Positions 1 to 64,000 of a stretch of DNA of 64,000 nt are shown here, piece after piece. The stretch is taken from positions 62,001-126,000 of the forward strand of contig JASBSU010000041.1 in NCBI GenBank assembly GCA_030148725.1. The letters run 5' to 3'. Position 1 is the stretch's first letter. Every line of letters begins with the position of its first letter. The notes under the pieces were generated by a model. It was not told the DNA's origin, made no database searches, and saw nothing but the letters and a program-made list of their open reading frames with translations. Both the position numbers and the translations under genes were made by a program. The DNA comes from Hyphomicrobium sp. Lineage in GTDB: Bacteria > Pseudomonadota > Alphaproteobacteria > Rhizobiales > Hyphomicrobiaceae.

Positions 1-1
1 G

Positions 2-247
2 GCGCCGGACATCGTGCGGGAGGCGCTGATCGCCAGTTCGGACGACCCCGATCGCACGGAAGGTCTGGTGTTCTCGCATCCGGTCAATCGCACGAGCGTC
101 AATGGCGTCACCGGAGCGCCGAGCGGCAGCAGTCTTGCCTCTGGGCAAGAGCTGTTCGGGTGGATGGTCGATGATCTCTCAGCGCTGGTCGAGCGCGGCA
201 AGCACGAAGAGCCGCCACTCCCGCATTCCTACTTTTCGCAGGTTTAG
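2..247 (+). CDS. Creatininase-family protein, C-terminal fragment
   Basis: Only the last ~81 residues are in the window; the frame is open from base 2. The visible part has the G-x-x-G-x-P...A-S-G-x-x-L-F pattern (VNGVTGAPSG then ASGQELF) that ends creatininase-type amidohydrolases, a metal-dependent family acting on creatinine and related amides. The catalytic region lies outside the window, so the assignment rests on the tail and on context. It is 30 bp upstream of the glutamine synthetase gene and on the same strand as the urea/guanidine operon, so it is probably co-transcribed. A hydrolase for a guanidino or cyclic amide compound would fit. Another amidohydrolase family cannot be excluded. 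Confidence 0.5.
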   Translation, partial: APDIVREALIASSDDPDRTEGLVFSHPVNRTSVNGVTGAPSGSSLASGQELFGWMVDDLSALVERGKHEEPPLPHSYFSQV

Positions 248-277
248 GCACAGGTAACACGACCTAAGAGAGGACGC

Positions 278-1639
278 ATGACGGCCAACGGTGACATCGC
301 GAAGCTTCAGAAAAGCCTCGAAGATAAGGGGATCAAGTATTGCATCGGCGCGTATGTCGACATTCACGGCGTCCCGAAGGGAAAGGTCGTTCCGATCGAT
401 CATCTCGAGCACATGGCGCACGGCTCGGAGCGTTACACGGGCTATGCGCTCGATGGTCTCGGGCAAGCGCCGCACGACGATGAGATCACGTCGATCCCCG
501 ACTTCGGCCATATCATCCAGCTGCCCTGGGAGCCGAAGGTTGCGTGGATCCCGGCGGATAACGAGTTTCAGGGCAAGCCGTATCCGCTCAACACCCGCGT
601 TGCGCTGAAGAAGGTGATGGCGGAGGCGGCTGAGATGGGCTTCGGCTTCAATCTCGGTGTCGAGTGCGAAATCTTCGTCTTGAAGAAGAACGCCGACGGC
701 TCGCTGTCGATCCCAAGTCCGGACGATAAGCTCGTGAAGCCCTGCTACGACCTTGCAGGGTTCATGGACAACTTCACCTGGCTCGATCAAATGGCGTCGG
801 CGATGAAGACGCTCGGATGGGATCTCTACTCATTCGACCATGAGGACGCGAACGGGCAATACGAGTTCGACTTTGCCTATTCTGACGCTCTGACGACTTG
901 CGATCGGGTGACGTTCTTCCGCTTCATGGCGAAGCACTACGCCAAGGAGCAGGGGCTGATCGCCACGATGATGCCGAAGCCCTTCGCCAACAAGACGGGT
1001 ACGGGTGCGCATTTCAATATGTCGCTCTCCGACCTGAAGACCGGCAAGAACGCTTTCGCGTGCGATCCGAAGGACGATCCGCGCGGGCTGGGGCTAACGG
1101 AAACGGGATATCACTTCATCGGTGGCATCCTGAAACACGGACGTGCGCTTTGCGCTGCGTTTGCGCCGACGGTCAACAGCTACAAGCGGCTCGTGCGCCA
1201 GGGCGGTATGGCGTACTTCTCGTGGGCGCCGGTGTTCAACTCCTATGGGTCGAACAATCGCACGAACTCGGTGCGTGTTCCGGCCGGGGGCGGACGTTGC
1301 GAGTCACGTAATGCGGACGGCGCCGTCAATCCATATCTGGCTGCAACACTCGCCCTTGCTGCCGGCCTCGATGGCGTGCGCAACAAGATCGATCCGGGGC
1401 AGCCCAACGAAGACAATCTCTACGCCATCGGTGAAGCCGAGCGGCGCGCGCGAGGGATCGAGTTCCTGCCGCAGACGCTGCAGGAAGCGGTCGAGGCGTT
1501 CGCTGCCGATCCGCTGATTGAAGAAACTCTCGGAAAAGAACTGCGCGATGAGTTCATTCTCTACAAGCGCAACGAATGGGAGGCTTACCACCTTGCAGTC
1601 AGCCCGTGGGAAATCGAGCGCTACACGCACCTCTTCTAA
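278..1639 (+). CDS. glnT: Type III glutamine synthetase (GlnT family)
   Basis: A 453-residue cytosolic glutamine synthetase-like enzyme, close to the usual ~435-450 for GlnT. It shows the N-terminal beta-grasp ([10 protein letters not shown]) and the catalytic-domain motifs: metal-binding VECE, a [13 protein letters not shown] stretch, the ammonia/glutamate-site motif [11 protein letters not shown] and the [12 protein letters not shown] segment. The family ligates ammonia or an amine to glutamate with ATP. GlnT members include gamma-glutamylamide synthetases such as GmaS, so an amine substrate is possible. ATG is preceded by GAGAGGA. It sits in an operon that releases ammonia from urea/guanidine-type compounds, so assimilation of that ammonia is the simplest role. 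Confidence 0.9.
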
Positions 1640-1655
1640 GGTGGCGGAGAAAGAC

Positions 1656-2123
1656 ATGCTGGGTACCGCGCCCGAGTCGCGTTTCGTCAGCCGCATCAGC
1701 ATCTCTCTCCCGGAGAGGCTGCTGACGGAGCTCGACTCTATGGTTGGCGATCGCGGCTTTCAGAGCCGGTCGCAGGCCATCAACGACATGCTGCACAAGT
1801 CGTTGATCGAGCACCGGCGCGAGCATGGCGAGGGCGTGATGGTGGGTACCATCACACTCTACTACAAGAACGCAACGCCCGGCTTGCAGAAGAAGCTGGC
1901 GGATTTGCAGGCGGTGCACATCGACGAGGTCATCAGCTCGCTGCACATCCATCTCGCGAACAACGAGACGATGGAGGTCATCCTCGTGCAGGGGCCAGCA
2001 CAAAAGCTGCAGGACATCGCCGACGAGATGATCACGCGTCGCGGTGTCATCTCCGGGAAGATGCAGCTTATCGCGGCGCTCATTCCGCAGCTTCACCCGT
2101 TTCCAGCTGCCAGTAAGGCGTAA
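1656..2123 (+). CDS. NikR-like ribbon-helix-helix regulator with altered metal site
   Basis: 155 residues. Residues 8-50 are a CopG/Arc-type ribbon-helix-helix (RISISLPERLL, then SRSQAIND) and residues 60-150 are a NikR-type ACT-like ligand domain. An ungapped comparison with E. coli NikR puts His97 and His99 (LHIH) on ligands H87 and H89. The other two ligand positions carry Ala86 (for H76) and Thr105 (for C95). A His is present at 88, two residues away from H76. Family members are tetrameric metal-responsive repressors. This one probably senses something else or a different ion, and probably controls the surrounding operon. ATG 1656 is preferred; an in-frame GTG lies at 1641. It is 16 bp after glnT and 6 bp before the next gene. 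Confidence 0.8.
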   Translation: MLGTAPESRFVSRISISLPERLLTELDSMVGDRGFQSRSQAINDMLHKSLIEHRREHGEGVMVGTITLYYKNATPGLQKKLADLQAVHIDEVISSLHIHLANNETMEVILVQGPAQKLQDIADEMITRRGVISGKMQLIAALIPQLHPFPAASKA

Positions 2124-2129
2124 CGAGAC

Positions 2130-2951
2130 ATGCTGACACTGTCGGACATGCCTGGAATGTGGAGACGGTCGCTGATCGTGATGCCGGATGGCACGCGCGA
2201 TACGACGACGTGGGTCGGGTGGCTGCAAGGGCCAACGCTGTTCGTCGATCTGCGTCAGCCTCAGGGGCGCCCAAGCTTCGAAGGCGTGCGCGCTCTTGGC
2301 GATCTCACAGGCCGGCAGGTCGCGTGGCTCGCCGAGCAGGAAGGGTTTGCCGGTCGCCTCGAGCAGGATGGGGCGTTCTTCGTGTGGCAGAGGCTCATGG
2401 ATTTTCAGCCGCCATCGCCCACCGCCGATAGCGGACGCCTCTATGTCGACGGCGATATGGTCGTGGAAGAGGGGCGGTATTCCCCGTACGTCGAGCATTG
2501 GCATCGCGACGAGGAAGGCGCGCAGCCGTTTGCGGGGCTGCGTCTGCTCGATCGAGCGAGCGGCGCTGAAGGGTTTCTGGTCCGCGTCGGCTCGGTATTC
2601 ATGTTCGCGCGCGCGGCCATCAACAGATCCATGCCGCAGGGGGCAAGGCTGGCGGCCTGCATCGGGTTTGCCGCATCGCTCGAGGAGGCACGTTCTCTCG
2701 TCGATTGCGAGATCTCCTTCGGCCGCGTCTCTGCATCGGGCTGGATCATCGAGCGTTCGAGCTTGCCCTATCGGGAAGGCGCTCGGCTCGATCCGCAGAT
2801 CAGCCGGAGCGAACAGTGCTGCAAGACGGAAGACATCTCCGGCGATGGCAGCGCGATGCTGCGGAGATGGGACATCATAGAGCTGGAAGGCGATGCGTCC
2901 GCGCTGGGTGAATCGCTTTGGTTCGCCAGTGAAGCAGTTGCACACGACTAG
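2130..2951 (+). CDS. Conserved-looking hypothetical protein of the nitrogen operon
   Basis: 273 residues, no family recognised. No signal peptide or membrane segment is evident. It is rich in aromatic residues and alternates short hydrophobic strands (LFVDLRQP, GFLVRVGSVFMFA), suggesting a beta-rich, possibly calycin-like soluble fold. A YVEHWHRDEEG segment near residue 127 has several potential ligand residues, and there is a CC pair near 230. It starts 6 bp after the NikR-like gene and ends 17 bp before the dioxygenase gene, so it belongs to the operon. A substrate-handling or accessory role is inferred from position only. Confidence 0.75.
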   Translation: MLTLSDMPGMWRRSLIVMPDGTRDTTTWVGWLQGPTLFVDLRQPQGRPSFEGVRALGDLTGRQVAWLAEQEGFAGRLEQDGAFFVWQRLMDFQPPSPTADSGRLYVDGDMVVEEGRYSPYVEHWHRDEEGAQPFAGLRLLDRASGAEGFLVRVGSVFMFARAAINRSMPQGARLAACIGFAASLEEARSLVDCEISFGRVSASGWIIERSSLPYREGARLDPQISRSEQCCKTEDISGDGSAMLRRWDIIELEGDASALGESLWFASEAVAHD

Positions 2952-2968
2952 CATTCAGAGAGGTTTCG

Positions 2969-4012
2969 ATGCAGGCTCCATCTCGCGACTTTTCCGATAT
3001 TCCCGTCATCGACATCTCGGCGCTGAGCGGTGCCGATGCGGCTGCGCAGGCGCGGGTGGCTGACGAACTCGGGCGGGCAGCGCGGGACGTCGGCTTCCTC
3101 TACGTCACCGGAACCGGCATAGACGAGGCGCTCTTCGAGGAGCTTTTGAAGCAGACGAAGCGCTTCTTTGCGCTGCCGTTCGAGAAGAAGATGGACGTCT
3201 ATATCGGCCGGTCCCGCAACCATCGCGGCTATGTCCCGGAGGGCGAGGAGGTTTTCTACAGCGGTTCGAAGGACAAGAAGGAAGCCTTCGACATGTCCAT
3301 CGATCTGCCAAGCGATGATCCAGAATATCTCGCGGGCAATCCGATGCTCGGACCGAACCAGTGGCCGGATCTTCCGGGCTTCAAGGAGGCGGCGAATGCC
3401 TATTACACGGCGGTGTTCAACCTTGGGCGAACCCTGATCCGCGGCTTTGCCATGGCGCTCGGTGAGGCGCCGGACTACTTCGACAGCTACATCACAAAAC
3501 CGCCGAGCCAGCTGCGGCTGATCCACTATCCATTCGATCCCGACGCCAAGGACGCGATGGGGATCGGCGCCCATACCGATTATGAGATCTTCACGCTGTT
3601 GCGTGCGACCTCGGCGGGTCTGGAAGTGCTGAATGGCGCCGGCGAGTGGATCGAGGCGCCGCCCAAGCCCGGCGCCTATGTCGTCAACGTTGGCGACATG
3701 CTGGAGCTATGGACCAACGGGCAGTTCGTGGCGACGAGCCACCGCGTGCGGAAGGTGAAGGAGGAGCGTTACTCCTTCCCGCTGTTCTTCACGGTCGACT
3801 ACGACACGGTCGTCGAGCCGATGCCGCGCTTCGTGACCGATGATACGCCGGCTCGGCCGGGTGTGAAATCAGGCGAGCATCTCTACGCGCAAACGCTGCA
3901 GAGCTTCACGTATCAGAAGGAGCGGCTGGCACGCGGAGAAATCACCATGCCGGACTCCGCCGCGCCGCTGTCCTCATTCGGTCAAGAGGCGCTGCAGCGC
4001 CAGGCGCCCTGA
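2969..4012 (+). CDS. Isopenicillin N synthase-like 2-oxoglutarate/Fe(II) dioxygenase
   Basis: 347 residues, typical for this family. The N-terminal DIOX_N part (IPVIDISAL, then VGFLYVTGTGI) is followed by the 2OG-FeII oxygenase jelly roll. The iron triad is visible as His202-x-Asp204 (GAHTDYE) and His258 (ATSHRV), and Arg267-Tyr-Ser supplies the co-substrate site. Such enzymes hydroxylate small molecules using O2 and usually 2-oxoglutarate. Placement just before the DUF1989 pair and the carboxylase suggests it feeds the pathway. One possibility is hydroxylating an alkyl-guanidine or arginine-like compound so that free guanidine is released; this is inference. Weak RBS (AGAGAGG) before ATG. 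Confidence 0.85.
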   Translation: MQAPSRDFSDIPVIDISALSGADAAAQARVADELGRAARDVGFLYVTGTGIDEALFEELLKQTKRFFALPFEKKMDVYIGRSRNHRGYVPEGEEVFYSGSKDKKEAFDMSIDLPSDDPEYLAGNPMLGPNQWPDLPGFKEAANAYYTAVFNLGRTLIRGFAMALGEAPDYFDSYITKPPSQLRLIHYPFDPDAKDAMGIGAHTDYEIFTLLRATSAGLEVLNGAGEWIEAPPKPGAYVVNVGDMLELWTNGQFVATSHRVRKVKEERYSFPLFFTVDYDTVVEPMPRFVTDDTPARPGVKSGEHLYAQTLQSFTYQKERLARGEITMPDSAAPLSSFGQEALQRQAP

Positions 4013-4046
4013 CATCTTCAAAAACAACAACAGAAGCGGGATTGAT

Positions 4047-4769
4047 ATGACGGAACCCGTCTACAAGGACACGCTGCCGGGAGGCAAGCACTGGTCACTG
4101 CTCATGCGGCGCGGCACGACGCTGACGCTGGTCGATATTGAAGGTGGGGCCAACGTCGGGATGCTGTTCTACAACCCGGCCAATCCGCTCGAACGCTACA
4201 ATGCGCCGGACACGCTCAAGTGCCAGCACACGTTCAAGCTGACGCGCGGGCATTGCCTCTACTCGGACATGGGGCGGATCTTCTGTTCCATCATCGAGGA
4301 TACGCACGGGTGGCACGACACCGTGTGTGGAAGCTCGACGAAGGCGAAGGTTGCCGAACGCTGGGGTGACGTGAGCTACCAGGCGGCGCGAAACGACTGG
4401 CAGCAGAACGGACACGACAGCTTTCTGGTGGAGGCCGCGAAGTATGGTCTGGGGCGCCGCGACCTCGCCGCAAACGTGAATTGGTTCAGCAAGGTCGCGG
4501 TCGCCGACGACGGCGCCATCAGCCTCGATCCTGGCGCGTCGCGCGCCGGGGCAAAGGTCGTGCTGCGGTTCGAGATGGACACCCTCGTGCTCTTGCACAC
4601 GTGCCCACACCCGCTCGACACGTCTGCCCACTATCCGCGCAAGCCGGTGACGTTCGAGATCGGAGTCGCCGGGCCGGTATCTGCCGACGACTATTGCCGG
4701 AACTCGGCGCCGGAGAATGCGCGAGGGTTCGAGAACAATCGCATTTTCCACGCCGGCTGCTGCTCGTGA
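4047..4769 (+). CDS. DUF1989 protein UAAP1 (urea amidolyase-associated; probable carboxyguanidine deiminase subunit)
   Basis: 240 residues of the DUF1989 family. The hallmark [16 protein letters not shown] near residue 28 is the family's EGN-type core, followed by conserved GWHDTVCG, which carries likely metal ligands His and Cys, and the [11 protein letters not shown] block. It is the first of a pair with the gene 14 bp downstream. In recent work DUF1989 pairs next to guanidine carboxylase form a heteromeric carboxyguanidine deiminase that gives allophanate. Older annotation calls them urea amidolyase-associated proteins 1 and 2. Its location directly before UAAP2, the carboxylase and allophanate hydrolase fits that role. 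Substrate choice (guanidine or urea) cannot be settled from this gene alone. Confidence 0.88.
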
Positions 4770-4783
4770 AGGAGTGTGGGACA

Positions 4784-5431
4784 ATGCTCAAAGACAGCAC
4801 GCTTGATCCTGCAGCGGCGCGCTTACGCAAGGTCGTTCCGGCGGGGGCGTATTTTCTCGACGTCGTAAAGGCGGGGGAGACGGTTCGCATCGTCGACGTT
4901 GAAGGCAACCAGGCGGCAGACACCCTCTTTTTCAATGCGGATGATCCGCATGAGCGCTACTCGGCCATCGATACGATCCGAGAGCAGGGGAACGTCTACA
5001 TCAGCGTCGGGACGACGATCCTGTCGGATAGCTGCCGCCCGATGCTGAAGGTGACTGCGGACACTGTTGGACATCACGATACGCTGGGCGGCGCCTGCGC
5101 GACCGAGAGCAACACGGTGCGGTATGCGCTCGAGAAGAAGACGATGCACGCGTGCCGCGATTCTTATCTGCTGGCCGTCGCGGAGAACGAGCACTTCGGT
5201 CTGTCGAAGCGGGATATTGGGCACAACATCAACTTCTTCATGAACGTGCCGATTACGCCGGACGGGGGGCTCACATTCGCCGACGGTGTCTCAGGGCCCG
5301 GCAAGTACGTGGAGATGGAAGCGCTGATGAGCGTCATCGTGCTGATCTCCAATTGCCCGCAGCTAAACAATCCCTGCAACGCATACAACCCAACGCCGAT
5401 CGAAGTGCTGATCTGGGGCGAGCGGAGCTGA
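4784..5431 (+). CDS. DUF1989 protein UAAP2 (partner of UAAP1)
   Basis: 215 residues starting at ATG 4784, after a GAAGGAG-type RBS. Family signatures: [14 protein letters not shown] near residue 41, [10 protein letters not shown] with likely His/Cys metal ligands near residue 98, the [13 protein letters not shown] block and a final [18 protein letters not shown]. It is paralogous to UAAP1 upstream, and together they would form the DUF1989 heteromer. Its stop is 3 bp before the carboxylase start, indicating translational linkage. The reaction expected for the family in this context is deimination of carboxyguanidine to allophanate and ammonia. An uncharacterised role beside urea carboxylase is the alternative. 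Confidence 0.88.
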
Positions 5432-5434
5432 CGA

Positions 5435-8400
5435 ATGTTTTCCAAGGTCCTCATCGCCAATCGCGGCGCCATCGCGACCCGCATCATTCGGACGCTCGAT
5501 CGCATGGGTGTCGACAGCGTCGCGGTCTATTCGGAGGCTGACCGGCATGCGGCGCACGTTCTCGCGGCGAGCCAATCGGTGTGTATCGGTCCGGCGCCGG
5601 CAGCGCAGAGCTATCTTCGTGCCGACGCGATCTTGGAGGCAGCCCGCGCGACGGGTGCGCAGGCGATCCACCCGGGCTATGGCTTTCTGTCCGAGAACCC
5701 GGATTTTGCTGAGGCTTGTGCGGCTGCGGGTGTCCGCTTCATCGGGCCGCGACCCGACCAGATGCGCGCGTTCGGGCTGAAGCATCAGGCGCGTGAGTTG
5801 GCGCTCGAGGCGGGCGTGCCGCTGGCGCCGGGATCAGGGTTGCTCGACGACGTAGCCGCCGCCACGGCCGAGGCCGAGCGGATCGGCTACCCGGTCATGC
5901 TCAAGAGCACTGCTGGTGGCGGTGGCATCGGATTGCAGCTCGTCTCGACGGCCGCGGATCTGGCTCCAACATTCGAGCGGGTGGAGCGACTGGCTCGCAA
6001 CAATTTCAAAGACGGCGGCATCTTCCTCGAAAAGTACGTCGCGCGCGGTCGGCACATCGAGGTGCAGATCTTCGGCGACGGAAAAGGTCATGTGCTGGCG
6101 CTCGGCGAGCGTGATTGCTCGGCGCAACGGCGCAACCAGAAGGTGATCGAAGAGACGCCGGCGCCCGGCTTGTCAGAGCCGGCGCGGCAAGAACTTTGGT
6201 CGACGGCCGTTCGGCTCGGTCAATCGGTCAACTACGAAAGCGCCGGCACGGTCGAGTTCCTGTACGACAGCGACACCGGGGCGTTCTATTTCCTCGAGGT
6301 CAATACGCGGCTTCAGGTCGAGCACGGCGTGACGGAAGAGGTGCTCGGCGTCGATCTCGTCGAGTGGATGGTGCGGCAGGCGGCAGGCGAAATGGCGTTG
6401 CCGACGCAGGCGGAGATCAGGCCGCGCGGGGCGTCGATTCAGGTGCGCTTGTATGCGGAAGACCCGTGGCAGGATTTTCGCCCGAGCTCAGGTCTTTTGA
6501 CGCACGTTGCCTGGCCGGCGGAAACGCGCGTCGAGACATGGGTCAAGAGCGGTAGCGACGTGACGCCGTTCTACGATCCGATGATTGCGAAGATCATCAC
6601 CAAGGGCGCGGATCGGCCGGAAGCGCTTGCCAAGTTGCAGCAGGCGCTGGGTGAGACCGAAATCGGTGGGATCGAAACCAACCTCGATTATCTGCGTGCG
6701 CTCGCGGCCTCTGACGTACTGGCGCGTGGCGCGGTGCTGACACGGACGCTCGCGGAGTTCGAGTATCAGCCGAACACGATCGACGTCCTCGTGCCGGGTA
6801 CGCAGACGACGGTACAGGATTGGCCCGGGCGCGTCGGCTACTGGGCCGTTGGTGTCCCTCCGTCCGGCCCGATGGATGATCTGTCGTTCAGGCTGGCAAA
6901 CCGCATCGTCGGCAATGATCCTGGCGCAGCGGGGCTGGAGATTACTCTCTCGGGGCCGACGCTCAGATTCAACACCGACGCAGTCGTTTGCATCGCTGGC
7001 GCCGAGGCGTCGGCAACGATCGATGGGCGTGCGGTCGCCTACTATGCGCCGATTGCGATAAGTGCGGGCGAGACGCTGAGCGTCGGTACGGCGCAGTCAT
7101 CTGGCGCGCGCATCTACGTTGCGGTGCGCGGCGGCATCGCGGTGCCGGATTACCTTGGCAGCGCGTCGACGTTCACGCTCGGGCGTTTCGGCGGGCATGG
7201 TGGCCGCGCATTGCGCGCCGGCGATGTTCTGCATCTTGGCGATGCAGGAGCCGCTCCGGCAAAGCCGGCAGCGGGACCTTTGTCTGCGCAGATCGTTCCT
7301 CAAATCGGGCGTGAGTGGGAGATCGGCGTCCTATACGGGCCACATGGCGCTCCGGACTTTTTCACCGATGATGACATCAAGACGTTCTTCGCCACCGCGT
7401 GGGAGGTTCACTACAACTCGAACCGGACCGGTGTGCGTCTCATCGGGCCGAAGCCGCAGTGGGCGCGCACCGATGGCGGCGAAGCGGGTCTTCATCCTTC
7501 GAACATTCACGACAATGCATACGCTATAGGCGCGGTGGACTTCACCGGCGACATGCCGGTCGTCCTGGGACCGGACGGCCCTTCGCTCGGCGGGTTCGTT
7601 TGCCCGGTGACGATCGTTGCCGCTGAGCTTTGGAAGATGGGGCAACTCCGTTCCGGCGACAAAGTGCGCTTCAAGCGGCTCAGCCCGGCCGATGCCAGCG
7701 CGCTGGAGGCGCGGCAGCTGGCTGAGATCGAAGCGCTTGCACCGATCCCGTCAGTTGCTGCACCGAACGGCGGCATGCTTGGCGCTGACGATTGCATCGT
7801 CGGAGCGCGCGCAGCCAGCGGCGCGCGGCCGCGTGTGCTCTATCGACGTGCGGGCGACAAGTATCTACTGATCGAGTACGGCCCGATTGCGCTCGACCTG
7901 GAGCTGCGGTTCCGCGTTCACGTGCTGATGACGGCCCTGGAAGAACTGAAGCTCGCGGGAATCCTGGATCTGACGCCGGGTATCCGCTCGCTGCAGGTTC
8001 ACTACGACAGCCGTGCGCTCCCGATCGCAAAGCTGCTCGCGGAGCTGTCGCGCATCGAAGACGGCATGGGCGACATCGACGCGATGGAAGTGCCATCGCG
8101 CGTCGTCAATCTGCCGTTGTCATGGGACGATGCGGCGACGCAGCTCGCCATCGAGAAATACATGCAGTCGGTGCGCTCCGATGCACCGTGGTGTCCATCC
8201 AACATCCAGTTCATCCGCCGCATCAATGGGCTCCAAAGCATCGAGGAGGTGAAACAGATCGTCTTCGACGCGAGCTATCTCGTGCTCGGTCTCGGTGACG
8301 TCTATCTCGGGGCGCCCGTGGCGACGCCGGTCGATCCGCGGCATCGGCTGGTGACGACGAAATACAACCCGGCGCGCACGTGGACGCCGGAAAACGCCGT

Positions 8401-9064
8401 CGGCATCGGCGGCGCGTACATGTGCATCTACGGGATGGAGGGGCCGGGCGGTTATCAGTTCGTCGGGCGCACGTGCCAAGTGTGGAACACGTACAACAAG
8501 ACGAGTGAGTTCAAGCAGGGCAAGCCGTGGCTGCTACGCTTCTTCGACCAGATCCGGTTCTACCCCGTTCCGGCTGAGGAGTTGCTGGCTTTCCGCGATG
8601 GCTTCCTCGATGGGCGGGTGTCACTCGACATCACGCCGACGTCGTTCAAGCTGAAGGACTACAGAGCATTCCTGGCGGCGAACGCTGACGATATCGGTGC
8701 CTTCAAGTCCAATCAGCAGCACGCCTTCGAGGCCGAACGCGCGCGGTGGCAATCAAGCGATCAATCGGGAGCAGCGGTGGATGCGGGGGCGCCGCCGGAT
8801 CTTGGCGACGACGTTCTTGCGCCTGGCATGACCGCAGTGCCGAGCCCGGTGCCTGGAAGCGTCTGGAAGCTCGCGGTTGCGGCTGGCGCGAAGGTTTCGG
8901 CAGGGGATGTGCTGGTGGTGGTCGAGTCCATGAAGATGGAAATGGCGGTTGCCGCGGATCGCGACGGCATAGTTCACCAGGTGCGCTGTGCCGAAGGGCG
9001 CGCGGTGGCGCTGGGCCAGACGCTGATCGTGCTTGCGGAGCCGACGAAGGAAGCAGCGCTATGA
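5435..9064 (+). CDS. Biotin-dependent urea (or guanidine) carboxylase
   Basis: 1209 residues, the full length of bacterial urea carboxylase. Order: biotin carboxylase (1-~445, with GGGGIGLQ ATP-grasp loop and EVNTRLQVEH), KipA-like then KipI-like halves of the carboxyltransferase (about 455-1090), and a biotinyl domain ending in ESMKMEM with the biotinylated Lys at 1167. It adds carboxyl from bicarbonate to urea or guanidine using ATP. Urea gives allophanate directly, while guanidine gives carboxyguanidine needing the UAAP pair. Many enzymes annotated as urea carboxylase prefer guanidine, and the UAAP genes favour that here. The stop overlaps the allophanate hydrolase start (ATGA). Confidence 0.93.
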   Translation: MFSKVLIANRGAIATRIIRTLDRMGVDSVAVYSEADRHAAHVLAASQSVCIGPAPAAQSYLRADAILEAARATGAQAIHPGYGFLSENPDFAEACAAAGVRFIGPRPDQMRAFGLKHQARELALEAGVPLAPGSGLLDDVAAATAEAERIGYPVMLKSTAGGGGIGLQLVSTAADLAPTFERVERLARNNFKDGGIFLEKYVARGRHIEVQIFGDGKGHVLALGERDCSAQRRNQKVIEETPAPGLSEPARQELWSTAVRLGQSVNYESAGTVEFLYDSDTGAFYFLEVNTRLQVEHGVTEEVLGVDLVEWMVRQAAGEMALPTQAEIRPRGASIQVRLYAEDPWQDFRPSSGLLTHVAWPAETRVETWVKSGSDVTPFYDPMIAKIITKGADRPEALAKLQQALGETEIGGIETNLDYLRALAASDVLARGAVLTRTLAEFEYQPNTIDVLVPGTQTTVQDWPGRVGYWAVGVPPSGPMDDLSFRLANRIVGNDPGAAGLEITLSGPTLRFNTDAVVCIAGAEASATIDGRAVAYYAPIAISAGETLSVGTAQSSGARIYVAVRGGIAVPDYLGSASTFTLGRFGGHGGRALRAGDVLHLGDAGAAPAKPAAGPLSAQIVPQIGREWEIGVLYGPHGAPDFFTDDDIKTFFATAWEVHYNSNRTGVRLIGPKPQWARTDGGEAGLHPSNIHDNAYAIGAVDFTGDMPVVLGPDGPSLGGFVCPVTIVAAELWKMGQLRSGDKVRFKRLSPADASALEARQLAEIEALAPIPSVAAPNGGMLGADDCIVGARAASGARPRVLYRRAGDKYLLIEYGPIALDLELRFRVHVLMTALEELKLAGILDLTPGIRSLQVHYDSRALPIAKLLAELSRIEDGMGDIDAMEVPSRVVNLPLSWDDAATQLAIEKYMQSVRSDAPWCPSNIQFIRRINGLQSIEEVKQIVFDASYLVLGLGDVYLGAPVATPVDPRHRLVTTKYNPARTWTPENAVGIGGAYMCIYGMEGPGGYQFVGRTCQVWNTYNKTSEFKQGKPWLLRFFDQIRFYPVPAEELLAFRDGFLDGRVSLDITPTSFKLKDYRAFLAANADDIGAFKSNQQHAFEAERARWQSSDQSGAAVDAGAPPDLGDDVLAPGMTAVPSPVPGSVWKLAVAAGAKVSAGDVLVVVESMKMEMAVAADRDGIVHQVRCAEGRAVALGQTLIVLAEPTKEAAL

Positions 9065-10842
9065 CGATGTCGCTCGATATCGGTGCGCTGACGCGTGCCT
9101 ATGCAGACGGTGCGCTGAAGCCCGAGGACGTCATCGCCGAGGTCTACGCGCGTATTCGGGCGCGGGGTGAGCGTCCGGTCTGGATCACGCTGGTCAGTGA
9201 GGACGCTGCACGCGCCAAGGCCCGCAATGCGCCGACGGGGCCGCTGCATGGCATCCCATTCGCGGTGAAGGACAACATCGATGTCGCCGGATTGCCGACG
9301 ACGTGCGCGTGCCCGGCGTTCGCCTATACGCCAGAGAGATCCGCGACAGTCGTCGAACTTCTGGAAGCGGCCGGCGCCATCCTGATCGGCAAGACGAACA
9401 TGGACCAGTTCGCCACTGGGCTGGTCGGCACGCGTTCGCCCTATGGCATCCCGTCCAGCGTGTTCAGCGATGAACATATTTCCGGGGGATCGAGCTCGGG
9501 CTCGGCGGTTGCGGTTGCGGCCGGGCTGGTCTCGTTCGCGCTCGGAACCGATACGGCCGGTTCAGGGCGCGTCCCGGCCGGGTTCAACAACATCGTGGGA
9601 CTGAAGCCGAGCAAGGGGCTCATCAGCACGCGGGGTGTCGTTCCGGCGTGTCGCACCCAGGACGTGGCTTCTGTTTTTGCATCGACGGTGGGCGATGCGC
9701 ATACGGTTCTTGGCGTGGCGGCCAAATTCGATGCTGCCGATGCCTATTCGCGGCGCGCTCCGGATTTGATCGCGCCAAAGCAGTTGCCGGTTGGCTTTCG
9801 CTTCGGTGTTCCAAAGGACGGCCCCGACTTTCTGGGTGATGACGCTGCGGCTGCGCTGTTTGCGGAGGCGGACGCGCGGCTGCAGTCGCTCGGAGGCCAA
9901 CGTGTCGAGATCGACTTTGCGCCGTTTCGCGAGGCGGCGCGGCTGCTGTACGAGGGTCCGTGGGTCGCCGAGCGTCTGGCTGCAATCGAGGACTTCGCGC
10001 GCACGCACCCGGAGGGCATGGATGCGACCGTGCGCGGCATCATCTGCGGCGCAGACAAGATCGACGCGGTCTCGGCGTTCAAGGCGTTCTATCGGCTGGC
10101 GGAGCTGACGCGGGCGGCCGAAGCATCGTGGGAGCAGATGGACGTTCTCCTGCTGCCTACGTCGGGCACGATATACACGATCGCTGATGTTTTGGCCGAT
10201 CCGGTGAGGCTCAACTCCAACCTTGGCCAAACGACGAACTTCGTCAACCTGATGGACCTTTCGGCGCTCGCCGTGCCGGCGGGTTTCCGTGCCAATGGGC
10301 TGCCGTTCGGGGTGACGCTGATCGCTCGTGCGTTCGAGGACGGCAAGCTCGCCTGCATCGGAGACGCGCTGCATCGGGCGCTGCCCGACGCTTCCATGGG
10401 CGGCACAGGGTTGGCGTTGCCCGAGGCTGGCGTGTCCGCTCAAAAGACCGCAGACGCATACCGCGTCGCCGTCGTTGGTGCGCACCTCACCGGGCAGCCG
10501 CTGAATGGACAGCTCGTGGACCGCAAAGCGCGGTTCGTCGACACTGCTCGGACAGCACCGGGCTACAGTTTTTATGCGTTGCCGGGCACTGTGCCGCCGA
10601 AGCCGGGTCTGGTATTCGATGGTGTCGGGCGCGGGGGAATCGAGGTCGAGATATGGGAGATGGACGCGGCGGGCTTCGGCTCGTTCGTCGGGCTGATACC
10701 GGCGCCGCTCGGCATCGGTACGGTGACGCTCGAGGATGGCAGCTCGGTCAAGTGCTTCCTCTGCGAGGCGCACGCCACGCAAGGGGCTGAGGACATCACG
10801 GCGTTCGGTGGCTGGCGGGCGTGGCTCGCCAGCAAGACGTAG
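9061..10842 (+). CDS. atzF: Allophanate hydrolase (two-domain)
   Basis: 593 residues. The amidase-signature domain (1-~440) shows the Ser-cisSer-Lys triad: Lys70 in FAVKDN, the SGGSSSG loop at 141-147 with the cis-Ser, and Ser168 in GTDTAGSG. The C-terminal ~150 residues match the second allophanate hydrolase domain (VAVVGAHLTGQPLN). The two domains together convert allophanate to two ammonia and two bicarbonate/CO2. The start is ATG 9061, overlapping the carboxylase stop by four bases, which is typical of coupled expression. It is the last gene of the operon; the next gene is on the opposite strand. The two-domain length matches AtzF-type enzymes rather than the short amidase-only type. Confidence 0.93.
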   Translation: MTMSLDIGALTRAYADGALKPEDVIAEVYARIRARGERPVWITLVSEDAARAKARNAPTGPLHGIPFAVKDNIDVAGLPTTCACPAFAYTPERSATVVELLEAAGAILIGKTNMDQFATGLVGTRSPYGIPSSVFSDEHISGGSSSGSAVAVAAGLVSFALGTDTAGSGRVPAGFNNIVGLKPSKGLISTRGVVPACRTQDVASVFASTVGDAHTVLGVAAKFDAADAYSRRAPDLIAPKQLPVGFRFGVPKDGPDFLGDDAAAALFAEADARLQSLGGQRVEIDFAPFREAARLLYEGPWVAERLAAIEDFARTHPEGMDATVRGIICGADKIDAVSAFKAFYRLAELTRAAEASWEQMDVLLLPTSGTIYTIADVLADPVRLNSNLGQTTNFVNLMDLSALAVPAGFRANGLPFGVTLIARAFEDGKLACIGDALHRALPDASMGGTGLALPEAGVSAQKTADAYRVAVVGAHLTGQPLNGQLVDRKARFVDTARTAPGYSFYALPGTVPPKPGLVFDGVGRGGIEVEIWEMDAAGFGSFVGLIPAPLGIGTVTLEDGSSVKCFLCEAHATQGAEDITAFGGWRAWLASKT

Positions 10843-10890
10843 GCGAGCGGGTCCGAACTTCGTTGCGGTCTCGAATGTCTTGCTTCGAGG

Positions 10891-11253
10891 CTACGGCAGG
10901 TCGGCCATGCTGCGGCGACGCGCCTTCGATTCAATCGGCGCAGGGCGCAGACGGTCTGAGGATTCCTGCGCTTGCTCTTCGGTTTCGACCTCCTCCAGCG
11001 GCATGGTCATGATGCCGATGCCCATCGCGACGCTGGAAAACGTGATGATGTTGAAGCTGTAGAGCAGCAGCAGGGGAATGAAGGGGTTCTGCGCTTCGAC
11101 GATCAGCTTCTTGAGGCCGGCGAGGTTGCCCAGCAGCATCAGCGAGACGAGCGCGACACCGATGGCCGCGCCGAGCGCCAGATGCAGCCCAAGAAAGCGC
11201 AGGAGCGGCGGGAGCGCCTGCTGACCGTCCCGGGATGTTTCGTGCTCGCTCAT
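10891..11253 (-). CDS. Small membrane protein, two helices
   Basis: 120 residues, function not recognised. Two predicted membrane helices (about residues 17-42, LALGAAIGVALVSLMLLG, and 58-82, PLLLLYSFNIITFSSVAMGIGIM) are followed by an acidic then basic cytoplasmic tail. The start is taken at ATG 11253 with AAGAGGG upstream; an in-frame TTG at 11283 would add ten residues. It converges on the allophanate hydrolase gene and stands alone. No pathway link is visible. Confidence 0.7.
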   Translation of the reverse strand: MSEHETSRDGQQALPPLLRFLGLHLALGAAIGVALVSLMLLGNLAGLKKLIVEAQNPFIPLLLLYSFNIITFSSVAMGIGIMTMPLEEVETEEQAQESSDRLRPAPIESKARRRSMADLP

Positions 11254-11422
11254 GGCTTGCACGCCCTCTTGTTTCGCCCGCAAGGGACTGTTTTACCGTG
11301 CTATTGGCGATGCTAGTACAAATTGTCGCAGGGCGCCAGCGCGTTGACGGCTGTTGTGCACGCGACTTTCGCATGAGGACGGGCGCACGAGGTCGGGCGG
11401 CCGGAATCCGCCAAGGACGGGG

Positions 11423-12112
11423 CTATTCAGCGGCCGCCGAGCTGCCAGCGGTCGGGCCGATGCAGTCGGCTTTCCAGTCCGCGATGCCGGCGACTGTCGC
11501 CTCGTAGACGGCGGCGCCAACGACTTCTCCGATCGCCGTATGCTTGCCGGCGTACGTTTCGGCGTTGCCGCCCACTGGGGCTGCGACCGCGATGCAGTCA
11601 GTGCCGGTTCCGGTGATCGTCAAGCCGCCGCGCTGCACGCCCGCTTCGAGCACGGCGGTCGTGCGCGCTTCGGTGGCGATGGAGAGGGCCTCGATCAATC
11701 CGGCCTCGGAGAGCGGGCAGGACAGGTGTACGAGCGTGTTTATCGTGCCCGCAAAGGGCGGAGGCTGGTGCAGCCGTTTGCCGACGCGCTCGCTGTTGGA
11801 TAGCCCGACCGTCGTGAGGCACCGCGCCTCCTTATCCTCACTGCGCGCCATCGCGAATTGATAGCGGCGGATATCGCGCGAGGTGACGAGCACGACGGCA
11901 TCATCCAGATCGGCTTCGCGGATGCGGGAGCGGATCACCTCGAAGGCATCGAGCTCCGGCGGCAGATCCTTGTTGCGCACCTCAAGCCAAGCGATGCGCT
12001 GGGCCACCTGTAGCCCCGGGCGCAGCATGGACCAGCTCAGGACGCGCTGCGGCTCTGCAAAGCGGACTTCAATGAACGGGGGCTTGAGCGAAATCGAGAA
12101 CGGCTCTTGCAT
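11423..12112 (-). CDS. cbiZ: Adenosylcobinamide amidohydrolase CbiZ
   Basis: 229 residues, the usual CbiZ length. Recognised by the LSWSMLRPGLQ region, the VVLVTSRDI segment, the TVGLSNSERVG stretch and the glycine-rich GTGTDCIAVAAP plus YAGKHTAIGEVVG block near the C-terminus. CbiZ cleaves the aminopropanol arm of adenosylcobinamide to give adenosylcobyric acid, letting the cell reuse scavenged cobinamides. It lies 181 bp downstream of cbiB on the same strand, and CbiB rebuilds the arm from adenosylcobyric acid, so the two act in sequence in corrinoid salvage. Cytosolic. No B12 riboswitch is visible nearby. Confidence 0.82.
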   Translation of the reverse strand: MQEPFSISLKPPFIEVRFAEPQRVLSWSMLRPGLQVAQRIAWLEVRNKDLPPELDAFEVIRSRIREADLDDAVVLVTSRDIRRYQFAMARSEDKEARCLTTVGLSNSERVGKRLHQPPPFAGTINTLVHLSCPLSEAGLIEALSIATEARTTAVLEAGVQRGGLTITGTGTDCIAVAAPVGGNAETYAGKHTAIGEVVGAAVYEATVAGIADWKADCIGPTAGSSAAAE

Positions 12113-12293
12113 TTGGTCCGCGTGGTCAGAGTTGGGTGCCGGCGCCCTGATGATGCATCGCTATGGCGTCGTCGCCAAATCTGCAACCGTCAAAACGAGC
12201 GCGTGCGCCTTGGAGCGGGCTGGATGAGGCCGCATTATCTCATTGACTTGGCTGCAGTTTGCAGCGGGCCCCCGGCGCGGCTCGCATGGGTGA

Positions 12294-13271
12294 TCAGAAA
12301 AACAGAAGGGCGAGAAGCGTCAGGGCCAGGACGGCAGAACCCTCAATGATGCAGGCGCGCTGGTAAAGGCGCAGGGCGCGGCGAATGTCGGCAGCGTTGA
12401 GGTCGCTTCTGCCGGAACCCATGTAGGCATCATCGACGAGTGTGCCGCCGTACCTGCGTGGACCGGCGAGGCGCAGGTCGAGTGCGCCCGCCATTGCGGC
12501 TTCCGGCCATCCGGCGTTGGGCGAGCGGTGTCGGCGCGCATCGCTCACGACGGTGCTCAAAGCGCTTTTCGCGTCAGCGTCGGGCACCGTTGCTGCTGCG
12601 GCGATGATGGTGAGGGCGGCGAGGCGCGACGCGGGCAGGTTGACGAGGTCATCGAGGCGTGCGGCCGCCCAGCCGAAGGCGCGATAACGCTCGCTCTTGT
12701 GGCCGATCATGCTGTCAGAGGTGTTGATGGCCTTGTAGAGCGCGGCGCCGGGCAGACCGCCGACGAGCAGCCAAAAGAGCGGGGCGACGACGCCGTCCGA
12801 GTAGTTTTCGGCGAGGCTCTCGATCGCTGCGCGGCTGACTGCCGCCTCGTCCAGAACAGCGGTGTCGCGTCCGACGATCATGCCGACGGCGCGACGACCG
12901 GCTTCGATGCCGCCATCCTCAAGTCCCGCGGCGACGGCGGTGACGTGTTCATAGAGGCTGCGTTGCGCGATGAGCGTGCCAGCGACAGCACCGGTTACCA
13001 CGATCGCGAGGACGGGCGGCAACACGAGGTCCAGAGCAGCCTCGAAGGCGATGCAGGCGCCGGCCGTTGCCGCAAGCAAGACGAGGAGGCAGACGAGGCC
13101 GTTGGCCCGTCGGCGTGCAAACGAAAAATGCGGCCGGTTCCAGCGCTCTTCCAGCCAAGCGATCAGGCGGCCGATCCAGCTGACCGGATGCCCGATACGC
13201 GCAAACAGCCATTGCGGATAACCGAATGCGGCGTCGACGCAGAGGGCGATCAGTGACGTCAGGGCATGCAT
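12294..13271 (-). CDS. cbiB: Adenosylcobinamide-phosphate synthase CbiB/CobD
   Basis: 325 residues, integral membrane. Family signatures: HPVSWIGRLI near the N-terminus, VGRDTAVLDEAAVSRAAIESLAENYSD at about 140-165 (only part of a longer conserved block), YKAINTSDSMIGHKSERY, and PNAGWPEAAMAGALDLRLAGPRRYGG toward the C-terminus. It joins adenosylcobyric acid to aminopropanol phosphate in cobalamin synthesis. Together with cbiZ it would complete remodelling of imported cobinamide. No other cob/cbi genes are in the window, so de novo synthesis cannot be judged here. ATG 13271 is followed by a second ATG two codons later, so the exact start is uncertain by two residues. Confidence 0.9.
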   Translation of the reverse strand: MHALTSLIALCVDAAFGYPQWLFARIGHPVSWIGRLIAWLEERWNRPHFSFARRRANGLVCLLVLLAATAGACIAFEAALDLVLPPVLAIVVTGAVAGTLIAQRSLYEHVTAVAAGLEDGGIEAGRRAVGMIVGRDTAVLDEAAVSRAAIESLAENYSDGVVAPLFWLLVGGLPGAALYKAINTSDSMIGHKSERYRAFGWAAARLDDLVNLPASRLAALTIIAAAATVPDADAKSALSTVVSDARRHRSPNAGWPEAAMAGALDLRLAGPRRYGGTLVDDAYMGSGRSDLNAADIRRALRLYQRACIIEGSAVLALTLLALLFF

Positions 13272-13406
13272 TCGCGGCTGATCCGGGCGAGTGGGAGCCG
13301 CGTGCTAGCATGACCGGCGCCGGTGTTGAATAGGCGGCACGGGTGATCCGTCCCTGCAACCACGCGTGGCCGCGGGCTTGCGGGCGTTCGCGCGTCGAAG
13401 CTTTCT

Positions 13407-13667
13407 CTACAACGAGCGGGGGCTGGTCAGCTTTGTCCCGAGTTGTGCGCCGACGTACCCGCCTGCACAGGCTCCGGCGATGAGGATACCGAGCGAGAGC
13501 GCCGATTCTTCGAGGCCAATCCAATTGGTCAGGAAGTACGCGGCGATCGACCCTCCGAGACCGCCGAGCGCGCCGGTCAGGATCGCGACGATGCCGCCGG
13601 TCGCAAACCCTATGATCAGTCCGACGATGATGCCGGGGTAGAGCGAGGGCCAGAAGTGGTCATTCAT
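13407..13667 (-). CDS. Small glycine-rich membrane protein
   Basis: 86 residues with three likely membrane helices (IIVGLIIGFATGGIVAIL, GGSIAAYFLTNWIGL and LGILIAGACAGGYVGAQL) carrying repeated small-residue (Gly/Ala) packing motifs. No enzyme motif. The ATG at 13667 is chosen because the upstream frame is arginine-rich and does not look coding; AGGGGAC lies upstream. It sits between cbiB and hemN on the same strand, 16 bp after the hemN stop, so it may be the distal gene of the hemN transcript. Function unknown. Confidence 0.6.
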   Translation of the reverse strand: MNDHFWPSLYPGIIVGLIIGFATGGIVAILTGALGGLGGSIAAYFLTNWIGLEESALSLGILIAGACAGGYVGAQLGTKLTSPRSL

Positions 13668-13683
13668 GTGCGTCCCCTTCGGA

Positions 13684-15021
13684 TCAGATGCCGGGCGCGT
13701 GGCGCGCGGCCTTGGTATCGAGGTAGGAATCAAAGCACGCGGCAATCGTACGCACGAACGGGCGGCCACGGTCGGTGACGCGGAAAGCATCGCCGTCGCT
13801 TTCGATGAGCCGGTCCTGGTCCGCGTCAAGGAGTGCGTGAGCCTCGCGGAGAAGCTCTTCCGACCGGTCGCCGAAGCGCTGGCGCAGCTCGCGTGCCGGA
13901 AAGGTCATGTCGCACATGAGGCGTTCGATGACGAAGCCGCGCATGCGGTCGTTGTCGGTCAAGGCGATGCCACGCGAGGTGGCGAGACCCTCTTCGGCGA
14001 TGCGGCGTGCGTATTCCGCAGCCGCAGGGTGGTTCTGGACGTAGCCTTGCGGGAGGCGTCCGATTGCTGATGCTCCAAAGCCGATCAGGGCGTCGGCCGT
14101 GTCCGTGGTGTAGCCTTGGAAGTTGCGCGCGAGCTGTCCCTTGGCGAGCGGATCGTCGGGCAGCGCGAAATGATCGAGGCCGATGCGTTCGTAGCCGGCG
14201 CGCATCAGAAGGCGAGAGAGACGGTTCGCCTGGGCGAAGCGCTCGATGGAGTCCGGCAGCGTGGCCGTCGCGATAAGGCGCTGGTGCTTGAGGCGTTCGG
14301 GCAGATGCGCGTATCCGAAGGCGGCAATGCGCGTCGGACGGAGCTGCAGGACTTTTTCCACGGTGTCTTGCAGGCTGGCCCGCGTCTGGTGGGGCAGTCC
14401 ATAGACGAGGTCGATGTTGATCGCCTCGATGCCGTGGCTGCGAAAACCGAGAACGGCGCGCTCTGTAACCTCGAAGGACTGCCGACGGTTGATGGCGGCC
14501 TGTACGGTCTCGTCGAAGTCCTGCACACCGATCGATATGCGTGTGACGCCGGCCCGCGCGAAGGCGGATGTGCGCGCGTCGTCGAGATGGCGGGGGTCGA
14601 TTTCGACTGCGAATTCGGCCCCTTCGCGAATGCGGAAGAGGCGGCGATGCAGGTCTGCGAGTTCGACGACATCGTCGGGCGCGAGGACGTTCGGCGATCC
14701 GCCGCCCCAGTGGATATGCAGGACCTCGTGCTCCGCCGGGACGTCAGACGCGATTTTGGCGATTTCGGTGCGGAGCGACGTCAGATACTCGGCGATCGGT
14801 TCGTAGCGGCGCACGGCCTTAGTGCAGCAGCCGCAATACCAGCACAGCTCGTCGCAGAACGGGATGTGGGTATAAAGCGAGAGGCGCGTTCCCGGTCGAA
14901 GTTCCGCGAGCCAGCCCCGATAAGTCCGCGCGTCGATATCGTCTGAGAAATGCGGTGCGGTTGGATAGCTTGTGTAGCGCGGCACGGGCGCCGAGTAGCG
15001 CTTCACGAGTTCAGGGTTCAT
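13684..15021 (-). CDS. hemN: Oxygen-independent coproporphyrinogen III oxidase
   Basis: 445 residues, a radical-SAM enzyme that decarboxylates coproporphyrinogen III without oxygen. The cluster motif CDELCWYC (CxxxCxxC) is near residue 55, preceded by the YTHIPF segment and followed by a fourth Cys, as in true HemN. The glycine-rich HWGGGSPN and the C-terminal HemN domain are also present. A FixK/FNR-type box lies 61-74 bp upstream of the start, which fits induction at low oxygen and supply of heme to the nearby cbb3 oxidase. The next genes on both sides belong to the same low-oxygen module. Confusion with HemW is unlikely given the N-terminal extension and the fourth Cys. Confidence 0.93.
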   Translation of the reverse strand: MNPELVKRYSAPVPRYTSYPTAPHFSDDIDARTYRGWLAELRPGTRLSLYTHIPFCDELCWYCGCCTKAVRRYEPIAEYLTSLRTEIAKIASDVPAEHEVLHIHWGGGSPNVLAPDDVVELADLHRRLFRIREGAEFAVEIDPRHLDDARTSAFARAGVTRISIGVQDFDETVQAAINRRQSFEVTERAVLGFRSHGIEAINIDLVYGLPHQTRASLQDTVEKVLQLRPTRIAAFGYAHLPERLKHQRLIATATLPDSIERFAQANRLSRLLMRAGYERIGLDHFALPDDPLAKGQLARNFQGYTTDTADALIGFGASAIGRLPQGYVQNHPAAAEYARRIAEEGLATSRGIALTDNDRMRGFVIERLMCDMTFPARELRQRFGDRSEELLREAHALLDADQDRLIESDGDAFRVTDRGRPFVRTIAACFDSYLDTKAARHAPGI

Positions 15022-15081
15022 GTGCGTGACCGATCAAGATTTCTCTCGCAGCGAAGCTAGAGCGGTCGTGCCGGGCGCCGC

Positions 15082-15095
15082 TTGACGCTGATCAA
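15082..15095. promoter_or_regulatory. FNR/FixK-type box upstream of hemN
   Basis: TTGACGCTGATCAA fits TTGA-N6-TCAA, with only one half-site base off the TTGAT-N4-ATCAA ideal. It ends 61 bp before the hemN start codon, a spacing compatible with a class II activator position near -41. The gene for a FixK/FNR-type regulator lies 0.8 kb away. The site was seen directly; regulation is inferred. Confidence 0.75.
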
Positions 15096-15144
15096 TTGCG
15101 CTGGACGAACGCTAACGGGACGCAGCTGCGGCAATCGCAGCGCA

Positions 15145-15699
15145 TCAATGCAGGCGCTTGCCGCCAAGCTTCGGAAACGGCCGATCGCCTTTGGGCAGAA
15201 GGTTGAGCGGAAAGCGCGGGTGTGGCCGCGTCTGAGACCACTTTTCACAGAGCGTGCGCTCTGCCGCCGTGAAGGCGTCGGGTAGACGGCTGTTGATCCC
15301 AGAATCGCATTCGAGGTGGGAAAGGCGACAGGCGAGCGTATCGCGGACCAGTGCTTCGATGCCTTCGTCGACGGCGCGATCCGGTTTCAACAGCGCTTCA
15401 AGGCGGCGGCTTATCTCGGCGTGCAGCTCGGCCAAGCGCTTGTGCTCGCCGTCAAGGCGTTCGAGATCGGGCGCAAGGTCAGGTCCGTGGCGTGCGATCA
15501 GGATCGGAAACACAACCTCGCCCTGGAAGCTCACATGCTCGCTCCAGCTGGCTTCGAGGGTGCGGGTGAGGATGCGCACCATCCGCAGGTCGCCGCCCGA
15601 GGTTAACCCGTCGGCGACGGCAAGAAGAGCGGCGCTTATTTCCCGCTGAAGTTGGGCGTCAGCTTCGACCTGGGCGCGAATGTCGGTGCAATCCTGCAT
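15145..15699 (-). CDS. Hemerythrin-like (HHE) protein
   Basis: 184 residues, all-helical, with a hemerythrin-type layout: HVSFQGEVVFPIL near residue 55, EHKRLAELHAEI near residue 85 and SHLECDSGI near residue 127. Some usual ligand positions are changed; the residue four after the first motif's His is Gln rather than Glu, so a full diiron site is uncertain. Proteins of this type bind O2/NO or repair iron centres in denitrifiers and microaerobes. It is encoded between hemN and the FixK-type regulator gene (divergent from the latter), consistent with a low-oxygen or NO role. The tail after residue ~150 is Pro/Lys rich. Assignment to the HHE superfamily is moderately sure, function is not. Confidence 0.65.
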   Translation of the reverse strand: MQDCTDIRAQVEADAQLQREISAALLAVADGLTSGGDLRMVRILTRTLEASWSEHVSFQGEVVFPILIARHGPDLAPDLERLDGEHKRLAELHAEISRRLEALLKPDRAVDEGIEALVRDTLACRLSHLECDSGINSRLPDAFTAAERTLCEKWSQTRPHPRFPLNLLPKGDRPFPKLGGKRLH

Positions 15700-15883
15700 C
15701 GGTCGAAGGTAGGGCAGCGCCCTGGGGGCGCTTTGATAAAAGTCATCGGGGTTTTGATTGGGTTCGCGGGGAGGCGCGTTTGTTACACTCTCTTACAATC
15801 CGTCACGCGGCCGGCATACCGGTGCGGCAGGGCTGCCGTTTAATCCGCTTAACGATCACCAACGATCAAAGACGGAGAAGGCG

Positions 15884-16564
15884 ATGCTAGCGGTGCAGTC
15901 CGATCAGAGCGTCCATGCCTCACGCCCCTCGTTGGCGCCGACTGGCGTTTCCCTCGATGAGCGGATGGCTCATGCAGCGGTACGCCGGCTGGTGGCCAAG
16001 GAGCACGTGTTTTGCGAAGGTGACGACCGGGAGCATGTTTTCCGTGTCGAGGACGGGGTCATCGCCGTCTACAAGACGCTGCCGGATGGGCGTCGCCAGA
16101 TCATCGATTTTGCTTATCCGGGAGACCTGATCGGACTTGGGGTGCTCAGCGAGCATGTGCTGAGCGCGCAGGCGACAGTATCTTCGCGGGTACGCTGCCT
16201 TTCCGCCGCGGCGCTTGAGCGTATGGCAGAGACCGACGCGAGCTTGGCGCTGAAGCTTTACAAGTCGGTTTGCCAGGAACTGGCTGCGACGCGCAGCCTG
16301 CTCGTGACGGTCGGTCAGCGCAGTGCGATCGAGCGCGTTGCCGCTTTCCTCGTGGCGCTGCAGCGCCGGACGGCCGGAGAGTCCTCAACGATCAATCTGG
16401 CGATGCGCCGTAGCGACATTGCCGATCTTCTCGGGCTCACCATCGAGACGGTGAGCCGCACGCTGACCAAGCTGCGCACGATGGCGGTCATCGACATCGA
16501 GCAGGGCGGCACGCGCGTGCATCTCAAGGACATGGCGCGGCTCATCGATCTCGCCAACGAGTAA
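15884..16564 (+). CDS. FixK/FNR-type Crp-family transcription regulator
   Basis: 226 residues: cyclic-nucleotide-binding-like beta-roll (about 25-120), long dimer helix, and winged HTH (SDIADLLGLTIETVSRTLTKL). The recognition helix carries the E-x-x-S-R pattern of FNR that reads TTGAT half-sites. No N-terminal cysteine cluster is present, so it resembles FixK rather than oxygen-sensing FNR/FnrN; its activity would be controlled upstream or by another signal. ATG 15884 is chosen because GGAGAAG lies just upstream and the longer in-frame extension starting at 15758 has no family similarity. It probably acts on the boxes before hemN and ccoN, which flank it. Confidence 0.85.
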   Translation: MLAVQSDQSVHASRPSLAPTGVSLDERMAHAAVRRLVAKEHVFCEGDDREHVFRVEDGVIAVYKTLPDGRRQIIDFAYPGDLIGLGVLSEHVLSAQATVSSRVRCLSAAALERMAETDASLALKLYKSVCQELAATRSLLVTVGQRSAIERVAAFLVALQRRTAGESSTINLAMRRSDIADLLGLTIETVSRTLTKLRTMAVIDIEQGGTRVHLKDMARLIDLANE

Positions 16565-16611
16565 TCAACCGACACATATCCGGTCCTTTGCATCCCTGGG
16601 CCGGATTGTCT

Positions 16612-16648
16612 GGCGTCACCGTCTCACCCGGTGGCGCCTCTTTTTTTG
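16612..16648 (+). terminator. Rho-independent terminator after the FixK-type gene
   Basis: GGCGTCACCG pairs with CGGTGGCGCC across a seven-base loop and is followed by TCTTTTTTT. It lies 48 bp after the regulator's stop, separating it from the cco operon. Confidence 0.85.
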
Positions 16649-16701
16649 CCTCGCGCATCCGATGTGCCGCGAGGCACTGCGCAGCGTTGACGCAGCGAAC
16701 T

Positions 16702-16715
16702 TTGACGAACGTCAA
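16702..16715. promoter_or_regulatory. FNR/FixK-type box upstream of ccoN
   Basis: TTGACGAACGTCAA is a perfect TTGA-N6-TCAA palindrome, 141 bp before the ccoN start, in the 292-bp gap after the regulator's terminator. With an activator site near -41, the transcript would have a leader of roughly 100 bases. The rest of the gap shows no gene. Confidence 0.78.
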
Positions 16716-16856
16716 GCTCGGGAAAATGCGCCAGCGTCAGCGAAACGAAAGCACGAAAAATTCGCGGCACTTTCGTCGCATGCTTGATCGCCGTCAATGG
16801 GCCCGGGGCGTTGTGGCTCCTATCGTTTACCGTCCGGGAGACACGAGGGTTTTATA

Positions 16857-18521
16857 ATGAAGGCAACCAGCGAAGAGGTCATTGCTCTGTCGGGTGCGAC
16901 AGCAGCTTTAGTGGCCGTGCTGATAGCGGCCATCGGCGCGGTGCTCGCGCTGTTTGGCCAGGATGAGGTCATCCGTTTTCACGGTGCGCTGTTTCTGATC
17001 GCCGCCGTCGCTGCGGGATACTATGTGCTCGCGCATCCACGCGAGGGCGGTGCGGACGAGCAGGCCCACTATATGGACGGGCCGATCAAGGTCGCGACCA
17101 TCGCTGCCGTTGTCTGGGGTCTGGTCGGGTTTCTGGTCGGCGACATCATCGCCTGGCAGCTGGCTTTCCCAGCCCTGAACCTCGATCTGCCGTGGACGAA
17201 CTTCGGTCGCCTGCGGCCGGTGCACACATCGGCGGTCATCTTCGCCTTCGGCGGCAACGTGCTGCTCGCGACATCCTTCTATGTCGTACAGCGCACCAGC
17301 CGGGCACGCATCGCCGGGTTCTGGGCGCCGTGGTTCGTGATCTGGGGTTACCAGCTCTTCATCGTGCTTGCCGCGTCGGGCTATGTCCTCGGCGTGACGG
17401 AAGGCAAGGAGTATGCAGAGCCGGAATGGTACGTCGATCTGTGGCTGACTCTCGTGTGGGTGGTCTACCTGTTCGTGTTCCTCGGGACGCTCTGGAAGCG
17501 CAAGGAACCGCACATCTATGTGGCGAACTGGTTCTACCTCGCGTTCATCGTGACGATCGCGATGCTGCACATCGTCAACAATCTGTCGGTGCCGGTGTCG
17601 TTCCTGGGCGCGAAGAGCTACTCGCTGTTCTCGGGCGTGCAAGATGCCATGACGCAGTGGTGGTATGGCCATAACGCGGTCGGGTTCTTCCTGACGGCGG
17701 GCTTCCTCGGCATCATGTACTACTTCATCCCCAAGCGCGTGGAGCGGCCCGTTTACTCCTATCGCTTGTCAATCATCCACTTCTGGTCGCTGATCTTCCT
17801 CTACATCTGGGCTGGTCCGCACCACCTGCATTATACGGCGCTGCCCGAATGGGCGCAGACGCTCGGCATGACGTTCTCGATCATGCTGTGGATGCCCTCA
17901 TGGGGCGGCATGATCAACGGACTGATGACGCTGTCGGGCGCCTGGGACCGCTTGCGGACCGATCCGGTGGTGCGACTGCTCGTGGTGTCGGTGGCCTTCT
18001 ACGGCATGTCGACCTTCGAGGGGCCGCTCATGTCGATCAAGTCGGTCAACTCGCTGTCGCACTATACGGACTGGACGATCGGACACGTTCACTCCGGCGC
18101 GCTCGGCTGGGTCGGCATGGTCTCGTTCGGCGCCATCTACTGTCTCGTTCCGTGGCTGTGGAAGCGTCGCGGGCTCTATTCGCTGAAGCTCGTCGAGTGG
18201 CACTTCTGGACGGCGACGATCGGCATCGTGCTCTACATCTCGGCGATGTGGGTGTCGGGCATCACGCAGGGCCTCATGTGGCGGGCGTACGATAACCTCG
18301 GCTTCCTCAAGTACTCGTTCGTCGAAACCGTCGAGGCGATGCACTGGCCGTACATCATCCGTGCAACCGGAGGCCTTATGTTCGTGGTCGGCGGTGTGCT
18401 GATGGCCATCAACGTATGGCGCACGATCCGCGGCGAGACGTCATCCGACATTGCAGATCAGCCAGCATCGGCAGCCGCGCCTGAACTGCGCCATGCCATC
18501 GCTGCAACGCCGGCCGAGTGA
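16857..18521 (+). CDS. ccoN: cbb3-type cytochrome c oxidase subunit I
   Basis: 554 residues, multi-span membrane protein. It carries the heme-copper oxidase core: His ligands in RPVHTSAV and [18 protein letters not shown], the CuB pair in WAGPHHLHY, and the [10 protein letters not shown] segment holding the heme-ligand histidines. It lacks the subunit-I cross-link pattern of aa3 oxidases, as expected for the C-type. It is the catalytic subunit of the high-affinity terminal oxidase used at low oxygen. ATG 16857 follows CGAGGGT. First gene of ccoNOQP, 8 bp before ccoO, downstream of an FNR/FixK box. Confidence 0.97.
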
Positions 18522-18529
18522 GGGGAGCC

Positions 18530-19258
18530 ATGAAGCACGATATTTTCGAGAAGAATTCCCTCATCCTGCTGATCGGCATCCTCATCGTGGTGTCGATCGG
18601 CGGACTGGTGGAAATCGCACCACTGTTCCTGCTCTCCTCGACCATCGAGAAGGTGCAGGGCATGCGGCCTTACTCGCCGCTCGAGCTTGCGGGGCGGGAC
18701 ATCTACATTCGCGAGGGTTGCTACAACTGCCACTCGCAGATGATCCGCTCGCTGCGTGACGAGGTGGAACGCTACGGTCACTACAGCCTGGCCGCCGAGA
18801 GCATGTATGACCACCCGTTCCAGTGGGGCTCCAAGCGCACGGGGCCGGATCTGGCACGGGTCGGCGGCAAGTACTCCGACAATTGGCATGTCGATCACAT
18901 GCGCGATCCGCGGTCGGTGGTGCCGGAATCTGTGATGCCGGGCTATCCGTTCCTCGCGAAGCGTAAGCTCGATTTCAGCGATATGGGCGCTCGGATGAAG
19001 GCGCTGCGGGTTGCCGGCGTGCCTTACACCGACGAGATGATCGAGAAGTCTCAGGAGGACGTCGTCGCCCAGATATCGCCCGACAGTGCCGAAGCAAAGG
19101 CATTGCTGGAGCGCTATCCGAAAGCGCAGGTGCGCAAGTTCGACAGGGCGCCCGGCGGTGATCCAACCGAACTCGATGCAATGATCGCCTATCTGCAGAT
19201 GCTTGGGACGCTGGTCGACTTCACGAAGTTCGACGCGGCCGGTCCCAACCTACGCTGA
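18530..19258 (+). CDS. ccoO: cbb3 oxidase mono-heme cytochrome c subunit
   Basis: 242 residues: one N-terminal membrane anchor ([21 protein letters not shown]) and a periplasmic cytochrome c domain with CYNCH at 64-68. The distal methionine is probably in the [10 protein letters not shown] segment. It passes electrons from CcoP to CcoN. GTG 18518 is in frame four codons upstream, but ATG 18530 has GAGGGGAG directly before it and matches family length. Two bases separate it from ccoQ. Confidence 0.96.
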
Positions 19259-19260
19259 GG

Positions 19261-19443
19261 ATGGCCATGACATATCATGCAGCAACGGTCCTATCGCAGA
19301 CAATCGCCCTGGTGCTCTTCGTCAGTTTGTTCATCGGCATCATCGCGTACGTGTTCTGGCCTGGGAACAAGAAGAAGTTCGACGAGGCCGCGCAGGTGCC
19401 GCTCGACGACAACAACGACGAACCGGAGGGAGACGGTCGATGA
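19261..19443 (+). CDS. ccoQ: cbb3 oxidase small subunit CcoQ
   Basis: 60 residues with one membrane helix (TIALVLFVSLFIGIIAYVFW) followed by the family's P-G-N-K-K-K-F-D-E-A segment and an acidic tail. It stabilises the cbb3 complex and its CcoP association. The start could be the first ATG (19261) or one two codons in. Its stop overlaps the ccoP start by four bases. Confidence 0.93.
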   Translation: MAMTYHAATVLSQTIALVLFVSLFIGIIAYVFWPGNKKKFDEAAQVPLDDNNDEPEGDGR

Positions 19444-20312
19444 CCAAACGGGAGATTGACAGCGTCACCGGCGTCGAGACGACCGGTCACGTCTGGGACG
19501 GAGACCTCAAGGAGCTGAACAAGCCATTGCCCCGGTGGTGGCTGTACGTGCTCTATGCCACGATCGTGTGGGCGGTCGGCTACTGGATCGTCTATCCGGC
19601 ATGGCCGACGCTGAACGACACCTACACAAAGGGCATGTTCGACTACAGCCAGCGCGGCGAGGTGAGTAAGGAAGTCACTGCGGGTAAGGCCGCGCAGGCG
19701 AAGTACTTCGAACTCATCGCGGCGACGCCCGTCGCTGAAATCGAGAAGAACCAGGAGTTGCTGCCGTTCGTGATGGCGGGCGGCGCAGCGGTGTTCGGCG
19801 ACAACTGCGGTCCGTGTCACGGCAAGGGCGGCGGTGGCGCGGTTGGTTACCCGAACCTCAACGATGACGACTGGCTCTGGGGCGGTACCGCGGATCAGAT
19901 CGAGCATACGATCCAGTATGGAATCCGTTCGGGCCATCCTGAAACGCGCGACATGGCGATGCCGCGCTTCGGTCTCGACGGCATCCTGAAGCCGGCAGAG
20001 ATCGTCGACGCGGCTCAGTTCGTGCTGTCGCTTTCCGGGAAGTCGACGGACGCCAGTGCTGCTGACCGCGGCAAGAAGATTTTCGCGGACAACTGCGCGG
20101 CGTGTCACGGCGAGGATGGCAAGGGCAACCAGGACATGGGCGCACCCAACTTGACCGATGGCATCTGGCTGTATGGCGGGAAGCTCGAGAACGTCGAGAA
20201 AACGATTGAGACAGGCAGGGGCGGCGTCATGCCCTACTGGACCGGTCGGCTCGATCCCGTAACGATCAAGATGCTTGCCGCATACGTGCATTCGCTGGGC
20301 GGCGGCAAATAG
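19440..20312 (+). CDS. ccoP: cbb3 oxidase di-heme cytochrome c subunit
   Basis: 290 residues: short N-terminal FixP_N region (TGHVWDGDLKELNKPLPRWW), a membrane anchor (YVLYATIVWAVGYWIVYP) and two class I cytochrome c domains with CGPCH near residue 123 and CAACH near residue 221. It receives electrons from soluble cytochromes or the bc1 complex. ATG 19440 overlaps the ccoQ stop (ATGA). Followed 28 bp later by the assembly genes ccoGHIS. Confidence 0.96.
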   Translation: MTKREIDSVTGVETTGHVWDGDLKELNKPLPRWWLYVLYATIVWAVGYWIVYPAWPTLNDTYTKGMFDYSQRGEVSKEVTAGKAAQAKYFELIAATPVAEIEKNQELLPFVMAGGAAVFGDNCGPCHGKGGGGAVGYPNLNDDDWLWGGTADQIEHTIQYGIRSGHPETRDMAMPRFGLDGILKPAEIVDAAQFVLSLSGKSTDASAADRGKKIFADNCAACHGEDGKGNQDMGAPNLTDGIWLYGGKLENVEKTIETGRGGVMPYWTGRLDPVTIKMLAAYVHSLGGGK

Positions 20313-20340
20313 GGCGGCTTCACGCAGGCGAGTTTCGCCG

Positions 20341-21792
20341 ATGAACATGATGAACCGGACTAGCGACATCGCTACAGAAACTCCTGGAGGATACGCCGGG
20401 CGCCAGAAGGTTTACCCGAAGCTGGCGCACGGCACATTCCGCAAGCTGAAGTGGGGGGTGATGATCGTCACCCTCGGCATTTACTATCTGCTGCCGTGGT
20501 TGCGATGGGACCGGGGACCCAACCTGCCCGATCAGGCATTTCTGCTCGATTTTGCGAACCAGCGCCTGTTCTTCGGGCCGATCGAGATCTGGGCGCAGGA
20601 ACTCTACTACATCACCGGCGTGCTGATCCTGTCGGCACTGGGTCTGTTCCTGGTCACGGCCGTGGCGGGACGCGTCTGGTGCGGGTACGCATGCCCGCAG
20701 ACAGTGTGGACCGATCTCATGATCACGGTCGAACGCTTCTGGCAGGGCGACCGCAACGCGCGCATGCGTCTAGACAGCAGTCCGTGGACGTTCGAGAAGG
20801 TCTGGAAGAAGACGGGCACGCACATCACGTGGTTGCTGATAGGTCTCGCGACAGGCGGAGCGCTCGTCTTCTATTTTCGCGATGCGCCGACGCTTGCACG
20901 CGAACTCGTCACGGGTGATGCGCCTGCCATCGCGTACGCGTTCATGGGTATCTTCGCAGGCACGACCTACCTGCTCGGAGGCATCGCGCGCGAGCAGGTC
21001 TGCATCTACATGTGCCCCTGGCCGCGCATACAGGGCGCGATGTTCGACCGCGATTCACTGCTGGTCACCTATCGCGACTGGCGCGGGGAGCCGCGCGGTC
21101 CGCACAAGAAGGGGCAGGCCTGGGCAGGCCGCGGCGACTGCGTGGACTGCACGGCGTGCGTCACCGTTTGCCCGATGGGCATAGATATTCGCAACGGCTC
21201 GCAGCTCGAATGCATCCAGTGCGCGCTGTGCATCGACGCGTGCGATGACATCATGACGAAGGTCGGGCGCCCGCAGGGGCTCATCGCTTACGACACGTTC
21301 CGCAACGTCGAGGCGCCGAGCCATGAGCAGCGTGTGCCCGTGCGCATCATTCGTCCGCGCACGCTCGCCTACACCGGCCTCATGCTGCTCGTCGGCGGCT
21401 TGATGCTGACGGCGTGGCTCAATCGCGCGGTGCTGGAAGTCAACGTGCTTCACGACCGCAATCCGATGTTCGTGCAGCTCTCGGACGGCGGCCTGCGCAA
21501 CGGCTACGTGGTGAAGCTCTTGAACAAGGAACACGATACGCGGCGTGTGCGGCTCAAGCTGGCTGATCTCGATGGTGCGCAGTTGCAGATCGTGGGTTTC
21601 CAGGAGGCCGATCCGGTCATCGATATCGTGCCGGACAATCTCAGAGCGCTGAAGGTGTTCGTCACGGTTCCGTCGGCGCTTCGCGACAAGCTCAATGGCT
21701 CGTCTACGCCGTTCCGTTTTGAGGTTATCGACGCCACCGACGGCTCCATTCTCGATCACGATGCAACCTTCCGAGGGCCGGCCAATGAGTGA
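20341..21792 (+). CDS. ccoG: cbb3 oxidase accessory protein CcoG/RdxA/FixG
   Basis: 483 residues: membrane helices around 40-60, 85-105, 155-175, 190-215 and 340-360, a CxxxxCP pair in WCGYACPQTVW and an ICMCPWPR-like CIYMCPW segment. A double ferredoxin-type 4Fe-4S region follows (CVDCTACVTVCPMGID and CIQCALCIDACD), then a C-terminal Ig-like domain. It is a membrane copper reductase-type protein for cbb3 assembly. Start ATG 20341 (MNMMN); two more ATGs follow closely. Its stop overlaps the ccoH start. Confidence 0.95.
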   Translation: MNMMNRTSDIATETPGGYAGRQKVYPKLAHGTFRKLKWGVMIVTLGIYYLLPWLRWDRGPNLPDQAFLLDFANQRLFFGPIEIWAQELYYITGVLILSALGLFLVTAVAGRVWCGYACPQTVWTDLMITVERFWQGDRNARMRLDSSPWTFEKVWKKTGTHITWLLIGLATGGALVFYFRDAPTLARELVTGDAPAIAYAFMGIFAGTTYLLGGIAREQVCIYMCPWPRIQGAMFDRDSLLVTYRDWRGEPRGPHKKGQAWAGRGDCVDCTACVTVCPMGIDIRNGSQLECIQCALCIDACDDIMTKVGRPQGLIAYDTFRNVEAPSHEQRVPVRIIRPRTLAYTGLMLLVGGLMLTAWLNRAVLEVNVLHDRNPMFVQLSDGGLRNGYVVKLLNKEHDTRRVRLKLADLDGAQLQIVGFQEADPVIDIVPDNLRALKVFVTVPSALRDKLNGSSTPFRFEVIDATDGSILDHDATFRGPANE

Positions 21793-22294
21793 GACCATGC
21801 AAAATTCTCTGAAGCGGCGCATCAAAGGCCGGCACGTTCTCATGATCCTCGTCGGGTTTTTCGGGACGGTCGCCGCGGTCGACGGCTTCATGATCTACCG
21901 CGCGGTCTCGACGTTCGGCGGCATCGAGACCTCGGACGCCTATCGCAAGGGTGTCGCCTACAACGAGAGCATCGCGAAGGAAGAGCAGCAGGGGCGGCTC
22001 GGCTGGCGTGACGAGGTCAAGGTCGCGGGCGAGCCGCACCGGCTTCTCGTGACGCTGAGCGACAATGGCAAGTCGGCGGTGGCCGGGAAGCATGTCGTGG
22101 CGACTGTCGGCCGGCCGGCTACCGACCGCTACGATATGACGCTGACGCTGTCGGAGACCGCGCCTGGGCTTTACGAAGCGGCACTTCCGGGAGCGAGCGA
22201 GGGTACGTGGATCGTCGACGTCAGCGCTTACGATGGCGGCAACACCGCTGAGCCCTTATACCAGGCGCGGAGGCGCGCATGGATCGGACCTTAA
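21785..22294 (+). CDS. ccoH: FixH/CcoH family assembly protein
   Basis: 169 residues with one N-terminal membrane helix (HVLMILVGFFGTVAAVDGFMIY), then the F-x-G-I-E-T-S-D-A-Y-R-K-G segment and a periplasmic beta-sandwich, as in FixH. It is needed with CcoI for assembling cbb3 oxidase. ATG 21785 overlaps the ccoG stop. The C-terminus overlaps the ccoI start by 16 bases, showing a translationally coupled block. Confidence 0.93.
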   Translation: MSETMQNSLKRRIKGRHVLMILVGFFGTVAAVDGFMIYRAVSTFGGIETSDAYRKGVAYNESIAKEEQQGRLGWRDEVKVAGEPHRLLVTLSDNGKSAVAGKHVVATVGRPATDRYDMTLTLSETAPGLYEAALPGASEGTWIVDVSAYDGGNTAEPLYQARRRAWIGP

Positions 22295-24519
22295 CGCTCG
22301 AACGCGGACAGCTTGATAGCGGACCGGCAGGCGGTGGTAACGCCGGCATGTCGCTGCCCGATACGACTACCGTATCGCTCATCATCGAGAACATGCAGTG
22401 CGGCACCTGCATGGGCCGCATCGAGCGCGCGCTGAAGGCAACGCATGGCGTCTCCGCGGCGCGGGCCAGTCTCACCGCCAAGCGCGTTTCGGTGACGTTC
22501 GACAATCAAGAAACAGAGCCGCAGAAGCTGATCGACGCGCTCGACCGTACCGGATACCGGGCGGCCGAGTCGGTCGGCAACGCCGATGAACGCGCGTCGG
22601 CGCGCGCCGACGATCTGCTGCGGCGGCTGGGCGTTGCCGGGTTCGCGGCCGCGAACGTGATGCTGCTGTCCGTGTCGGTATGGGCGGGCGTCGCCAGCGA
22701 CATGGACAAGTCGGCGGCCTCGCTGTTCCACTGGATATCCGCGCTCATCGCCATGCCGGCCATCGCTTACGCCGCGCAGCCGTTTTTCAGCTCCGCGGCG
22801 AGCGCGCTGCGTGCGCGGCACCTCAACATGGACGTGCCGATCTCGCTCGGGATCATCCTGGCGACGACCATGAGTCTTTATCAGACGTGGCGCGGCACCG
22901 AGCAGGTGTATTTCGATGCCGCGATCATGCTCACCTTCTTCCTGCTCATCGGCCGCTACCTCGACGAAAAGGTACGCGTGAGGGCGCGCGGCGCGGCAGA
23001 GAACCTGCTCGGCCTCAAAGCCCTTTCGGCGAATGTCATCGGCGAGGATGGCTCGGTTCGGCGCGTTTCCGCGCGGGCACTGGCACCCGGCATGTGCATT
23101 CAGGTCGCGGCTGGCGAGCGTATCCCGGTCGATGGCCGCGTGGTTCGGGGCACCACCCATGTCGACACCAGCCTCATCACCGGCGAGACGGTTCCGCGCA
23201 AGGCGCAGCTCGGCGATCTCGTGCATGCCGGCACCGTCAATATGGCCAACTCCGTGGTGGTCGAGGCGACGGCGACCGACGAGAATACGCTGCTCGCCGA
23301 CATTGCGCGCCTCGTGCTGGCGGCCGAGCAGGGGCGTGGGCATTACGTTCGCCTGGCGGATCGTGCGGCACGCAACTATGCGCCGGCCGTGCATATTCTC
23401 GGTGCCGCGACGCTGATCGGCTGGCTGATTGCCGGTGCAGGCTTCGAGCTGTCGCTGACCCATGCGATTGCCGTGCTCATCATTACGTGTCCGTGCGCCT
23501 TGGCGCTGGCGGTCCCGGCCGTGCAGGTGGCCGCGGCGGGGCGGCTGTTCAGCAAGGGTATCATCGTGAAGGCTGCGGACGGGCTGGAGCGCCTTTCGGA
23601 AGTCGACACGATCGTCTTCGACAAGACTGGCACGCTGACGCGCGGTGAGCCTTCGCTCGCCAACGCCGACGACATCAGCGATGCGACGCTGGCTGCGGCG
23701 GCTTCGCTCGCAGTTGCCAGCCGGCATCCCTACTCGCGTGCGGTGGTTCGCATGGCGCGCGAGCGCGGGATCGTGTTTTCTGTTGCCGACGCCGTTGTCG
23801 AGCAGCCGGGAAGCGGGCTTTCCGCCGGTTCGGGTGAGACTGAGCGCCGGCTCGGCTCGGCGAGCTGGGTAGGTCTCGATTTGAGGGACGAGCCTGACGT
23901 TGCAGCCTCCTCGCTGTGGTTCCGCGCCGGAAATACGGCGCCCATTGCGCTGCGTTTCGAGGATGCGTTGCGGTCGGATGCCGAGGCGGTCGTCGGCGAA
24001 CTCAAGAGCCGCGGTTTTCACGTCAGTCTGTTGTCGGGCGATCGCGAGAGTGCGGTCCGCGCTGCGGCTCGCGGTGTAGGGATCGACGACTGGCGCGCGG
24101 ATGTGCGTCCCGACGGCAAGATCAAGCATCTGGAGGCGCTGACGGCTGAAGGGCGCCGCGTGCTGATGGTCGGCGACGGCCTCAACGACGCGCCTGCGCT
24201 GGCTGCCGCGCACGCCTCGCTGTCGCCATCGACGGCGGCTGACGTCAGCCAGACGGCATCGGACGCGGTATTCCAGGGCGAGCCGCTGGCTCCGATCATC
24301 GAAATCCTCAAGGTGGCGCGCGCGTCGCAGGACATGGCGAAAGAGAATTTCGGCATCGCGCTGGCCTATAACGTCGTGTCGGTACCGCTGGCCATGGCCG
24401 GCTATGTGACGCCGCTGATCGCGGCGCTGGCGATGTCGCTGTCGTCGATTGCGGTGACGGCGAATGCCCTGCGCCTGCGGGGCCGTAGGCTGGCTCTCAC
24501 TCGGGGCAAGTTCTCATGA
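22279..24519 (+). CDS. ccoI: Copper-translocating P-type ATPase of cbb3 assembly (CcoI/FixI)
   Basis: 746 residues. One N-terminal heavy-metal domain with CGTC (in MQCGTCMGR), eight expected membrane helices, the transport motif CPC at 404-406, phosphorylation motif DKTGTLT with Asp448, HP motif in SRHPYSRAVV and GDGLNDAP. This is the CopA2/FixI class, which exports Cu(I) slowly for oxidase maturation rather than for copper resistance. It sits between ccoH and ccoS with overlaps on both sides. Confidence 0.95.
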   Translation: MDRTLTLERGQLDSGPAGGGNAGMSLPDTTTVSLIIENMQCGTCMGRIERALKATHGVSAARASLTAKRVSVTFDNQETEPQKLIDALDRTGYRAAESVGNADERASARADDLLRRLGVAGFAAANVMLLSVSVWAGVASDMDKSAASLFHWISALIAMPAIAYAAQPFFSSAASALRARHLNMDVPISLGIILATTMSLYQTWRGTEQVYFDAAIMLTFFLLIGRYLDEKVRVRARGAAENLLGLKALSANVIGEDGSVRRVSARALAPGMCIQVAAGERIPVDGRVVRGTTHVDTSLITGETVPRKAQLGDLVHAGTVNMANSVVVEATATDENTLLADIARLVLAAEQGRGHYVRLADRAARNYAPAVHILGAATLIGWLIAGAGFELSLTHAIAVLIITCPCALALAVPAVQVAAAGRLFSKGIIVKAADGLERLSEVDTIVFDKTGTLTRGEPSLANADDISDATLAAAASLAVASRHPYSRAVVRMARERGIVFSVADAVVEQPGSGLSAGSGETERRLGSASWVGLDLRDEPDVAASSLWFRAGNTAPIALRFEDALRSDAEAVVGELKSRGFHVSLLSGDRESAVRAAARGVGIDDWRADVRPDGKIKHLEALTAEGRRVLMVGDGLNDAPALAAAHASLSPSTAADVSQTASDAVFQGEPLAPIIEILKVARASQDMAKENFGIALAYNVVSVPLAMAGYVTPLIAALAMSLSSIAVTANALRLRGRRLALTRGKFS

Positions 24520-24716
24520 TTTCCCTAGCCTGGCTCATTCCATGTGCGCTGGCTCTCGGGCTGCTGGGGCTTCTTGCGTTCCTGTGGGCGCTGAGGTCCG
24601 GTCAGTTCGAGGATCTGGAAGGGGCCGGTTGGCGTGCGATCCAGGACGAAGAGCCGGGCGACGTCGATGACCGCTCAGCGTCGGGACCGACGCGAGGGCC
24701 GGGGCCGGTAAACTGA
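24516..24716 (+). CDS. ccoS: cbb3 oxidase assembly protein CcoS
   Basis: 66 residues with one N-terminal helix (LIPCALALGLLGLLAFLWAL) followed by the family hallmark RSGQFEDLEGAGWRAI. Required for insertion of heme and CuB into CcoN. Overlaps the ccoI stop by four bases and ends the operon; no clear terminator is seen in the 34 bp before the next, convergent gene. Confidence 0.95.
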   Translation: MISLAWLIPCALALGLLGLLAFLWALRSGQFEDLEGAGWRAIQDEEPGDVDDRSASGPTRGPGPVN

Positions 24717-24750
24717 GCGCTGCCTAGCGCATCATTCCATGACTGAGTGA

Positions 24751-25155
24751 TCAGTGGTCGGCGTGATTATGCCGGCTTTCATCGTGCGTCAGCAGCAGAT
24801 CACACTTCGATTCAAGCAGCGCGCGAGAGGCGCCGAGCTGCTGCTCCGGGCTCTGGGCGTCGACCACGACAATCGAGGCGCCCTGCTCCAGTTGAGCGGC
24901 GATCTGGCGGTACAGCCGACCGCAAGCGAGTAGTGCCAGCGCCGGCACGCCATCCAGGTCCTGCGACAGCAGCGGCATGCTGCTCGTCAAAACGTTAACG
25001 CTGGTGGTGTTGTTGCGCAGGCGCGCGGCCACCCCGTGGGCGTTCTCAATGTCGTTAAAGACACCGATAACGAGCCGCGGCCGCTGGCGATTGGCGCCAT
25101 TCTGGCAAGTTCCGCAGCAGCCTTTCGGGCTGCTATCCCCATGATCTTCGCTCAC
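24751..25155 (-). CDS. Hypothetical protein with a CCGTC motif and stress-protein-like fold
   Basis: 134 residues from a GTG at 25155 (VSEDHGDS), preceded by GGGTGGA; the open frame runs up to a GTG at 25272. The N-terminus has a compact GCCGTCQNG cysteine cluster. The rest (RLVIGVFNDIENAHGVAARL, then alternating strands and helices) resembles ferredoxin-like domains of general stress proteins, but no family is recognised. It ends His-rich. Convergent with ccoS and divergent from the response regulator. Start and function uncertain. Confidence 0.55.
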   Translation of the reverse strand: MSEDHGDSSPKGCCGTCQNGANRQRPRLVIGVFNDIENAHGVAARLRNNTTSVNVLTSSMPLLSQDLDGVPALALLACGRLYRQIAAQLEQGASIVVVDAQSPEQQLGASRALLESKCDLLLTHDESRHNHADH

Positions 25156-25284
25156 CGGGGTCCACCCATGCGCCGAGGTCAAATCTGGTATGAGCCTAGC
25201 GCCACGGCGTCGCTGGGGTTTGACCTCTTTGTGAGCTTGTGTGACAGCATGTAACAGAGATCCAGGACCCACCGGCCGCCTCCC

Positions 25285-26019
25285 ATGTCTTCTGCTGACA
25301 GACAGACCGTTCTCATCGTCGACGACGAGCCCGAGGTTCGCGCGCTTTTGCGATCGGGCCTCGAAGGCGAGGGGTATTCCATTCTGGAGGCCGCCGATGG
25401 CGCTCAGGCGCTGGCGCTCGTCGAGCGGGTGCCCATCAGCCTGGTGACGCTCGATCTGAAGCTCGGCGGCGAGGACGGGCTCAAGGTGGCACGGGAGCTG
25501 CGCGCGGCCAAGAACGTGCCAATCATCATGATCACCGGCAAGGGAGATGCCATCGACCGGATCGTGGGGCTGGAGCTCGGGGCCGACGATTACATCCCCA
25601 AGCCGTTCCTGATGCGGGAGGTGACGGCGCGTGTCCGGGCCGTGCTGCGGCGCTACATGGGCGCGACCGGTCCCGCCAACGCCGCAACGGAGCCCGACGG
25701 AGAGCGCTACAGTTTCGATGGCTGGGTGGTGGACGTTCCGCGGCGCGAAGTTCGCGATCCCGCGGGCGAGATACGCGATCTGACAACGGCAGAGTTCAAT
25801 CTGCTGGCGCTGTTTCTGCAGAAGCCTGGGCGCGTGCTTTCACGTGATGAGATCATGGATCTGCTCAAGGGGCACGACTGGACGCCGATGGACCGTTCGA
25901 TCGACGCGCTGGTTGCTCGCTTGCGCAAGAAGCTCGAGCCGGACAGCGAGCGTCCCGCGCTGGTGAAGACCGTGCGCGGTGTCGGTTACGTGTTCGCGGG
26001 GGCGGTGAAGCGGGGGTGA
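25285..26019 (+). CDS. OmpR-family response regulator
   Basis: 244 residues: receiver domain (1-~120) with acidic DDEP, phospho-acceptor Asp in VTLDLKLGG and Lys in IPKPF, then a winged-helix DNA-binding domain (LTTAEFNLLALFLQKPGRVLSR, then a VRGVGYVF hairpin; only parts of longer conserved stretches). A cytosolic transcription regulator. It converges with a hybrid sensor kinase gene 39 bp away; the two may or may not be partners, since convergent arrangement is unusual for cognate pairs. Target unknown. Confidence 0.9.
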   Translation: MSSADRQTVLIVDDEPEVRALLRSGLEGEGYSILEAADGAQALALVERVPISLVTLDLKLGGEDGLKVARELRAAKNVPIIMITGKGDAIDRIVGLELGADDYIPKPFLMREVTARVRAVLRRYMGATGPANAATEPDGERYSFDGWVVDVPRREVRDPAGEIRDLTTAEFNLLALFLQKPGRVLSRDEIMDLLKGHDWTPMDRSIDALVARLRKKLEPDSERPALVKTVRGVGYVFAGAVKRG

Positions 26020-26058
26020 GTGCAGCGCTGGCAATCCGGCGCAGTTCGCGCGGCCCGA

Positions 26059-27732
26059 TCAGCCTTCGTCGGGGTGCAGGGCGTCGTGCAGGGCAACCGC
26101 CAGTTCAGCGCGCTTATAGGGCTTACGCAGGATGGGGTTGCCGCCGTAAGTGGCCGGGTCGTGCTGCGCCTCCTCGGCGGCATAGCCCGTGGTCAGCACC
26201 ACTTTCACCTGCGATGCGTGTGAGCCGATCCAGCGCGCCAGATCGTAGCCTGAGACGCCACCTGCCATGACGATGTCGCTCAGGACGACGTCGACATGCT
26301 CGCCGCTTTCTAGAATCTTGATCGCAGCGGCGCCGCTTTCGGCTTCGAGGGCAACATAGCCAAGGCCTTCGACGCGCTGCAGTGTCAGCTCGCGGACATC
26401 GGCGTTGTCTTCGACGACCAGCACGACCTCGTTCTCCTCTGACATGAGGATCGTCTCGGGATTCTGGCTCGGATTGACGAGCGCGTCGTCTTCGGCACGC
26501 GGCAAGTATAATGAGACGGTCGTGCCGCCGCCGACAGCGCTCTTGATCGTGGCGTGTCCGCCTGATTGCTCGGCAAACCCGTAGACGGTGCTGAGGCCGA
26601 GCCCGGTGCCGCGACCTGTGTCCTTGGTCGTGAAGAAAGGTTCGAAGGCACGCTCCAGGACTTCCGGCGTCATGCCGTGCCCCGTATCGGAGACTGACAG
26701 CAGCACGAATTCACGTCCACCGCCGTCGAACGGCAGCATCTCGCCCGATACGTTGCGTGTCTCGACGAGCAGCGCACCGCCGTGGGGCATTGCATCGCGG
26801 GCGTTGATCGCGAGGTTGAGAATGGCGTTCTCGACCTCACTGGCGTCGACTTTGGTCTTCCAGAGTTTGCCGGCGAGCATGGCCGTCAGTGTGATCGGTT
26901 CGCCGATGGAGCGCTTCAGGATTTCCATGAGGCTGAGGATCAGCTCATTGAGATCCAGCACCTGCGGCGTAAGGCGGCGCCGGCGTGCGAACGTCAGGAG
27001 GCGTTTGGTCAGGGCGGCTCCCATATCGGCGGCGTTGGACGCGCGCTTCAGGAGCGTCTGCGACAGCTGCTCGTCCTTTGCGTCGCTGAGCAGTTCGAGG
27101 TTTCCGGTGATGATGGTGAGCAGGTTGTTGAAGTCGTGCGCCACACCGCCCGTCAGCTGGCCGAATGCTTCCATGCGCTGGGCCTGGATCAATGCGGCCT
27201 GCGCCTCCTCGCGGCGCCCGATTTCGGCCTGCAGCTCGCGAGTTCGCTCGGCGACGCGCGCTTCCAGATCGGAATTCGCCTTCGCGAGCTCTGCCTGGGC
27301 GCGCTTTCGCTCCGTCACGTCGCGTACGACGACCATGAAGACGGGGCGGCCGTTGATGTATTGCTTGGCTATGGATGCTTCGGCGGGAAATTCGCTGCCG
27401 TCCTTGCGCCGCGCGAAAATCTCCTGGCGCTCGCCCATTCGGCGGGCCGCAATGGGCGATCGGGCGAAGTCCGCGACATGCCCGTGATGCGCGCCACGGA
27501 AGCGTTCGGGGATCAAGATGTCCATCGGTTGCCCGATGATCTCGTCCTTGGTGTAGCCGAACATCGCCGCTGCGCCATCGTTGAACAGCATGACCCGCAT
27601 CTCATCATTGAGAGAAATGATGGCGTCGGCGGCGATGGCGAGGATGGTCGAGATCTGCGATTCGGCGAGCTTCAGCTCGGCCTCGGCGTCACCGGCGGTT
27701 GGGGCTTTTTGGGGGGGCATGGGGCCATGCAT
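26059..27732 (-). CDS. PAS hybrid histidine kinase with C-terminal receiver
   Basis: 557 residues, no membrane helix. Order: N-terminal PAS (about 25-140), short coiled coil, HisKA with VAHDFNNLL, HATPase with N-box NAILNLAINARDAMPHGG and the DTGHGM and GRGTGLGLS loops, then a receiver (about 440-555) with VVEDN, phospho-Asp in VVLSDIVMAGG and Lys in LRKPYK. The VAHDFNNLL type is common in soluble alphaproteobacterial hybrid kinases. It faces the OmpR-type regulator gene. Stimulus unknown; the PAS may bind heme or flavin, but no ligand residues can be assigned from sequence alone. Confidence 0.9.
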   Translation of the reverse strand: MHGPMPPQKAPTAGDAEAELKLAESQISTILAIAADAIISLNDEMRVMLFNDGAAAMFGYTKDEIIGQPMDILIPERFRGAHHGHVADFARSPIAARRMGERQEIFARRKDGSEFPAEASIAKQYINGRPVFMVVVRDVTERKRAQAELAKANSDLEARVAERTRELQAEIGRREEAQAALIQAQRMEAFGQLTGGVAHDFNNLLTIITGNLELLSDAKDEQLSQTLLKRASNAADMGAALTKRLLTFARRRRLTPQVLDLNELILSLMEILKRSIGEPITLTAMLAGKLWKTKVDASEVENAILNLAINARDAMPHGGALLVETRNVSGEMLPFDGGGREFVLLSVSDTGHGMTPEVLERAFEPFFTTKDTGRGTGLGLSTVYGFAEQSGGHATIKSAVGGGTTVSLYLPRAEDDALVNPSQNPETILMSEENEVVLVVEDNADVRELTLQRVEGLGYVALEAESGAAAIKILESGEHVDVVLSDIVMAGGVSGYDLARWIGSHASQVKVVLTTGYAAEEAQHDPATYGGNPILRKPYKRAELAVALHDALHPDEG

Positions 27733-27835
27733 CAGACTTCGGGAACAGTCTGATTGAATGCTATCAGGCCACTGGGATCAAGGGGCGGCCGGCCGTTGGG
27801 GGCGATCGGGCCCGGTATCGGCCAATCCCTATCGG

Positions 27836-28762
27836 TTAAGGGAGGGTTTGAAGCGATTTACGGACGACCGATTCCTTCAAGGCGGGCGAGCACAGCTCGA
27901 TGAAGCGGTAGACGTAACCGCGGAGATAGCGGCCGCGCCTGACGCCGAGGCTCGAGGTGCTGCTTTCGAACAGTCGGGCGCTGTTGAGCTTGCGCAGCTT
28001 CAGGTCCCGCTCGGGATCGAATGCGATGGCAGCCATGATGCCGACCCCGAGGCCGAGCTCTACGTACGACTTGATGACGTCGGCATCCAACGCAGAGATC
28101 GCGATATCGGGAACGATGCCACGACGGGCAAACGCGTCGTCGATGCGCGTGCGTCCGGTCAGGCCCTCGTCATAGGTGATGATCGGAAACTCAGAGACGT
28201 CTTCCAGAGTCAGGTTCTTCTTCAGCTCCAGGGGGTGACCGGCGGGAACGATGATCGCGTGCTCCCAGGTGTAGTATGGAAACGTTGCAAGGCTGGTGGA
28301 ATGCTCCATCGAGTCGGTCGCGATGCCGATGTCGGTGTCGCCTTCGAGCAGGATCGGTGCGATCTCGCGCGGGCTTGCCTGGTTGAGGGAAAGTCGCACG
28401 TTCGGGAACGCCTGCTTGAAGCTGGCGATGATCGGCGGCAGCGTGTAGCGCGCCTGGGTGTGCGTCGTGACGATGCGCAGCGTTCCCTCGTTGCCGGCTG
28501 AAAGCCGCCCGCCGATCTCGGAGAGGTTCTGCGCATCGATGAGCATGCGCTCGACGATTTCGATGGCTTCCTTGCCGGCGTCCGTAAGGCCGAGCAGCCG
28601 CTTGCCGCGCCTCACGAACAGCTCGACGCCAAGCTCGTCCTCGAAATCCTTGACGTGCTTGCTGACGCCGGATTGCGACGTCAGAAGCGCGTTTGCAACC
28701 TCGGTCAGATTGAAGTTGCAGCGCGCCGTCTCGCGAATAATCCGAAGCTGCTGGAAGTTCAT
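27836..28762 (-). CDS. CysB-like LysR-family transcription regulator
   Basis: 308 residues. N-terminal HTH (NFNLTEVANALLTSQSGVSKHV) of the CysB type, with substrate-binding domain beginning near residue 92 (GTLRIVTTHTQARY), the classic CysB/Cbl motif for sulfate or acetylserine sensing. CysB regulators activate sulfur assimilation genes. No cysteine-synthesis genes flank it, so the targets lie elsewhere. An AT-rich inverted element near 28863-28885 lies about 100 bp upstream and could be its own operator, but this is weak. Confidence 0.85.
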   Translation of the reverse strand: MNFQQLRIIRETARCNFNLTEVANALLTSQSGVSKHVKDFEDELGVELFVRRGKRLLGLTDAGKEAIEIVERMLIDAQNLSEIGGRLSAGNEGTLRIVTTHTQARYTLPPIIASFKQAFPNVRLSLNQASPREIAPILLEGDTDIGIATDSMEHSTSLATFPYYTWEHAIIVPAGHPLELKKNLTLEDVSEFPIITYDEGLTGRTRIDDAFARRGIVPDIAISALDADVIKSYVELGLGVGIMAAIAFDPERDLKLRKLNSARLFESSTSSLGVRRGRYLRGYVYRFIELCSPALKESVVRKSLQTLP

Positions 28763-28918
28763 GCCTGCCCCGCAATGGCTGGCACCGGCGATGATCGCCG
28801 CGCATCCGTGGCCCCACTCATGCGCTGTGCCAGGGGACCGTAGAGCGTTGCTGCAGGCGTTTGAATAACGATATTCGTATTAGCTTATGCGTTTTTCTGA
28901 TGATGCGTCGATCGTCGT

Positions 28919-30295
28919 TCACACGACCTGTTCGCTCGCTTCGCTCATCGTCAGAGAGTGTCGCAGAATTTCCAGCGCCTTGATGAGGGTCTGCCGATTG
29001 GGTGCCGCTCCAAGTGCGATGCGAATGCTCTCGGGTGCGCGCTCGCCGGTGCTGAACGCATCGGCTGTCACGACACCGAGGCCGCGTTTTTGCAGATGCG
29101 CAGCGAATTCCACGCTGGACCATTGCTCCGGCAATTTCATCCAGATGTGATGTCCGTGCGGATGCGCTGCATACTCGGTTCCGGCCAGCTCCGTCGCAGC
29201 AATGCTCTGGCGCGCAGCGGCTTCGGCGGCGACAGCTTTGATGATCGTGTCGGCGGTGCCCTCACGCAGCCAGCGCGTTACGACTGCGAGCGACAACGGG
29301 ACTGACATCTGCAGCGTCGCGCGCAGAGTCTTCGTCAGCTGACGCGCCGCGCTTTCCGTCGGCGTGACGACAAAAGAGATGCGCAAGCCGGGGGTGACGC
29401 TTTTGGAAAGGCTGGCGGCGAGGATGGAGCAAGTTGGTATCAACGTGGCGATCGGCGTGATCCCGGTCGTCAGCAAGGCATAGGGATCGTCCTCGATGAG
29501 CGTCAGGCCGTGCCGTTCGATGGTGCTCGCGAGTTCCTCCCGGCGGCGCTGCGGGATCGTTGCCGTGGTCGGATTGTGCATGGTGGGCATCAGGTAGATG
29601 AGGCGCACCTTCGGATGCTTGCGACAGGCGCGTTCGAGAGCGTCGGGCAGGATGCCTTCCGCATCCATCTCGATGCCGATTAGCTTCACGCCGATGGCGG
29701 CGGCTGCCGCCTTGAGACCGGGATAGGTCAAACTCTCGGTGAAGACCGTCGATCCCGGCGATGCGTGGATGAGCAGCAGTGCGAACAGGGCAGATTGCGT
29801 GCCGGGCGCTATCACGACGCGTTCGGGCGCGACGTCCGGAACGAGGCGACGGAGCCACTCGGCTGCCGCCGCGCGCTCGCTGCGTGTGCCGCCTGGCTGC
29901 TGGTAGTTCAAATAGGATTCGAGCCGTCCGTCGGTGCGCAGCTCGCCAAAAGCTTTGGCGAGGCGCGCAGAAAGATCGGCGTCTGCAGGCTGGGGCGGAA
30001 TGTTCATCGACAGATCGATGCCGGGCGCCAGCGCGGCCCTACCACTTCCGGCGCTGCCGGCTTTCACGAACGTGCCACGGCCAACGCGGGCTTCGGTTAG
30101 CCCCTGCCGCTGTGCTTCGGAATAGGCGCGCGTAACGGTCGTCAGATCGATGCCGAGGGCGGCGGCGAGCGTGCGGTGGGTCGGCAGCGTCTGGCCACGG
30201 TGAAGCCGGCCGGCGGCGATATCGTCGGCCAGCGCGGCGACGATGCGCAGGTAAAGCGGACCGGTTCGGTCCGTTATTGTAGGCATCCAATCCAT
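28919..30295 (-). CDS. MocR-type (GntR-aminotransferase) transcription regulator
   Basis: 458 residues: GntR winged HTH (10-75; LPTHRTLAAALGIDLTTVTRAY) and a fold-type I aminotransferase domain (about 115-450). The PLP Lys is in the ASLSKSVTPGLR segment. MocR proteins bind PLP and often a substrate amine, and act on divergent genes. Here the start codon overlaps one copy of a direct repeat, suggesting autoregulation. ATG 30295 was chosen over a long upstream extension; a second ATG lies three codons in. The divergent partners are DUF983 and an EamA transporter. Confidence 0.9.
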   Translation of the reverse strand: MDWMPTITDRTGPLYLRIVAALADDIAAGRLHRGQTLPTHRTLAAALGIDLTTVTRAYSEAQRQGLTEARVGRGTFVKAGSAGSGRAALAPGIDLSMNIPPQPADADLSARLAKAFGELRTDGRLESYLNYQQPGGTRSERAAAAEWLRRLVPDVAPERVVIAPGTQSALFALLLIHASPGSTVFTESLTYPGLKAAAAAIGVKLIGIEMDAEGILPDALERACRKHPKVRLIYLMPTMHNPTTATIPQRRREELASTIERHGLTLIEDDPYALLTTGITPIATLIPTCSILAASLSKSVTPGLRISFVVTPTESAARQLTKTLRATLQMSVPLSLAVVTRWLREGTADTIIKAVAAEAAARQSIAATELAGTEYAAHPHGHHIWMKLPEQWSSVEFAAHLQKRGLGVVTADAFSTGERAPESIRIALGAAPNRQTLIKALEILRHSLTMSEASEQVV

Positions 30296-30333
30296 ACAAG
30301 CGTGGTCACATGGCGCGTTGTCGATCCATACAA
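30290..30333. promoter_or_regulatory. Direct repeat ATCCATACAA x2, likely MocR operator
   Basis: ATCCATACAA occurs at 30290-30299 and again at 30324-30333, identical and 34 bp apart start to start (about three helical turns). The pair lies between the divergent MocR and DUF983 genes and overlaps the MocR start codon. Direct repeats at helical spacing are the usual MocR site layout. Confidence 0.75.
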
Positions 30334-30380
30334 TGTACCCTAGCTTGATGGTCATGCCGGACCAACCAGAAAATGGGTGC

Positions 30381-30800
30381 ATGGGGATGAACGACGCTTT
30401 CGAGCCAACGCTGGCCACGGCCGCTCTGCGCGGCGCGGCTTGCCGCTGTCCGGCGTGCGGGGAAGGTCCGCTGTTTCGCAAGTTCCTCAAGGTGAAGGAT
30501 CGTTGCGACGCGTGCGGCGAGGCGCTTCATCATCATCGTGCCGACGACATGCCGGCCTACATCGTGATGTCGATCGTCGGGCATATCGTGATCGGCTTGT
30601 TGCTTTGGGTTGAGACATCGTTCGCGCCATCGCTGTGGATTCACATCGCGATGTGGGTTCCCCTGACCATCGGTCTCAGTCTTGCGCTGCTGCCGCCTGT
30701 GAAGGGCAGCATCGTCGGCGTGCAATGGTCACTGCGTATGCATGGCTTCGGGGACCGTGCCGTGCGCGCGCCCGCGGAGAGGCTTCAGCGGGCGGCCTGA
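30381..30800 (+). CDS. DUF983 membrane protein
   Basis: About 139 residues. N-terminal zinc-ribbon pair CPACGEGPLF and CDACGEALHHH followed by two membrane helices (AYIVMSIVGHIVIGLLLWVE and LWIHIAMWVPLTIGLSLALL), the DUF983 layout. Start ambiguous: ATG 30381, 30387 or 30354 are all in frame. It is transcribed divergently from the MocR gene and 28 bp ahead of the EamA transporter, so both are likely MocR targets. Function of the family unknown. Confidence 0.82.
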   Translation: MGMNDAFEPTLATAALRGAACRCPACGEGPLFRKFLKVKDRCDACGEALHHHRADDMPAYIVMSIVGHIVIGLLLWVETSFAPSLWIHIAMWVPLTIGLSLALLPPVKGSIVGVQWSLRMHGFGDRAVRAPAERLQRAA

Positions 30801-30828
30801 ACCGTCCTAGCCAGGTTTTGTTGCGATC

Positions 30829-31746
30829 ATGGTGCCGCCCACGGCCAGCTTGAAGTTGCGGCATATCTTGCTGGCCGTCGCCGTCATGGCGGTGTGGGGA
30901 TCGAACTTCGTCGTGATCCACGTCGGGCTCGAGAAGATTCCGCCGCTGACGTTTGCGGCGTTGAGATTTATTGCCGCGTTCTTTCCAGCAATGCTGCTGA
31001 TCAAGCGTCCGTCTGTCCCGTGGCGCAACCTTGCCGCTTATGGACTGCTGATCGGCGGAGGCCAGTTCGGCCTGCTGTTCATTGCGATGAACGGGAGCAT
31101 TACGCCGGCGCTCGCCTCGCTCGTCGTGCAGATGCAGGTGTTCTTCACGATCGGTCTTGCATCTGTGCTCAGCGGTGAGCGCGTGCAGCCGTTTCAGTGG
31201 CTGGCGCTGGCGATTGCCGTCGCCGGACTGGCGCTCGTGATTTTCCACACCGACATGACGACGACGCCGCTCGGCCTCGGGCTGGTGCTCGCTGCTGCGT
31301 TGTGCTGGGCCGGCGGCAACATGGTCATTCGCGCGACGCCCAACGTCGACATGCTCGGCTATGTCGTCTGGGCGAGCCCGTTCTCCATCGCGCCTCTCGT
31401 CCTGGCGGCGCTTATGTTCGAGGGCGCGCCTGCAATGGTTGCCGGCGTTATGCATGCCGACGCGGTGACATGGGCGGCTGTCGTCTGGCAGGCGGTTGGC
31501 AACACGCTGTTTGGCTACGCCGTCTGGGGCTGGCTGCTCGGGCGATATCCGGTCGCGAGCATCGCGCCGATGTCGCTGCTCGTGCCGGTGTTCGGTATCG
31601 CCGCGTCGGCGCTCATGCTCGGTGAACCGTTGCATGCATGGAAGATAGAGGCGATGGCGCTGGTGATGCTCGGGCTGGTCATCAACGTGATGTGGCCGCG
31701 GATCAGAACTGTCATCAAGATGCGGGCAGCGCAAAAGAGCGCTTAG
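30829..31746 (+). CDS. EamA/DMT-family transporter
   Basis: 305 residues with ten hydrophobic helices arranged as two five-helix EamA repeats (starts LLAVAVMAVWGSNFVVI and LGLVLAAALCWAGGNMVI). Members export amino acids or other small metabolites at the inner membrane. It follows DUF983 closely and is probably in the MocR-controlled unit. MocR plus EamA pairs usually relate to amino-acid or amine metabolites; the substrate is unknown here. Confidence 0.9.
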   Translation: MVPPTASLKLRHILLAVAVMAVWGSNFVVIHVGLEKIPPLTFAALRFIAAFFPAMLLIKRPSVPWRNLAAYGLLIGGGQFGLLFIAMNGSITPALASLVVQMQVFFTIGLASVLSGERVQPFQWLALAIAVAGLALVIFHTDMTTTPLGLGLVLAAALCWAGGNMVIRATPNVDMLGYVVWASPFSIAPLVLAALMFEGAPAMVAGVMHADAVTWAAVVWQAVGNTLFGYAVWGWLLGRYPVASIAPMSLLVPVFGIAASALMLGEPLHAWKIEAMALVMLGLVINVMWPRIRTVIKMRAAQKSA

Positions 31747-31774
31747 CGCGACGGCAAGGCGCTGCGTGCTGCCG

Positions 31775-33607
31775 TCAGGGCTGACTGGCAGCAGGCGTTG
31801 CGGTTGCTGCGTCGCTGCTGCGCCAACGGACCACGAATTCGAGCGGCATCGCGATCGTCCAGCTGACGCCATCGGGATCGAAGCGGTAGTCGACCTTGGC
31901 ACTCAATGCTTGGCCCACGACGCGTTCGATCACCACGTGCCCAAACCCTTTAACGGACGGCGGCGATACGCGTGGCCCGTTGTGCTCCTTCCAGTGAAGA
32001 ACGAGGCGTTGCTGTCCTTCTGCGTCGGTTTCGAAGCTCCACTCGACGCGTAGGCGTCCGGCGGATGTGGACAGGGCGCCGTACTTAGCGGCGTTGGTCG
32101 CGAGTTCATGCAACGCGAGGCCGAGGTTCTGAGCTGCCGTGGCGTTCACAAACACCGGCAAACCCTTGCACTCGACTGCGTCCGCTGCATTGCCCGTGAA
32201 AGGCTGGAGAACGGCGCGCACCAGCTCTTCCAGCGAAGCGCCGGTCCAATCTTCGGCAACGAGCAGGTCGTGAGACGCCGAGAGACTCTGCAGGCGTTGG
32301 ATGAGCTGCGACTGCAAGACCGCAACGTCCGTCGATTTGCGTGCGGTCTGGCGCACCATGGCGACGATGACGGCGAGCAGGTTCTTCGTGCGGTGCGATA
32401 GTTCACGCATCACCATCCGCAGGTGCTTTTCGACGCGCTTGCGCTCCGTGATGTCGCGGAATACCGCTGAGAAGCCGAAGATGCGTCCATCGGGGCGCCG
32501 CATGGGCGCGACGTTTATGTTCACGTCATGCAGGCTGCCGTCCTTGCGACGGCGGACGGTATCGCGCAGCACGTGCTCGCCATGTCGCAGATGGCGATAC
32601 TTCTCTTCGAATTCCTGTTCGGCGCCTTCGGGGAAGAGAAGCCGTTCGGATTTGCCGATCACCTCATCGGCGGTGTAGCCGAACATGCGCTCGGCGCCGG
32701 GATTCCATGACTGGATGATCCCGTCGCTGGACATGGAGATGATCGCGTCGGCAGACGTTGCGACGATGGTCGCCAGCTGAGCGTTCTTCTCAGCTTCCTC
32801 GAGGTGCTCGGTGATGTCGGTATTGGTGCCGAACCAACGGATGACCTTGCCGGTGTCGTCGCGAATGGGCATGGCTCGCGACAGGAACCAGCGATAGACG
32901 CCGTCACGGCCTTTGAGCGGGAAGGTATCTTCCCACACTTCGCCGGTAGTCAGGCAGCGGTTGATTTTCTCCATCGTCCGGTCGACGTGCTCGGGGTGCT
33001 GGCGGAGTGGCCAGCCCCACTCTCGCGCTTCCTCAAACGGCAGACCCGTGAAGTCGAACCAGCGCTTGTTGTACCAGTAGATGTGTCCAGCAGCGTCGGC
33101 CATCCAGGCAAAAGCTGCGATGTTATCGGCGAGCGTGCGGAAGCGAGACTCGCTCTCTCGTTGGGCGCGCTCCGCGAATACCCATGGGGTCGTATCGACC
33201 ACGATCGCAAGCACGCCGAGAACCTTGCCGCCGTCGCCGCGAATTGGGCTGTAGTCGAGGTTGGTCCAGACGTCCTCTGGGGTTCCTCGGCGGTTGAGGT
33301 TGAAGTGCTTGTCGCGAAAGGACAGAGCCTCCCCCGACATGCCCATTTCAAGAATGCGCTTGTTGAAATCGGCGGCTTCCGGCCAAGCCTCGATCACCGG
33401 CATTCCAAGGAGACCCGGATGACGCAATCCGGCGAACGCCGCGTACCCGTCGTTATAGATCATGGTACCTTCGGGTCCCCACAGCAGGACCATCGGCACC
33501 GGCGACGCCGTCATGAGATCGACCGCACACTTTAGGCACCCCGGCCAGCGGTCGATTGGGCCAACTGGCGTTTGGCTCCAGTCGAATTCCTCGATGCGTT
33601 TCTTCAT
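31775..33607 (-). CDS. Soluble PAS sensor kinase of the HWE family
   Basis: About 610 residues, no membrane helix. Three PAS-like domains (about 25-145, 150-275, 285-405; the last ends FRDITERKR) precede an HWE kinase core with RELSHRTKNLLAV, N-box HELATNAAKYGAL and HWKEHNGP. HWE/HisKA2 kinases are the class that phosphorylates PhyR, whose gene is 0.5 kb away. A perfect EcfG-type promoter sits with its -10 at 33646-33649, so transcription would begin near 33640. This favours ATG 33607 (MKKRIEEF) over ATG 33631 or the TTG at 33661. Confidence 0.88.
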   Translation of the reverse strand: MKKRIEEFDWSQTPVGPIDRWPGCLKCAVDLMTASPVPMVLLWGPEGTMIYNDGYAAFAGLRHPGLLGMPVIEAWPEAADFNKRILEMGMSGEALSFRDKHFNLNRRGTPEDVWTNLDYSPIRGDGGKVLGVLAIVVDTTPWVFAERAQRESESRFRTLADNIAAFAWMADAAGHIYWYNKRWFDFTGLPFEEAREWGWPLRQHPEHVDRTMEKINRCLTTGEVWEDTFPLKGRDGVYRWFLSRAMPIRDDTGKVIRWFGTNTDITEHLEEAEKNAQLATIVATSADAIISMSSDGIIQSWNPGAERMFGYTADEVIGKSERLLFPEGAEQEFEEKYRHLRHGEHVLRDTVRRRKDGSLHDVNINVAPMRRPDGRIFGFSAVFRDITERKRVEKHLRMVMRELSHRTKNLLAVIVAMVRQTARKSTDVAVLQSQLIQRLQSLSASHDLLVAEDWTGASLEELVRAVLQPFTGNAADAVECKGLPVFVNATAAQNLGLALHELATNAAKYGALSTSAGRLRVEWSFETDAEGQQRLVLHWKEHNGPRVSPPSVKGFGHVVIERVVGQALSAKVDYRFDPDGVSWTIAMPLEFVVRWRSSDAATATPAASQP

Positions 33608-33645
33608 ACCTGCGGTGGAACTGAGCGCCATGGAGTGTTCCGGGA

Positions 33646-33670
33646 AACGAAGACCGAACAAAAGAGTTCC
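33646..33670 (-). promoter_or_regulatory. EcfG-type promoter for the soluble HWE kinase gene
   Basis: On the minus strand GGAAC (33670-33666), 16 bases, CGTT (33649-33646). Exact match to GGAAC-N16-CGTT, about 39 bp before the preferred start. Confidence 0.85.
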
Positions 33671-33725
33671 ACGCGGCCCCGCAGAGTTGTGCTGAAGGTC
33701 GTGTGGTTTGCGCCAGAGATCGGGC

Positions 33726-33750
33726 GGAACTTAAGTACTCGCGGACGGTT
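33726..33750 (+). promoter_or_regulatory. EcfG-type promoter for the DUF1328 gene
   Basis: GGAAC (33726-33730) then 16 bases, then GGTT (33747-33750); only the C of CGTT differs. The DUF1328 start is 43 bp downstream. Confidence 0.75.
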
Positions 33751-33792
33751 GTTCACTTGGGCGAAGCCGGCCTGAGCACTCCGAGGATCTCC

Positions 33793-33966
33793 ATGGGCAA
33801 TCTAATCTACTGGGCGGTTATTTTTCTTATCATCGCTCTCGTCGCGGCATTTTTCGGTTTCGGCGGGGTGGCAGGCGTCGCCACAGAGGGCGCCCGTATA
33901 CTCTTCTGGGTTGCGATCGTGCTGGTCGTCATATCTTTTATCGCCGGCATGATGCGCCGGGGGTAG
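33793..33966 (+). CDS. DUF1328 small membrane protein
   Basis: 57 residues with two helices ([20 protein letters not shown] and [18 protein letters not shown]), the YtjA/DUF1328 layout with FGFGGVAG between them. Start at ATG 33793 after GAGGATC. Members are frequent general-stress genes in Hyphomicrobiales, which agrees with the EcfG-type promoter upstream. Function unknown. Confidence 0.88.
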
Positions 33967-34045
33967 GATGCTCCATATAATATTCATTCGTATCAATGAC
34001 ATAACTGGCTTTTGGCGCAATTATTCAAAAGGCTTGCGCCAAGCC

Positions 34046-34070
34046 GGAACTTTTCTCGTTATTGAGCGTT
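34046..34070 (+). promoter_or_regulatory. EcfG-type promoter for phyR
   Basis: GGAAC (34046-34050), 16 bases, CGTT (34067-34070), exact consensus; phyR starts 48 bp downstream. This gives positive feedback on the stress response. Confidence 0.88.
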
Positions 34071-34117
34071 TGGCACCAACTGAGCATCATGTGTGGACGG
34101 CCTAAGAAGGGGAGACC

Positions 34118-34933
34118 ATGTCCATCTCGGAAATCATCGCGCCGCAACTTCCTTACCTTAGGAGGTTTGCGCGCGTTCTATCGGGCAGCCAGGACAGTGG
34201 CGACGCGTATGTGGTGGCGATGCTCGAGGCAATCGCTGCCGAACCTTCGATGTTCCCCATCGACTTGGAGCCGCGCGTTGCCACGTATCAGTCGTTCTTG
34301 GACGTCTGGAATTCGGTTCGTTTGAACCATCAGAAAATCGATGCGCCAGTATCGGAGCGGCTTGCCGCCGCCGACCGAAAGCTGGAGGCGATCACGCCGC
34401 GGGCCCGTCAGGCCTTCCTGCTCATGGCAGTCGAAGAGTTTTCGACTTCCGACACCGCGAAGGTGCTGAAGACCGACGAAGCCGAAGTAAAGGCGCTCGT
34501 CGATCAGGCGGCATCTGAAATCGCTGAGCAGGTCGCAACCAACGTGCTGATCATAGAGGACGAGCCAATGATTGCGCTCGACCTTGCTGACCTCGTCACT
34601 GGCCTCGGCCATGAAGTGTCAGAGACGGCGCGCACGCACACGGAAGCGGTTGCCGCCTTCAGGAAGCATCGGCCTGGTCTGGTTCTCGCCGATATCCAGC
34701 TCGCGGACGGCAGTTCGGGACTGGAAGCCGTCAACGAGATCCTGCAGTCGTTCGACGTTCCGGTTATTTTCATCACGGCATATCCAGAGCGCCTGCTCAC
34801 CGGAAGCCGCCCGGAGCCGACCTTCCTCGTCAACAAGCCTTTCCGCACCGAGACAGTCCAGGCCGTCATCAGCCAGGCACTGTTTTTCGACTACAAGGCG
34901 CGGCGGCAAGAGGCCAAGCTCGCTTCGGCCTGA
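34118..34933 (+). CDS. phyR: PhyR general stress response anti-anti-sigma regulator
   Basis: 271 residues: sigma-factor-like domain (1-~130, with a sigma2-like N-terminal part and a sigma4-like part around 90-130) fused to a receiver (142-260) with EDE acidic pocket, phospho-acceptor Asp192 (VLADIQLA) and Lys in VNKPF. When phosphorylated PhyR exposes the sigma-like part and takes NepR away from EcfG. Preceded by an EcfG promoter and GGGGAGA; convergent with ecfG. Length and architecture match PhyR exactly. Confidence 0.96.
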   Translation: MSISEIIAPQLPYLRRFARVLSGSQDSGDAYVVAMLEAIAAEPSMFPIDLEPRVATYQSFLDVWNSVRLNHQKIDAPVSERLAAADRKLEAITPRARQAFLLMAVEEFSTSDTAKVLKTDEAEVKALVDQAASEIAEQVATNVLIIEDEPMIALDLADLVTGLGHEVSETARTHTEAVAAFRKHRPGLVLADIQLADGSSGLEAVNEILQSFDVPVIFITAYPERLLTGSRPEPTFLVNKPFRTETVQAVISQALFFDYKARRQEAKLASA

Positions 34934-34956
34934 CGCGCACATATTTCTTCATGACA

Positions 34957-34988
34957 ATGGGCGGGTTCTCGAACCCGCCCATATTTTT
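34957..34988 (+). terminator. Rho-independent terminator after phyR
   Basis: A 12-bp perfect stem (ATGGGCGGGTTC with GAACCCGCCCAT) with a two-base gap at the tip is followed by ATTTTT. Located 24 bp after the phyR stop. Confidence 0.88.
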
Positions 34989-35088
34989 GCGTGTGCATTG
35001 GGCTCAAGTCGCGCACGCGTTGTCGCTCGTTGAAGCGATCCAACGCATCATTGGTGGCTGTGCAGAGTGGGCTTGATGGGAGGCTAGA

Positions 35089-35655
35089 TCAGACCCGCGC
35101 TGATCGACGGGGCGTCCGATCGGCGGCGGGTTGGCTCGCGTCGTCGGTCTGCTGCTGGGCAGGAGGCGCGGTCATCAGCTCATTGAGGCGCGTACGGGCA
35201 CGGTTGACGCGGCTCTTCACCGTTCCCACAGCACATCCGGAGATGGCTGCAGCGTCCTCGTAGGAGAAACCTTCAGCGCCCACGAGAATAAGGGCTTCGC
35301 GCTGGTCCGCGGGCAGCTTTGAAAGCGCGCGGTTGAGGTCCACCAGATCGAGGTGGCCCTGCTGCTCGGCCGGAACGGAAAGCTTGGCGGCGAGCTGACC
35401 CTCGCTGTCGGCCACTTCACGCTTCGTCTTGCGCAGCTCGGAGAAGTAAGCGTTGCGCAGGATGGTGAACAGCCAGGCTTTCAGGTTGGTGCCTTCCTCG
35501 AAGGAATCGAGGTGGTTCCAAGCCTTCACGAGGGCTTCCTGGACGAGATCGTCGGCGTGGTCGCGATTGCCACACAGCGAGATCGCGAACGCGCGCATGT
35601 TGGGGATTGCGGCGATCAGATCGTCGTTGAGTCTGCCCTGCAAGCCATTGCTCAC
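35089..35655 (-). CDS. ecfG: ECF sigma factor EcfG
   Basis: 188 residues. Sigma2 (RAFAISLCGNRDHADDLVQEALVKAW, given here only by ends RAFAISL and DLVQEALVKAW; then LKAWLFTILRN) and sigma4 (LPADQREALILVGAEGFSY, AVGTVKSRVNRARTRL), the EcfG/ECF15 type. Start is GTG 35655, overlapping the nepR stop (GTGA), so the anti-sigma is made first and coupled. EcfG directs RNA polymerase to GGAAC-N16/17-CGTT promoters, nine of which occur nearby. Ala/Pro/Arg-rich tail. Confidence 0.96.
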   Translation of the reverse strand: MSNGLQGRLNDDLIAAIPNMRAFAISLCGNRDHADDLVQEALVKAWNHLDSFEEGTNLKAWLFTILRNAYFSELRKTKREVADSEGQLAAKLSVPAEQQGHLDLVDLNRALSKLPADQREALILVGAEGFSYEDAAAISGCAVGTVKSRVNRARTRLNELMTAPPAQQQTDDASQPAADRTPRRSARV

Positions 35656-35972
35656 GAGTTATCCTCCTCGCCACTGGGGCTCGGGGGCGTCGCGGCCTCC
35701 TGGCGCTGCAATTGCTTAATCAGGTCGTTGATGCGGTCGGGGACGGGCGTGCTCAGAAGCTCGCCGTAAGCAGCGCGCAGCTGCTTCCCGAGAATGTCCG
35801 GCAGAACAGTTTGTGATCCGCGCGGGCGCTGAGCGCTGCCGGTTGTCTGCTCGTCGGCATTGTCGCCGCTAGACTGCGTCACCTGCACACTGCCGCTGCC
35901 GTCAGCGGCAGCGCGCTTAGGCTCCTGTGAGCCGTATGGCGCGCTCACATAAGCCTTTTTCTCGTCCGACAT
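35652..35972 (-). CDS. nepR: NepR anti-sigma factor
   Basis: 106 residues. The conserved two-helix NepR core LGKQLRAAYGELLSTPVP...INDLIKQL lies at about 61-88, preceded by a disordered Ser/Gln/Gly-rich N-terminus and followed by an acidic tail. It holds EcfG inactive until PhyR binds it. First gene of the nepR-ecfG unit with an EcfG-type promoter about 98 bp upstream. Confidence 0.94.
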   Translation of the reverse strand: MSDEKKAYVSAPYGSQEPKRAAADGSGSVQVTQSSGDNADEQTTGSAQRPRGSQTVLPDILGKQLRAAYGELLSTPVPDRINDLIKQLQRQEAATPPSPSGEEDNS

Positions 35973-36069
35973 CAGCGGCCCTCCGCCTCCCCTTCGTAAG
36001 TACAGCGATTGTCCTTTGAGGACACCTTATGCGGCCGCGGACCATATCATCTGGTCCGGAAGCATCAAG

Positions 36070-36095
36070 AACGCGCGCCTACCGCACCGAGTTCC
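36070..36095 (-). promoter_or_regulatory. EcfG-type promoter for nepR-ecfG
   Basis: On the minus strand GGAAC (36095-36091), 17 bases, CGTT (36073-36070). About 98 bp upstream of nepR; autoregulation of the anti-sigma/sigma pair. Confidence 0.8.
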
Positions 36096-36152
36096 GCCGC
36101 TCCTCAGATTTTATTCCTGTTGCGGAGATATCGCCTTGCCGCCCCAGCGGGT

Positions 36153-36177
36153 GGAACGCGACCTAGAGCATTACGTT
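36153..36177 (+). promoter_or_regulatory. EcfG-type promoter for the membrane HWE kinase gene
   Basis: GGAAC (36153-36157), 16 bases, CGTT (36174-36177), exact consensus, 51 bp before ATG 36228. Divergent from the nepR promoter. Confidence 0.87.
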
Positions 36178-36227
36178 ATGAGTTTCGTACGCCGGGTTTT
36201 TGGGAGGGCGTACATAACCAACAAGCG

Positions 36228-38294
36228 ATGCGAATGCTCGATAGGTTCCGCCCGGCTGGCTGGTCCATCCAGGCTCATTTTTTGCTCTACAGCTCGGCGC
36301 TGCTCATTCCGGCGTTGATTTTCAGTGGGTTAATGATCCTCAGGTCGGCGTCGCTGGAGCGTGCGGCGATGGAGAGCGACATTACCGAGGTCGCTCGCGA
36401 AGTTGCGACCGCGATCGACCGCGAGCTTGCGGCCGCCAAGACCACGCTCATCGCCCTCGGATCCTCGCCGGCGCTAACGGAGGGCGAGCTCGAGGCCTTT
36501 CATGACCAAGCTGTCGCGGCGCGAGACATCAACGGCATCGACTATCTACTCACGAGCCGGACGGGCAAGCAGCTGCTGACGACGCAAGCGCCGTGGGACG
36601 GCAAATCGGTTCAGGAAGCGGCCGCTCCGATCGACGCGAAACAAGTTCTTGAGGCAGCCGCTCCAGTTGTCTCGGACATTTTTGCAGCGCCTGCCGGTAT
36701 GCGGTCTTTCACAATCTCTATCTCCGTGCGTCGTGGCTCGCGGGCGCTTTACGTGCTCAGCGCGCTGATGTCGTCGGCGCGGATCGAAGAGATACTCAAG
36801 CAGGCGCAGCTCGCCAAAGGATGGGCGGCCACGGTGGCTGACCATCGGGGAAAGATCGTCGCGCGCTCCGATGCTGTGGCGAGACGCAGTGGCGAGGCCA
36901 TGCCCGACGAGGATGTCGTCGTGGACCGACTGACGGGGGCCGCGATATGGAGGACCGCAGGGAGCGACGAACAGCCTGTGCTGCGGTCAACTGCGCGCTC
37001 GCAGCAGTCGGGATGGGTCATCTCGACGACTGTTTCCGAGGCGATTGCCAATCGGCCGATCGTGCGCTCGTGGGTCCTAGTCGCGATCCTGGCGGTCAGT
37101 TTTTCGCTGCTCTCCGCGCTGCTCGCATTCCTCTTCGGGCGGCGGCTGTCGGAGCCGGTACGCTCGCTTGTTCAAGATGCCCGAGATCTCGGCCGCGGCG
37201 ATCTCGTCGCACCTCGCAATTCGTCCATCGTGGAGGTTCGCGAGGTGGGCGAAGCGCTCGTCAATGCCAGCGAGACGCGTCGCCAGATGGAACGCTCGCT
37301 GCGCGAAAGCGAAGACAGGCTGAAGCTGGCGCTTGCGTCGTCGGAAACCGGCGCGTGGGATTGGGATCTCACGTCGCGAACGCTGAAGTGGGATCAACGG
37401 ATGCGCGAGTTGTGGGGCCTCGCGCCGGACGATCCGGTGTCCTACGAAGTCTTTCTCGCGGCTCTTGATCCGCATGATCGTGAGTTGACTGCGAAAGCCG
37501 TCGAACGGGCGCACGATCCGGAAATCCTCGCAGAGTATGACGTGCAATATCGCGTGAAGGGTGTGCGCGATGGCATCGAGCGGTGGATCGCTGCAACAGG
37601 GCGAACGCAGTTCCTCGACGGCGTGCCGATCCGCATGGCCGGCACGGCGCGCGACATCACTGACCGGAAGCGCTGGGAGGAACATATCCAGCTGCTGATG
37701 CGGGAGGTCACGCACCGGTCGAAGAACCTTCTCGCGGTCATCCAGGCGATGGCGCGGCAAACGAAGCTCGCCAGCAGCGACGTCAACGATTTCGAACGGC
37801 GCTTCTCCGGGCGTCTGCAGTCGCTGGCCGCGGCGCATGACCTTCTGGTGCAGCGCGACTGGCGCGGTGCTTCGATGTCAGAGGTGATCAAGTCCCAGCT
37901 CGGGCATTACCTCGATCAACAGGCGGGCCAGATCGATATGAGCGGGCCAAACCTGACCGTAACGCCAGAGGCGGCGCAGAATATCGGCCTTGCCGTCCAC
38001 GAGCTTTCGACCAACGCAGCGAAATACGGTGCGCTGTCGGTGCCAGAGGGGCGGGTCGACGTCCGGTGGCAGAGGGAAGGGGAAGGCGCCGATGAAGGCC
38101 GCATCCACCTGACGTGGACCGAGCGCGGCGGCCCTTCGGTGTCGCAGCCGACGCGGCGGGGTTTTGGGCAGGTCGTCACGGAGCAGCTGACCGCGCGGGC
38201 CCTGCAGGCGAGCGCCAACCTCAGCTTCGAGCGCTCCGGCGTTTGCTGGAGGCTCGATATGCCAGCGAAGCTGGTTCTCGCGGAGCAGGCGTGA
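36228..38294 (+). CDS. Membrane-bound HWE-family sensor kinase (PhyK-like)
   Basis: 688 residues. Helix near 20-37 (ALLIPALIFSGLMIL), an extracytoplasmic dCache-like domain (about 40-270), second helix near 283-306 (VLVAILAVSFSLLSALLAFLF), HAMP-like linker, PAS (about 365-485, ending ARDITDRKR) and HWE kinase core with REVTHRSKNLLAV, HELSTNAAKYGAL and TWTERGGP. The architecture and the place beside nepR-ecfG-phyR match PhyK-type kinases that start PhyR signalling. ATG 36228 lies downstream of an exact EcfG promoter, and a second ATG is two codons in. It is therefore probably a feedback-controlled sensor. Confidence 0.9.
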   Translation: MRMLDRFRPAGWSIQAHFLLYSSALLIPALIFSGLMILRSASLERAAMESDITEVAREVATAIDRELAAAKTTLIALGSSPALTEGELEAFHDQAVAARDINGIDYLLTSRTGKQLLTTQAPWDGKSVQEAAAPIDAKQVLEAAAPVVSDIFAAPAGMRSFTISISVRRGSRALYVLSALMSSARIEEILKQAQLAKGWAATVADHRGKIVARSDAVARRSGEAMPDEDVVVDRLTGAAIWRTAGSDEQPVLRSTARSQQSGWVISTTVSEAIANRPIVRSWVLVAILAVSFSLLSALLAFLFGRRLSEPVRSLVQDARDLGRGDLVAPRNSSIVEVREVGEALVNASETRRQMERSLRESEDRLKLALASSETGAWDWDLTSRTLKWDQRMRELWGLAPDDPVSYEVFLAALDPHDRELTAKAVERAHDPEILAEYDVQYRVKGVRDGIERWIAATGRTQFLDGVPIRMAGTARDITDRKRWEEHIQLLMREVTHRSKNLLAVIQAMARQTKLASSDVNDFERRFSGRLQSLAAAHDLLVQRDWRGASMSEVIKSQLGHYLDQQAGQIDMSGPNLTVTPEAAQNIGLAVHELSTNAAKYGALSVPEGRVDVRWQREGEGADEGRIHLTWTERGGPSVSQPTRRGFGQVVTEQLTARALQASANLSFERSGVCWRLDMPAKLVLAEQA

Positions 38295-38332
38295 CGAATT
38301 GGCCGCGGAGCCGTGGCGCCGTCGCCCTGATG

Positions 38333-38358
38333 GGAACTTTGCGAGCTATCTCCGTGTT
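38333..38358 (+). promoter_or_regulatory. EcfG-type promoter for the NepR-like gene
   Basis: GGAAC (38333-38337), 17 bases, TGTT (38355-38358); the C of CGTT is T. It lies 30 bp before ATG 38389. Confidence 0.65.
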
Positions 38359-38388
38359 TTGGTTGAAACTCGATCAAAATGGATACTC

Positions 38389-38646
38389 ATGGTGAGGCAA
38401 CTTAAAAATCAAGAGCTTACAAAGCTCATTGGTCGCCGCCTCAAAGAAACGTTTGAGGATAGCGACAGCGGCTTGCCGCGCGCATTTTCGGAAGGGCTCG
38501 ACGCTATTCGGCGGGCCGAAAAGCAGCAAGCGGGTGGGTTGAGAGAGATTGTTCTCGACATCGGCAACGGTGATAATGGGGCGACTGTCGCAGACTCGCA
38601 TGCAGAGGCTGCAGAGGTAAACGGCTCGCGCGACGCCGGCGGTTAA
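38389..38646 (+). CDS. Second NepR-like small protein
   Basis: 85 residues. Residues 13-45 (IGRRLKETFEDSDSGLPRAF, then EGLDAIRRAEKQ) align with the NepR core (LGKQLRAAYGELLSTPVPDR) with one gap: a first helix beginning I/L-G-x-x-L-R/K, then L/V-P, then a second amphipathic helix. The tail is acidic. This suggests a second anti-sigma-like or PhyR-binding protein with a divergent loop. It is preceded by an EcfG-type promoter and 24 bp before a Crp/Fnr-type gene that is probably co-transcribed. Homology is short, so the call is tentative. Confidence 0.65.
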   Translation: MVRQLKNQELTKLIGRRLKETFEDSDSGLPRAFSEGLDAIRRAEKQQAGGLREIVLDIGNGDNGATVADSHAEAAEVNGSRDAGG

Positions 38647-38670
38647 AGTCCGCGGGCGGGGGAGGGACGT

Positions 38671-39432
38671 ATGGCGGAGAAGAAGGAGGTACTGGCGCGC
38701 CAAGTGCCGTGCCAGCTTTGTCCGCTGCGTAAGCTGGACATTTTCCGGCCGTTCACTCCCGAAGAACTCGACTTCGTATCGCAATTCAAGACCGGTGAAG
38801 TGAAGGTGAAAGCGGGCGATCCGCTTTTTCTGGAGGGCGCGAACTGCGCCCATCTCTATACGCTGCTTTCGGGGCTAGCGTTCCGCTACAAGCTTTTGCC
38901 CGATGGCCGGCGGCAGATCCTGAATTACTGCACACCCGGAGACTTCCTGGGTCTGCAAGGTTCGGTCATGCAGGAGATGCAGCACTCCGTTGAGGCACTC
39001 TCCGACATGGTGCTTTGCGTGTTTCAACGCGAAGGGCTTTGGCGGCTATTTGAGTCTCATGCCGGATTGTCGTTCGACGTCACCTGGCTGGCGGCCCGCT
39101 CCGAGCAGATCCTCGATCAGCAGTTGCTTTCTGTGGGCCGGCGCAGTGCGCTCGAGCGGTGTGCGCATTTGCTGCTGCATCTGCTTGATCGCCTTGCCGA
39201 GCTCGGCATGACATCGTCGCGCGCTACCGTGAGTATTCCGATCACCCAGCAGCACATCGCCGACACCCTCGGCCTTTCGCTCGTGCATACCAACCGAACG
39301 CTCGGGCGGCTGATGCGAGAGGGAGCCATACGCTGGCGCGAGAAAGAGTTTGAAATTCTGGACCGCAGCCGTCTGGCTGAGCTTGCCAGCGAGGAAGGCG
39401 CGCTGACAGGCGCGACGCGGCCGCTGCTCTAA
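38671..39432 (+). CDS. Crp/Fnr-family regulator with N-terminal CxxC
   Basis: 253 residues. N-terminal CQLCPLRK pair, cNMP-like beta-roll (about 30-130), dimer helix and winged HTH (ITQQHIADTLGLSLVHTNRTLGRL). The recognition helix (LSLVHTNRTL) differs from the E-x-x-S-R of FNR, so it should read another site. The two cysteines plus others (CAH, CTPGD) leave open a redox or metal role, but a full 4Fe-4S set is not evident. GGGGGAGGG precedes ATG. It probably shares the EcfG promoter of the NepR-like gene. Its stop overlaps the convergent receiver gene. Confidence 0.88.
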   Translation: MAEKKEVLARQVPCQLCPLRKLDIFRPFTPEELDFVSQFKTGEVKVKAGDPLFLEGANCAHLYTLLSGLAFRYKLLPDGRRQILNYCTPGDFLGLQGSVMQEMQHSVEALSDMVLCVFQREGLWRLFESHAGLSFDVTWLAARSEQILDQQLLSVGRRSALERCAHLLLHLLDRLAELGMTSSRATVSIPITQQHIADTLGLSLVHTNRTLGRLMREGAIRWREKEFEILDRSRLAELASEEGALTGATRPLL

Positions 39433-39962
39433 GTGGCGGTGCGGCGATTGATGCAGACCGCGACGGCAGTTGCGAGAGCTTCGGCGCTGTAGGGCTTGTG
39501 CACTACCGGCACCCCCGCAAACCGTTCGGGAATGAGTTGAGTGTCGCCGTACCCCGTGGTGAACATGAAGGGGATGGCGCGTTCCATCAGAGCATCGGCG
39601 ACGGGGTAGGATGTGGCTCCGGCAAGCGCGATGTCGAGTACGCCGAGGTCGGCCTGCGCGACGGCGAGCCACTGCAAAGCGGCCTCGGCAGTCGTGAAGG
39701 ACACCACGCTCGCAGCGCCGAGCTCGAACAATATGCTTTCGGTGTCCAGTGCGATGATGGTCTGGTCTTCGACGAGGAGGGCGCGCAAGCCTTTTGCCTG
39801 TGCGCCTGGTGCGCCGTCGCCCGGATCGCGCGGGTCGAACTGCGGTTCGTCGGAGTTCTCCGGGAGCAGCTTCTTAGGCCCGGGTTGGCGACGCAGAAGT
39901 AAGGGGGAATGGGGCAATTCGCATCGAGCCTCGCTCCGGCCGGGGGTGGCCGGTGGCTCCAT
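39429..39962 (-). CDS. Single-domain response regulator
   Basis: 177 residues; the receiver (about 59-175) has VEDQ, phospho-Asp in LGVLDIALAG, an FTTGYGD switch segment and VHKPYS. The first ~55 residues are Pro/Gly/Glu-rich and may be unstructured, or the true start may be internal. Output-less receivers of this type often work with HWE kinases as phosphate sinks or shuttles, so a role in the PhyR phospho-network is plausible. No EcfG promoter was seen upstream. Convergent overlap of 4 bp with the Crp/Fnr gene. Confidence 0.78.
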   Translation of the reverse strand: MEPPATPGRSEARCELPHSPLLLRRQPGPKKLLPENSDEPQFDPRDPGDGAPGAQAKGLRALLVEDQTIIALDTESILFELGAASVVSFTTAEAALQWLAVAQADLGVLDIALAGATSYPVADALMERAIPFMFTTGYGDTQLIPERFAGVPVVHKPYSAEALATAVAVCINRRTAT

Positions 39963-40027
39963 CCATAGGGTTCGAACGGTTGGCGAGCGACATCATTTGA
40001 TGTACTCGGCCATAGAAGCCCTATGAC

Positions 40028-40057
40028 AAAAAGGGCCGGGACAAAGTCCCGGCCCTT
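40028..40057 (-). terminator. Rho-independent terminator after the DUF892 gene
   Basis: AAGGGCCGGGAC and GTCCCGGCCCTT form a 12-bp perfect stem with a three-base loop. On the minus strand it is followed by TTTTTGTC. It lies 19 bp after the DUF892 stop. Confidence 0.88.
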
Positions 40058-40075
40058 CACCTGAAGCCAGCGGCC

Positions 40076-40564
40076 TTAGGCTGCCTGCTTATTGAGCTTG
40101 CTTTCGGCCAGCTTCGTCAGTTTGCTATCGGCGTTGTGCTCTTCCTTCAGCGTAGCGGAAAGCAGCTTTGCCGCGTCGGGCAATTCCAGCAGCTCGGCCC
40201 ATGAGACCAGCGTGCCATAGCGCGTGATTTCGTAGTGCTCAACGGCCTGGGCGGCTGCGATCATCGCTGCGTCGCGGGTATCGGGGTCCTTGATCTCCTT
40301 CATCAGCTCCTCGCCCTCCTCGAGGATGCCCTCGATGGCCGGGCACTTCTCGCCCTGAGGCTTCTTGCCGAGCAGCTTGAACACTTCCTCGAGGCGCTCG
40401 ACCTGGCCTTTGGTTTCTTCGAGATGCGATTCAAGCGCGCGCGCCAATTCTTTGGCATCGGCAGCCTTGATCATCTTCGGCAGCGCTTTGGTGATCTCCT
40501 TCTCCGCGAAATAGATGTCTTTCAGCGTGTGCAGAAACAGATCAGATAGATTTTCGACTTTCAT
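40076..40564 (-). CDS. Ferritin-like DUF892 (YciE/YciF-type) stress protein
   Basis: 162 residues, a four-helix ferritin-like protein: LFLHTLKDIYFAEKEI, the SHLEETKGQVERLEEVF helix, QAVEHYEITRYG and LSATLKEEHNADSKLTKLAE, with Glu/His placed as in YciE/YciF. Members respond to osmotic, desiccation or oxidative stress and may bind metal. A perfect EcfG promoter lies 36 bp upstream. Terminator 19 bp downstream, so it is a single-gene unit. Confidence 0.92.
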   Translation of the reverse strand: MKVENLSDLFLHTLKDIYFAEKEITKALPKMIKAADAKELARALESHLEETKGQVERLEEVFKLLGKKPQGEKCPAIEGILEEGEELMKEIKDPDTRDAAMIAAAQAVEHYEITRYGTLVSWAELLELPDAAKLLSATLKEEHNADSKLTKLAESKLNKQAA

Positions 40565-40599
40565 CGCTGGGCACTCCTGTGGGGGACGAGTCAGCGAAA

Positions 40600-40624
40600 A
40601 ACGTCAGCGTGTTTGGAAGGTTCC
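40600..40624 (-). promoter_or_regulatory. EcfG-type promoter for the DUF892 gene
   Basis: On the minus strand GGAAC (40624-40620), 16 bases, CGTT (40603-40600), exact consensus, 36 bp before the start codon. Confidence 0.88.
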
Positions 40625-40748
40625 TGATGTGGCGGGAACATCATTTGGACGACTTTGACGACAATCTAAGTTTTGGGGTTCGCACGACGTTCAGTTTTCC
40701 GGAGGAGCAGCACTCCGCCGGATGCAGCATTGCACGAGGGGGATACGC

Positions 40749-40958
40749 ATGGGTGCGATCATGATCCGCTGCCCGGCTACGGATGAGCTGGTTCACGTCG
40801 GGATCGATACGGACAAGGACACCTTCAAAGCGTTGCCGAATGTCGAAGCCACCGCGGTTCACTGCCCGGCCTGCGGCGGCTATCACACATGGTCCAAGAA
40901 GGACGCGGTGCTGGAGACGACTATGCGCATAAAGTCGAAGCCGCCCGGCAACACATAG
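40749..40958 (+). CDS. Small zinc-ribbon-like protein
   Basis: 69 residues. IRCPATDE...HCPACGGYHTW forms a probable Cys/His zinc ribbon similar to small hypothetical proteins of Hyphomicrobiales. No other motif, no membrane segment. ATG 40749 (MGAIMIRC) was chosen; an earlier in-frame ATG at 40722 exists. It lies between DUF892 and a Crp/Fnr gene, divergent from the first and convergent with the second. Function unknown. Confidence 0.65.
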   Translation: MGAIMIRCPATDELVHVGIDTDKDTFKALPNVEATAVHCPACGGYHTWSKKDAVLETTMRIKSKPPGNT

Positions 40959-40982
40959 CGCCGGGTTCGACCTTCACCGCAT

Positions 40983-41648
40983 TCAGTCCGCGTCCGCGAA
41001 CTGCTCGAGAGCATCAAGGTCTGCAATGCGCAGGCCGTCAGGCGCTGCCTCAACGATGCCGCGCTTCTCAAGATCGCGCAGGATGCCGGCAAGCGCGTCG
41101 AGGCTCAACCCGAGATGCTCAGCCACCGTGCCGGATGAGAATTCGTCAGAGATGAGGTTCGGATCGCGTCCTTCGGAGACGCCCAGGCGCGCGATTGCGG
41201 ACAGGAACGAAGCTACACGCTTCTCTGGCTTGCCACTGCCGCTTGCGAGAGCGCGCACGCGCAGGAACTCGAATTCGCGATCGCCCGCGGCGGCGTAGCG
41301 TGCTGCCAGCTGGCCATCGGAATCCAGCAGCTGGTCAAACTCTTCCTCGCTCACCGGACTCACGATCGTCTTGGCGACGGCCTGAGCGGTGCTCGTATGC
41401 TCTGCGAGATGACCGAAGCCGATAATGTCGCCGGGAAATGCGAACTCGATGATCTCGTGATGTCCATCGTCCTGGCGCTGGTAGTGGCACAGGGCGCCGC
41501 GCTCGACGCGATAGAGTTGCGCGCGTTTGTCACCGGCGTTGAAAAGCATTTCGCCGCGCGCAAGCCGGCGCACCTGCGTCGGCCGCAGGATCGGGCGGAG
41601 GCACGTTGCGGGAGCGCGCTCAGCGCTCAGGTCGGTCACTGCAAGCAT
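40983..41648 (-). CDS. Crp/Fnr-family regulator, EcfG-driven
   Basis: 221 residues: cNMP-like domain (about 20-115, RGEMLFNAGDKRAQLYRVERG given only in part), dimer helix and HTH (SSGTVAEHLGLSLDALAGILRDLEKRG). No N-terminal Cys cluster; the recognition helix lacks E-x-x-S-R. The C-terminal part is closely similar to the HTH-only protein at 43.4 kb. An exact EcfG promoter lies 99 bp upstream, so stress should raise its level and it may carry the response to a second gene set. Confidence 0.87.
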   Translation of the reverse strand: MLAVTDLSAERAPATCLRPILRPTQVRRLARGEMLFNAGDKRAQLYRVERGALCHYQRQDDGHHEIIEFAFPGDIIGFGHLAEHTSTAQAVAKTIVSPVSEEEFDQLLDSDGQLAARYAAAGDREFEFLRVRALASGSGKPEKRVASFLSAIARLGVSEGRDPNLISDEFSSGTVAEHLGLSLDALAGILRDLEKRGIVEAAPDGLRIADLDALEQFADAD

Positions 41649-41746
41649 CTCGAGTACTCACTACTGAGGCAAACGATTTGGGGATCGCGCTTGCCACAAT
41701 CAAGTCAAAATCTGAGTGTGCTCAAACCCCTAGCTCGGTTTTTTAC

Positions 41747-41771
41747 AACGTAGCTCCAGGCGCACTGTTCC
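41747..41771 (-). promoter_or_regulatory. EcfG-type promoter for the Crp/Fnr gene
   Basis: On the minus strand GGAAC (41771-41767), 16 bases, CGTT (41750-41747), exact consensus, 99 bp before the start. The 331-bp gap 41649-41979 holds this and the next promoter and no gene. Confidence 0.85.
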
Positions 41772-41863
41772 GTGGGGAACATCCATATTCTTCGCAACGT
41801 GGCTTTCGAATGTTTCTAACAAAGACATGGTGAATATTGCGTGCGTCGGTTTCGTAAATTCGA

Positions 41864-41888
41864 GGAACCTAGGGGATGGCAACTCGTT
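41864..41888 (+). promoter_or_regulatory. EcfG-type promoter for the PRC-barrel gene
   Basis: GGAAC (41864-41868), 16 bases, CGTT (41885-41888), exact consensus, 92 bp before ATG 41980. Confidence 0.86.
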
Positions 41889-41979
41889 CTTCCCATAGTT
41901 GCTGATCTGCAGCAGCCGACCTGAGGCGCAGCCAGTGCGCGCCCGAGGCGTTAACAATTGTGTGAAGAGGAAGCCCCCT

Positions 41980-42402
41980 ATGAAGAAGATCATTCCTGCC
42001 GTCGCGCTGATTGCCACGATGTCCATTCCGGCTTTCGCGCAGGAGGCAACCACCCCGGCAGCCCAGCCCGCGGCTCCGATGACGAGCGGCGAGACCACGG
42101 CGGCTAAAAGCACGACCAGCGCCGACATCTCCGCCAACAAGCTCATCAACTCCAGCGTACGCAACGCCGCCAACGAATCCATCGGTGACATCAACGACGT
42201 CATTCTCGGCACCGATGGCCGCGTAGCGGCTGTGATCGTCGGCGTCGGCGGCTTTCTGGGCCTTGGCGAAAAGGACGTTGCGCTGCCGTTCGATCAGCTG
42301 ATGTTCGCGAAGGACGAGAGCGGCAAGCTCAACGTCACGACAAGCATGACGAAGGAGAGCCTGCAGTCGGCTCCCGAGTATGTGAAGCCCGACCGCTCCT
42401 AA
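41980..42402 (+). CDS. Exported PRC-barrel domain protein
   Basis: 140 residues: signal peptide (KKIIPAVALIATMSIPAFA, cut after AFA), a Thr/Ala/Pro-rich linker, then a PRC-barrel (NKLINSSVRNAANESIGDIN...VIVGVGGFLGLGEKDVALP, quoted only by short ends NESIGDIND and GFLGLGEKDVALP). Such periplasmic proteins are common stress-induced genes in Hyphomicrobiales; molecular role unknown. GAAGAGGAAG precedes the ATG. EcfG promoter upstream, terminator just downstream, so a one-gene unit. Confidence 0.88.
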   Translation: MKKIIPAVALIATMSIPAFAQEATTPAAQPAAPMTSGETTAAKSTTSADISANKLINSSVRNAANESIGDINDVILGTDGRVAAVIVGVGGFLGLGEKDVALPFDQLMFAKDESGKLNVTTSMTKESLQSAPEYVKPDRS

Positions 42403-42423
42403 TTCGTCCGCATCACGAAACCT

Positions 42424-42455
42424 GGGCGGCCTGGGATTTCCAGGCCGTCCTTTTC
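42424..42455 (+). terminator. Terminator after the PRC-barrel gene
   Basis: GGCGGCCTGG pairs with CCAGGCCGTC/C across a short GATTT loop and is followed by TTTTCCTT, 22 bp after the stop. Confidence 0.8.
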
Positions 42456-42520
42456 CTTGCCGGCCGGCGCGGAACTTTCGCGACGAGCCATGACTTCTTT
42501 AATTTTGCTAGGAGCGAAAC

Positions 42521-42721
42521 ATGAATGATCGTCAAGAGGTGCTCTCGACGACGGAAGCGCGTCAGGGTTCTCCGCGCCGCCTCAATCTGCGCGTTCTCGG
42601 CGTGTCTTTGCTGATTGCGCTGGTCGCGGCCGGCGGGCTCTATACGGTCTTCTACGCGGGTAACACGTCCATCAGCACACCGGACCCGGCCCCGACGCAA
42701 CCAACGGCTCCCGGGCCGTGA
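42521..42721 (+). CDS. Small single-helix membrane protein
   Basis: 66 residues: charged N-terminus, one helix (LGVSLLIALVAAGGLYTVFYAG) and a Pro/Thr tail (DPAPTQPTAPGP), probably periplasmic. No family recognised. ATG after AGGAGCGAAAC, a good RBS. A GGAAC lies upstream at 42471, but no GTT follows at the right spacing, so EcfG control is not supported. Confidence 0.7.
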   Translation: MNDRQEVLSTTEARQGSPRRLNLRVLGVSLLIALVAAGGLYTVFYAGNTSISTPDPAPTQPTAPGP

Positions 42722-42783
42722 TCGCGGCCAAACAAAAGGGCGGCACTAACGGCCGCCCCGAACCGCGATAGAGTGCTGTTATT

Positions 42784-43020
42784 TCACTCCATTCCGCTCG
42801 AGCGCCACGTCGACGTCGACTTGCATTTGCGGCACACGCGCTCACCGGCCCAAGCGCTCGGGAACGGCTCGCGGCAAAGCAAGCACTTGCGGGTTTTCTG
42901 CTCGGCGCTGCGACGGGCCTCGCGATCTGCCTCGTAAGTATCCGCGCAGCCATCGCCGCACGCATCGTGGCAGTCAAATGCGCCATGTTCCTTAAGACTG
43001 CTCAACTCTTCCTCGACCAT
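42784..43020 (-). CDS. Small zinc-finger-like protein
   Basis: 78 residues. N-terminal part has DCHDACGDGCADTY; the C-terminal part CLLCREPFPSAWAGERVCRKC is a treble-clef-like four-Cys site often seen in short alphaproteobacterial proteins. The start at ATG 43020 (MVEEELSS) is favoured because the upstream frame looks noncoding. No promoter recognised. Function unknown. Confidence 0.68.
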   Translation of the reverse strand: MVEEELSSLKEHGAFDCHDACGDGCADTYEADREARRSAEQKTRKCLLCREPFPSAWAGERVCRKCKSTSTWRSSGME

Positions 43021-43365
43021 GTTATTCACTGGGCTAAAGCTACTGGGCCATCGCCGCGATTGCGCCGAGCCCTGCCGTTTCCAGCAAAAAAGTTGACAAT
43101 TCCTGGATGCAGGGCCGCGTGCGGCGAGAAAGACGCACGTCAAGCGCGCCTTGTTTGCGGGGTATATCGGCCCGGAACCGCGGTTTTTCAAGGAAAATCG
43201 CGGGGCTGCGCTCCTAACGCGCACTTATTTGCCCGCAACATCATAAGGTAGCCGTGGATAACTATCACAAAATCTAACAAATCGCTACCGACGTGCCGAA
43301 CTGAAACGGGGGGAAGCGCATTACGATCCACGTCAGACGAACGATGACGAGCGGGAGACTTGGAA
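43021..43365. other. Intergenic region with no gene seen
   Basis: 345 bp between a minus-strand and a plus-strand gene, so it should hold two divergent promoters. It is AT-richer than its surroundings in 43220-43300. I saw no EcfG-type site, no FNR box and no convincing small reading frame. A GGAAC at 43173 is not followed by GTT. Confidence 0.5.
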
Positions 43366-43737
43366 ATGCGTGCCCTTGCCCTCGAACCGATCCTTCCATG
43401 GCCCAAGGATAGCCGGCGCGTTGTAGGCCGCACACCGCCACCACTTCCGAGCGAGGCTGGATGGTCGAGCCACACCGTCAGGAGGCTGGAGGAGCCCCTG
43501 GCCAAGGTTGCTGCGCTCCTCATCTCGATTTCGCAGAACAACACCTATGAAGGCCGCGACCCGGCGCAGGTGCCTGACGCGCTGTCATCAGGGTTCGTCG
43601 CCGACTTGCTCGGCGTCGATGTCGAGACTCTTGCCTCGCTGCTGATTGATTTGCGCCACCGCGGCCTTATCGAGCCAGGCGATGACCATACGCTGCGGCT
43701 GAAAGATCTCGACGGTCTCCAGCAGCTGGTGAACTGA
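43366..43737 (+). CDS. Stand-alone Crp/Fnr-type HTH protein
   Basis: 123 residues. Residues ~45-122 (AKVAALLISISQ..., EGRDPAQVPDALSSGFVADLLG, then LIDLRHRGLIE and DLDGLQQL; quoted in parts) match the HTH end of the Crp/Fnr gene at 41 kb: EGRDP, D-x-x-S-S-G-x-V-A, L-R/K-x-R-G and a final DLD-x-L-x-Q are shared. The cNMP-binding half is missing, replaced by 45 unrelated Arg/Pro-rich residues. It could be a constitutive DNA binder competing for the same sites, or a degraded duplicate; the frame is intact with GGGAGAC before ATG. Confidence 0.75.
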   Translation: MRALALEPILPWPKDSRRVVGRTPPPLPSEAGWSSHTVRRLEEPLAKVAALLISISQNNTYEGRDPAQVPDALSSGFVADLLGVDVETLASLLIDLRHRGLIEPGDDHTLRLKDLDGLQQLVN

Positions 43738-43814
43738 CCGACGGAAATCTGCGCCGCACGCGTTTTCCGATTCATATGGTTTTGCCCGGATGCCCTCCCC
43801 CCCAACATCCGGCC

Positions 43815-43852
43815 GGCCGGTGGGATCCCCCCTCCCACCGGCCTTTCTTTTT
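43815..43852 (+). terminator. Strong rho-independent terminator
   Basis: GGCCGGTGGGA and TCCCACCGGCC form an 11-bp perfect stem with a seven-base loop and are followed by TTTCTTTTT. It ends the transcript of the HTH gene 78 bp upstream. Confidence 0.92.
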
Positions 43853-43973
43853 GCCTCGCAGGGCATCTTCTGGCTCGGCTGAGCATATAGACTTCCGTTA
43901 ATTCGCTCCTATGTATGCCTGCCCAGGGACCGACGTTTGTCGGGCCGCTGCGGTCGTTGCGATGAGAGCGTGC

Positions 43974-44384
43974 ATGAAAGACGATTTCCCAAATCGATGG
44001 ATGTGGTCCGAAGCGTGCGAGGTGCTGGCGCGCGCTGAGCGGATGCACCGACAGTTCTTTCAACCGGTGCGCTCGCAGTCGCGGCAGCCGTCCTGGGAAC
44101 CGCCAGCGGATGTGCTCGAAAGCGAGCGCGACGTGCTGGTCGTCGTCGCCTTGCCAGGTGTGCGGCAGGAGCAGGTGGAAGTTCTGATCGACGCGGGCGA
44201 TCTCGTCGTTGGCGGCAATCGGACGCTGCCGCCGGAACTCGCTTCGGCGATCATCCACCGCCTCGAACTGCCGCAAGGGCGCTTCGAGCGCCGACTGCGA
44301 CTTCCCGCCGGGCGCTACAACAATGTGCGCCACAAGTTTGCCGATGGTTGTCTGCTCGTGCTGCTTTCAAAGGCGGAGGGCTAA
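43974..44384 (+). CDS. Hsp20/alpha-crystallin family chaperone
   Basis: About 136 residues. The alpha-crystallin domain spans roughly 40-130 (PADVLESERDVLVVVALPGV, HRLELPQGRFERRLRLP, then ADGCLLVLLSKAE). The usual C-terminal I-x-I tail is absent. ATG 43974 is preferred; ATG 43962 or 43911 in the same frame are possible. It ends 1 bp before the lon start, so the pair is one transcript: a holdase delivering damaged proteins to a protease is the natural reading. Confidence 0.82.
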   Translation: MKDDFPNRWMWSEACEVLARAERMHRQFFQPVRSQSRQPSWEPPADVLESERDVLVVVALPGVRQEQVEVLIDAGDLVVGGNRTLPPELASAIIHRLELPQGRFERRLRLPAGRYNNVRHKFADGCLLVLLSKAEG

Positions 44385-44385
44385 C

Positions 44386-46791
44386 GTGGTCGATATGAAG
44401 ATGGACGCTCCTCAGAACCAAGATGCCGGACGGCCGGCTGCAAACGCGCTGCCGCCGCTGCCTGCCGATGCCATTGCGATCATCCCCGTGCGTGAAATGA
44501 CACTGTTCCCGGGCGTCGTTCTGCCTGTAACGGTCGGTCGCCAGCGCTCGATCGCGGCGGCGCAGAATGCTGTGCGCGAGCAGCGGCAGGTCGGCATCCT
44601 GATGCAGCGCGATGGAAGCCAGAACGAGCCGCAGCCGGCCGATCTGCATCGCATCGGCACGGTCGCAAACGTCGTGCGTTACGTCACGGCGCCGGATGGG
44701 TCGCATCATCTGGTCGTGCAGGGCGATGAGCGCTTCCAGGTGGTCGAATTCCTTTCGGGGTGGCCATTCATGGTGGCGCGCGTGTTGCGCATTCCTGAAT
44801 CGCAGGAGCGCAATCCCGACATCGAGGCACGCTTCCTGAACCTGCAGCGGCAGACCATCGAGGCGCTTGAGCTGCTTCCGCAAGTGCCGCCCGACATGGT
44901 CACCGCGGTGCAGAGCGTCAACGCGCCCGGTGCGCTGGCGGACCTTTCGGCTGCCTACATGGATCTCAAGCCGTCGGAGAAGCAGGAGATCCTCGAGACG
45001 ATCGACGTGACGGCGCGCATGGGCAAAGTGTCGGCGCTGCTGGCGCATCGGATCGAGGTGCTGCGCCTGTCGCAGGAAATCGGCCGCCAGACCAAGGCTG
45101 CGCTCGATGAGCGTCAGCGCGAGGTGCTGCTGCGCGAGCAGATGGCTGCGATCCAGAGGCAGCTTGGCGAAGGTGAGCAGAGCAAGGCGCAGGATATCGC
45201 GGAGCTGTCGGAGGCTATCGCGAAGGCCGGAATGCCGAAGGAGGTCGAGGACGCAGCGCGCAAGGAGCTGCGTCGGCTCGAGCGCATGCAGGAAGCATCG
45301 CCCGACTACGGCATGACGCGCAGCTATCTCGATTGGCTGATCGAGCTGCCATGGAAGCTCCCGGAAGATTCGCCGATCGACATCAAAGAGGCGCGGCGCA
45401 TCCTCGACGAGGACCACTACGGTCTCGACAAGATCAAGCGCCGCATCGTCGAGTTCCTGGCGGTGCGCAAGCTCGCCCCGGAAGGCAAAGCGCCGATCCT
45501 GTGCTTCGTCGGTCCGCCCGGCGTCGGCAAGACGTCGCTTGGCCAGTCGATCGCCCGCGCGATGAACCGCAAGTTCGTGCGTGTGAGCCTTGGCGGCGTG
45601 CACGACGAAGCGGAAATCCGCGGCCATCGGCGCACGTACATCGGCGCGCTGCCCGGCAACATCATTCAGGGCATCCGCAAGGCTGGATCGCGCAACTGCG
45701 TCATGATGCTGGACGAGATCGACAAGCTCGGTTCGGGCGTACAGGGCGATCCGCGCGCAGCGATGCTCGAGGTGCTCGACCCGGAGCAGAACAATACATT
45801 CCGCGACAACTACCTCGCGGTGCCGTTCGATCTGTCACGCGTGGTGTTCATCGCTACGGCGAACGTGCTCGACCAGATTCCCGGTCCGCTGCGCGACCGC
45901 ATGGAGGTCATCCAGCTTTCCGGCTACTCGGCCGAGGAGAAGTTCAACATCGCGAAGCGGTATCTCGTGACGCGGCAGCTGGAGGCGAATGGTCTGAAGC
46001 CGGATCAGGTTCAGATCGACGACGAGGCGTTGCGGCAGATCATCAGCCTCTATACGCGCGAGGCTGGCGTTCGCAATCTGGAGCGCGAGATCGGCAAGGT
46101 GCTGCGTCACGCAGCGGTTCGCGTGGCTGAAGGCGAGGTTGGACCGATAACAATCGGTGCTGGAGATCTGGAAGCCATTCTCGGCGGTGCGACGTTCGAG
46201 AGCGAGGTTGCGATGCGGACGTCGGTTCCCGGCGTCGCCACCGGGCTCGCGTGGACGCCAGTCGGCGGCGACATCCTGTTCATCGAGGCGACGCGCTCGC
46301 CAGGCAACGGAAAGCTCATCCTCACTGGACAGCTCGGCGAGGTGATGCGCGAAAGCGTGCAGGCGGCACTGTCGATCGTGAAGAACCGGGCCTCGCAGCT
46401 CGGCATCGACGAGAAGCTGTTCGAGCGGAGCGACATCCACGTGCACGTGCCGGCGGGTGCCATTCCGAAGGACGGTCCGTCGGCCGGTGTGGCCATGTTC
46501 ATCGCGCTGACGTCTCTGATGACCGAGCGTCCGGTGCGGTCGGATACGGCGATGACGGGCGAGATATCCTTGCGCGGCCTTGTGCTGCCGGTCGGTGGCA
46601 TCAAGGAGAAGCTCGCCGCAGCGGCGCGTGCCGGGATCAAGCGCGTGATGCTGCCGGCGCGCAATCGCAAGGACCTGGAGGATCTGTCGGAGGAGACCCG
46701 CAGTCAGTTGGAGCTGATCTGGCTGGAGCGGGTCGAGGATGCGATGGGTGCTGCCCTGGAAGATCGGCCGCAGACGGCGGCGGCCGAGTAG
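44386..46791 (+). CDS. lon: ATP-dependent protease Lon
   Basis: 801 residues from GTG 44386, which has GGAGGG five bases upstream; ATG 44395 is the alternative. N-terminal substrate domain (IIPVREMTLFPGVVLP), AAA+ module with Walker A GPPGVGKT at 376-383 and Walker B MMLDEIDKL, then the protease domain with Ser699 (GPSAG) and Lys742 (GGIKEK). It degrades misfolded and regulatory proteins in the cytosol. It is not beside clpX and hupB, the common place for the main alphaproteobacterial lon, so it may be a second Lon dedicated to stress together with Hsp20. Confidence 0.94.
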   Translation: MVDMKMDAPQNQDAGRPAANALPPLPADAIAIIPVREMTLFPGVVLPVTVGRQRSIAAAQNAVREQRQVGILMQRDGSQNEPQPADLHRIGTVANVVRYVTAPDGSHHLVVQGDERFQVVEFLSGWPFMVARVLRIPESQERNPDIEARFLNLQRQTIEALELLPQVPPDMVTAVQSVNAPGALADLSAAYMDLKPSEKQEILETIDVTARMGKVSALLAHRIEVLRLSQEIGRQTKAALDERQREVLLREQMAAIQRQLGEGEQSKAQDIAELSEAIAKAGMPKEVEDAARKELRRLERMQEASPDYGMTRSYLDWLIELPWKLPEDSPIDIKEARRILDEDHYGLDKIKRRIVEFLAVRKLAPEGKAPILCFVGPPGVGKTSLGQSIARAMNRKFVRVSLGGVHDEAEIRGHRRTYIGALPGNIIQGIRKAGSRNCVMMLDEIDKLGSGVQGDPRAAMLEVLDPEQNNTFRDNYLAVPFDLSRVVFIATANVLDQIPGPLRDRMEVIQLSGYSAEEKFNIAKRYLVTRQLEANGLKPDQVQIDDEALRQIISLYTREAGVRNLEREIGKVLRHAAVRVAEGEVGPITIGAGDLEAILGGATFESEVAMRTSVPGVATGLAWTPVGGDILFIEATRSPGNGKLILTGQLGEVMRESVQAALSIVKNRASQLGIDEKLFERSDIHVHVPAGAIPKDGPSAGVAMFIALTSLMTERPVRSDTAMTGEISLRGLVLPVGGIKEKLAAAARAGIKRVMLPARNRKDLEDLSEETRSQLELIWLERVEDAMGAALEDRPQTAAAE

Positions 46792-46855
46792 GGGGCGTTA
46801 CGGACAGGCGGGCGTGCTTCGTTAAGCGCGGCACCCCGCCGGACCTCTCCCCACC

Positions 46856-46939
46856 TCAGACGAGGGCGAAGACGATCGAGGCGAGCAGGCCGACGGAGAG
46901 GAAAAGGCCAGCCAGGGAGATCAGGTGATCGGACGTCAT
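46856..46939 (-). CDS. Possible 27-residue membrane peptide
   Basis: Open frame MTSDHLISLAGLFLSVGLLA followed by SIVFALV and stop: one complete hydrophobic helix with a short polar head. It fills part of the 285-bp gap between lon and rimO. The upstream RBS (GGAA) is weak, so expression is uncertain. The amino-acid make-up is what a real small membrane protein would show, and no sequence of this kind appears in the other frames. Confidence 0.35.
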   Translation of the reverse strand: MTSDHLISLAGLFLSVGLLASIVFALV

Positions 46940-47076
46940 GTCATGGGTTCCGGTGGGTACTGGTCTGGTCTAGCGGTGCGGCCAAACGCTCCGAACCATG
47001 AAGTTCTGCTTTCTATATTCGCTGGAGGAATAAGCGGGGCTCGCCGGATCGTGCAGGCCGTGCTAGAGGGCCGCGC

Positions 47077-48441
47077 ATGACCGCTTCCTCAGTTAAAATC
47101 GGTGCCCAGGGCGAAAAGCCGCGTGGGCAGGCCCCCACCGTCGGCTTCGTATCGCTCGGCTGCCCAAAGGCGCTCGTCGATTCCGAACGGATCCTGACCA
47201 AGCTGCGTGCCGAAGGCTATCGCGTGTCGCCCGACTACTCGGGCGCCGATGTCGTGGTGGTGAACACCTGCGGCTTTCTCGACAGCGCCAAACAGGAGAG
47301 CCTCGACGCAATCGGCGAGGCGATGGCCGAGAACGGGCGCGTGATCGTCACCGGATGCTTCGGCGTCGAGGAAGGGCGGATCCGCGAGAGCCATCCGGGC
47401 GTGCTGGCCGTCACCGGGCCGCATCAGTATGAGCAGGTGGTCGAGGCGGTGCATGCCGCCGTGCCGCCGCTGCACGATCCATTCATCGATCTGGTGCCGG
47501 CCGAAGGGCTGCGGCTGACGCCGCGCCACTACGCGTACCTGAAGATTTCAGAAGGCTGCAACAACCGCTGCTCGTTCTGCATCATTCCGCAGTTGCGCGG
47601 CGATCTGGTGAGCCGGCCGTCGAACCACGTGATGACCGAGGCCGAGCGGCTCGTGAAAGCGGGCGTGAAAGAGCTGCTCGTCATCAGCCAGGATACGAGC
47701 GCGTATGGCGTCGATCTCAAGTATGCGGAGAGCCCGTGGAAGGGGCGGCAGCTTCCAGCGCGCTTTCTGCAGCTGTGCGAGGCGCTGGGCGAACTCGGTG
47801 CGTGGGTGCGGTTGCATTACGTCTATCCTTACCCGCACGTCGACAACGTCATCCCGCTGATGGCCGAAGGGAAGATCCTTCCTTACCTCGACATTCCGTT
47901 CCAGCACGCTTCGCCGGCCGTTCTGAAGGCGATGCGCCGTCCCGCGCATCAGGAGAAGACGGCGGAGCGCATTCGCCGCTGGCGCGAGGTGTGTCCCGAT
48001 CTTGCCGTGCGCTCGACGTTCATCGTCGGCTTTCCGGGGGAGACGGAGCAGGACTTCCAGATGCTGCTCGACTGGCTACGGGAAGCGGAGCTGGCCCGTG
48101 TCGGGTGCTTCCGCTACGAGCCAGTTCAGGGTGCACCGGCAAATGCCATCGACGGCGCGGTGCCCGAGGAAGTCAAAGAGGAGCGCTGGCATCGCTTCAT
48201 GGCGGTGGCGAAAGAGGTCAGCGAAAAGCGCCTCGCCCGCATGGTCGGGCGGGAGATCGACGTCATCATCGATGAGGTGGACGAAGAAGGCGCGATGGGG
48301 CGTTCGCAATGGGATGCGCCGGAGATCGACGGCAGCGTGTTCCTCAACGGCGATACGTCACTGAAGGCCGGTGACATCGTGAAGGCTCAGGTCGCCCATG
48401 TCGACGAGTACGACATGTGGGCGGAGCGCATTACGGCCTAG
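47077..48441 (+). CDS. rimO: Ribosomal protein S12 methylthiotransferase RimO
   Basis: 454 residues: UPF0004 domain ([29 protein letters not shown]), radical-SAM domain with CNNRCSFC, and a C-terminal TRAM domain (near residues 380-450, [15 protein letters not shown]...). The [14 protein letters not shown] start distinguishes RimO from MiaB. It methylthiolates Asp88 of S12. Standalone, with a convergent membrane gene overlapping its 3' end by four bases. Confidence 0.95.
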
Positions 48442-48974
48442 AAGCCGTAAATCATAACGCTTATGCCGAAAGCGACGATCATTGCGACGCTGAAGAATGT
48501 CGGTGTGACGGCAAGGACCGAGGCCAGGGTCAGGTTCCTTTCCGAGAGCGCGAGCGCCGCCACCGTGAGCGCCAGGATCGGCGCGACGCAAATCTCCATC
48601 ACAAGGCCCAGGCTCGAAGCCCAATCACCTGTGAGGGCGCCCGATGCGTCTGTGAGCTCCAGCCCGTGCAGCCGGATCGAGGGCAGGTAGTTCATCCAAC
48701 CGGCGAGAATGACGAACGCCATCGATAGCAGCGCCATGGGCAGCCGGCTGCGCACCAGACAGACGAGCGCGGCGGCGGCGGCGAGTGGTTGGAGAATGAT
48801 CGATGCGATGATGATCTTGCCTCCAAGCCCGGGGCCGGGAATCTCGTTGAGGTTGCCAGCGAGGATCGGAAGGCTGCCGAGCCCATGGGACAGTTCGATT
48901 AGGGCGGCAACGAAAATCAGGACGTATAACCATCGCGACGCCGACGGCGTTGTTTCGGTCAAAGCGTGAGACAT
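48438..48974 (-). CDS. Hypothetical membrane protein, about five helices
   Basis: 178 residues with helices near 14-36, 50-72, 74-96, 115-137 and 150-175 (for example [18 protein letters not shown] and [16 protein letters not shown]). No motif recognised. ATG 48974 is chosen over an upstream start that would add 13 residues. Overlaps the rimO stop. Function unknown. Confidence 0.75.
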
Positions 48975-49055
48975 TTCAATAAATCCCCCAATGCCATTGG
49001 GGGACTTTAGCACGAAGCTTGCGTGTTTTGGGCCGGGTGACCGCCCGCGATCGAT

Positions 49056-49595
49056 TCAGCTCGCCAGGGCGTTCGCCAGCACGATGACGAGGGCCGATGC
49101 CCCGACAGCGCCTGCAAGCAGCCACGCCTTCACCGTCAGTGTTCGCTCCATTCTGCGCGCGTCCTCGCGCAGCGTCTCAAACTCGGCGAGCTTGCGGCTC
49201 ACGGCCTCGAAGCTGTTGTAGGCGTGGAAGTCGCCGCCGCCGCGCACCTCGATGCGGTCGAGCCGTGCCTTGAGATCGCGGCAGCTGCGCAGAAGCTCCT
49301 CGAGCTTGACCTCCTTGGAGCGCCGCTCGCCCTTCTGGAAGTTCTGCCAGCGCAGTTCCTGCTCGGCGGTCGCCTTCAGATCGGCGACGCTGCCGGCGAC
49401 CGCATTGAGGTCGCGCGACATCAGGCGGATGGTCGCTTGAAGCTGTTCGATCTTGCCGGCGGTCTCGGCGACGAAGCTGTCGCGCGCGATCAGTGGCACG
49501 GATGGCGCGACTTCGAAGCGGATGTCAGATACCTGCTTTTCGACAGCAGCCTTGCTCAATAATGCCGGCCGACTGCGGCCGTCCTCGACTCTCAT
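49056..49595 (-). CDS. Coiled-coil protein with C-terminal membrane anchor
   Basis: 179 residues. Long charged helical region (about 30-145) with heptad-like Leu/Ile spacing (AGKIEQLQATIRLMSRDL, LEELLRSCRDLKARLDRIE) and one C-terminal helix (KAWLLAGAVGASALVIVLANAL). The tail-anchored layout suggests a cytosolic coiled coil tethered to the membrane. ATG 49595; a GTG two codons upstream is also possible. No family recognised. Confidence 0.72.
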   Translation of the reverse strand: MRVEDGRSRPALLSKAAVEKQVSDIRFEVAPSVPLIARDSFVAETAGKIEQLQATIRLMSRDLNAVAGSVADLKATAEQELRWQNFQKGERRSKEVKLEELLRSCRDLKARLDRIEVRGGGDFHAYNSFEAVSRKLAEFETLREDARRMERTLTVKAWLLAGAVGASALVIVLANALAS

Positions 49596-49895
49596 CAGCA
49601 CTTAGAGACGTCTCCCCAGCGAGCGCTGCTCGCGCGCAATCGCGCGTCGGCAGCAGGCACGTTTCCTCGTTCGCACGCCTCGCGAAGGATGCAGCCGCGC
49701 GCTCGCCGGACGATGGCGAGGCGAGCGTCGCAGAACCTCGATCGGTCGCAACGTTAGTGGTTAGATTTGCTTGTGTTTTAGTGCTGCGACGATAACGCAC
49801 ACGACATGCTTTGGCTAGTCACGCGCTGGGCATTTTGCCCAACGCACGCAGATTTTTTTATTGAACGCTTGTGCTCAATTTCGTCGAAGACGACG
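49596..49895. other. Intergenic region with no gene seen
   Basis: 300 bp between the coiled-coil gene and aroC. The part near 49740-49870 is AT-rich. No promoter consensus, hairpin with T-run or convincing reading frame was found. Confidence 0.5.
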
Positions 49896-50981
49896 TCAGC
49901 CGATTTGTGCGCGGTGACGCAGGAAGTGATCGGCGAGCACGATGGCGAGCATGGCTTCACCGATCGGCACGGCTCTGATGCCGACGCACGGATCGTGGCG
50001 ACCCTTGGTGATGATTTCGGATTCTTCGCCATCGGTATCGATGGTCTTGCGCGGCGTCAGGATCGACGACGTCGGCTTCACGGCGAAGCGGCACACGATC
50101 GGCTGGCCGGTCGAGATGCCGCCAAGAATGCCGCCAGCGTGATTGGTGAGGAAGCACGGTTGTCCGTCATGGCCGATGCGAATCTCGTCGGCGTTTTCTT
50201 CGCCCGTCAGCTCGGCTGCCGACATGCCGGCGCCGATTTCGACGCCCTTCACGGCATTGATGCTCATCATCGCGGAGGCGATGTCCTGATCGAGCTTGCC
50301 ATAGAGCGGCGCGCCCCAGCCGGCGGGGACACCCTCGGCAACCACCTCGATCACGGCGCCGATGGAGGAACCCGACTTGCGGATGCGGTCGAGGTAGTCC
50401 GCCCAGCGAACGGCGGTTGCGGCGTCCGGACAGAAAAACGGATTGGCGTCGACGGCGTCCCAGTCCCAGGTCGAGCGGTCGACCTTGATGTCGCCGATCT
50501 GAACCAAGGCCGCGCGGATGGTGACGCCTGGAATGACCTTGCGTGCGACTGCACCGGCGGCAACGCGCGCCGCCGTCTCGCGTGCCGAGGAGCGCCCGCC
50601 GCCGCGGTAGTCGCGAATGCCGTACTTCTTCCAGTAGGTGTAGTCGGCATGGCCGGGCCGGAACTTCGAGGCGATATCGCCGTAGTCTTTCGAGCGCTGG
50701 TCGACATTGCGAATGAGCAGCGAGATCGGCGTGCCGGTCGTCACCTGCCGGCCTTGAGCGTCCGGGAAGACGCCGGACATGATCTCGACGGCATCGGGCT
50801 CCTGGCGCTGTGTCGTGAAGCGGGATTTGCCCGGACGGCGCTTTTCGAGGAATTCCTGGATGTCGGCTGCTTCAAGCGGCAATCCTGGTGGACAGCCATC
50901 GACGACGCAACCGATTGCCGGTCCGTGGCTTTCGCCCCAGGTCGTGACGCGGAACAAATGACCGAACGTATTATGGGACAT
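49896..50981 (-). CDS. aroC: Chorismate synthase
   Basis: 361 residues. The signature [14 protein letters not shown] is near residue 15, [14 protein letters not shown] near 107, and [22 protein letters not shown] (here cited only by its start [13 protein letters not shown]) near 125, with FMN-binding residues in place. It makes chorismate from EPSP in the shikimate pathway using reduced FMN. ATG 50981 is the family start. The next genes upstream on this strand are a phosphatase and fabI, a gene order seen in many Hyphomicrobiales. Confidence 0.96.
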
Positions 50982-51436
50982 CGCGAAAAGCCGATGGGTG
51001 AGGGTGGGCCTTGGGCGCCGATGCAACTAGCGAGCGTCGGGGCCGTGGCAGTTGTGCCAGTCTTAGGAGTGCAAGCGTAAGCCCGCAAGTACCGAGCCCG
51101 GCAAAGACGGTGACAGGAGCGCGCGACGCAGTTTATGTCGGCTGTAGTACCGCGTCACGGCACGCGAAAACCTGCAAAGAGACAGCGCGGAAGGGCCACT
51201 TTCGGGTGTGCCATCTTTCGGCAATACCGCCGTTTGGCGGAGACCGCCGGTCACCATAAGGCATCGCCTTGGGGCCAATTGGTCGAACATGTTTCTGAGC
51301 GTAAGGCGCAAAAACCGCCGATCGCGCGCCACACGGACCGACAGTTCCGCGTCCCGGGCACCGCATCGTGCCCGAACATGCGAGCTGCTCTTTGACGGCA
51401 TGAGCAACCGTCATCGAGTGGACATTCTACCTAAGG
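50982..51436. other. Gene-free region upstream of aroC
   Basis: 455 bp with no convincing coding frame. The plus strand of 51230-51436 leads into a strong terminator, so a short untranslated transcript could end there; no known RNA family (6S, tmRNA, SRP RNA, RNase P) could be recognised. aroC's promoter should lie near 51000-51080 on the minus strand but is not obvious. Confidence 0.5.
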
Positions 51437-51477
51437 GAAGAGCCGAGGCAGCCGCTGCTTCGGCTCTTCTTTTTTTT
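51437..51477 (+). terminator. Strong rho-independent terminator without a plus-strand gene before it
   Basis: GAAGAGCCGAGGCAGC pairs with GCTGCTTCGGCTCTTC (one G-U pair) and is followed by a run of eight T. No protein gene on the plus strand lies upstream within 0.4 kb, which suggests a noncoding transcript. Confidence 0.85.
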
Positions 51478-51617
51478 GTGACGCAAGTGGAGAGAGGCAT
51501 TATTTGCGGCGAGGGTTGTGCAGGTGGATAGCCGGCGCTTATTGGCGCTGCCGATTCACGCACTCGCCGATAGATGCTCGTGCGATCGGAGCGTGGGTGC
51601 CGGGCGCCCTTGGCGCC
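51478..51617. repeat. 140-bp direct repeat, copy 1
   Basis: Begins GTGACGCAAGTGGAGAG right after the terminator and ends GGGCGCCCTTGGCGCC. By eye it differs from copy 2 at about 12 of 140 positions without gaps, and the last 85 bases differ at two. It contains GC-rich inverted elements such as GGCGC...GCGCC. Confidence 0.85.
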
Positions 51618-51665
51618 TGATCACGGCTCGCGTTGCTCGCCGCGATGAAGTAGGGCGAGTTTTTG

Positions 51666-51805
51666 GTGACACGAGTAGAGAGAGGCATTGTTTGCGGCGT
51701 GTGTTGCGCGGGTGGAAGGCCGGCGCTTATTGGCGCTGCAGATTCACGCACTCGCCAATAGATGCTCGTGCGATCGGAGCGTGGGTGCCGGGCGCCCTTG
51801 GCGCC
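51666..51805. repeat. 140-bp direct repeat, copy 2
   Basis: Starts GTGACACGAGTAGAGAG and ends GGGCGCCCTTGGCGCC, 188 bp after copy 1. The 188-bp period is not a multiple of three, so a repeated protein domain is unlikely. It ends 22 bp before the 3' end of the phosphatase gene. Confidence 0.85.
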
Positions 51806-51827
51806 GGGATGGAGAGAGAGGCTCGAG

Positions 51828-52415
51828 CTAGAGCCACTCCATCCGATCGCGGCGCAGGACGAGGATGCGGTCCTGGGGGACGGCAAGCTCGGGAACCAGC
51901 GCGGGCTCGATCCCGTAAAGGTGTCCGCGCAGCACGCGACTGACGCCACCGTGGGCGGCGACGACCGTGTCGACTTCAACGTCGTTCAGCCAGGCGACCG
52001 AGCGCTGCATAAGGTCTGCATAGCTTTCGCCGCCAGTGGGGCGCCAGCGGAAGGTGTCCCGGGCGCGCTCGTCCATGCCCACAGCATCGACCGTCGACAG
52101 CTCGGCGGCGAAGACACCCTGCCAATGGCCGTAGTGCAGCTCCTTGAGGCGATCATCGACAGCGTAGGCGGCGGGATCGAGGCCCATGGCTCCGCGCACG
52201 ATCTCCATCGTTTCGCGGGTGCGGGTGAGCGGGCTCGACACGTAGGCAGCAGATGCGATCGCGGGAAGCAGACGGCGCATGGTTTCGCCGTTGCGCAGCG
52301 CCTGCGCGCGGCCGATGGCGTTCATCGGGACGTCGGCTTGGCCCTGGTAGCGCGACTGGGCGTTCCAGTCGGTTTCGCCGTGCCGGATGAAGTAGATCGT
52401 GACGTCGTCGCGCAT
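51828..52415 (-). CDS. Histidine phosphatase family protein
   Basis: 195 residues with the RHG motif (YFIRHGETDWN) near residue 8, the second Arg in SSPLTRTRET and catalytic His in VVAAHGGVSRV. This is the phosphoglycerate mutase-like phosphatase branch; the substrate cannot be told (GpmB-like, CobC-like or other). It lies 34 bp downstream of fabI on the same strand, so the two are probably co-transcribed. The cobinamide genes are 40 kb away and do not argue for CobC. Confidence 0.9.
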   Translation of the reverse strand: MRDDVTIYFIRHGETDWNAQSRYQGQADVPMNAIGRAQALRNGETMRRLLPAIASAAYVSSPLTRTRETMEIVRGAMGLDPAAYAVDDRLKELHYGHWQGVFAAELSTVDAVGMDERARDTFRWRPTGGESYADLMQRSVAWLNDVEVDTVVAAHGGVSRVLRGHLYGIEPALVPELAVPQDRILVLRRDRMEWL

Positions 52416-52449
52416 CGCTTGATACGCCTGCCCTGGTGGGCAGGACGCC

Positions 52450-53298
52450 CTAATCCTCGCTCTTGGCGACGGTGATGTCCGGCGCTTCCTCGTTCTTCAT
52501 GCCCTGCACGTGGTAGCCGGAGTCGACGTGGTGCACCTCGCCGGTGACGCCGCGCGAAAGGTCCGACAGCAGGTAGAGGCCGGCACCGCCAACCTCCTCG
52601 ATCGTGACCGTGCGGCGCAGGGGTGAGTTGTACTCGTTCCAGCGCAGGATATAGCGGAAGTCAGCAATACCGGAGGCGGCGAGCGTCTTGATCGGGCCGG
52701 CCGAGATGGCATTGACGCGGATGCCCTTCTTGCCGAGGTCGGCGGCGAGGTAGCGCACCGAGGCTTCGAGAGCGGCCTTGGCGACGCCCATGACGTTGTA
52801 GTGCGGCATGACTTTTTCAGCGCCGTAGTAGCTGAGCGTCAGCATCGAGCCGCCGGGCGGCATGATCTTCTCGGCGCGCGCTGCGAGGGCGGTGAACGAG
52901 TAGCAAGACACCAGCATGGTCTGGGTGAAGTTCTTCTCGCTCGTATCGACGTAGCGGCCGTCGAGTTCGGCCTTGTCGGAGAAGGCGATGCAGTGGACGA
53001 GGAAGTCGAGCTGGCCCCAGGCGCGCTCGATCTCGGCGAAAACCGCGTCCATCGAGGTGGCATCGACAACGTCGCACGGCAGTATGAGCTTGGACCCCAA
53101 CTCGGTTGCCAGAGGCTCGACGCGCTTCTTCAGGGCGTCGCCCTGGTAAGTGAAGGCGAGCTCAGCCCCCTGCGCCGCGGCAGCCTTGGCGATGCCCCAG
53201 GCAATCGAGCGGTTGTTCGCTAAGCCCATGATAAGGCCGCGTTTGCCAGCCATCAGGTTGCCCTTGGCAACCCCTGCGCTCGGCATCGGCTCCGTCAT
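52450..53298 (-). CDS. fabI: Enoyl-ACP reductase (NADH)
   Basis: 282 residues, an SDR-type enzyme of fatty acid synthesis. N-terminal nucleotide-binding GLANNRSIAWGIAKA, the HCIAFSDK strand, and the catalytic Tyr-x6-Lys in HYNVMGVAKAALEAS with the first Tyr in LTLSYYGAEK. FabI reduces trans-2-enoyl-ACP and is the target of triclosan-type inhibitors. ATG 53298 gives a slightly long N-terminus; ATG at residue 16 (MAGKRG) is an alternative start closer to many homologues. Confidence 0.95.
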   Translation of the reverse strand: MTEPMPSAGVAKGNLMAGKRGLIMGLANNRSIAWGIAKAAAAQGAELAFTYQGDALKKRVEPLATELGSKLILPCDVVDATSMDAVFAEIERAWGQLDFLVHCIAFSDKAELDGRYVDTSEKNFTQTMLVSCYSFTALAARAEKIMPPGGSMLTLSYYGAEKVMPHYNVMGVAKAALEASVRYLAADLGKKGIRVNAISAGPIKTLAASGIADFRYILRWNEYNSPLRRTVTIEEVGGAGLYLLSDLSRGVTGEVHHVDSGYHVQGMKNEEAPDITVAKSED

Positions 53299-53402
53299 GG
53301 GTGCTCTCTCTATCGTTGAATTGGCCCGGGTCGTTTGGCGCGCATCCTACACAAATGGCCTGTTCGGTCCAGATGGGCGCTTTTTCGCAGGGAGAACAAC
53401 GG

Positions 53403-53430
53403 AAAGGCCGGCCCAAGAGGGCCGGCCTTT
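53403..53430 (-). terminator. Inverted repeat, probable terminator of the surface-protein gene
   Basis: AAAGGCCGGCCC and GGGCCGGCCTTT form a 12-bp perfect stem with a four-base loop, 33 bp after the minus-strand stop at 53463. The T-run is short, so termination may be modest. Confidence 0.7.
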
Positions 53431-53462
53431 CTTGAGGCCGAGCGGGAAGGGGGTTACCGCGG

Positions 53463-53954
53463 TCAGCCCTCGAGTTGCCAGCGTCCGGAAGGCAGGCGAC
53501 AGGCTATGCCTTCCTGCTTGCGGGTGTTCTTGCCGGTGGTCATGAGAACCACCAAGTGACGGCAGACCTTGCCGGTGGTGTCCTTATAGGAAGCGGTGGG
53601 CTGGATGAGCCCGGAAAGCTTGCCGTGCCAGCGGCGCCAGACGTAGCTCTTGCCGTCGCCAACCTCGGACAGGGCGTACTGGATCCGCTCCAGGGCGGCG
53701 ATCTCGTCTTTCTCGTCGAGCTGGTACGGGCCCACCGGAATGTTGATGGTCGTGCCAGGCAGAATGGACGTGCCCGGAATGTCCGGGAGCGGGGGCAGCG
53801 CCGGAGCCTGCACAGCTTCGAGCTGGGTCGAAACGGACGTGTCCCACTGCTCGCCGCCGAATGCGGTGCTCGGGCCGAGGACTACGGTGGCGATGAGTAC
53901 AACGCCGGTGGTGACAAGCGTTGAAAGCGAAACTAGAGAGGGATGCAAACGCAT
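53463..53954 (-). CDS. Exported RT0821/Lpp0805-type surface protein
   Basis: 163 residues: signal peptide (LVTTGVVLIATVVLGPSTAFG), Pro-rich linker (PALPPLPDIPG), and a C-terminal domain with WRRWHGKLSGLIQPTASY, CRHLVVLM and GIACRLPSGRWQL. The pattern G-x-x-x-P-T-x-x-Y...G-x-x-C-R...A-C-R-x-x-x-G-x-W is that of RT0821/Lpp0805 surface proteins of alphaproteobacteria, often found next to pdxH. Function unknown; two conserved Cys may form a disulfide. Confidence 0.8.
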   Translation of the reverse strand: MRLHPSLVSLSTLVTTGVVLIATVVLGPSTAFGGEQWDTSVSTQLEAVQAPALPPLPDIPGTSILPGTTINIPVGPYQLDEKDEIAALERIQYALSEVGDGKSYVWRRWHGKLSGLIQPTASYKDTTGKVCRHLVVLMTTGKNTRKQEGIACRLPSGRWQLEG

Positions 53955-54085
53955 GACGCTTCACTCGATTTGAAGACGCTACGATCCGCAAACTCGCGGG
54001 TGACCTGTAACGAAGTATGAGCTGCTTTGGTTAAGGCGAGCTTTATCGCTGTCTCAGCGGATTGCTTGCGCAAGCGAGGTATGAC

Positions 54086-54736
54086 GTGAGCCAGCGGCCG
54101 GCAGACGAAGGGGCACACGCTCCGGGAGATTTCGCGGAATCGACGGAGCCGTTTTCGCTCTTCGAAACGTGGCTCGCAGACGCCGGCCGTCACGAGCCGA
54201 ATGATCCGAACGCGATGGCGCTGGCGACCGTCGATGCAAGCGGACATCCTGATGTGCGCATGGTGCTGCTGAAGGGCGTCGATTCCGCCGAGCATCCGGC
54301 GCGCGGTTTCGTGTTCTTCACCAACTACGAAAGCGCGAAAGGCCGCGAGCTTCTCGCCAATCCGCATGCCGCGCTCGATTTCCATTGGAAGAGCTTGCGC
54401 CGGCAAGTGCGCGTGCGCGGGGCGGTGACCCAGACGACATCCGAAGAAGCCGACGCGTACTTTGCGACGCGACCGCGCGCTTCGCAGATCGGCGCGTGGG
54501 CGTCGCAGCAGTCGCGTCCGCTGGAGAGCCGCTTCGCTCTGGAGAAGGCTGTCGCGACGTACGCCGCGAAATTCCACATCGGCTCGGTTCCGCGCCCGCC
54601 ATACTGGTCGGGCTTTCGCGTGACGCCATTGGAGATCGAGTTCTGGCACAGTCGGCTGTCGCGCCTGCACGAGCGCATCGTGTTCAGACGCGCGTCGGCC
54701 GATGCCGACTGGTTGAAGACGCGCCTATATCCCTAG
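54086..54736 (+). CDS. pdxH: Pyridoxamine 5'-phosphate oxidase
   Basis: About 216 residues: FMN-binding split-barrel with [23 protein letters not shown] (cited by its ends NAMALATV and RMVLLKG), [13 protein letters not shown] and the C-terminal [16 protein letters not shown], the PdxH hallmark. Converts pyridoxamine or pyridoxine phosphate to PLP. Start uncertain: GTG 54086 is preferred as the codon before SQRPADEG; a TTG at 54062 is also open. Divergent from the surface-protein gene, as in many relatives. Confidence 0.92.
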
Positions 54737-54807
54737 CAGCCGACAGCGAGGCGCCGCCGCCTCCCCTCGTTGATCGCTCGTGCAATCCAGACCGACGGGT
54801 AGATCAC

Positions 54808-55566
54808 ATGCCGACAAGCGGTAAGCTCAAGCGCAAGACGCTGGTGCTCACAGGTGCCTCGCGCGGCATCGGCCATGCGACGGTGAAGCGGTTTGCCGCT
54901 TCGGGCTGGCGCGTCATCAGCTGCTCGCGGCATCCGTTTCCTGCCGAGTGTCCATGGGAGATGGGGCGCGACGATCACCTGCAGGTCGATCTTGCCAATG
55001 CCGACGATATCGTTCGTGCCGTTGGGGAGCTGAAGCTGCGGCTCCGGTCGGAAGGATCGCTGCTGCATGCGCTGGTGAACAACGCGGGGATCAGTCCGAA
55101 GGCGGCGGGTGGTGCGCGGCTCAACGCTGCCGATACGCCCATCGACACATGGCAGCAGGTGTTCCAGGTGAACTTCTTCGCGCCGATCATGCTGGCGCAG
55201 GGCCTCGTCGAGGAACTCGAGCGGGCGCAAGGCGCCATCGTCAACGTCACGTCGATCGCCGGGAGCCGCGTGCATCCGTTCGCCGGCTCTGCGTATGCGA
55301 CGTCGAAGGCGGCGCTGGCTGCGCTGACGCGCGAAATGGCGGCGGACTTCGGCCCGCGAGGGATCAGGGTCAACGCCATTTCGCCCGGTGAGATCGATAC
55401 GTCGATCCTGTCGCCGGGGACGGGAAAGATCGTCGAGGAGCAGATTCCCATGCATCGGCTGGGGGCGCCCGAGGAGGTTGCCCGGTCGATCTATTTCCTG
55501 TGCAGCGAGCAATCGAGCTACGTGCATGGGGCTGAGCTGCACATCAACGGCGGGCAACACGTTTAG
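54808..55566 (+). CDS. SDR-family oxidoreductase
   Basis: 252 residues, classical short-chain dehydrogenase. TGASRGIG near residue 15, NNAGIS near 90, catalytic Ser in VTSIAG and Tyr-x3-Lys in YATSKAAL, and the SPGEIDTSI segment. Cofactor and substrate are not predictable. ATG 54808 fits the length. It follows pdxH by 71 bp, likely in the same transcript or its own. Confidence 0.9.
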   Translation: MPTSGKLKRKTLVLTGASRGIGHATVKRFAASGWRVISCSRHPFPAECPWEMGRDDHLQVDLANADDIVRAVGELKLRLRSEGSLLHALVNNAGISPKAAGGARLNAADTPIDTWQQVFQVNFFAPIMLAQGLVEELERAQGAIVNVTSIAGSRVHPFAGSAYATSKAALAALTREMAADFGPRGIRVNAISPGEIDTSILSPGTGKIVEEQIPMHRLGAPEEVARSIYFLCSEQSSYVHGAELHINGGQHV

Positions 55567-55752
55567 GGCGTGAGAGGGCCCAGCGGCTGCGGGTGCGGGC
55601 CTCGCTGGTTTTCGCCTGATTCTGCGCTATTCTTCGGTCGGAAACAGCTCGCCAGCGCGCCTAACCAATTTACTTTGGCGGCTCCTACGGATACCGCTCC
55701 TCTCAATGGCCAGAACCGATTCCAGGCCCACTGCAGCAAGGTCGCGTCGCGC

Positions 55753-56616
55753 ATGAGGCCACCGCCGCCGCTCAGACCGTCGTTTTTCGCCCGCTGGACG
55801 AGCCGCCTCGCCGTGTTCTCGGCGGTGCTGCTCGGGACGGCGGCGTTCCTGCATCGCCTGTTCGGGTTGCCGACGCCGATTGCCGAGAACCTCGCCGCGG
55901 TTGCATTCCTGGGCGCGGGCGTTTCGCTGCTGATGGCGGTTGCTGCCACTGTCGGAATCTGGCGGACGGCGCGGCCGGGCACGGCGCGCGTGGTATTTGC
56001 GACGCTGGTCAGTCTGGCGCTGATGCTCTGGCCGCTGGTTTTCCTGCCGCAGTACGAGCGGCTGCCGAACATCAATGACGTGACGACCGATCCGGGCGAT
56101 CCGCCGACGTTCGACCAGATCGCCAAGCTGCGGGCGGCCGGATCCAATCCGGTCGTCTATCCGGGGGCTGCCTTTGCGCAAAAGCAGACGGCGGCGTACC
56201 CCGACATTCGTCCGATCGAGATCGACCGGCCGGCCGACGAGGTGTTCGGCCTCGCCGCGGAGGCTGTGAAGCGGCTGAAGATGGATATCGTTCATCAGGA
56301 GCCGCCGGACCTCGAAGCCGGACGACCCGGCATCATCGAGATCGCCGATCGCACATTCATCCTCGGTCTGCAGGACGATGTCGTTATCCGCGTCGGCGGC
56401 AGCGAACAGAATGCACGCCTCGATGTGCGCTCAGCATCGCGCTACGGGGGACATGACCTCGGTCGCAATGCGGATCGCGTGCGGGTGATCTTGAGGGAAG
56501 TCGTGACCGTGATGGAATCGACGGTTCCGGGCGCACGCGCGGAGAGCGTCGAGCCGAAAGAGGTCAAAGAGGAACGGCCACGCAATCGACGTTCGAAGAA
56601 TCGTCGCAGGCGATAA
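55753..56616 (+). CDS. DUF1499 membrane protein
   Basis: 287 residues: three helices (RLAVFSAVLLGTAAFLHRLF, IAENLAAVAFLGAGVSLLMA and ARVVFATLVSLALMLWPLVFL), then the DUF1499 domain (NDVTTDPGDPPTF, YPDIRPIEIDRPADEVF, DVVIRVG, DVRSASRYGGHDLGRNADRV). The C-terminus is Arg/Lys-rich. Start at ATG 55753; the longer upstream frame is not convincing. Its end overlaps the convergent metallo-hydrolase gene by 53 bases. Role unknown. Confidence 0.85.
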   Translation: MRPPPPLRPSFFARWTSRLAVFSAVLLGTAAFLHRLFGLPTPIAENLAAVAFLGAGVSLLMAVAATVGIWRTARPGTARVVFATLVSLALMLWPLVFLPQYERLPNINDVTTDPGDPPTFDQIAKLRAAGSNPVVYPGAAFAQKQTAAYPDIRPIEIDRPADEVFGLAAEAVKRLKMDIVHQEPPDLEAGRPGIIEIADRTFILGLQDDVVIRVGGSEQNARLDVRSASRYGGHDLGRNADRVRVILREVVTVMESTVPGARAESVEPKEVKEERPRNRRSKNRRRR

Positions 56617-57466
56617 GGCCGCGCTCCGCGAGATGGTCGACGTGCGCGCGCAGCGACATGACGGCTGCTCCGATGACAGCCTTGTCGAGATCGCGATAGA
56701 TGACCGGCAGCAACGCGCGGATGGTATTTGTGCCGCCGCGGATTGCGTCGAGGATCGCCTGCTCGCGCCATCTGCGATGCAGAAGATAGGCTTTGACGGT
56801 GCGGCGAGGCTCGTTGATGACGCCGCCGTGACCCGGCAGGAATAGTCCCTCGTCACGCTGCAGCAGCACTTCGAGCGAGCGCATGTAGTCGGACATGCGG
56901 CCTTCGGGCGGCGCGACGACGGATGTGTTCCAGGCCATCACGTGGTCGCCTGAGAAGAGCGTGTCAGTGCCGGCGAGCGCGAAGCAGAGATGGTCCGGGG
57001 CGTGCCCCGGCGTGTGTAGCGCGTCGAGCCTCCAGCCATCGCCATGAATGCTGCTCGCGTCGGTAACATGCTCGTCAGCCACGAACTCATGCCCCACGAA
57101 CTCGGCGTCGACATCGCCGCCGCCGTCTGCGGGAACCTCTGAGCGGCGATAGGCGTAGGTGCGCGCGCCGGTCGCCGACTTGAGGGCTGCGATGCCGTCG
57201 ACGTGGTCGCGATGGGCGTGCGTCGAAACGATGTGGGTGATGGGGCGGCCGGCCGCTGCCGCGAGAATGGCCGCAAGGTGCGCGGCGCTATCGGGGCCCG
57301 GGTCGATCACCGCGAGGCTATGTTGCCCGACGACATAGGTGTTCGTCCCCTTGAACGTGAGCGGGCCTGAATTCGGCGCAACGAGGCGCGCGACGCTCGG
57401 CGCAAGCACATCGGGCACGCCGTAAGCGAACTGCATGGTGGTGTTGAATTTCAGGGGCGAACTCAT
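56564..57466 (-). CDS. MBL-fold metallo-hydrolase (LACTB2-type)
   Basis: 300 residues. The metallo-beta-lactamase motif THAHRDHVDG near residue 83, later His in HTPGHAPDHL, Asp in LFSGDHV and the C-terminal winged part with HVDHLAERGLI. The long C-terminal helix/winged domain is typical of LACTB2-like or hydroxyacylglutathione hydrolase-like proteins. Start ATG 57466; a further ATG ten codons in. Substrate unknown. Confidence 0.9.
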   Translation of the reverse strand: MSSPLKFNTTMQFAYGVPDVLAPSVARLVAPNSGPLTFKGTNTYVVGQHSLAVIDPGPDSAAHLAAILAAAAGRPITHIVSTHAHRDHVDGIAALKSATGARTYAYRRSEVPADGGGDVDAEFVGHEFVADEHVTDASSIHGDGWRLDALHTPGHAPDHLCFALAGTDTLFSGDHVMAWNTSVVAPPEGRMSDYMRSLEVLLQRDEGLFLPGHGGVINEPRRTVKAYLLHRRWREQAILDAIRGGTNTIRALLPVIYRDLDKAVIGAAVMSLRAHVDHLAERGLIACDDSSNVDCVAVPL

Positions 57467-57608
57467 CGGGATTAGGGGCGGCAATGCGCCAGCGTCGGTC
57501 GCGCCTAAACTAGGGTGGTGGGCGGGCGCTGACCAGCGCCTGCGGCGGCGAGGTCGAGGATTGCGGCTTCGGTTCGGCTTTCAGCGAGGCGTTCGTTGCT
57601 ATGCGCAT

Positions 57609-57683
57609 TGGCTGGGGCGCCAGGATTCGAACCTGGGAATGGCGGAATCAAAATCCGCTGCCTTACCACTTGGCTACGCCCCA
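57609..57683 (-). tRNA. tRNA-Gln (TTG)
   Basis: On the minus strand: acceptor TGGGGCG/CGCCCCA, D-arm AGCCAAGTGGTAAGGC, anticodon stem CGGAT with loop holding TTG, T-arm GGTTCGAATCC and an encoded CCA end. Length 75 with CCA. Confidence 0.95.
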
Positions 57684-57937
57684 TCATCCGCCTGGACATC
57701 ACTCGGCTGGGCCTTTGGCGGCACCACGTCCGGCGCGGAAGCGCCCCATATAGAGGCTGCCGTGTGGGCCGGCAATCCCGTGGCGATTGCGGTTGGGGAC
57801 ACTCTCGGGCGCGACGCGTGGCCTTTTGAAAAGCGTGGCTTGCGGCCTCGTCAGGTGGCCGCTATAAAGCCGCCCTCGCCGCCGGCCACTCAAGAGGTGA
57901 CCCCGGCGATGTCCCTATAACGGACCGATGAGTCGGG

Positions 57938-58014
57938 CGGAGCGTAGCGCAGCCTGGTAGCGCACTTGCTTCGGGAGCAAGGGGTCGGGAGTTCGAATCT
58001 CCCCGCTCCGACCA
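57938..58014 (+). tRNA. tRNA-Pro (CGG)
   Basis: Acceptor CGGAGCG pairs with CGCTCCG; anticodon stem CTTGC/GCAAG with loop TTCGGGA, anticodon CGG at 57972-57974; T-arm GAGTTCGAATCTC; encoded ACCA end. 77 nt including CCA. No gene is seen in the rest of 57684-58166. Confidence 0.95.
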
Positions 58015-58166
58015 TCGGTCCCGCGGACGTCGCGAGTCCGCCCCTGCGGCGGATCGCAAACCCCTGGCGTGCGACATGCAACCTAGTTAGGTTAACGCCA
58101 CCTCCGGATAGCCGCATTGCCGGCGAAATCGGGGGAGGCGTAACTTATTGTTGGGGGAGACTTCCA

Positions 58167-58349
58167 ATGAAGTTCCAAGTGAAGTGCGTGGCCGCTCTGG
58201 TGGCCGCGGGTCTCGCGATGGGCGCGACCCAGGCGGTTGCCGGCGGCAAAAAGACCGAAGATCGCGACATCATCAAGCGCATCGATTCGGATCTGAAGCG
58301 CATCGACAAGGAGCTCTTCGGCTGGCTGAAGCGCGACCACAAGCGCTGA
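58167..58349 (+). CDS. Small exported protein
   Basis: 60 residues: signal peptide (VKCVAALVAAGLAMGATQAVA, cut after AVA) and a short, strongly charged mature part (KKTEDRDIIKRIDSDLKRID, then KELFGWLKRDHKR) that would form an amphipathic helix. GGGGGAG lies 8-14 bases before the ATG. No family recognised. It stands alone after tRNA-Pro. Confidence 0.72.
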   Translation: MKFQVKCVAALVAAGLAMGATQAVAGGKKTEDRDIIKRIDSDLKRIDKELFGWLKRDHKR

Positions 58350-58533
58350 TCGCCGGATACGACTACTCGATGACGCCGCGGGGTCTTCTCGACTGCCGCG
58401 GCGTTTTGCTGTGAAATTCCCCCTCGCGCTCTTGCGATGTCCTGCTCGGACACTTGCTGCGTGAGCCAGCGTCTTGGTACCAGTCGCGCCAACCGCATTC
58501 ATCGAGACTGCAGCAACAGGGCTCGCGCCGTCC

Positions 58534-59571
58534 ATGTCTGACATCGCCGGAGCCTGGTCGACCGTCGGAAGCTTCGGGCCGCTGATCTGGCTCGGCTCGC
58601 TTGCTGCCTGCACGCTCCTCATCCTCGCGCTGACCCCGCTGTTGCGCGATGCGGCGCTGGCCGTTCCGACGCATCGATCGTCGCACCAGACGGCAACGCC
58701 GCAGTGGGGTGGGCTGGCGATCAGCATCGCGACGCTCGGCGCACTGGCTGCTTCGGCGCTCGCCTTTGGAGACGGCAGCGCAGGCTCGCATGGCGTCGTC
58801 ATGCTTTCGCTGGCGGCGCTAGTGCTCGTGGTGCTGGGCGGCGTCGACGACGTGCGGCCGCTCGGGGCGGGTGTGAAGCTCGCCGTTCAGTCCGTGGCGG
58901 TGGTGCTGATGCTGGCGGCGCTGCCCGATGGATTCCGGGTGGTGCCTTGGCTGCCAGAGATGGTCGAGCGGGCGGTGCTGTTCCTCGGCGCTCTCTGGTT
59001 CGTCAATCTCGTGAACTTCATGGACGGCATCGACTGGATGATGGTGGCCGAGGTCGTGCCAATCACCGTCGGTATTGCCGTCATTGCCGCGCTCGTGCCG
59101 CTGCCGGCCGAAGCGCTGGTGCTGGCGCTGGCCTTGAACGGCGCGATGCTCGGCTTTGCGCCCTTTAACAGGCCGGTCGCGCAGCTGTTCATGGGCGATA
59201 TGGGAAGCCTGTCGGTGGGGCTGCTGCTCGCCTGGCTGCTGATCCTTGTTGCCGGCAACGGGCACATCGTGTCGGCGTTGCTGCTGCCGCTGTACTTTCT
59301 CGCCGACACGGGTTTGACGCTGGCGCGTCGTGCACGGGCGGGTGAACGGCTGTGGGTGGCGCACCGCTCGCACTTCTATCAGCGTGCGCGCGACAACGGC
59401 CTGACGACCCTGCAGATCGTCGGACGCATTGCGGCCGTCAACGCGATGCTGGCGGCCCTCGCCGCGCTGAGCGCCGTAGCGCAGTCAGCGGTATCGCACG
59501 TGCTGGCGCTGGTTGCGGGTGTGTGTCTCGTCGGCTGGCTGCTGGCTGAGTTCGCACGACCGAGACTTTGA
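58534..59571 (+). CDS. WecA/MraY-family undecaprenyl-phosphate sugar-phosphate transferase
   Basis: 345 residues with about ten helices. Family motifs: HRSSHQTATPQWGG near residue 48, LGGVDDVRPL (the DD pair) near 106, NLVNFMDGIDWM near 158, GDMGSLSVG near 222 and a HRSHFYQRA histidine motif near 278. The enzyme moves a sugar-1-phosphate from UDP to undecaprenyl phosphate, starting O-antigen, capsule or teichuronate-like glycans. ATG 58534 is used; a TTG 20 codons upstream is open. It begins the surface-glycan group. Confidence 0.9.
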   Translation: MSDIAGAWSTVGSFGPLIWLGSLAACTLLILALTPLLRDAALAVPTHRSSHQTATPQWGGLAISIATLGALAASALAFGDGSAGSHGVVMLSLAALVLVVLGGVDDVRPLGAGVKLAVQSVAVVLMLAALPDGFRVVPWLPEMVERAVLFLGALWFVNLVNFMDGIDWMMVAEVVPITVGIAVIAALVPLPAEALVLALALNGAMLGFAPFNRPVAQLFMGDMGSLSVGLLLAWLLILVAGNGHIVSALLLPLYFLADTGLTLARRARAGERLWVAHRSHFYQRARDNGLTTLQIVGRIAAVNAMLAALAALSAVAQSAVSHVLALVAGVCLVGWLLAEFARPRL

Positions 59572-59600
59572 CGGGTTGAAACCGTCGAGGGTGAGCCGGT

Positions 59601-60029
59601 TCAGTGCTTGATGGAGGCCGTCTCGACGGATGACGGTCCGCAGCCCTTGCGCTGCAGGCTCTCATTCAACGCCGCGGATTCGGCCTTGGCCTCGTTGTAT
59701 TCCGCGAGCGCTGGGACGCCCTGGTTCTCGGAGCCGACGAGCCGACCCCAGGCGTCCGAAACGGTCTGGGGCAGCTCCTGCATCTGCTTGACGGCCTTCG
59801 AAGGGAGCTGCTCCAGCTGCTCCTGCAGCCCCACCTGCCGGGCCTGCAATTCACGGCAGCCGAGGCTTTGCTGCTCTGCGGTGAGGACGTAGCTGCCGTC
59901 CTTCTGGTAGCCGGCGCGGGGGAGCCCGTTCAGATCAGCCATGGTCGAGCAGCCGCCAACGCTGGCGGCAAGCAGCGCAAAAAGAGCCGCCTTCCCCACA
60001 GCGCGATAAGGTTGCCAAGTCACCCGCAT
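59601..60029 (-). CDS. Lipoprotein of unknown function
   Basis: 142 residues with lipobox LAASVGGC (Cys27), so it is exported and lipidated. The mature part contains a helical region (LQARQVGLQEQLEQLPSKAV, then MQELPQTVSDAWGRL) and two further Cys. No family recognised. Stop 30 bp from the convergent transferase gene. Confidence 0.8.
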   Translation of the reverse strand: MRVTWQPYRAVGKAALFALLAASVGGCSTMADLNGLPRAGYQKDGSYVLTAEQQSLGCRELQARQVGLQEQLEQLPSKAVKQMQELPQTVSDAWGRLVGSENQGVPALAEYNEAKAESAALNESLQRKGCGPSSVETASIKH

Positions 60030-60167
60030 GAATAACGAATCCCCGCCTTTGACGGGAATCTATGCACACCAGGGCGTGTGGACCACCTGTGGAGGAACAT
60101 ATTCCGCGAATGTGTTTCTGCGGCCACGTTGCGCTGCAGTATGCCGTAAGGCGCAGCGATTGCCGAT

Positions 60168-61577
60168 TTAGTGGCCGTGCATGGCGCGCTGATGGCTCTC
60201 GGGGGAGGACACCATGCCGCGCTCCTGCAACACTGCGACAACGCGCTGGGCAAGCTCGGCGGCCGAGGCGGTCGTCGTGTCGAGGACCAGATCCGGCTGC
60301 TCGGGCGCCTCGTAGGGCGAATCAATGCCGGTGAAATTCGGCAGGTGACCGGCTCGGCATTTGGCGTATAGGCCTTTCGGGTCGCGCTGCTCGCATACAG
60401 CGAGCGGCGCCGTCACGTGGACCTCGATGAATTCGTCCGCGCCCACCAATGCACGGACCGATTCGCGCTCGGCGCGAAATGGCGAGATGAATGAGCACAG
60501 CACGATCATGCCGGCGTCAACGAACAGGCGCGCGACCTCCCCGACGCGGCGGATGTTCTCAACGCGGTCGGCGGCGGTGAAGCCGAGGTCCTTGTTGAGG
60601 CCGTGCCGCATGTTGTCGCCGTCGAGCAGGTAAGTGTGGCGTCCGTGCAGGGCGAGCCATCCTTCGACGAGGTTGGCAATGGTGGACTTGCCGGAGCCGG
60701 ACAGCCCGGTGAACCAGATGATGCAGGGGCGCTGCTCCTTGGCGGCGGCGCGCAGTTCCTTGGTGACGGCGAACGGCTGCCAATGCACGTTGACGCCGCG
60801 GCGGAGCGCGAACTCCAAGGAGCCGGCCGCGACCAGTTCGTCCGTCTGCAGGTCGCTCAGGGTGAAACGCGCGGCGGTCGTGCCGGCTGCTGATTCGCCG
60901 AGCCTCACGGGGATGTCGGTCGCGATGGTGCAGGCGCCAATCTGGCCGCGAGCCAGAGTGCGTGAGGGCACACGGCGCAAGCTGTCGATGTCGAGGCGGT
61001 ACTTGAGCGCCGTCAGGGTGGCTGTCAGGTCGTGGCCGTCAATGCGCAGTCGATACTCGCGGCCGGGAAGCAAGTCCTGCGAGGAGACACAGGCGATATG
61101 GGCAGCAAATTGCCCGCTTTCCTGCGGCTCTGCGGCGTCAACGACGCTGGCAGGTCCCGTGTCGAGCGCGGCGAGATGCGCGCGCAGTTGAGCCATGCCG
61201 TCGGCTTCCGCCGTGACGGGTAGCGCAACGGCGCTTTCCATCTCCAGCTTGCTGGAAAAATCAGCGAGCGCATCCTGGATGTGCTCAAGAGCGGCGGAAT
61301 GCAGGGCGTTGAGCTTGGAAACCAGGAGCACCGCGTGGCGGGCGCCGGCCATGCGCGAGACCGCCAGGGCTTCGCGAACGTCCGGCGTCAGTCCTGTTGA
61401 GGAATCGACGGCAACGATCACCGCGTCGGGATAGGTCGAAAGGTCGCCTTCCGACAGTGCCAGGGAAGCGAACGTGGATCGCAACCTACCAAGGATGGCC
61501 GGATCGCCAGTCGTGTCGGTCAGGCAAACTTTCAGCCCGGCATTGGCGTGAGCATCGTCGGCGCTGGCTTCCTGCAT
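60168..61577 (-). CDS. cysC: APS kinase with N-terminal degenerate CysN-like domain
   Basis: 469 residues. Residues ~280-465 are a full adenylylsulfate kinase (P-loop GLSGSGKST at 291-299, [26 protein letters not shown], later the TGIDSPYE lid), making PAPS. Residues 1-270 resemble CysN, the GTPase of ATP sulfurylase, but the P-loop half is absent: the chain starts at a switch-II-like DTTG (21-24), and the NKxD position reads SKLN (87-90). A CysN-like beta-barrel follows (about 155-270). Usual CysNC fusions are ~630 residues. GTP hydrolysis looks lost, so the N-part may be a structural or CysD-binding remnant. Neighbours suggest PAPS for glycan sulfation. Confidence 0.85.
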
Positions 61578-61626
61578 CCGTTGGATTTCCCCTCGGAGTA
61601 GCTGTCAGCTCCCCGAGAGCGCCAAG

Positions 61627-62235
61627 CTAGGCCGAGCGGCGCGGGAAGACGTAGATGTCGAGTATGGCCTGGATCAGTGCGTGATGTGCAACCTCAACGA
61701 AGCCATATTGGTTGGAATTAACATAGAAATTCACATCACCGCGTCCGCGCAACAGGTTGTCAGGTTGAAAACCGCTGAATGTTGCAATTTTCATCCCATT
61801 GGTGCGCGCGATCTCCACCGCCTTGAGGATGTTGACCGACTGGCCGGAACTCGAGATGGCAATCAGCAGATCGCCCTTGAGCCCCTGCAGCTTCAACTGC
61901 TCGGAGAAAACGTTCGTGTAGCCAAGATCGTTGCTAAGGCAGGTCAGCGCGGCAGGATCGTTCAGGGAAAGGGCTCGGATCCCACCGTTTTTCAGGAACT
62001 CGATGGCGTGGTGGCTGGCGATGGCGGCGCTGCCGCCGTTGCCGATCAGTACGACCTTGTTGCCGGCTGCGTGTGTCGCGCGTGCGGTGTCCGCCACCCA
62101 TTCGAAACCGGCAGAGCTCGTCAACGGGCGGCCTTCGTGGTCGCTCACCCTGACTGTACTCAGTGCCTGGCCGAGCTCATCGAAATAGGACGTGATGGGA
62201 TCGGCGGGCTTTGCTTCGACAACACCCTTCAGCAC
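61627..62235 (-). CDS. SIS-domain isomerase (GmhA/DiaA-like)
   Basis: About 202 residues. Sugar-isomerase domain with IGNGGSAAIASHHAIEFLKNG (cited as IGNGGSAAIASHHA), AISSSGQSVNILKAVEIA and a C-terminal VEVAHHALIQAIL. It matches sedoheptulose-7-phosphate isomerase (GmhA), used for ADP-heptose or GDP-heptose glycan precursors. Start at GTG 62235 because GGAGGG lies eight bases before it; the earlier part of the open frame has no family similarity. Close to the APS kinase on the same strand. Confidence 0.85.
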   Translation of the reverse strand: MLKGVVEAKPADPITSYFDELGQALSTVRVSDHEGRPLTSSAGFEWVADTARATHAAGNKVVLIGNGGSAAIASHHAIEFLKNGGIRALSLNDPAALTCLSNDLGYTNVFSEQLKLQGLKGDLLIAISSSGQSVNILKAVEIARTNGMKIATFSGFQPDNLLRGRGDVNFYVNSNQYGFVEVAHHALIQAILDIYVFPRRSA

Positions 62236-62656
62236 GCTTCTAGCCCTCCAGGACCAAATATGTGACGCGGTTTGTGCGCGATTGCCGCCGTAGATCACTT
62301 GCCGCGGGATACGCTCGGCGCGCACGTTGCGATGTGAGGTAGATCAAAGGCTGGCAGGATTCGCCGTTCGAAACATCCACGAGTGGCGGCAACCCTCTTG
62401 GAAAATTGAGGCCAAGATTTGGGTGTCGGCCGGCTTCGCTATTCAGCGAGGTGCGCAAAGTGTCGCCATTCCTAACCGACATTCGCTCAAGGCCCGTGGC
62501 AGACATCAACACAACGCTCGCTTGACACCAAATACTGTATCACTTAGCCGCGCCTGACGATATGCCGGCGGCATCAGGACGCGACTTGAAAGAACAGGCT
62601 CCGCACGCGTCGCCGTCTGAGTGGGGCTCTGTGAGCGAACGTATGGGATATGCCAC
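62236..62656. other. Divergent intergenic region of the glycan genes
   Basis: 421 bp between the SIS gene (minus) and the epimerase gene (plus), AT-richer than its flanks around 62490-62560. CTTGACACCAAATACTGTATCAC at 62520-62542 contains a -35-like TTGACA but no good -10 at 17 bp. No reading frame looks coding. Confidence 0.45.
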
Positions 62657-63664
62657 ATGCGCATCCTGGTGACCGGTGCGGCCGGGTTCATCGGTTACCA
62701 CACTGCTAAGGCGCTCATCGAGTGCGGGCATGAGGTTATCGGTATCGATAATCTCAATACATATTACGATGTTCGACTAAAGGAGGACCGGCTGGCGCAG
62801 TTGCGGGGCGCGCCGGGTTTCTCGTTCCATAAGTTGGACTTGGCCGACCGCGCCGGTGTGGAGAAGCTGTTCGCAGGGACGCGCCCGAGGCGGGTCATTC
62901 ATCTCGCGGCGCAAGCCGGCGTGCGCTACGGCATGGACCACCCCCACACCTACGTCGACTCGAACATCGTCGGAACGCTGCATGTGCTGGAAGGGTGCCG
63001 GCATCATGATGTCGAGCACCTGGTGTTTGCGTCGTCGAGCTCGGTCTACGGCGCGAATACGGCAATGCCGTTCAGTGTGCATCAGAACGTCGATCACCCA
63101 CTCAGCATTTACGCTGCCTCCAAGAAGGCCAACGAGCTGATGGCGCACACCTATGCGCATCTCTATCGGCTGCCCGTCACGGGCTTGCGCTTCTTCACGG
63201 TGTACGGACCATGGGGGCGGCCGGACATGGCGCTCTTCAAGTTCACCAAGAGCATCCTTGCGGGTGAGCCGATCGACGTCTTCAACAACGGGCATCACGC
63301 GCGCGACTTCACCTACATCGACGACGTCGTCGAAGGTGTGCTGCGAACCGCGGATCGTATTCCGGGACCCAATCCAGCATGGAGCGGGGCCGAGCCCGAC
63401 CCGGCGACATCATCCGCGCCATACCGAATTTACAACATCGGAAATCACAGCCCGGTCCAGCTGATGGATTTCATCGGTCGTCTGGAGCAGGCGCTGGGCC
63501 GCGAGGCGAAGAAGAACTTCCTGCCGATGCAGCCGGGAGATGTTCCGGCCACGTTCGCGGATGTCGACGATCTCATTGCCGATGTCGGGTTTGCGCCGGC
63601 GACGCCGCTGCAGGAGGGCATAGGCCGTTTCGTCAAATGGTACCGCGGCTATTACGGCGTCTGA
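62657..63664 (+). CDS. NAD-dependent nucleotide-sugar epimerase (UDP-glucuronate 4-epimerase type)
   Basis: 335 residues, extended [11 protein letters not shown] near residue 7, [25 protein letters not shown] near 82, SSSSVYG near 121, catalytic Tyr-x3-Lys in YAASKKANE and the [15 protein letters not shown] motif typical of UDP-glucuronate 4-epimerases (LpsL/Cap1J/Uge5). It gives UDP-galacturonate for lipopolysaccharide or capsule. ATG 62657 begins MRILVTG. Ends the visible glycan group. Confidence 0.92.
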
Positions 63665-63695
63665 GCGGCGCAGGTCGCATTCACCCGCGCGGGTA

Positions 63696-63926
63696 TCAGG
63701 CGCGATCCTTCAGGCCTTTGACGTGATCGGCGCAATGAGCGCAGCAGAAGATGTTCCCGTCGCCGCTCTCGACACCATGGCCGATGACGCGGCAACCGCA
63801 GTGCGCGCAGACAGGCGCCAGTGCTGTGATGGCGCATTCAAAGCTGTCGAACGTCATCGTTTTTCCGGCCTTGGTCACGTCGAAGGTCTTGTCGTAGTCA
63901 TTGCCGCAGGTGTCGCAGACAGGCAT
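63696..63926 (-). CDS. Small cysteine-rich zinc-binding protein
   Basis: 76 residues with four Cys-x2-Cys or Cys/His pairs (VCDTCGNDYDK, CAHCGCRVIGHG, CCAHCADH), like a widespread short alphaproteobacterial family of metal-binding proteins. AGAGGAG lies before ATG 63926. No enzyme domain. It is 13 bp downstream of another minus-strand gene end (63940), so they may be co-transcribed. Confidence 0.82.
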   Translation of the reverse strand: MPVCDTCGNDYDKTFDVTKAGKTMTFDSFECAITALAPVCAHCGCRVIGHGVESGDGNIFCCAHCADHVKGLKDRA

Positions 63927-63939
63927 TGGGCTCTCCTCT

Positions 63940-64000
63940 TCAGCGGATGAAAAGCGCGACGAGGCCGAGCAGCAGCATACCCGCCAAGCCGCCGATGAAG
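63940..64000 (-). CDS. C-terminal end of a membrane protein (cut by window edge)
   Basis: Minus-strand frame reading FIGGLAGMLLLGLVALFIR then stop: the last 19 residues, a single hydrophobic helix. The rest is outside the window, so no function can be given. Confidence 0.45.
   Translation of the reverse strand, partial: FIGGLAGMLLLGLVALFIR

Follow-up and report, generated by a model that had tools for sequence, protein, structure and literature searches.

The genes described here lie in a window of 64,000 bases (the whole stretch of DNA that was analysed) and make up a cluster of the alphaproteobacterial PhyR-NepR-EcfG general stress response. PhyR, NepR, EcfG and two HWE histidine kinases are confirmed by their Pfam domains, nepR and ecfG are arranged as an operon with an HWE kinase nearby, and promoters of the EcfG type precede both phyR and nepR-ecfG. 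The features are listed below, each promoter with its -10 box and the distance from site end to start codon; all promoter sites are exact matches except the last.

31775–33607, minus strand: HWE histidine kinase 1 with PAS domains (PF07536, 7.1e-24; PAS families)
33646–33670, minus strand: EcfG-type promoter, CGTT, HWE kinase 1; 38 nt (ATG 33607), or 14 nt with the gene caller's ATG at 33631
33726–33750, plus strand: EcfG-type promoter, GGTT, DUF1328 gene; 42 nt
33793–33966, plus strand: small DUF1328 protein (PF07043, 6.5e-14)
34046–34070, plus strand: EcfG-type promoter, CGTT, phyR; 47 nt
34118–34933, plus strand: phyR, anti-anti-sigma response regulator (sigma-like and receiver domains; PF22029, PF22233, PF00072)
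35089–35655, minus strand: ecfG, general stress sigma factor (PF04542, PF08281)
35652–35972, minus strand: nepR, anti-sigma factor (PF18557, 2.1e-9)
36070–36095, minus strand: EcfG-type promoter, CGTT, nepR-ecfG; 97 nt
36153–36177, plus strand: EcfG-type promoter, CGTT, HWE kinase 2; 56 nt
36234–38294, plus strand: HWE histidine kinase 2 (PF07536, 4.2e-26, query from 36225)
38333–38358, plus strand: EcfG-type promoter, TGTT, NepR-like gene; 30 nt
38389–38646, plus strand: nepR2, NepR-like protein of 85 aa (kinship by profile)
38671–39432, plus strand: Crp/Fnr-family regulator, 24 nt behind nepR2 (PF00027, PF13545)
39429–39962, minus strand: single-domain receiver with FATGUY-like motif PFMFTTGYG (PF00072, 29.0 bits, cut-off 30.2)
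40076–40564, minus strand: DUF892 protein (PF05974, 3.2e-60)
40600–40624, minus strand: EcfG-type promoter, CGTT, DUF892; 35 nt
40983–41648, minus strand: crpB, Crp/Fnr-family regulator (PF00027, PF13545)
41747–41771, minus strand: EcfG-type promoter, CGTT, crpB; 98 nt
41864–41888, plus strand: EcfG-type promoter, CGTT, PRC-barrel gene; 91 nt
41980–42402, plus strand: PRC-barrel protein (PF05239, 7.3e-14)
42471–42496, plus strand: possible tenth site, degenerate GGAAC-N17-ACTT, a relaxed match before the 66-aa ORF
42521–42721, plus strand: ORF of 66 aa with one membrane span by eye, called in four of five relatives; no Pfam family over cut-off

The nepR and ecfG reading frames share 4 nt and are probably co-transcribed. 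EcfG is 83–89% identical to the EcfG of five relatives in the genus and 52–90% identical to its matches at loci L031–L079, many of which adjoin phyR (shown for 17 loci). The genome, a 96% complete draft from whose assembly additional EcfG, NepR or PhyR copies could be absent, holds one strong EcfG match, one PhyR and seven HWE (PF07536) matches, two of them in the cluster; the next EcfG match among those listed for this genome (E 2e-13, 31% identity) is a distant ECF factor. The receiver gene follows DUF892 on the strand that both share, with its start at 39917 or 39962, and carries T in place of the A of PFxFATG(G/Y), the motif given for FATGUY single-domain receivers in PMC5964349. Elsewhere in the genome (L130), a receiver with a clean PFIFATGYG follows a strict EcfG site.

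Placement of the promoter motif in window and genome

An exact scan of both strands for GGAAC-N16/17-BGTT gave nine matches in the 64,000 bases, the same nine consensus promoters that a sequence-only reading had reported between 33646 and 41888, and all nine fall inside that interval, in line with its finding none at the other GGAAC/GTTCC sites it checked in the window. Its estimate of about one match by chance was close, dinucleotide shuffles of the window giving a mean of 1.57 and a maximum of 5, with none of 100 attaining nine. By the gene calls, every site lies outside genes and 30–98 nt upstream of a likely start, and the -10 box is CGTT in seven cases, GGTT before DUF1328 and TGTT before the NepR-like gene. 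The caller was written for this analysis, its codon scores trained on the window, L031–L034 and L171; at a stricter setting it fails to call nepR2, and some of its starts are wrong (for phyR in SB8 and G003 and probably for crpB in L033 and L034), so that site-to-start distances in relatives are approximate. Conserved N-termini served to fix the phyR starts of SB8 and G003 and the nepR starts of L033 and L034.

The genome-wide scan that had been proposed as a check bears out the motif by placement but not by enrichment. Across 3.84 Mb in 61 contigs, the BGTT form has 136 matches against 156 for a reversed control pattern and the CGTT form 69 (seven within the cluster) against 84, totals that lie below the control and reveal no over-abundance of either form. 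Outside the cluster, 29 of 62 strict (CGTT) matches are promoter-placed compared with 7 of 82 reversed-motif matches (two of the 84 control matches were omitted), a control rate implying that some five of the 29 are due to chance. Placement alone, not count, separates real sites genome-wide. Superoxide dismutase, pyridoxamine-oxidase-like, PRC-barrel and receiver genes are among those preceded by the promoter-placed matches; 25 of the 29 genes were covered by a Pfam scan.

Conservation of sites and the -10 box

Scored over the five relatives, an exact site is retained in 29 of 40 gene-genome pairs, whereas control genes from the neighbourhood have one in 0 of 24. The phyR and nepR-ecfG sites are exact in all six genomes, that of HWE kinase 2 in all three having the gene at this locus, and that of the PRC-barrel gene in all four (in L033 and L034 both gene and site are absent from the locus). 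The crpB site is likewise exact in six of six, four of them within 250 nt of the called start because the L033 and L034 sites extend past that distance. An upstream EcfG-type site also accompanies the DUF892 genes of G003 and, elsewhere in its genome, NDB2Meth4; the decayed DUF892 remnant of SB8 was excluded from gene counts. For HWE kinase 1 the exact site is confined to the window genome; in the five relatives the GGAAC-N16 present within 250 nt upstream leads into AGTT (four) or CATT (one). The proposal that sensor, anti-sigma, anti-anti-sigma and sigma genes are all under the sigma factor they control is thus upheld by the nepR-ecfG, phyR and kinase 2 sites, exact in every relative with the gene at the locus, but only in part by kinase 1, where the site is kept and its -10 box altered. 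The possible tenth site recurs as a relaxed match 20–24 nt upstream of the 66-aa ORF in four of five genomes scored, this genome included; of the four relatives in which the ORF was scored, three have GGAAC-N17-CATT.

The -10 boxes fall into two groups. CGTT is found in 28 of 28 cases for the core and effector genes phyR, nepR-ecfG, HWE kinase 2, crpB, PRC and DUF892, and in none of six for either nepR2, which has an exact BGTT site in all six genomes (TGTT or GGTT), or DUF1328, whose -35 box is followed by NGTT in all six (GGTT, AGTT or TGTT); the base varies among the other letters. In Sphingopyxis granuli, replacing the CGTT of one promoter by CATT or TGTT is reported to have lowered transcription in vitro, and a published S. 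melonis table includes EcfG-controlled genes with TGTT, GGTT and CATT boxes. We offer as a tentative and rather doubtful suggestion that the -10 boxes encode a graded programme for the cluster, in which a nepR2 brake would be switched on feebly or not until EcfG is abundant, so that shut-off would be delayed and dose-dependent throughout the genus. If true, this would provide a testable rule by which one sigma factor could order amplification and shut-off.

NepR-like proteins

nepR2 has no Pfam match, the NepR model included (query from 38377, four codons before the ATG at 38389). When aligned to NepR with hhalign it gives a probability of 73.8 and E 2.9e-5 over 42 columns. In a search of 16,164 ORFs with a nepR2 profile, the five orthologues were followed by 25 ORFs that all lie directly upstream of ecfG; their single E-values are weak (5.8e-5 to 0.16), and at least 21 of them are among the NepR-profile matches listed. 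In the reverse test, a profile of 62 NepR-type ORFs matched the window nepR2 at E 6e-4 and its orthologues in NDB2Meth4, G003 and SB8 at 0.16, 0.21 and 0.34. Together these comparisons point to nepR2 as kin to the NepR family by profile. A single-sequence search (query from 38377) found nepR2 in four of 60 genomes, its own included. The profile matched nine of 79 family genomes, five of them within the genus, counting its own, and the other four outside it with weak matches (E 3e-6 to 0.01). A PDB sequence search gave two irrelevant weak matches for NepR2 and none for NepR.

A third NepR-like ORF, nepR3 (contig C27), lies behind an EcfG-type site with a CGTT -10 box and matches the 62-ORF profile at E 5.5e-6; nothing else in a background of 6,176 ORFs came near, apart from the same reading frame and a truncated copy. 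Against the Pfam NepR model it scores 15.6 bits, below cut-off, a level at which sub-cut-off matches also occur in seven of 14 control genomes. Follow-up profile and site tests of the nepR3 ORF and its site in G003 were both supportive. Thus three NepR-like genes (nepR, nepR2 and nepR3) stand behind EcfG-type sites.

The closest parallel to nepR2 is META2_0735 of Methylobacterium extorquens, a NepR homologue encoded away from ecfG, whose promoter is EcfG-dependent and for which negative feedback has been proposed; PMC4814048 describes this EcfG-dependent NepR homologue as damping the response, and binding of META2_0735 to any EcfG was not seen there. Unlike META2_0735, nepR2 sits inside the ecfG cluster before a Crp/Fnr gene.

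A working model and its place among known circuits

The identities of the genes and the presence, placement and conservation of the sites are directly established, and it is very probable that the cluster serves a Hyphomicrobium relative as its general stress response locus, with EcfG transcribing from nine promoters. Agreement with the published consensus, reported as GGAAC-N16-CGTT in R. etli and S. granuli and GAAC-N16,17-C/GGTT in M. extorquens, is counted as support for EcfG regulation. Counting against the reading are the AGTT or CATT box before HWE kinase 1 in the relatives, the reported lowering of transcription from the altered S. granuli promoter in vitro, and motif totals under the reversed control. 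By analogy with characterized systems, the HWE kinases would sense stress and PhyR would be phosphorylated, drawing NepR off EcfG, which would then transcribe the nepR-ecfG operon, phyR and both nearby kinases, together with the putative effectors (DUF1328, DUF892 with the receiver as a likely operon partner, the PRC-barrel protein and two Crp/Fnr regulators) and a few dozen genes scattered over the genome. The site at 38333–38358 presumably also serves the Crp/Fnr gene behind nepR2. A steep rise in which sigma, anti-sigma and anti-anti-sigma factors remain proportionate would be expected, since switch, sensors and brakes would be recharged together, and nepR2 and nepR3, through competition for PhyR or through binding of EcfG, probably add a negative feedback that sets in late.

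A "self-amplifying" loop, as the locus had been termed, is plausible, and its net sign is unreadable from sequence because NepR and two NepR-like proteins lie behind the same promoter class. It is quite possible, if less probable than not, that the promoters are real but the locus is on balance self-limiting, with NepR, NepR2 and NepR3 rising with EcfG to cap or end the response. The three NepR-like genes behind EcfG-type sites speak for this, as do reports that META2_0735 binds PhyR and sensitises cells when overexpressed; against it, CGTT before phyR and ecfG but never before nepR2 speaks for an early rise, though NepR3 does have CGTT, and published models expect positive autoregulation. The two readings may each hold at a different time.

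Use of only part of the nine sites by EcfG, those of DUF1328, HWE kinase 1 and the NepR-like gene being weak or belonging to another ECF factor, is unlikely. Their -10 boxes do differ from CGTT here or in relatives; however, in six of six genomes each of the three genes has upstream a GGAAC box and, spaced from it, a -10 variant, TGTT, GGTT and CATT all occur in the S. melonis table, and the next EcfG match listed for this genome is the distant ECF factor noted above. A chance pile-up in a GC-rich genome would be favoured by the shortness of the motif and by whole-genome counts not above the reversed control, but we regard it as negligible and reject it on the shuffles, the intergenic position of all nine sites, genome-wide placement, conservation before orthologues (against 0 of 24 control pairs) and clustering in Rhodobacterales, where 30 ecfG loci carry 231 sites against 30 in the control. 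The grouped ecfG loci numbered 48, leaving out L080–L082 (27–34% identity to EcfG) and L042, whose gene and site coordinates make it look like a near-duplicate of L041.

Like other alphaproteobacterial stress loci, the cluster has all core proteins, overlapping nepR and ecfG, and EcfG-type promoters before phyR and nepR-ecfG, but it has more site-bearing neighbours than a core-only locus, and phyR, divergent from nepR-ecfG in the layout usually described, is here convergent, as reported in Sphingopyxis granuli, probably relative to a second ecfG. In Caulobacter crescentus, SigT is likewise reported to raise nepR, phyR and the kinases phyK and lovK; those kinases have been placed in HisKA2, whereas the kinases here match HWE_HK best, and the extra NepR-like and Crp/Fnr genes set this locus apart from the SigT circuit. 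Autoregulation of the switch genes, in Caulobacter also of kinases, is already published, and the cluster is not exceptional in its density of sites, such clustering round ecfG being common. Roseovarius pacificus (L060) has ten in 8.3 kb round ecfG, preceding, as here, a DUF1328-like gene (by eye), phyR and nepR-ecfG, although most remaining neighbours differ and phyR is divergent. Real and conserved as the arrangement is, it represents a richly equipped case of a known control circuit, its newer details being the two putative additional NepR-like genes behind EcfG-type sites and the apparent -10 split. A full-text literature search for Hyphomicrobium and EcfG found one paper, on Methylobacterium, and the circuit looks little studied in Hyphomicrobium. 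The comparative evidence goes beyond motif matching: stress sigma targets are packed round the sigma factor's own gene in the Hyphomicrobium clade and many Rhodobacterales, and sensor, switch and putative brake genes retain their sites while neighbouring genes are without them.

The promoter cluster and its genes

GGAAC-N16/17-BGTT is matched exactly nine times in the 64 kb window, each time within 33646-41888, while shuffled sequence gave a mean of 1.57 matches and a maximum of 5 (100 trials), bearing out the count, coordinates and chance estimate of the sequence-only reading. All nine sites lie outside genes, as predicted by a purpose-built gene caller that scores codon usage, and 30 to 98 nt separate the -10 box from the likely start codon; the distance for HWE kinase 1 uses the ATG at 33607, the gene caller having picked that at 33631, 14 nt away. 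Pfam searches confirmed two HWE histidine kinases, DUF1328, PhyR (sigma-like and receiver domains), EcfG, NepR, a Crp/Fnr regulator and DUF892, and likewise a second Crp/Fnr regulator (crpB) and a PRC-barrel protein. The ORFs of nepR and ecfG overlap, and phyR and nepR-ecfG are arranged tail to tail. Genome-wide there is one NepR above the Pfam cut-off, one PhyR (the only other match being EcfG), one strong EcfG match among three (next shown, E 2e-13) and seven HWE matches. Three further features concern us here:

38389-38646: nepR2, a gene with likely profile kinship to NepR
24 nt behind nepR2: the first Crp/Fnr gene
39429-39962, same strand as DUF892 and behind it: a receiver

Given their positions, the receiver and the first Crp/Fnr gene are probably each served by the EcfG-type site upstream. 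Just outside the cluster, a 66-aa ORF (42521-42721) is preceded by GGAAC-N17-ACTT (42471-42496), with CATT in three of the four relatives scored, and this sequence is possibly a tenth, degenerate EcfG promoter. By eye, an ORF of ~123 aa at 43366-43737 resembles a Crp-type regulator's C-terminal part alone; three relatives also have it, close to hsp20 and lon.

Conservation and crowding of sites around ecfG

A search with EcfG returned 52 loci in named records. The neighborhood is common to Hyphomicrobium strains SB8, NDB2Meth4, D-2 and H. sulfonivorans S1 and to a further relative in the genus, G003, and adjoins lon in all five. Of 49 pairings of a general stress gene with a genome, 38 showed an exact site within 250 nt upstream (29/40 without the window), compared with 0/34 for control genes of the same loci (0/24 without the window). 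Relaxing the -10 box to NNTT raised these values to 47/49 and 4/34, all four of the latter ahead of the 66-aa ORF. The 49 pairs take in a CsbD-like gene scored only in three relatives, and since S1 and D-2 are closely related the six genomes amount to fewer than six independent witnesses. The 11 misses in relatives fell to HWE kinase 1 (5), DUF1328 (2), crpB (2) and the CsbD-like gene (2); for crpB, in S1 and D-2, the site is present and reaches beyond 250 nt from the called start. The PRC gene and its site are both missing from the locus in S1 and D-2, DUF892 lies beyond lon in NDB2Meth4 with a site there too, and SB8 retains only a DUF892 remnant without a site. The CsbD-like gene (65 aa, identified by eye) stands beside nepR in SB8 (L031:9194-9391, plus strand), with corresponding ORFs in S1 and D-2; its site, CGTT in SB8, is AGTT in both of these, and no such gene was seen in the cluster of the window. 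G004 and G007, two of the seven relatives in the genus, matched EcfG only through a weak ECF hit (E ~1e-10) and had no NepR2; they may have lost the response, or their fragmented drafts may miss it.

Across a survey of 48 ecfG loci in four groups, EcfG-type sites crowd around ecfG. The 30 Rhodobacterales loci (assigned by record title; many are Roseovarius and hence not independent) held 231 sites against 30 reversed controls, at a density of ~1 per kb within 1 kb of ecfG that fell to control level beyond 7.5 kb. With 10 sites in 8.3 kb at the Roseovarius pacificus locus (L060), these counts place the window's nine-site cluster at the high end of a pattern common around ecfG. Crowding is not universal: in five loci (L035, L050, L063, L075, and L077) the richest 8.3 kb has only one or two sites, and for three (L035, L073, and L077) the reversed control equals or beats the motif. 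In the passages available from PMC4814048, PMC3892343, PMC7083833, and PMC6599016 it is standard for ecfG, nepR and phyR to be autoregulated, and the Caulobacter sigma factor is described as also raising its own kinases, phyK and lovK (excerpt of PMC5964349). The literature passages contained no statement that EcfG promoters cluster around ecfG across Alphaproteobacteria, which is weak evidence of absence. The promoter cluster is real, conserved and well explained, a well-stocked case of a known circuit, whose testable details are its putative NepR-like brakes and a possible grading of its -10 boxes.

NepR-like genes and the -10 box

A Pfam search of nepR2 gave no match; a profile built from six orthologues, its own sequence included, aligns with the NepR profile. 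Run against 16,164 ORFs, this profile retrieved its own five orthologues and then 25 best matches that all lie directly before ecfG, many of them from related Roseovarius. In the reverse search, a profile of 62 NepR-type ORFs found the window's nepR2 at E 6e-4 and three orthologues only at 0.16 to 0.34, scores weak enough to leave kinship to NepR likely rather than certain. A third NepR-like ORF lies outside the cluster:

L147:1012-1212, minus strand: NepR3, 66 aa, on contig C27 of the same genome

NepR3 scores E 5.5e-6 against the 62-ORF profile and 15.6 bits against the Pfam NepR model, which is below the cut-off and a level also reached in control genomes. An EcfG-type site with CGTT stands 34 nt ahead of its ATG. 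G003 has a relative (L250:1501-1701, minus strand; ~64% identity) with a CGTT site 36 nt ahead, and a search of 58 further genomes found none. Methylobacterium extorquens has a NepR homologue whose promoter depends on EcfG; this protein binds PhyR, gave no binding to EcfG proteins, and on overexpression lowers stress resistance (portions of PMC4814048). By analogy, our best guess is that NepR2 and NepR3 would play the same role.

The -10 boxes of the six genomes divide by gene. CGTT occurs in 28 of 28 sites at phyR (6/6), nepR-ecfG (6/6), crpB (6/6), PRC (4/4), HWE kinase 2 (3/3), and DUF892 (3/3), and C precedes GTT in none of 12 at nepR2 (T, T, G, T, T, G) and DUF1328 (G, A, A, T, T, G). HWE kinase 1 has CGTT in the window only, the five relatives having AGTT (4) or CATT (1). 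Since NepR3 has CGTT, not all possible brakes follow this split. With Sphingopyxis granuli promoters, in vitro transcription from one fell when its CGTT was replaced by CATT or TGTT and rose from two others on the reverse replacements, and some off-consensus promoters were stronger than some on-consensus ones (PMC7083833). Considering these mutations together with the mixed strengths, it is possible that a graded programme is written in the -10 boxes, a split noticed after the fact.

Placement of the motif across the genome

The genome-wide scan proposed by the sequence-only reading failed on counts and succeeded on placement. In the 3.84 Mb draft (96% complete, window included) the motif is not raised over its reversed pattern (136 vs. 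156), nor is the CGTT form (69 vs. 84). Outside the cluster, 42 of 62 CGTT matches fall between genes and 29 no more than 250 nt ahead of a start, against 15 and 7 of 82 for the reversed pattern (two of its 84 matches were not fetched). It is placement, not count, that separates the motif from its control, at whose rate ~5 of the 29 would be expected by chance. Of the 36 CGTT sites in promoter position, seven fall in the cluster, which makes up 0.2% of the genome.

Twenty-five of the 29 genes behind the outside sites were scanned against Pfam, and include superoxide dismutase, a pyridoxamine-oxidase-like protein, two PRC-barrel proteins, a DUF883-type protein, a transglutaminase-like protein, OpgC and three receivers, one just under the cut-off. 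A table of top EcfG-regulated genes in Sphingomonas melonis lists PRC-barrel, general stress protein 26 and cAMP-binding-type genes (from the part of PMC6599016 available). A second small cluster (L135; contig C17:21700-35400) has five CGTT sites in ~11 kb, four of them promoter-placed, ahead of a receiver, a weakly DUF883-like gene, a 179-aa ORF without a Pfam match and a 59-aa ORF. Behind another CGTT site is a single-domain receiver (L130:1235-1720) with a clean FATGUY motif (PFIFATGYG), and an HWE kinase match lies ~3 kb further along the same contig (C14:46562).
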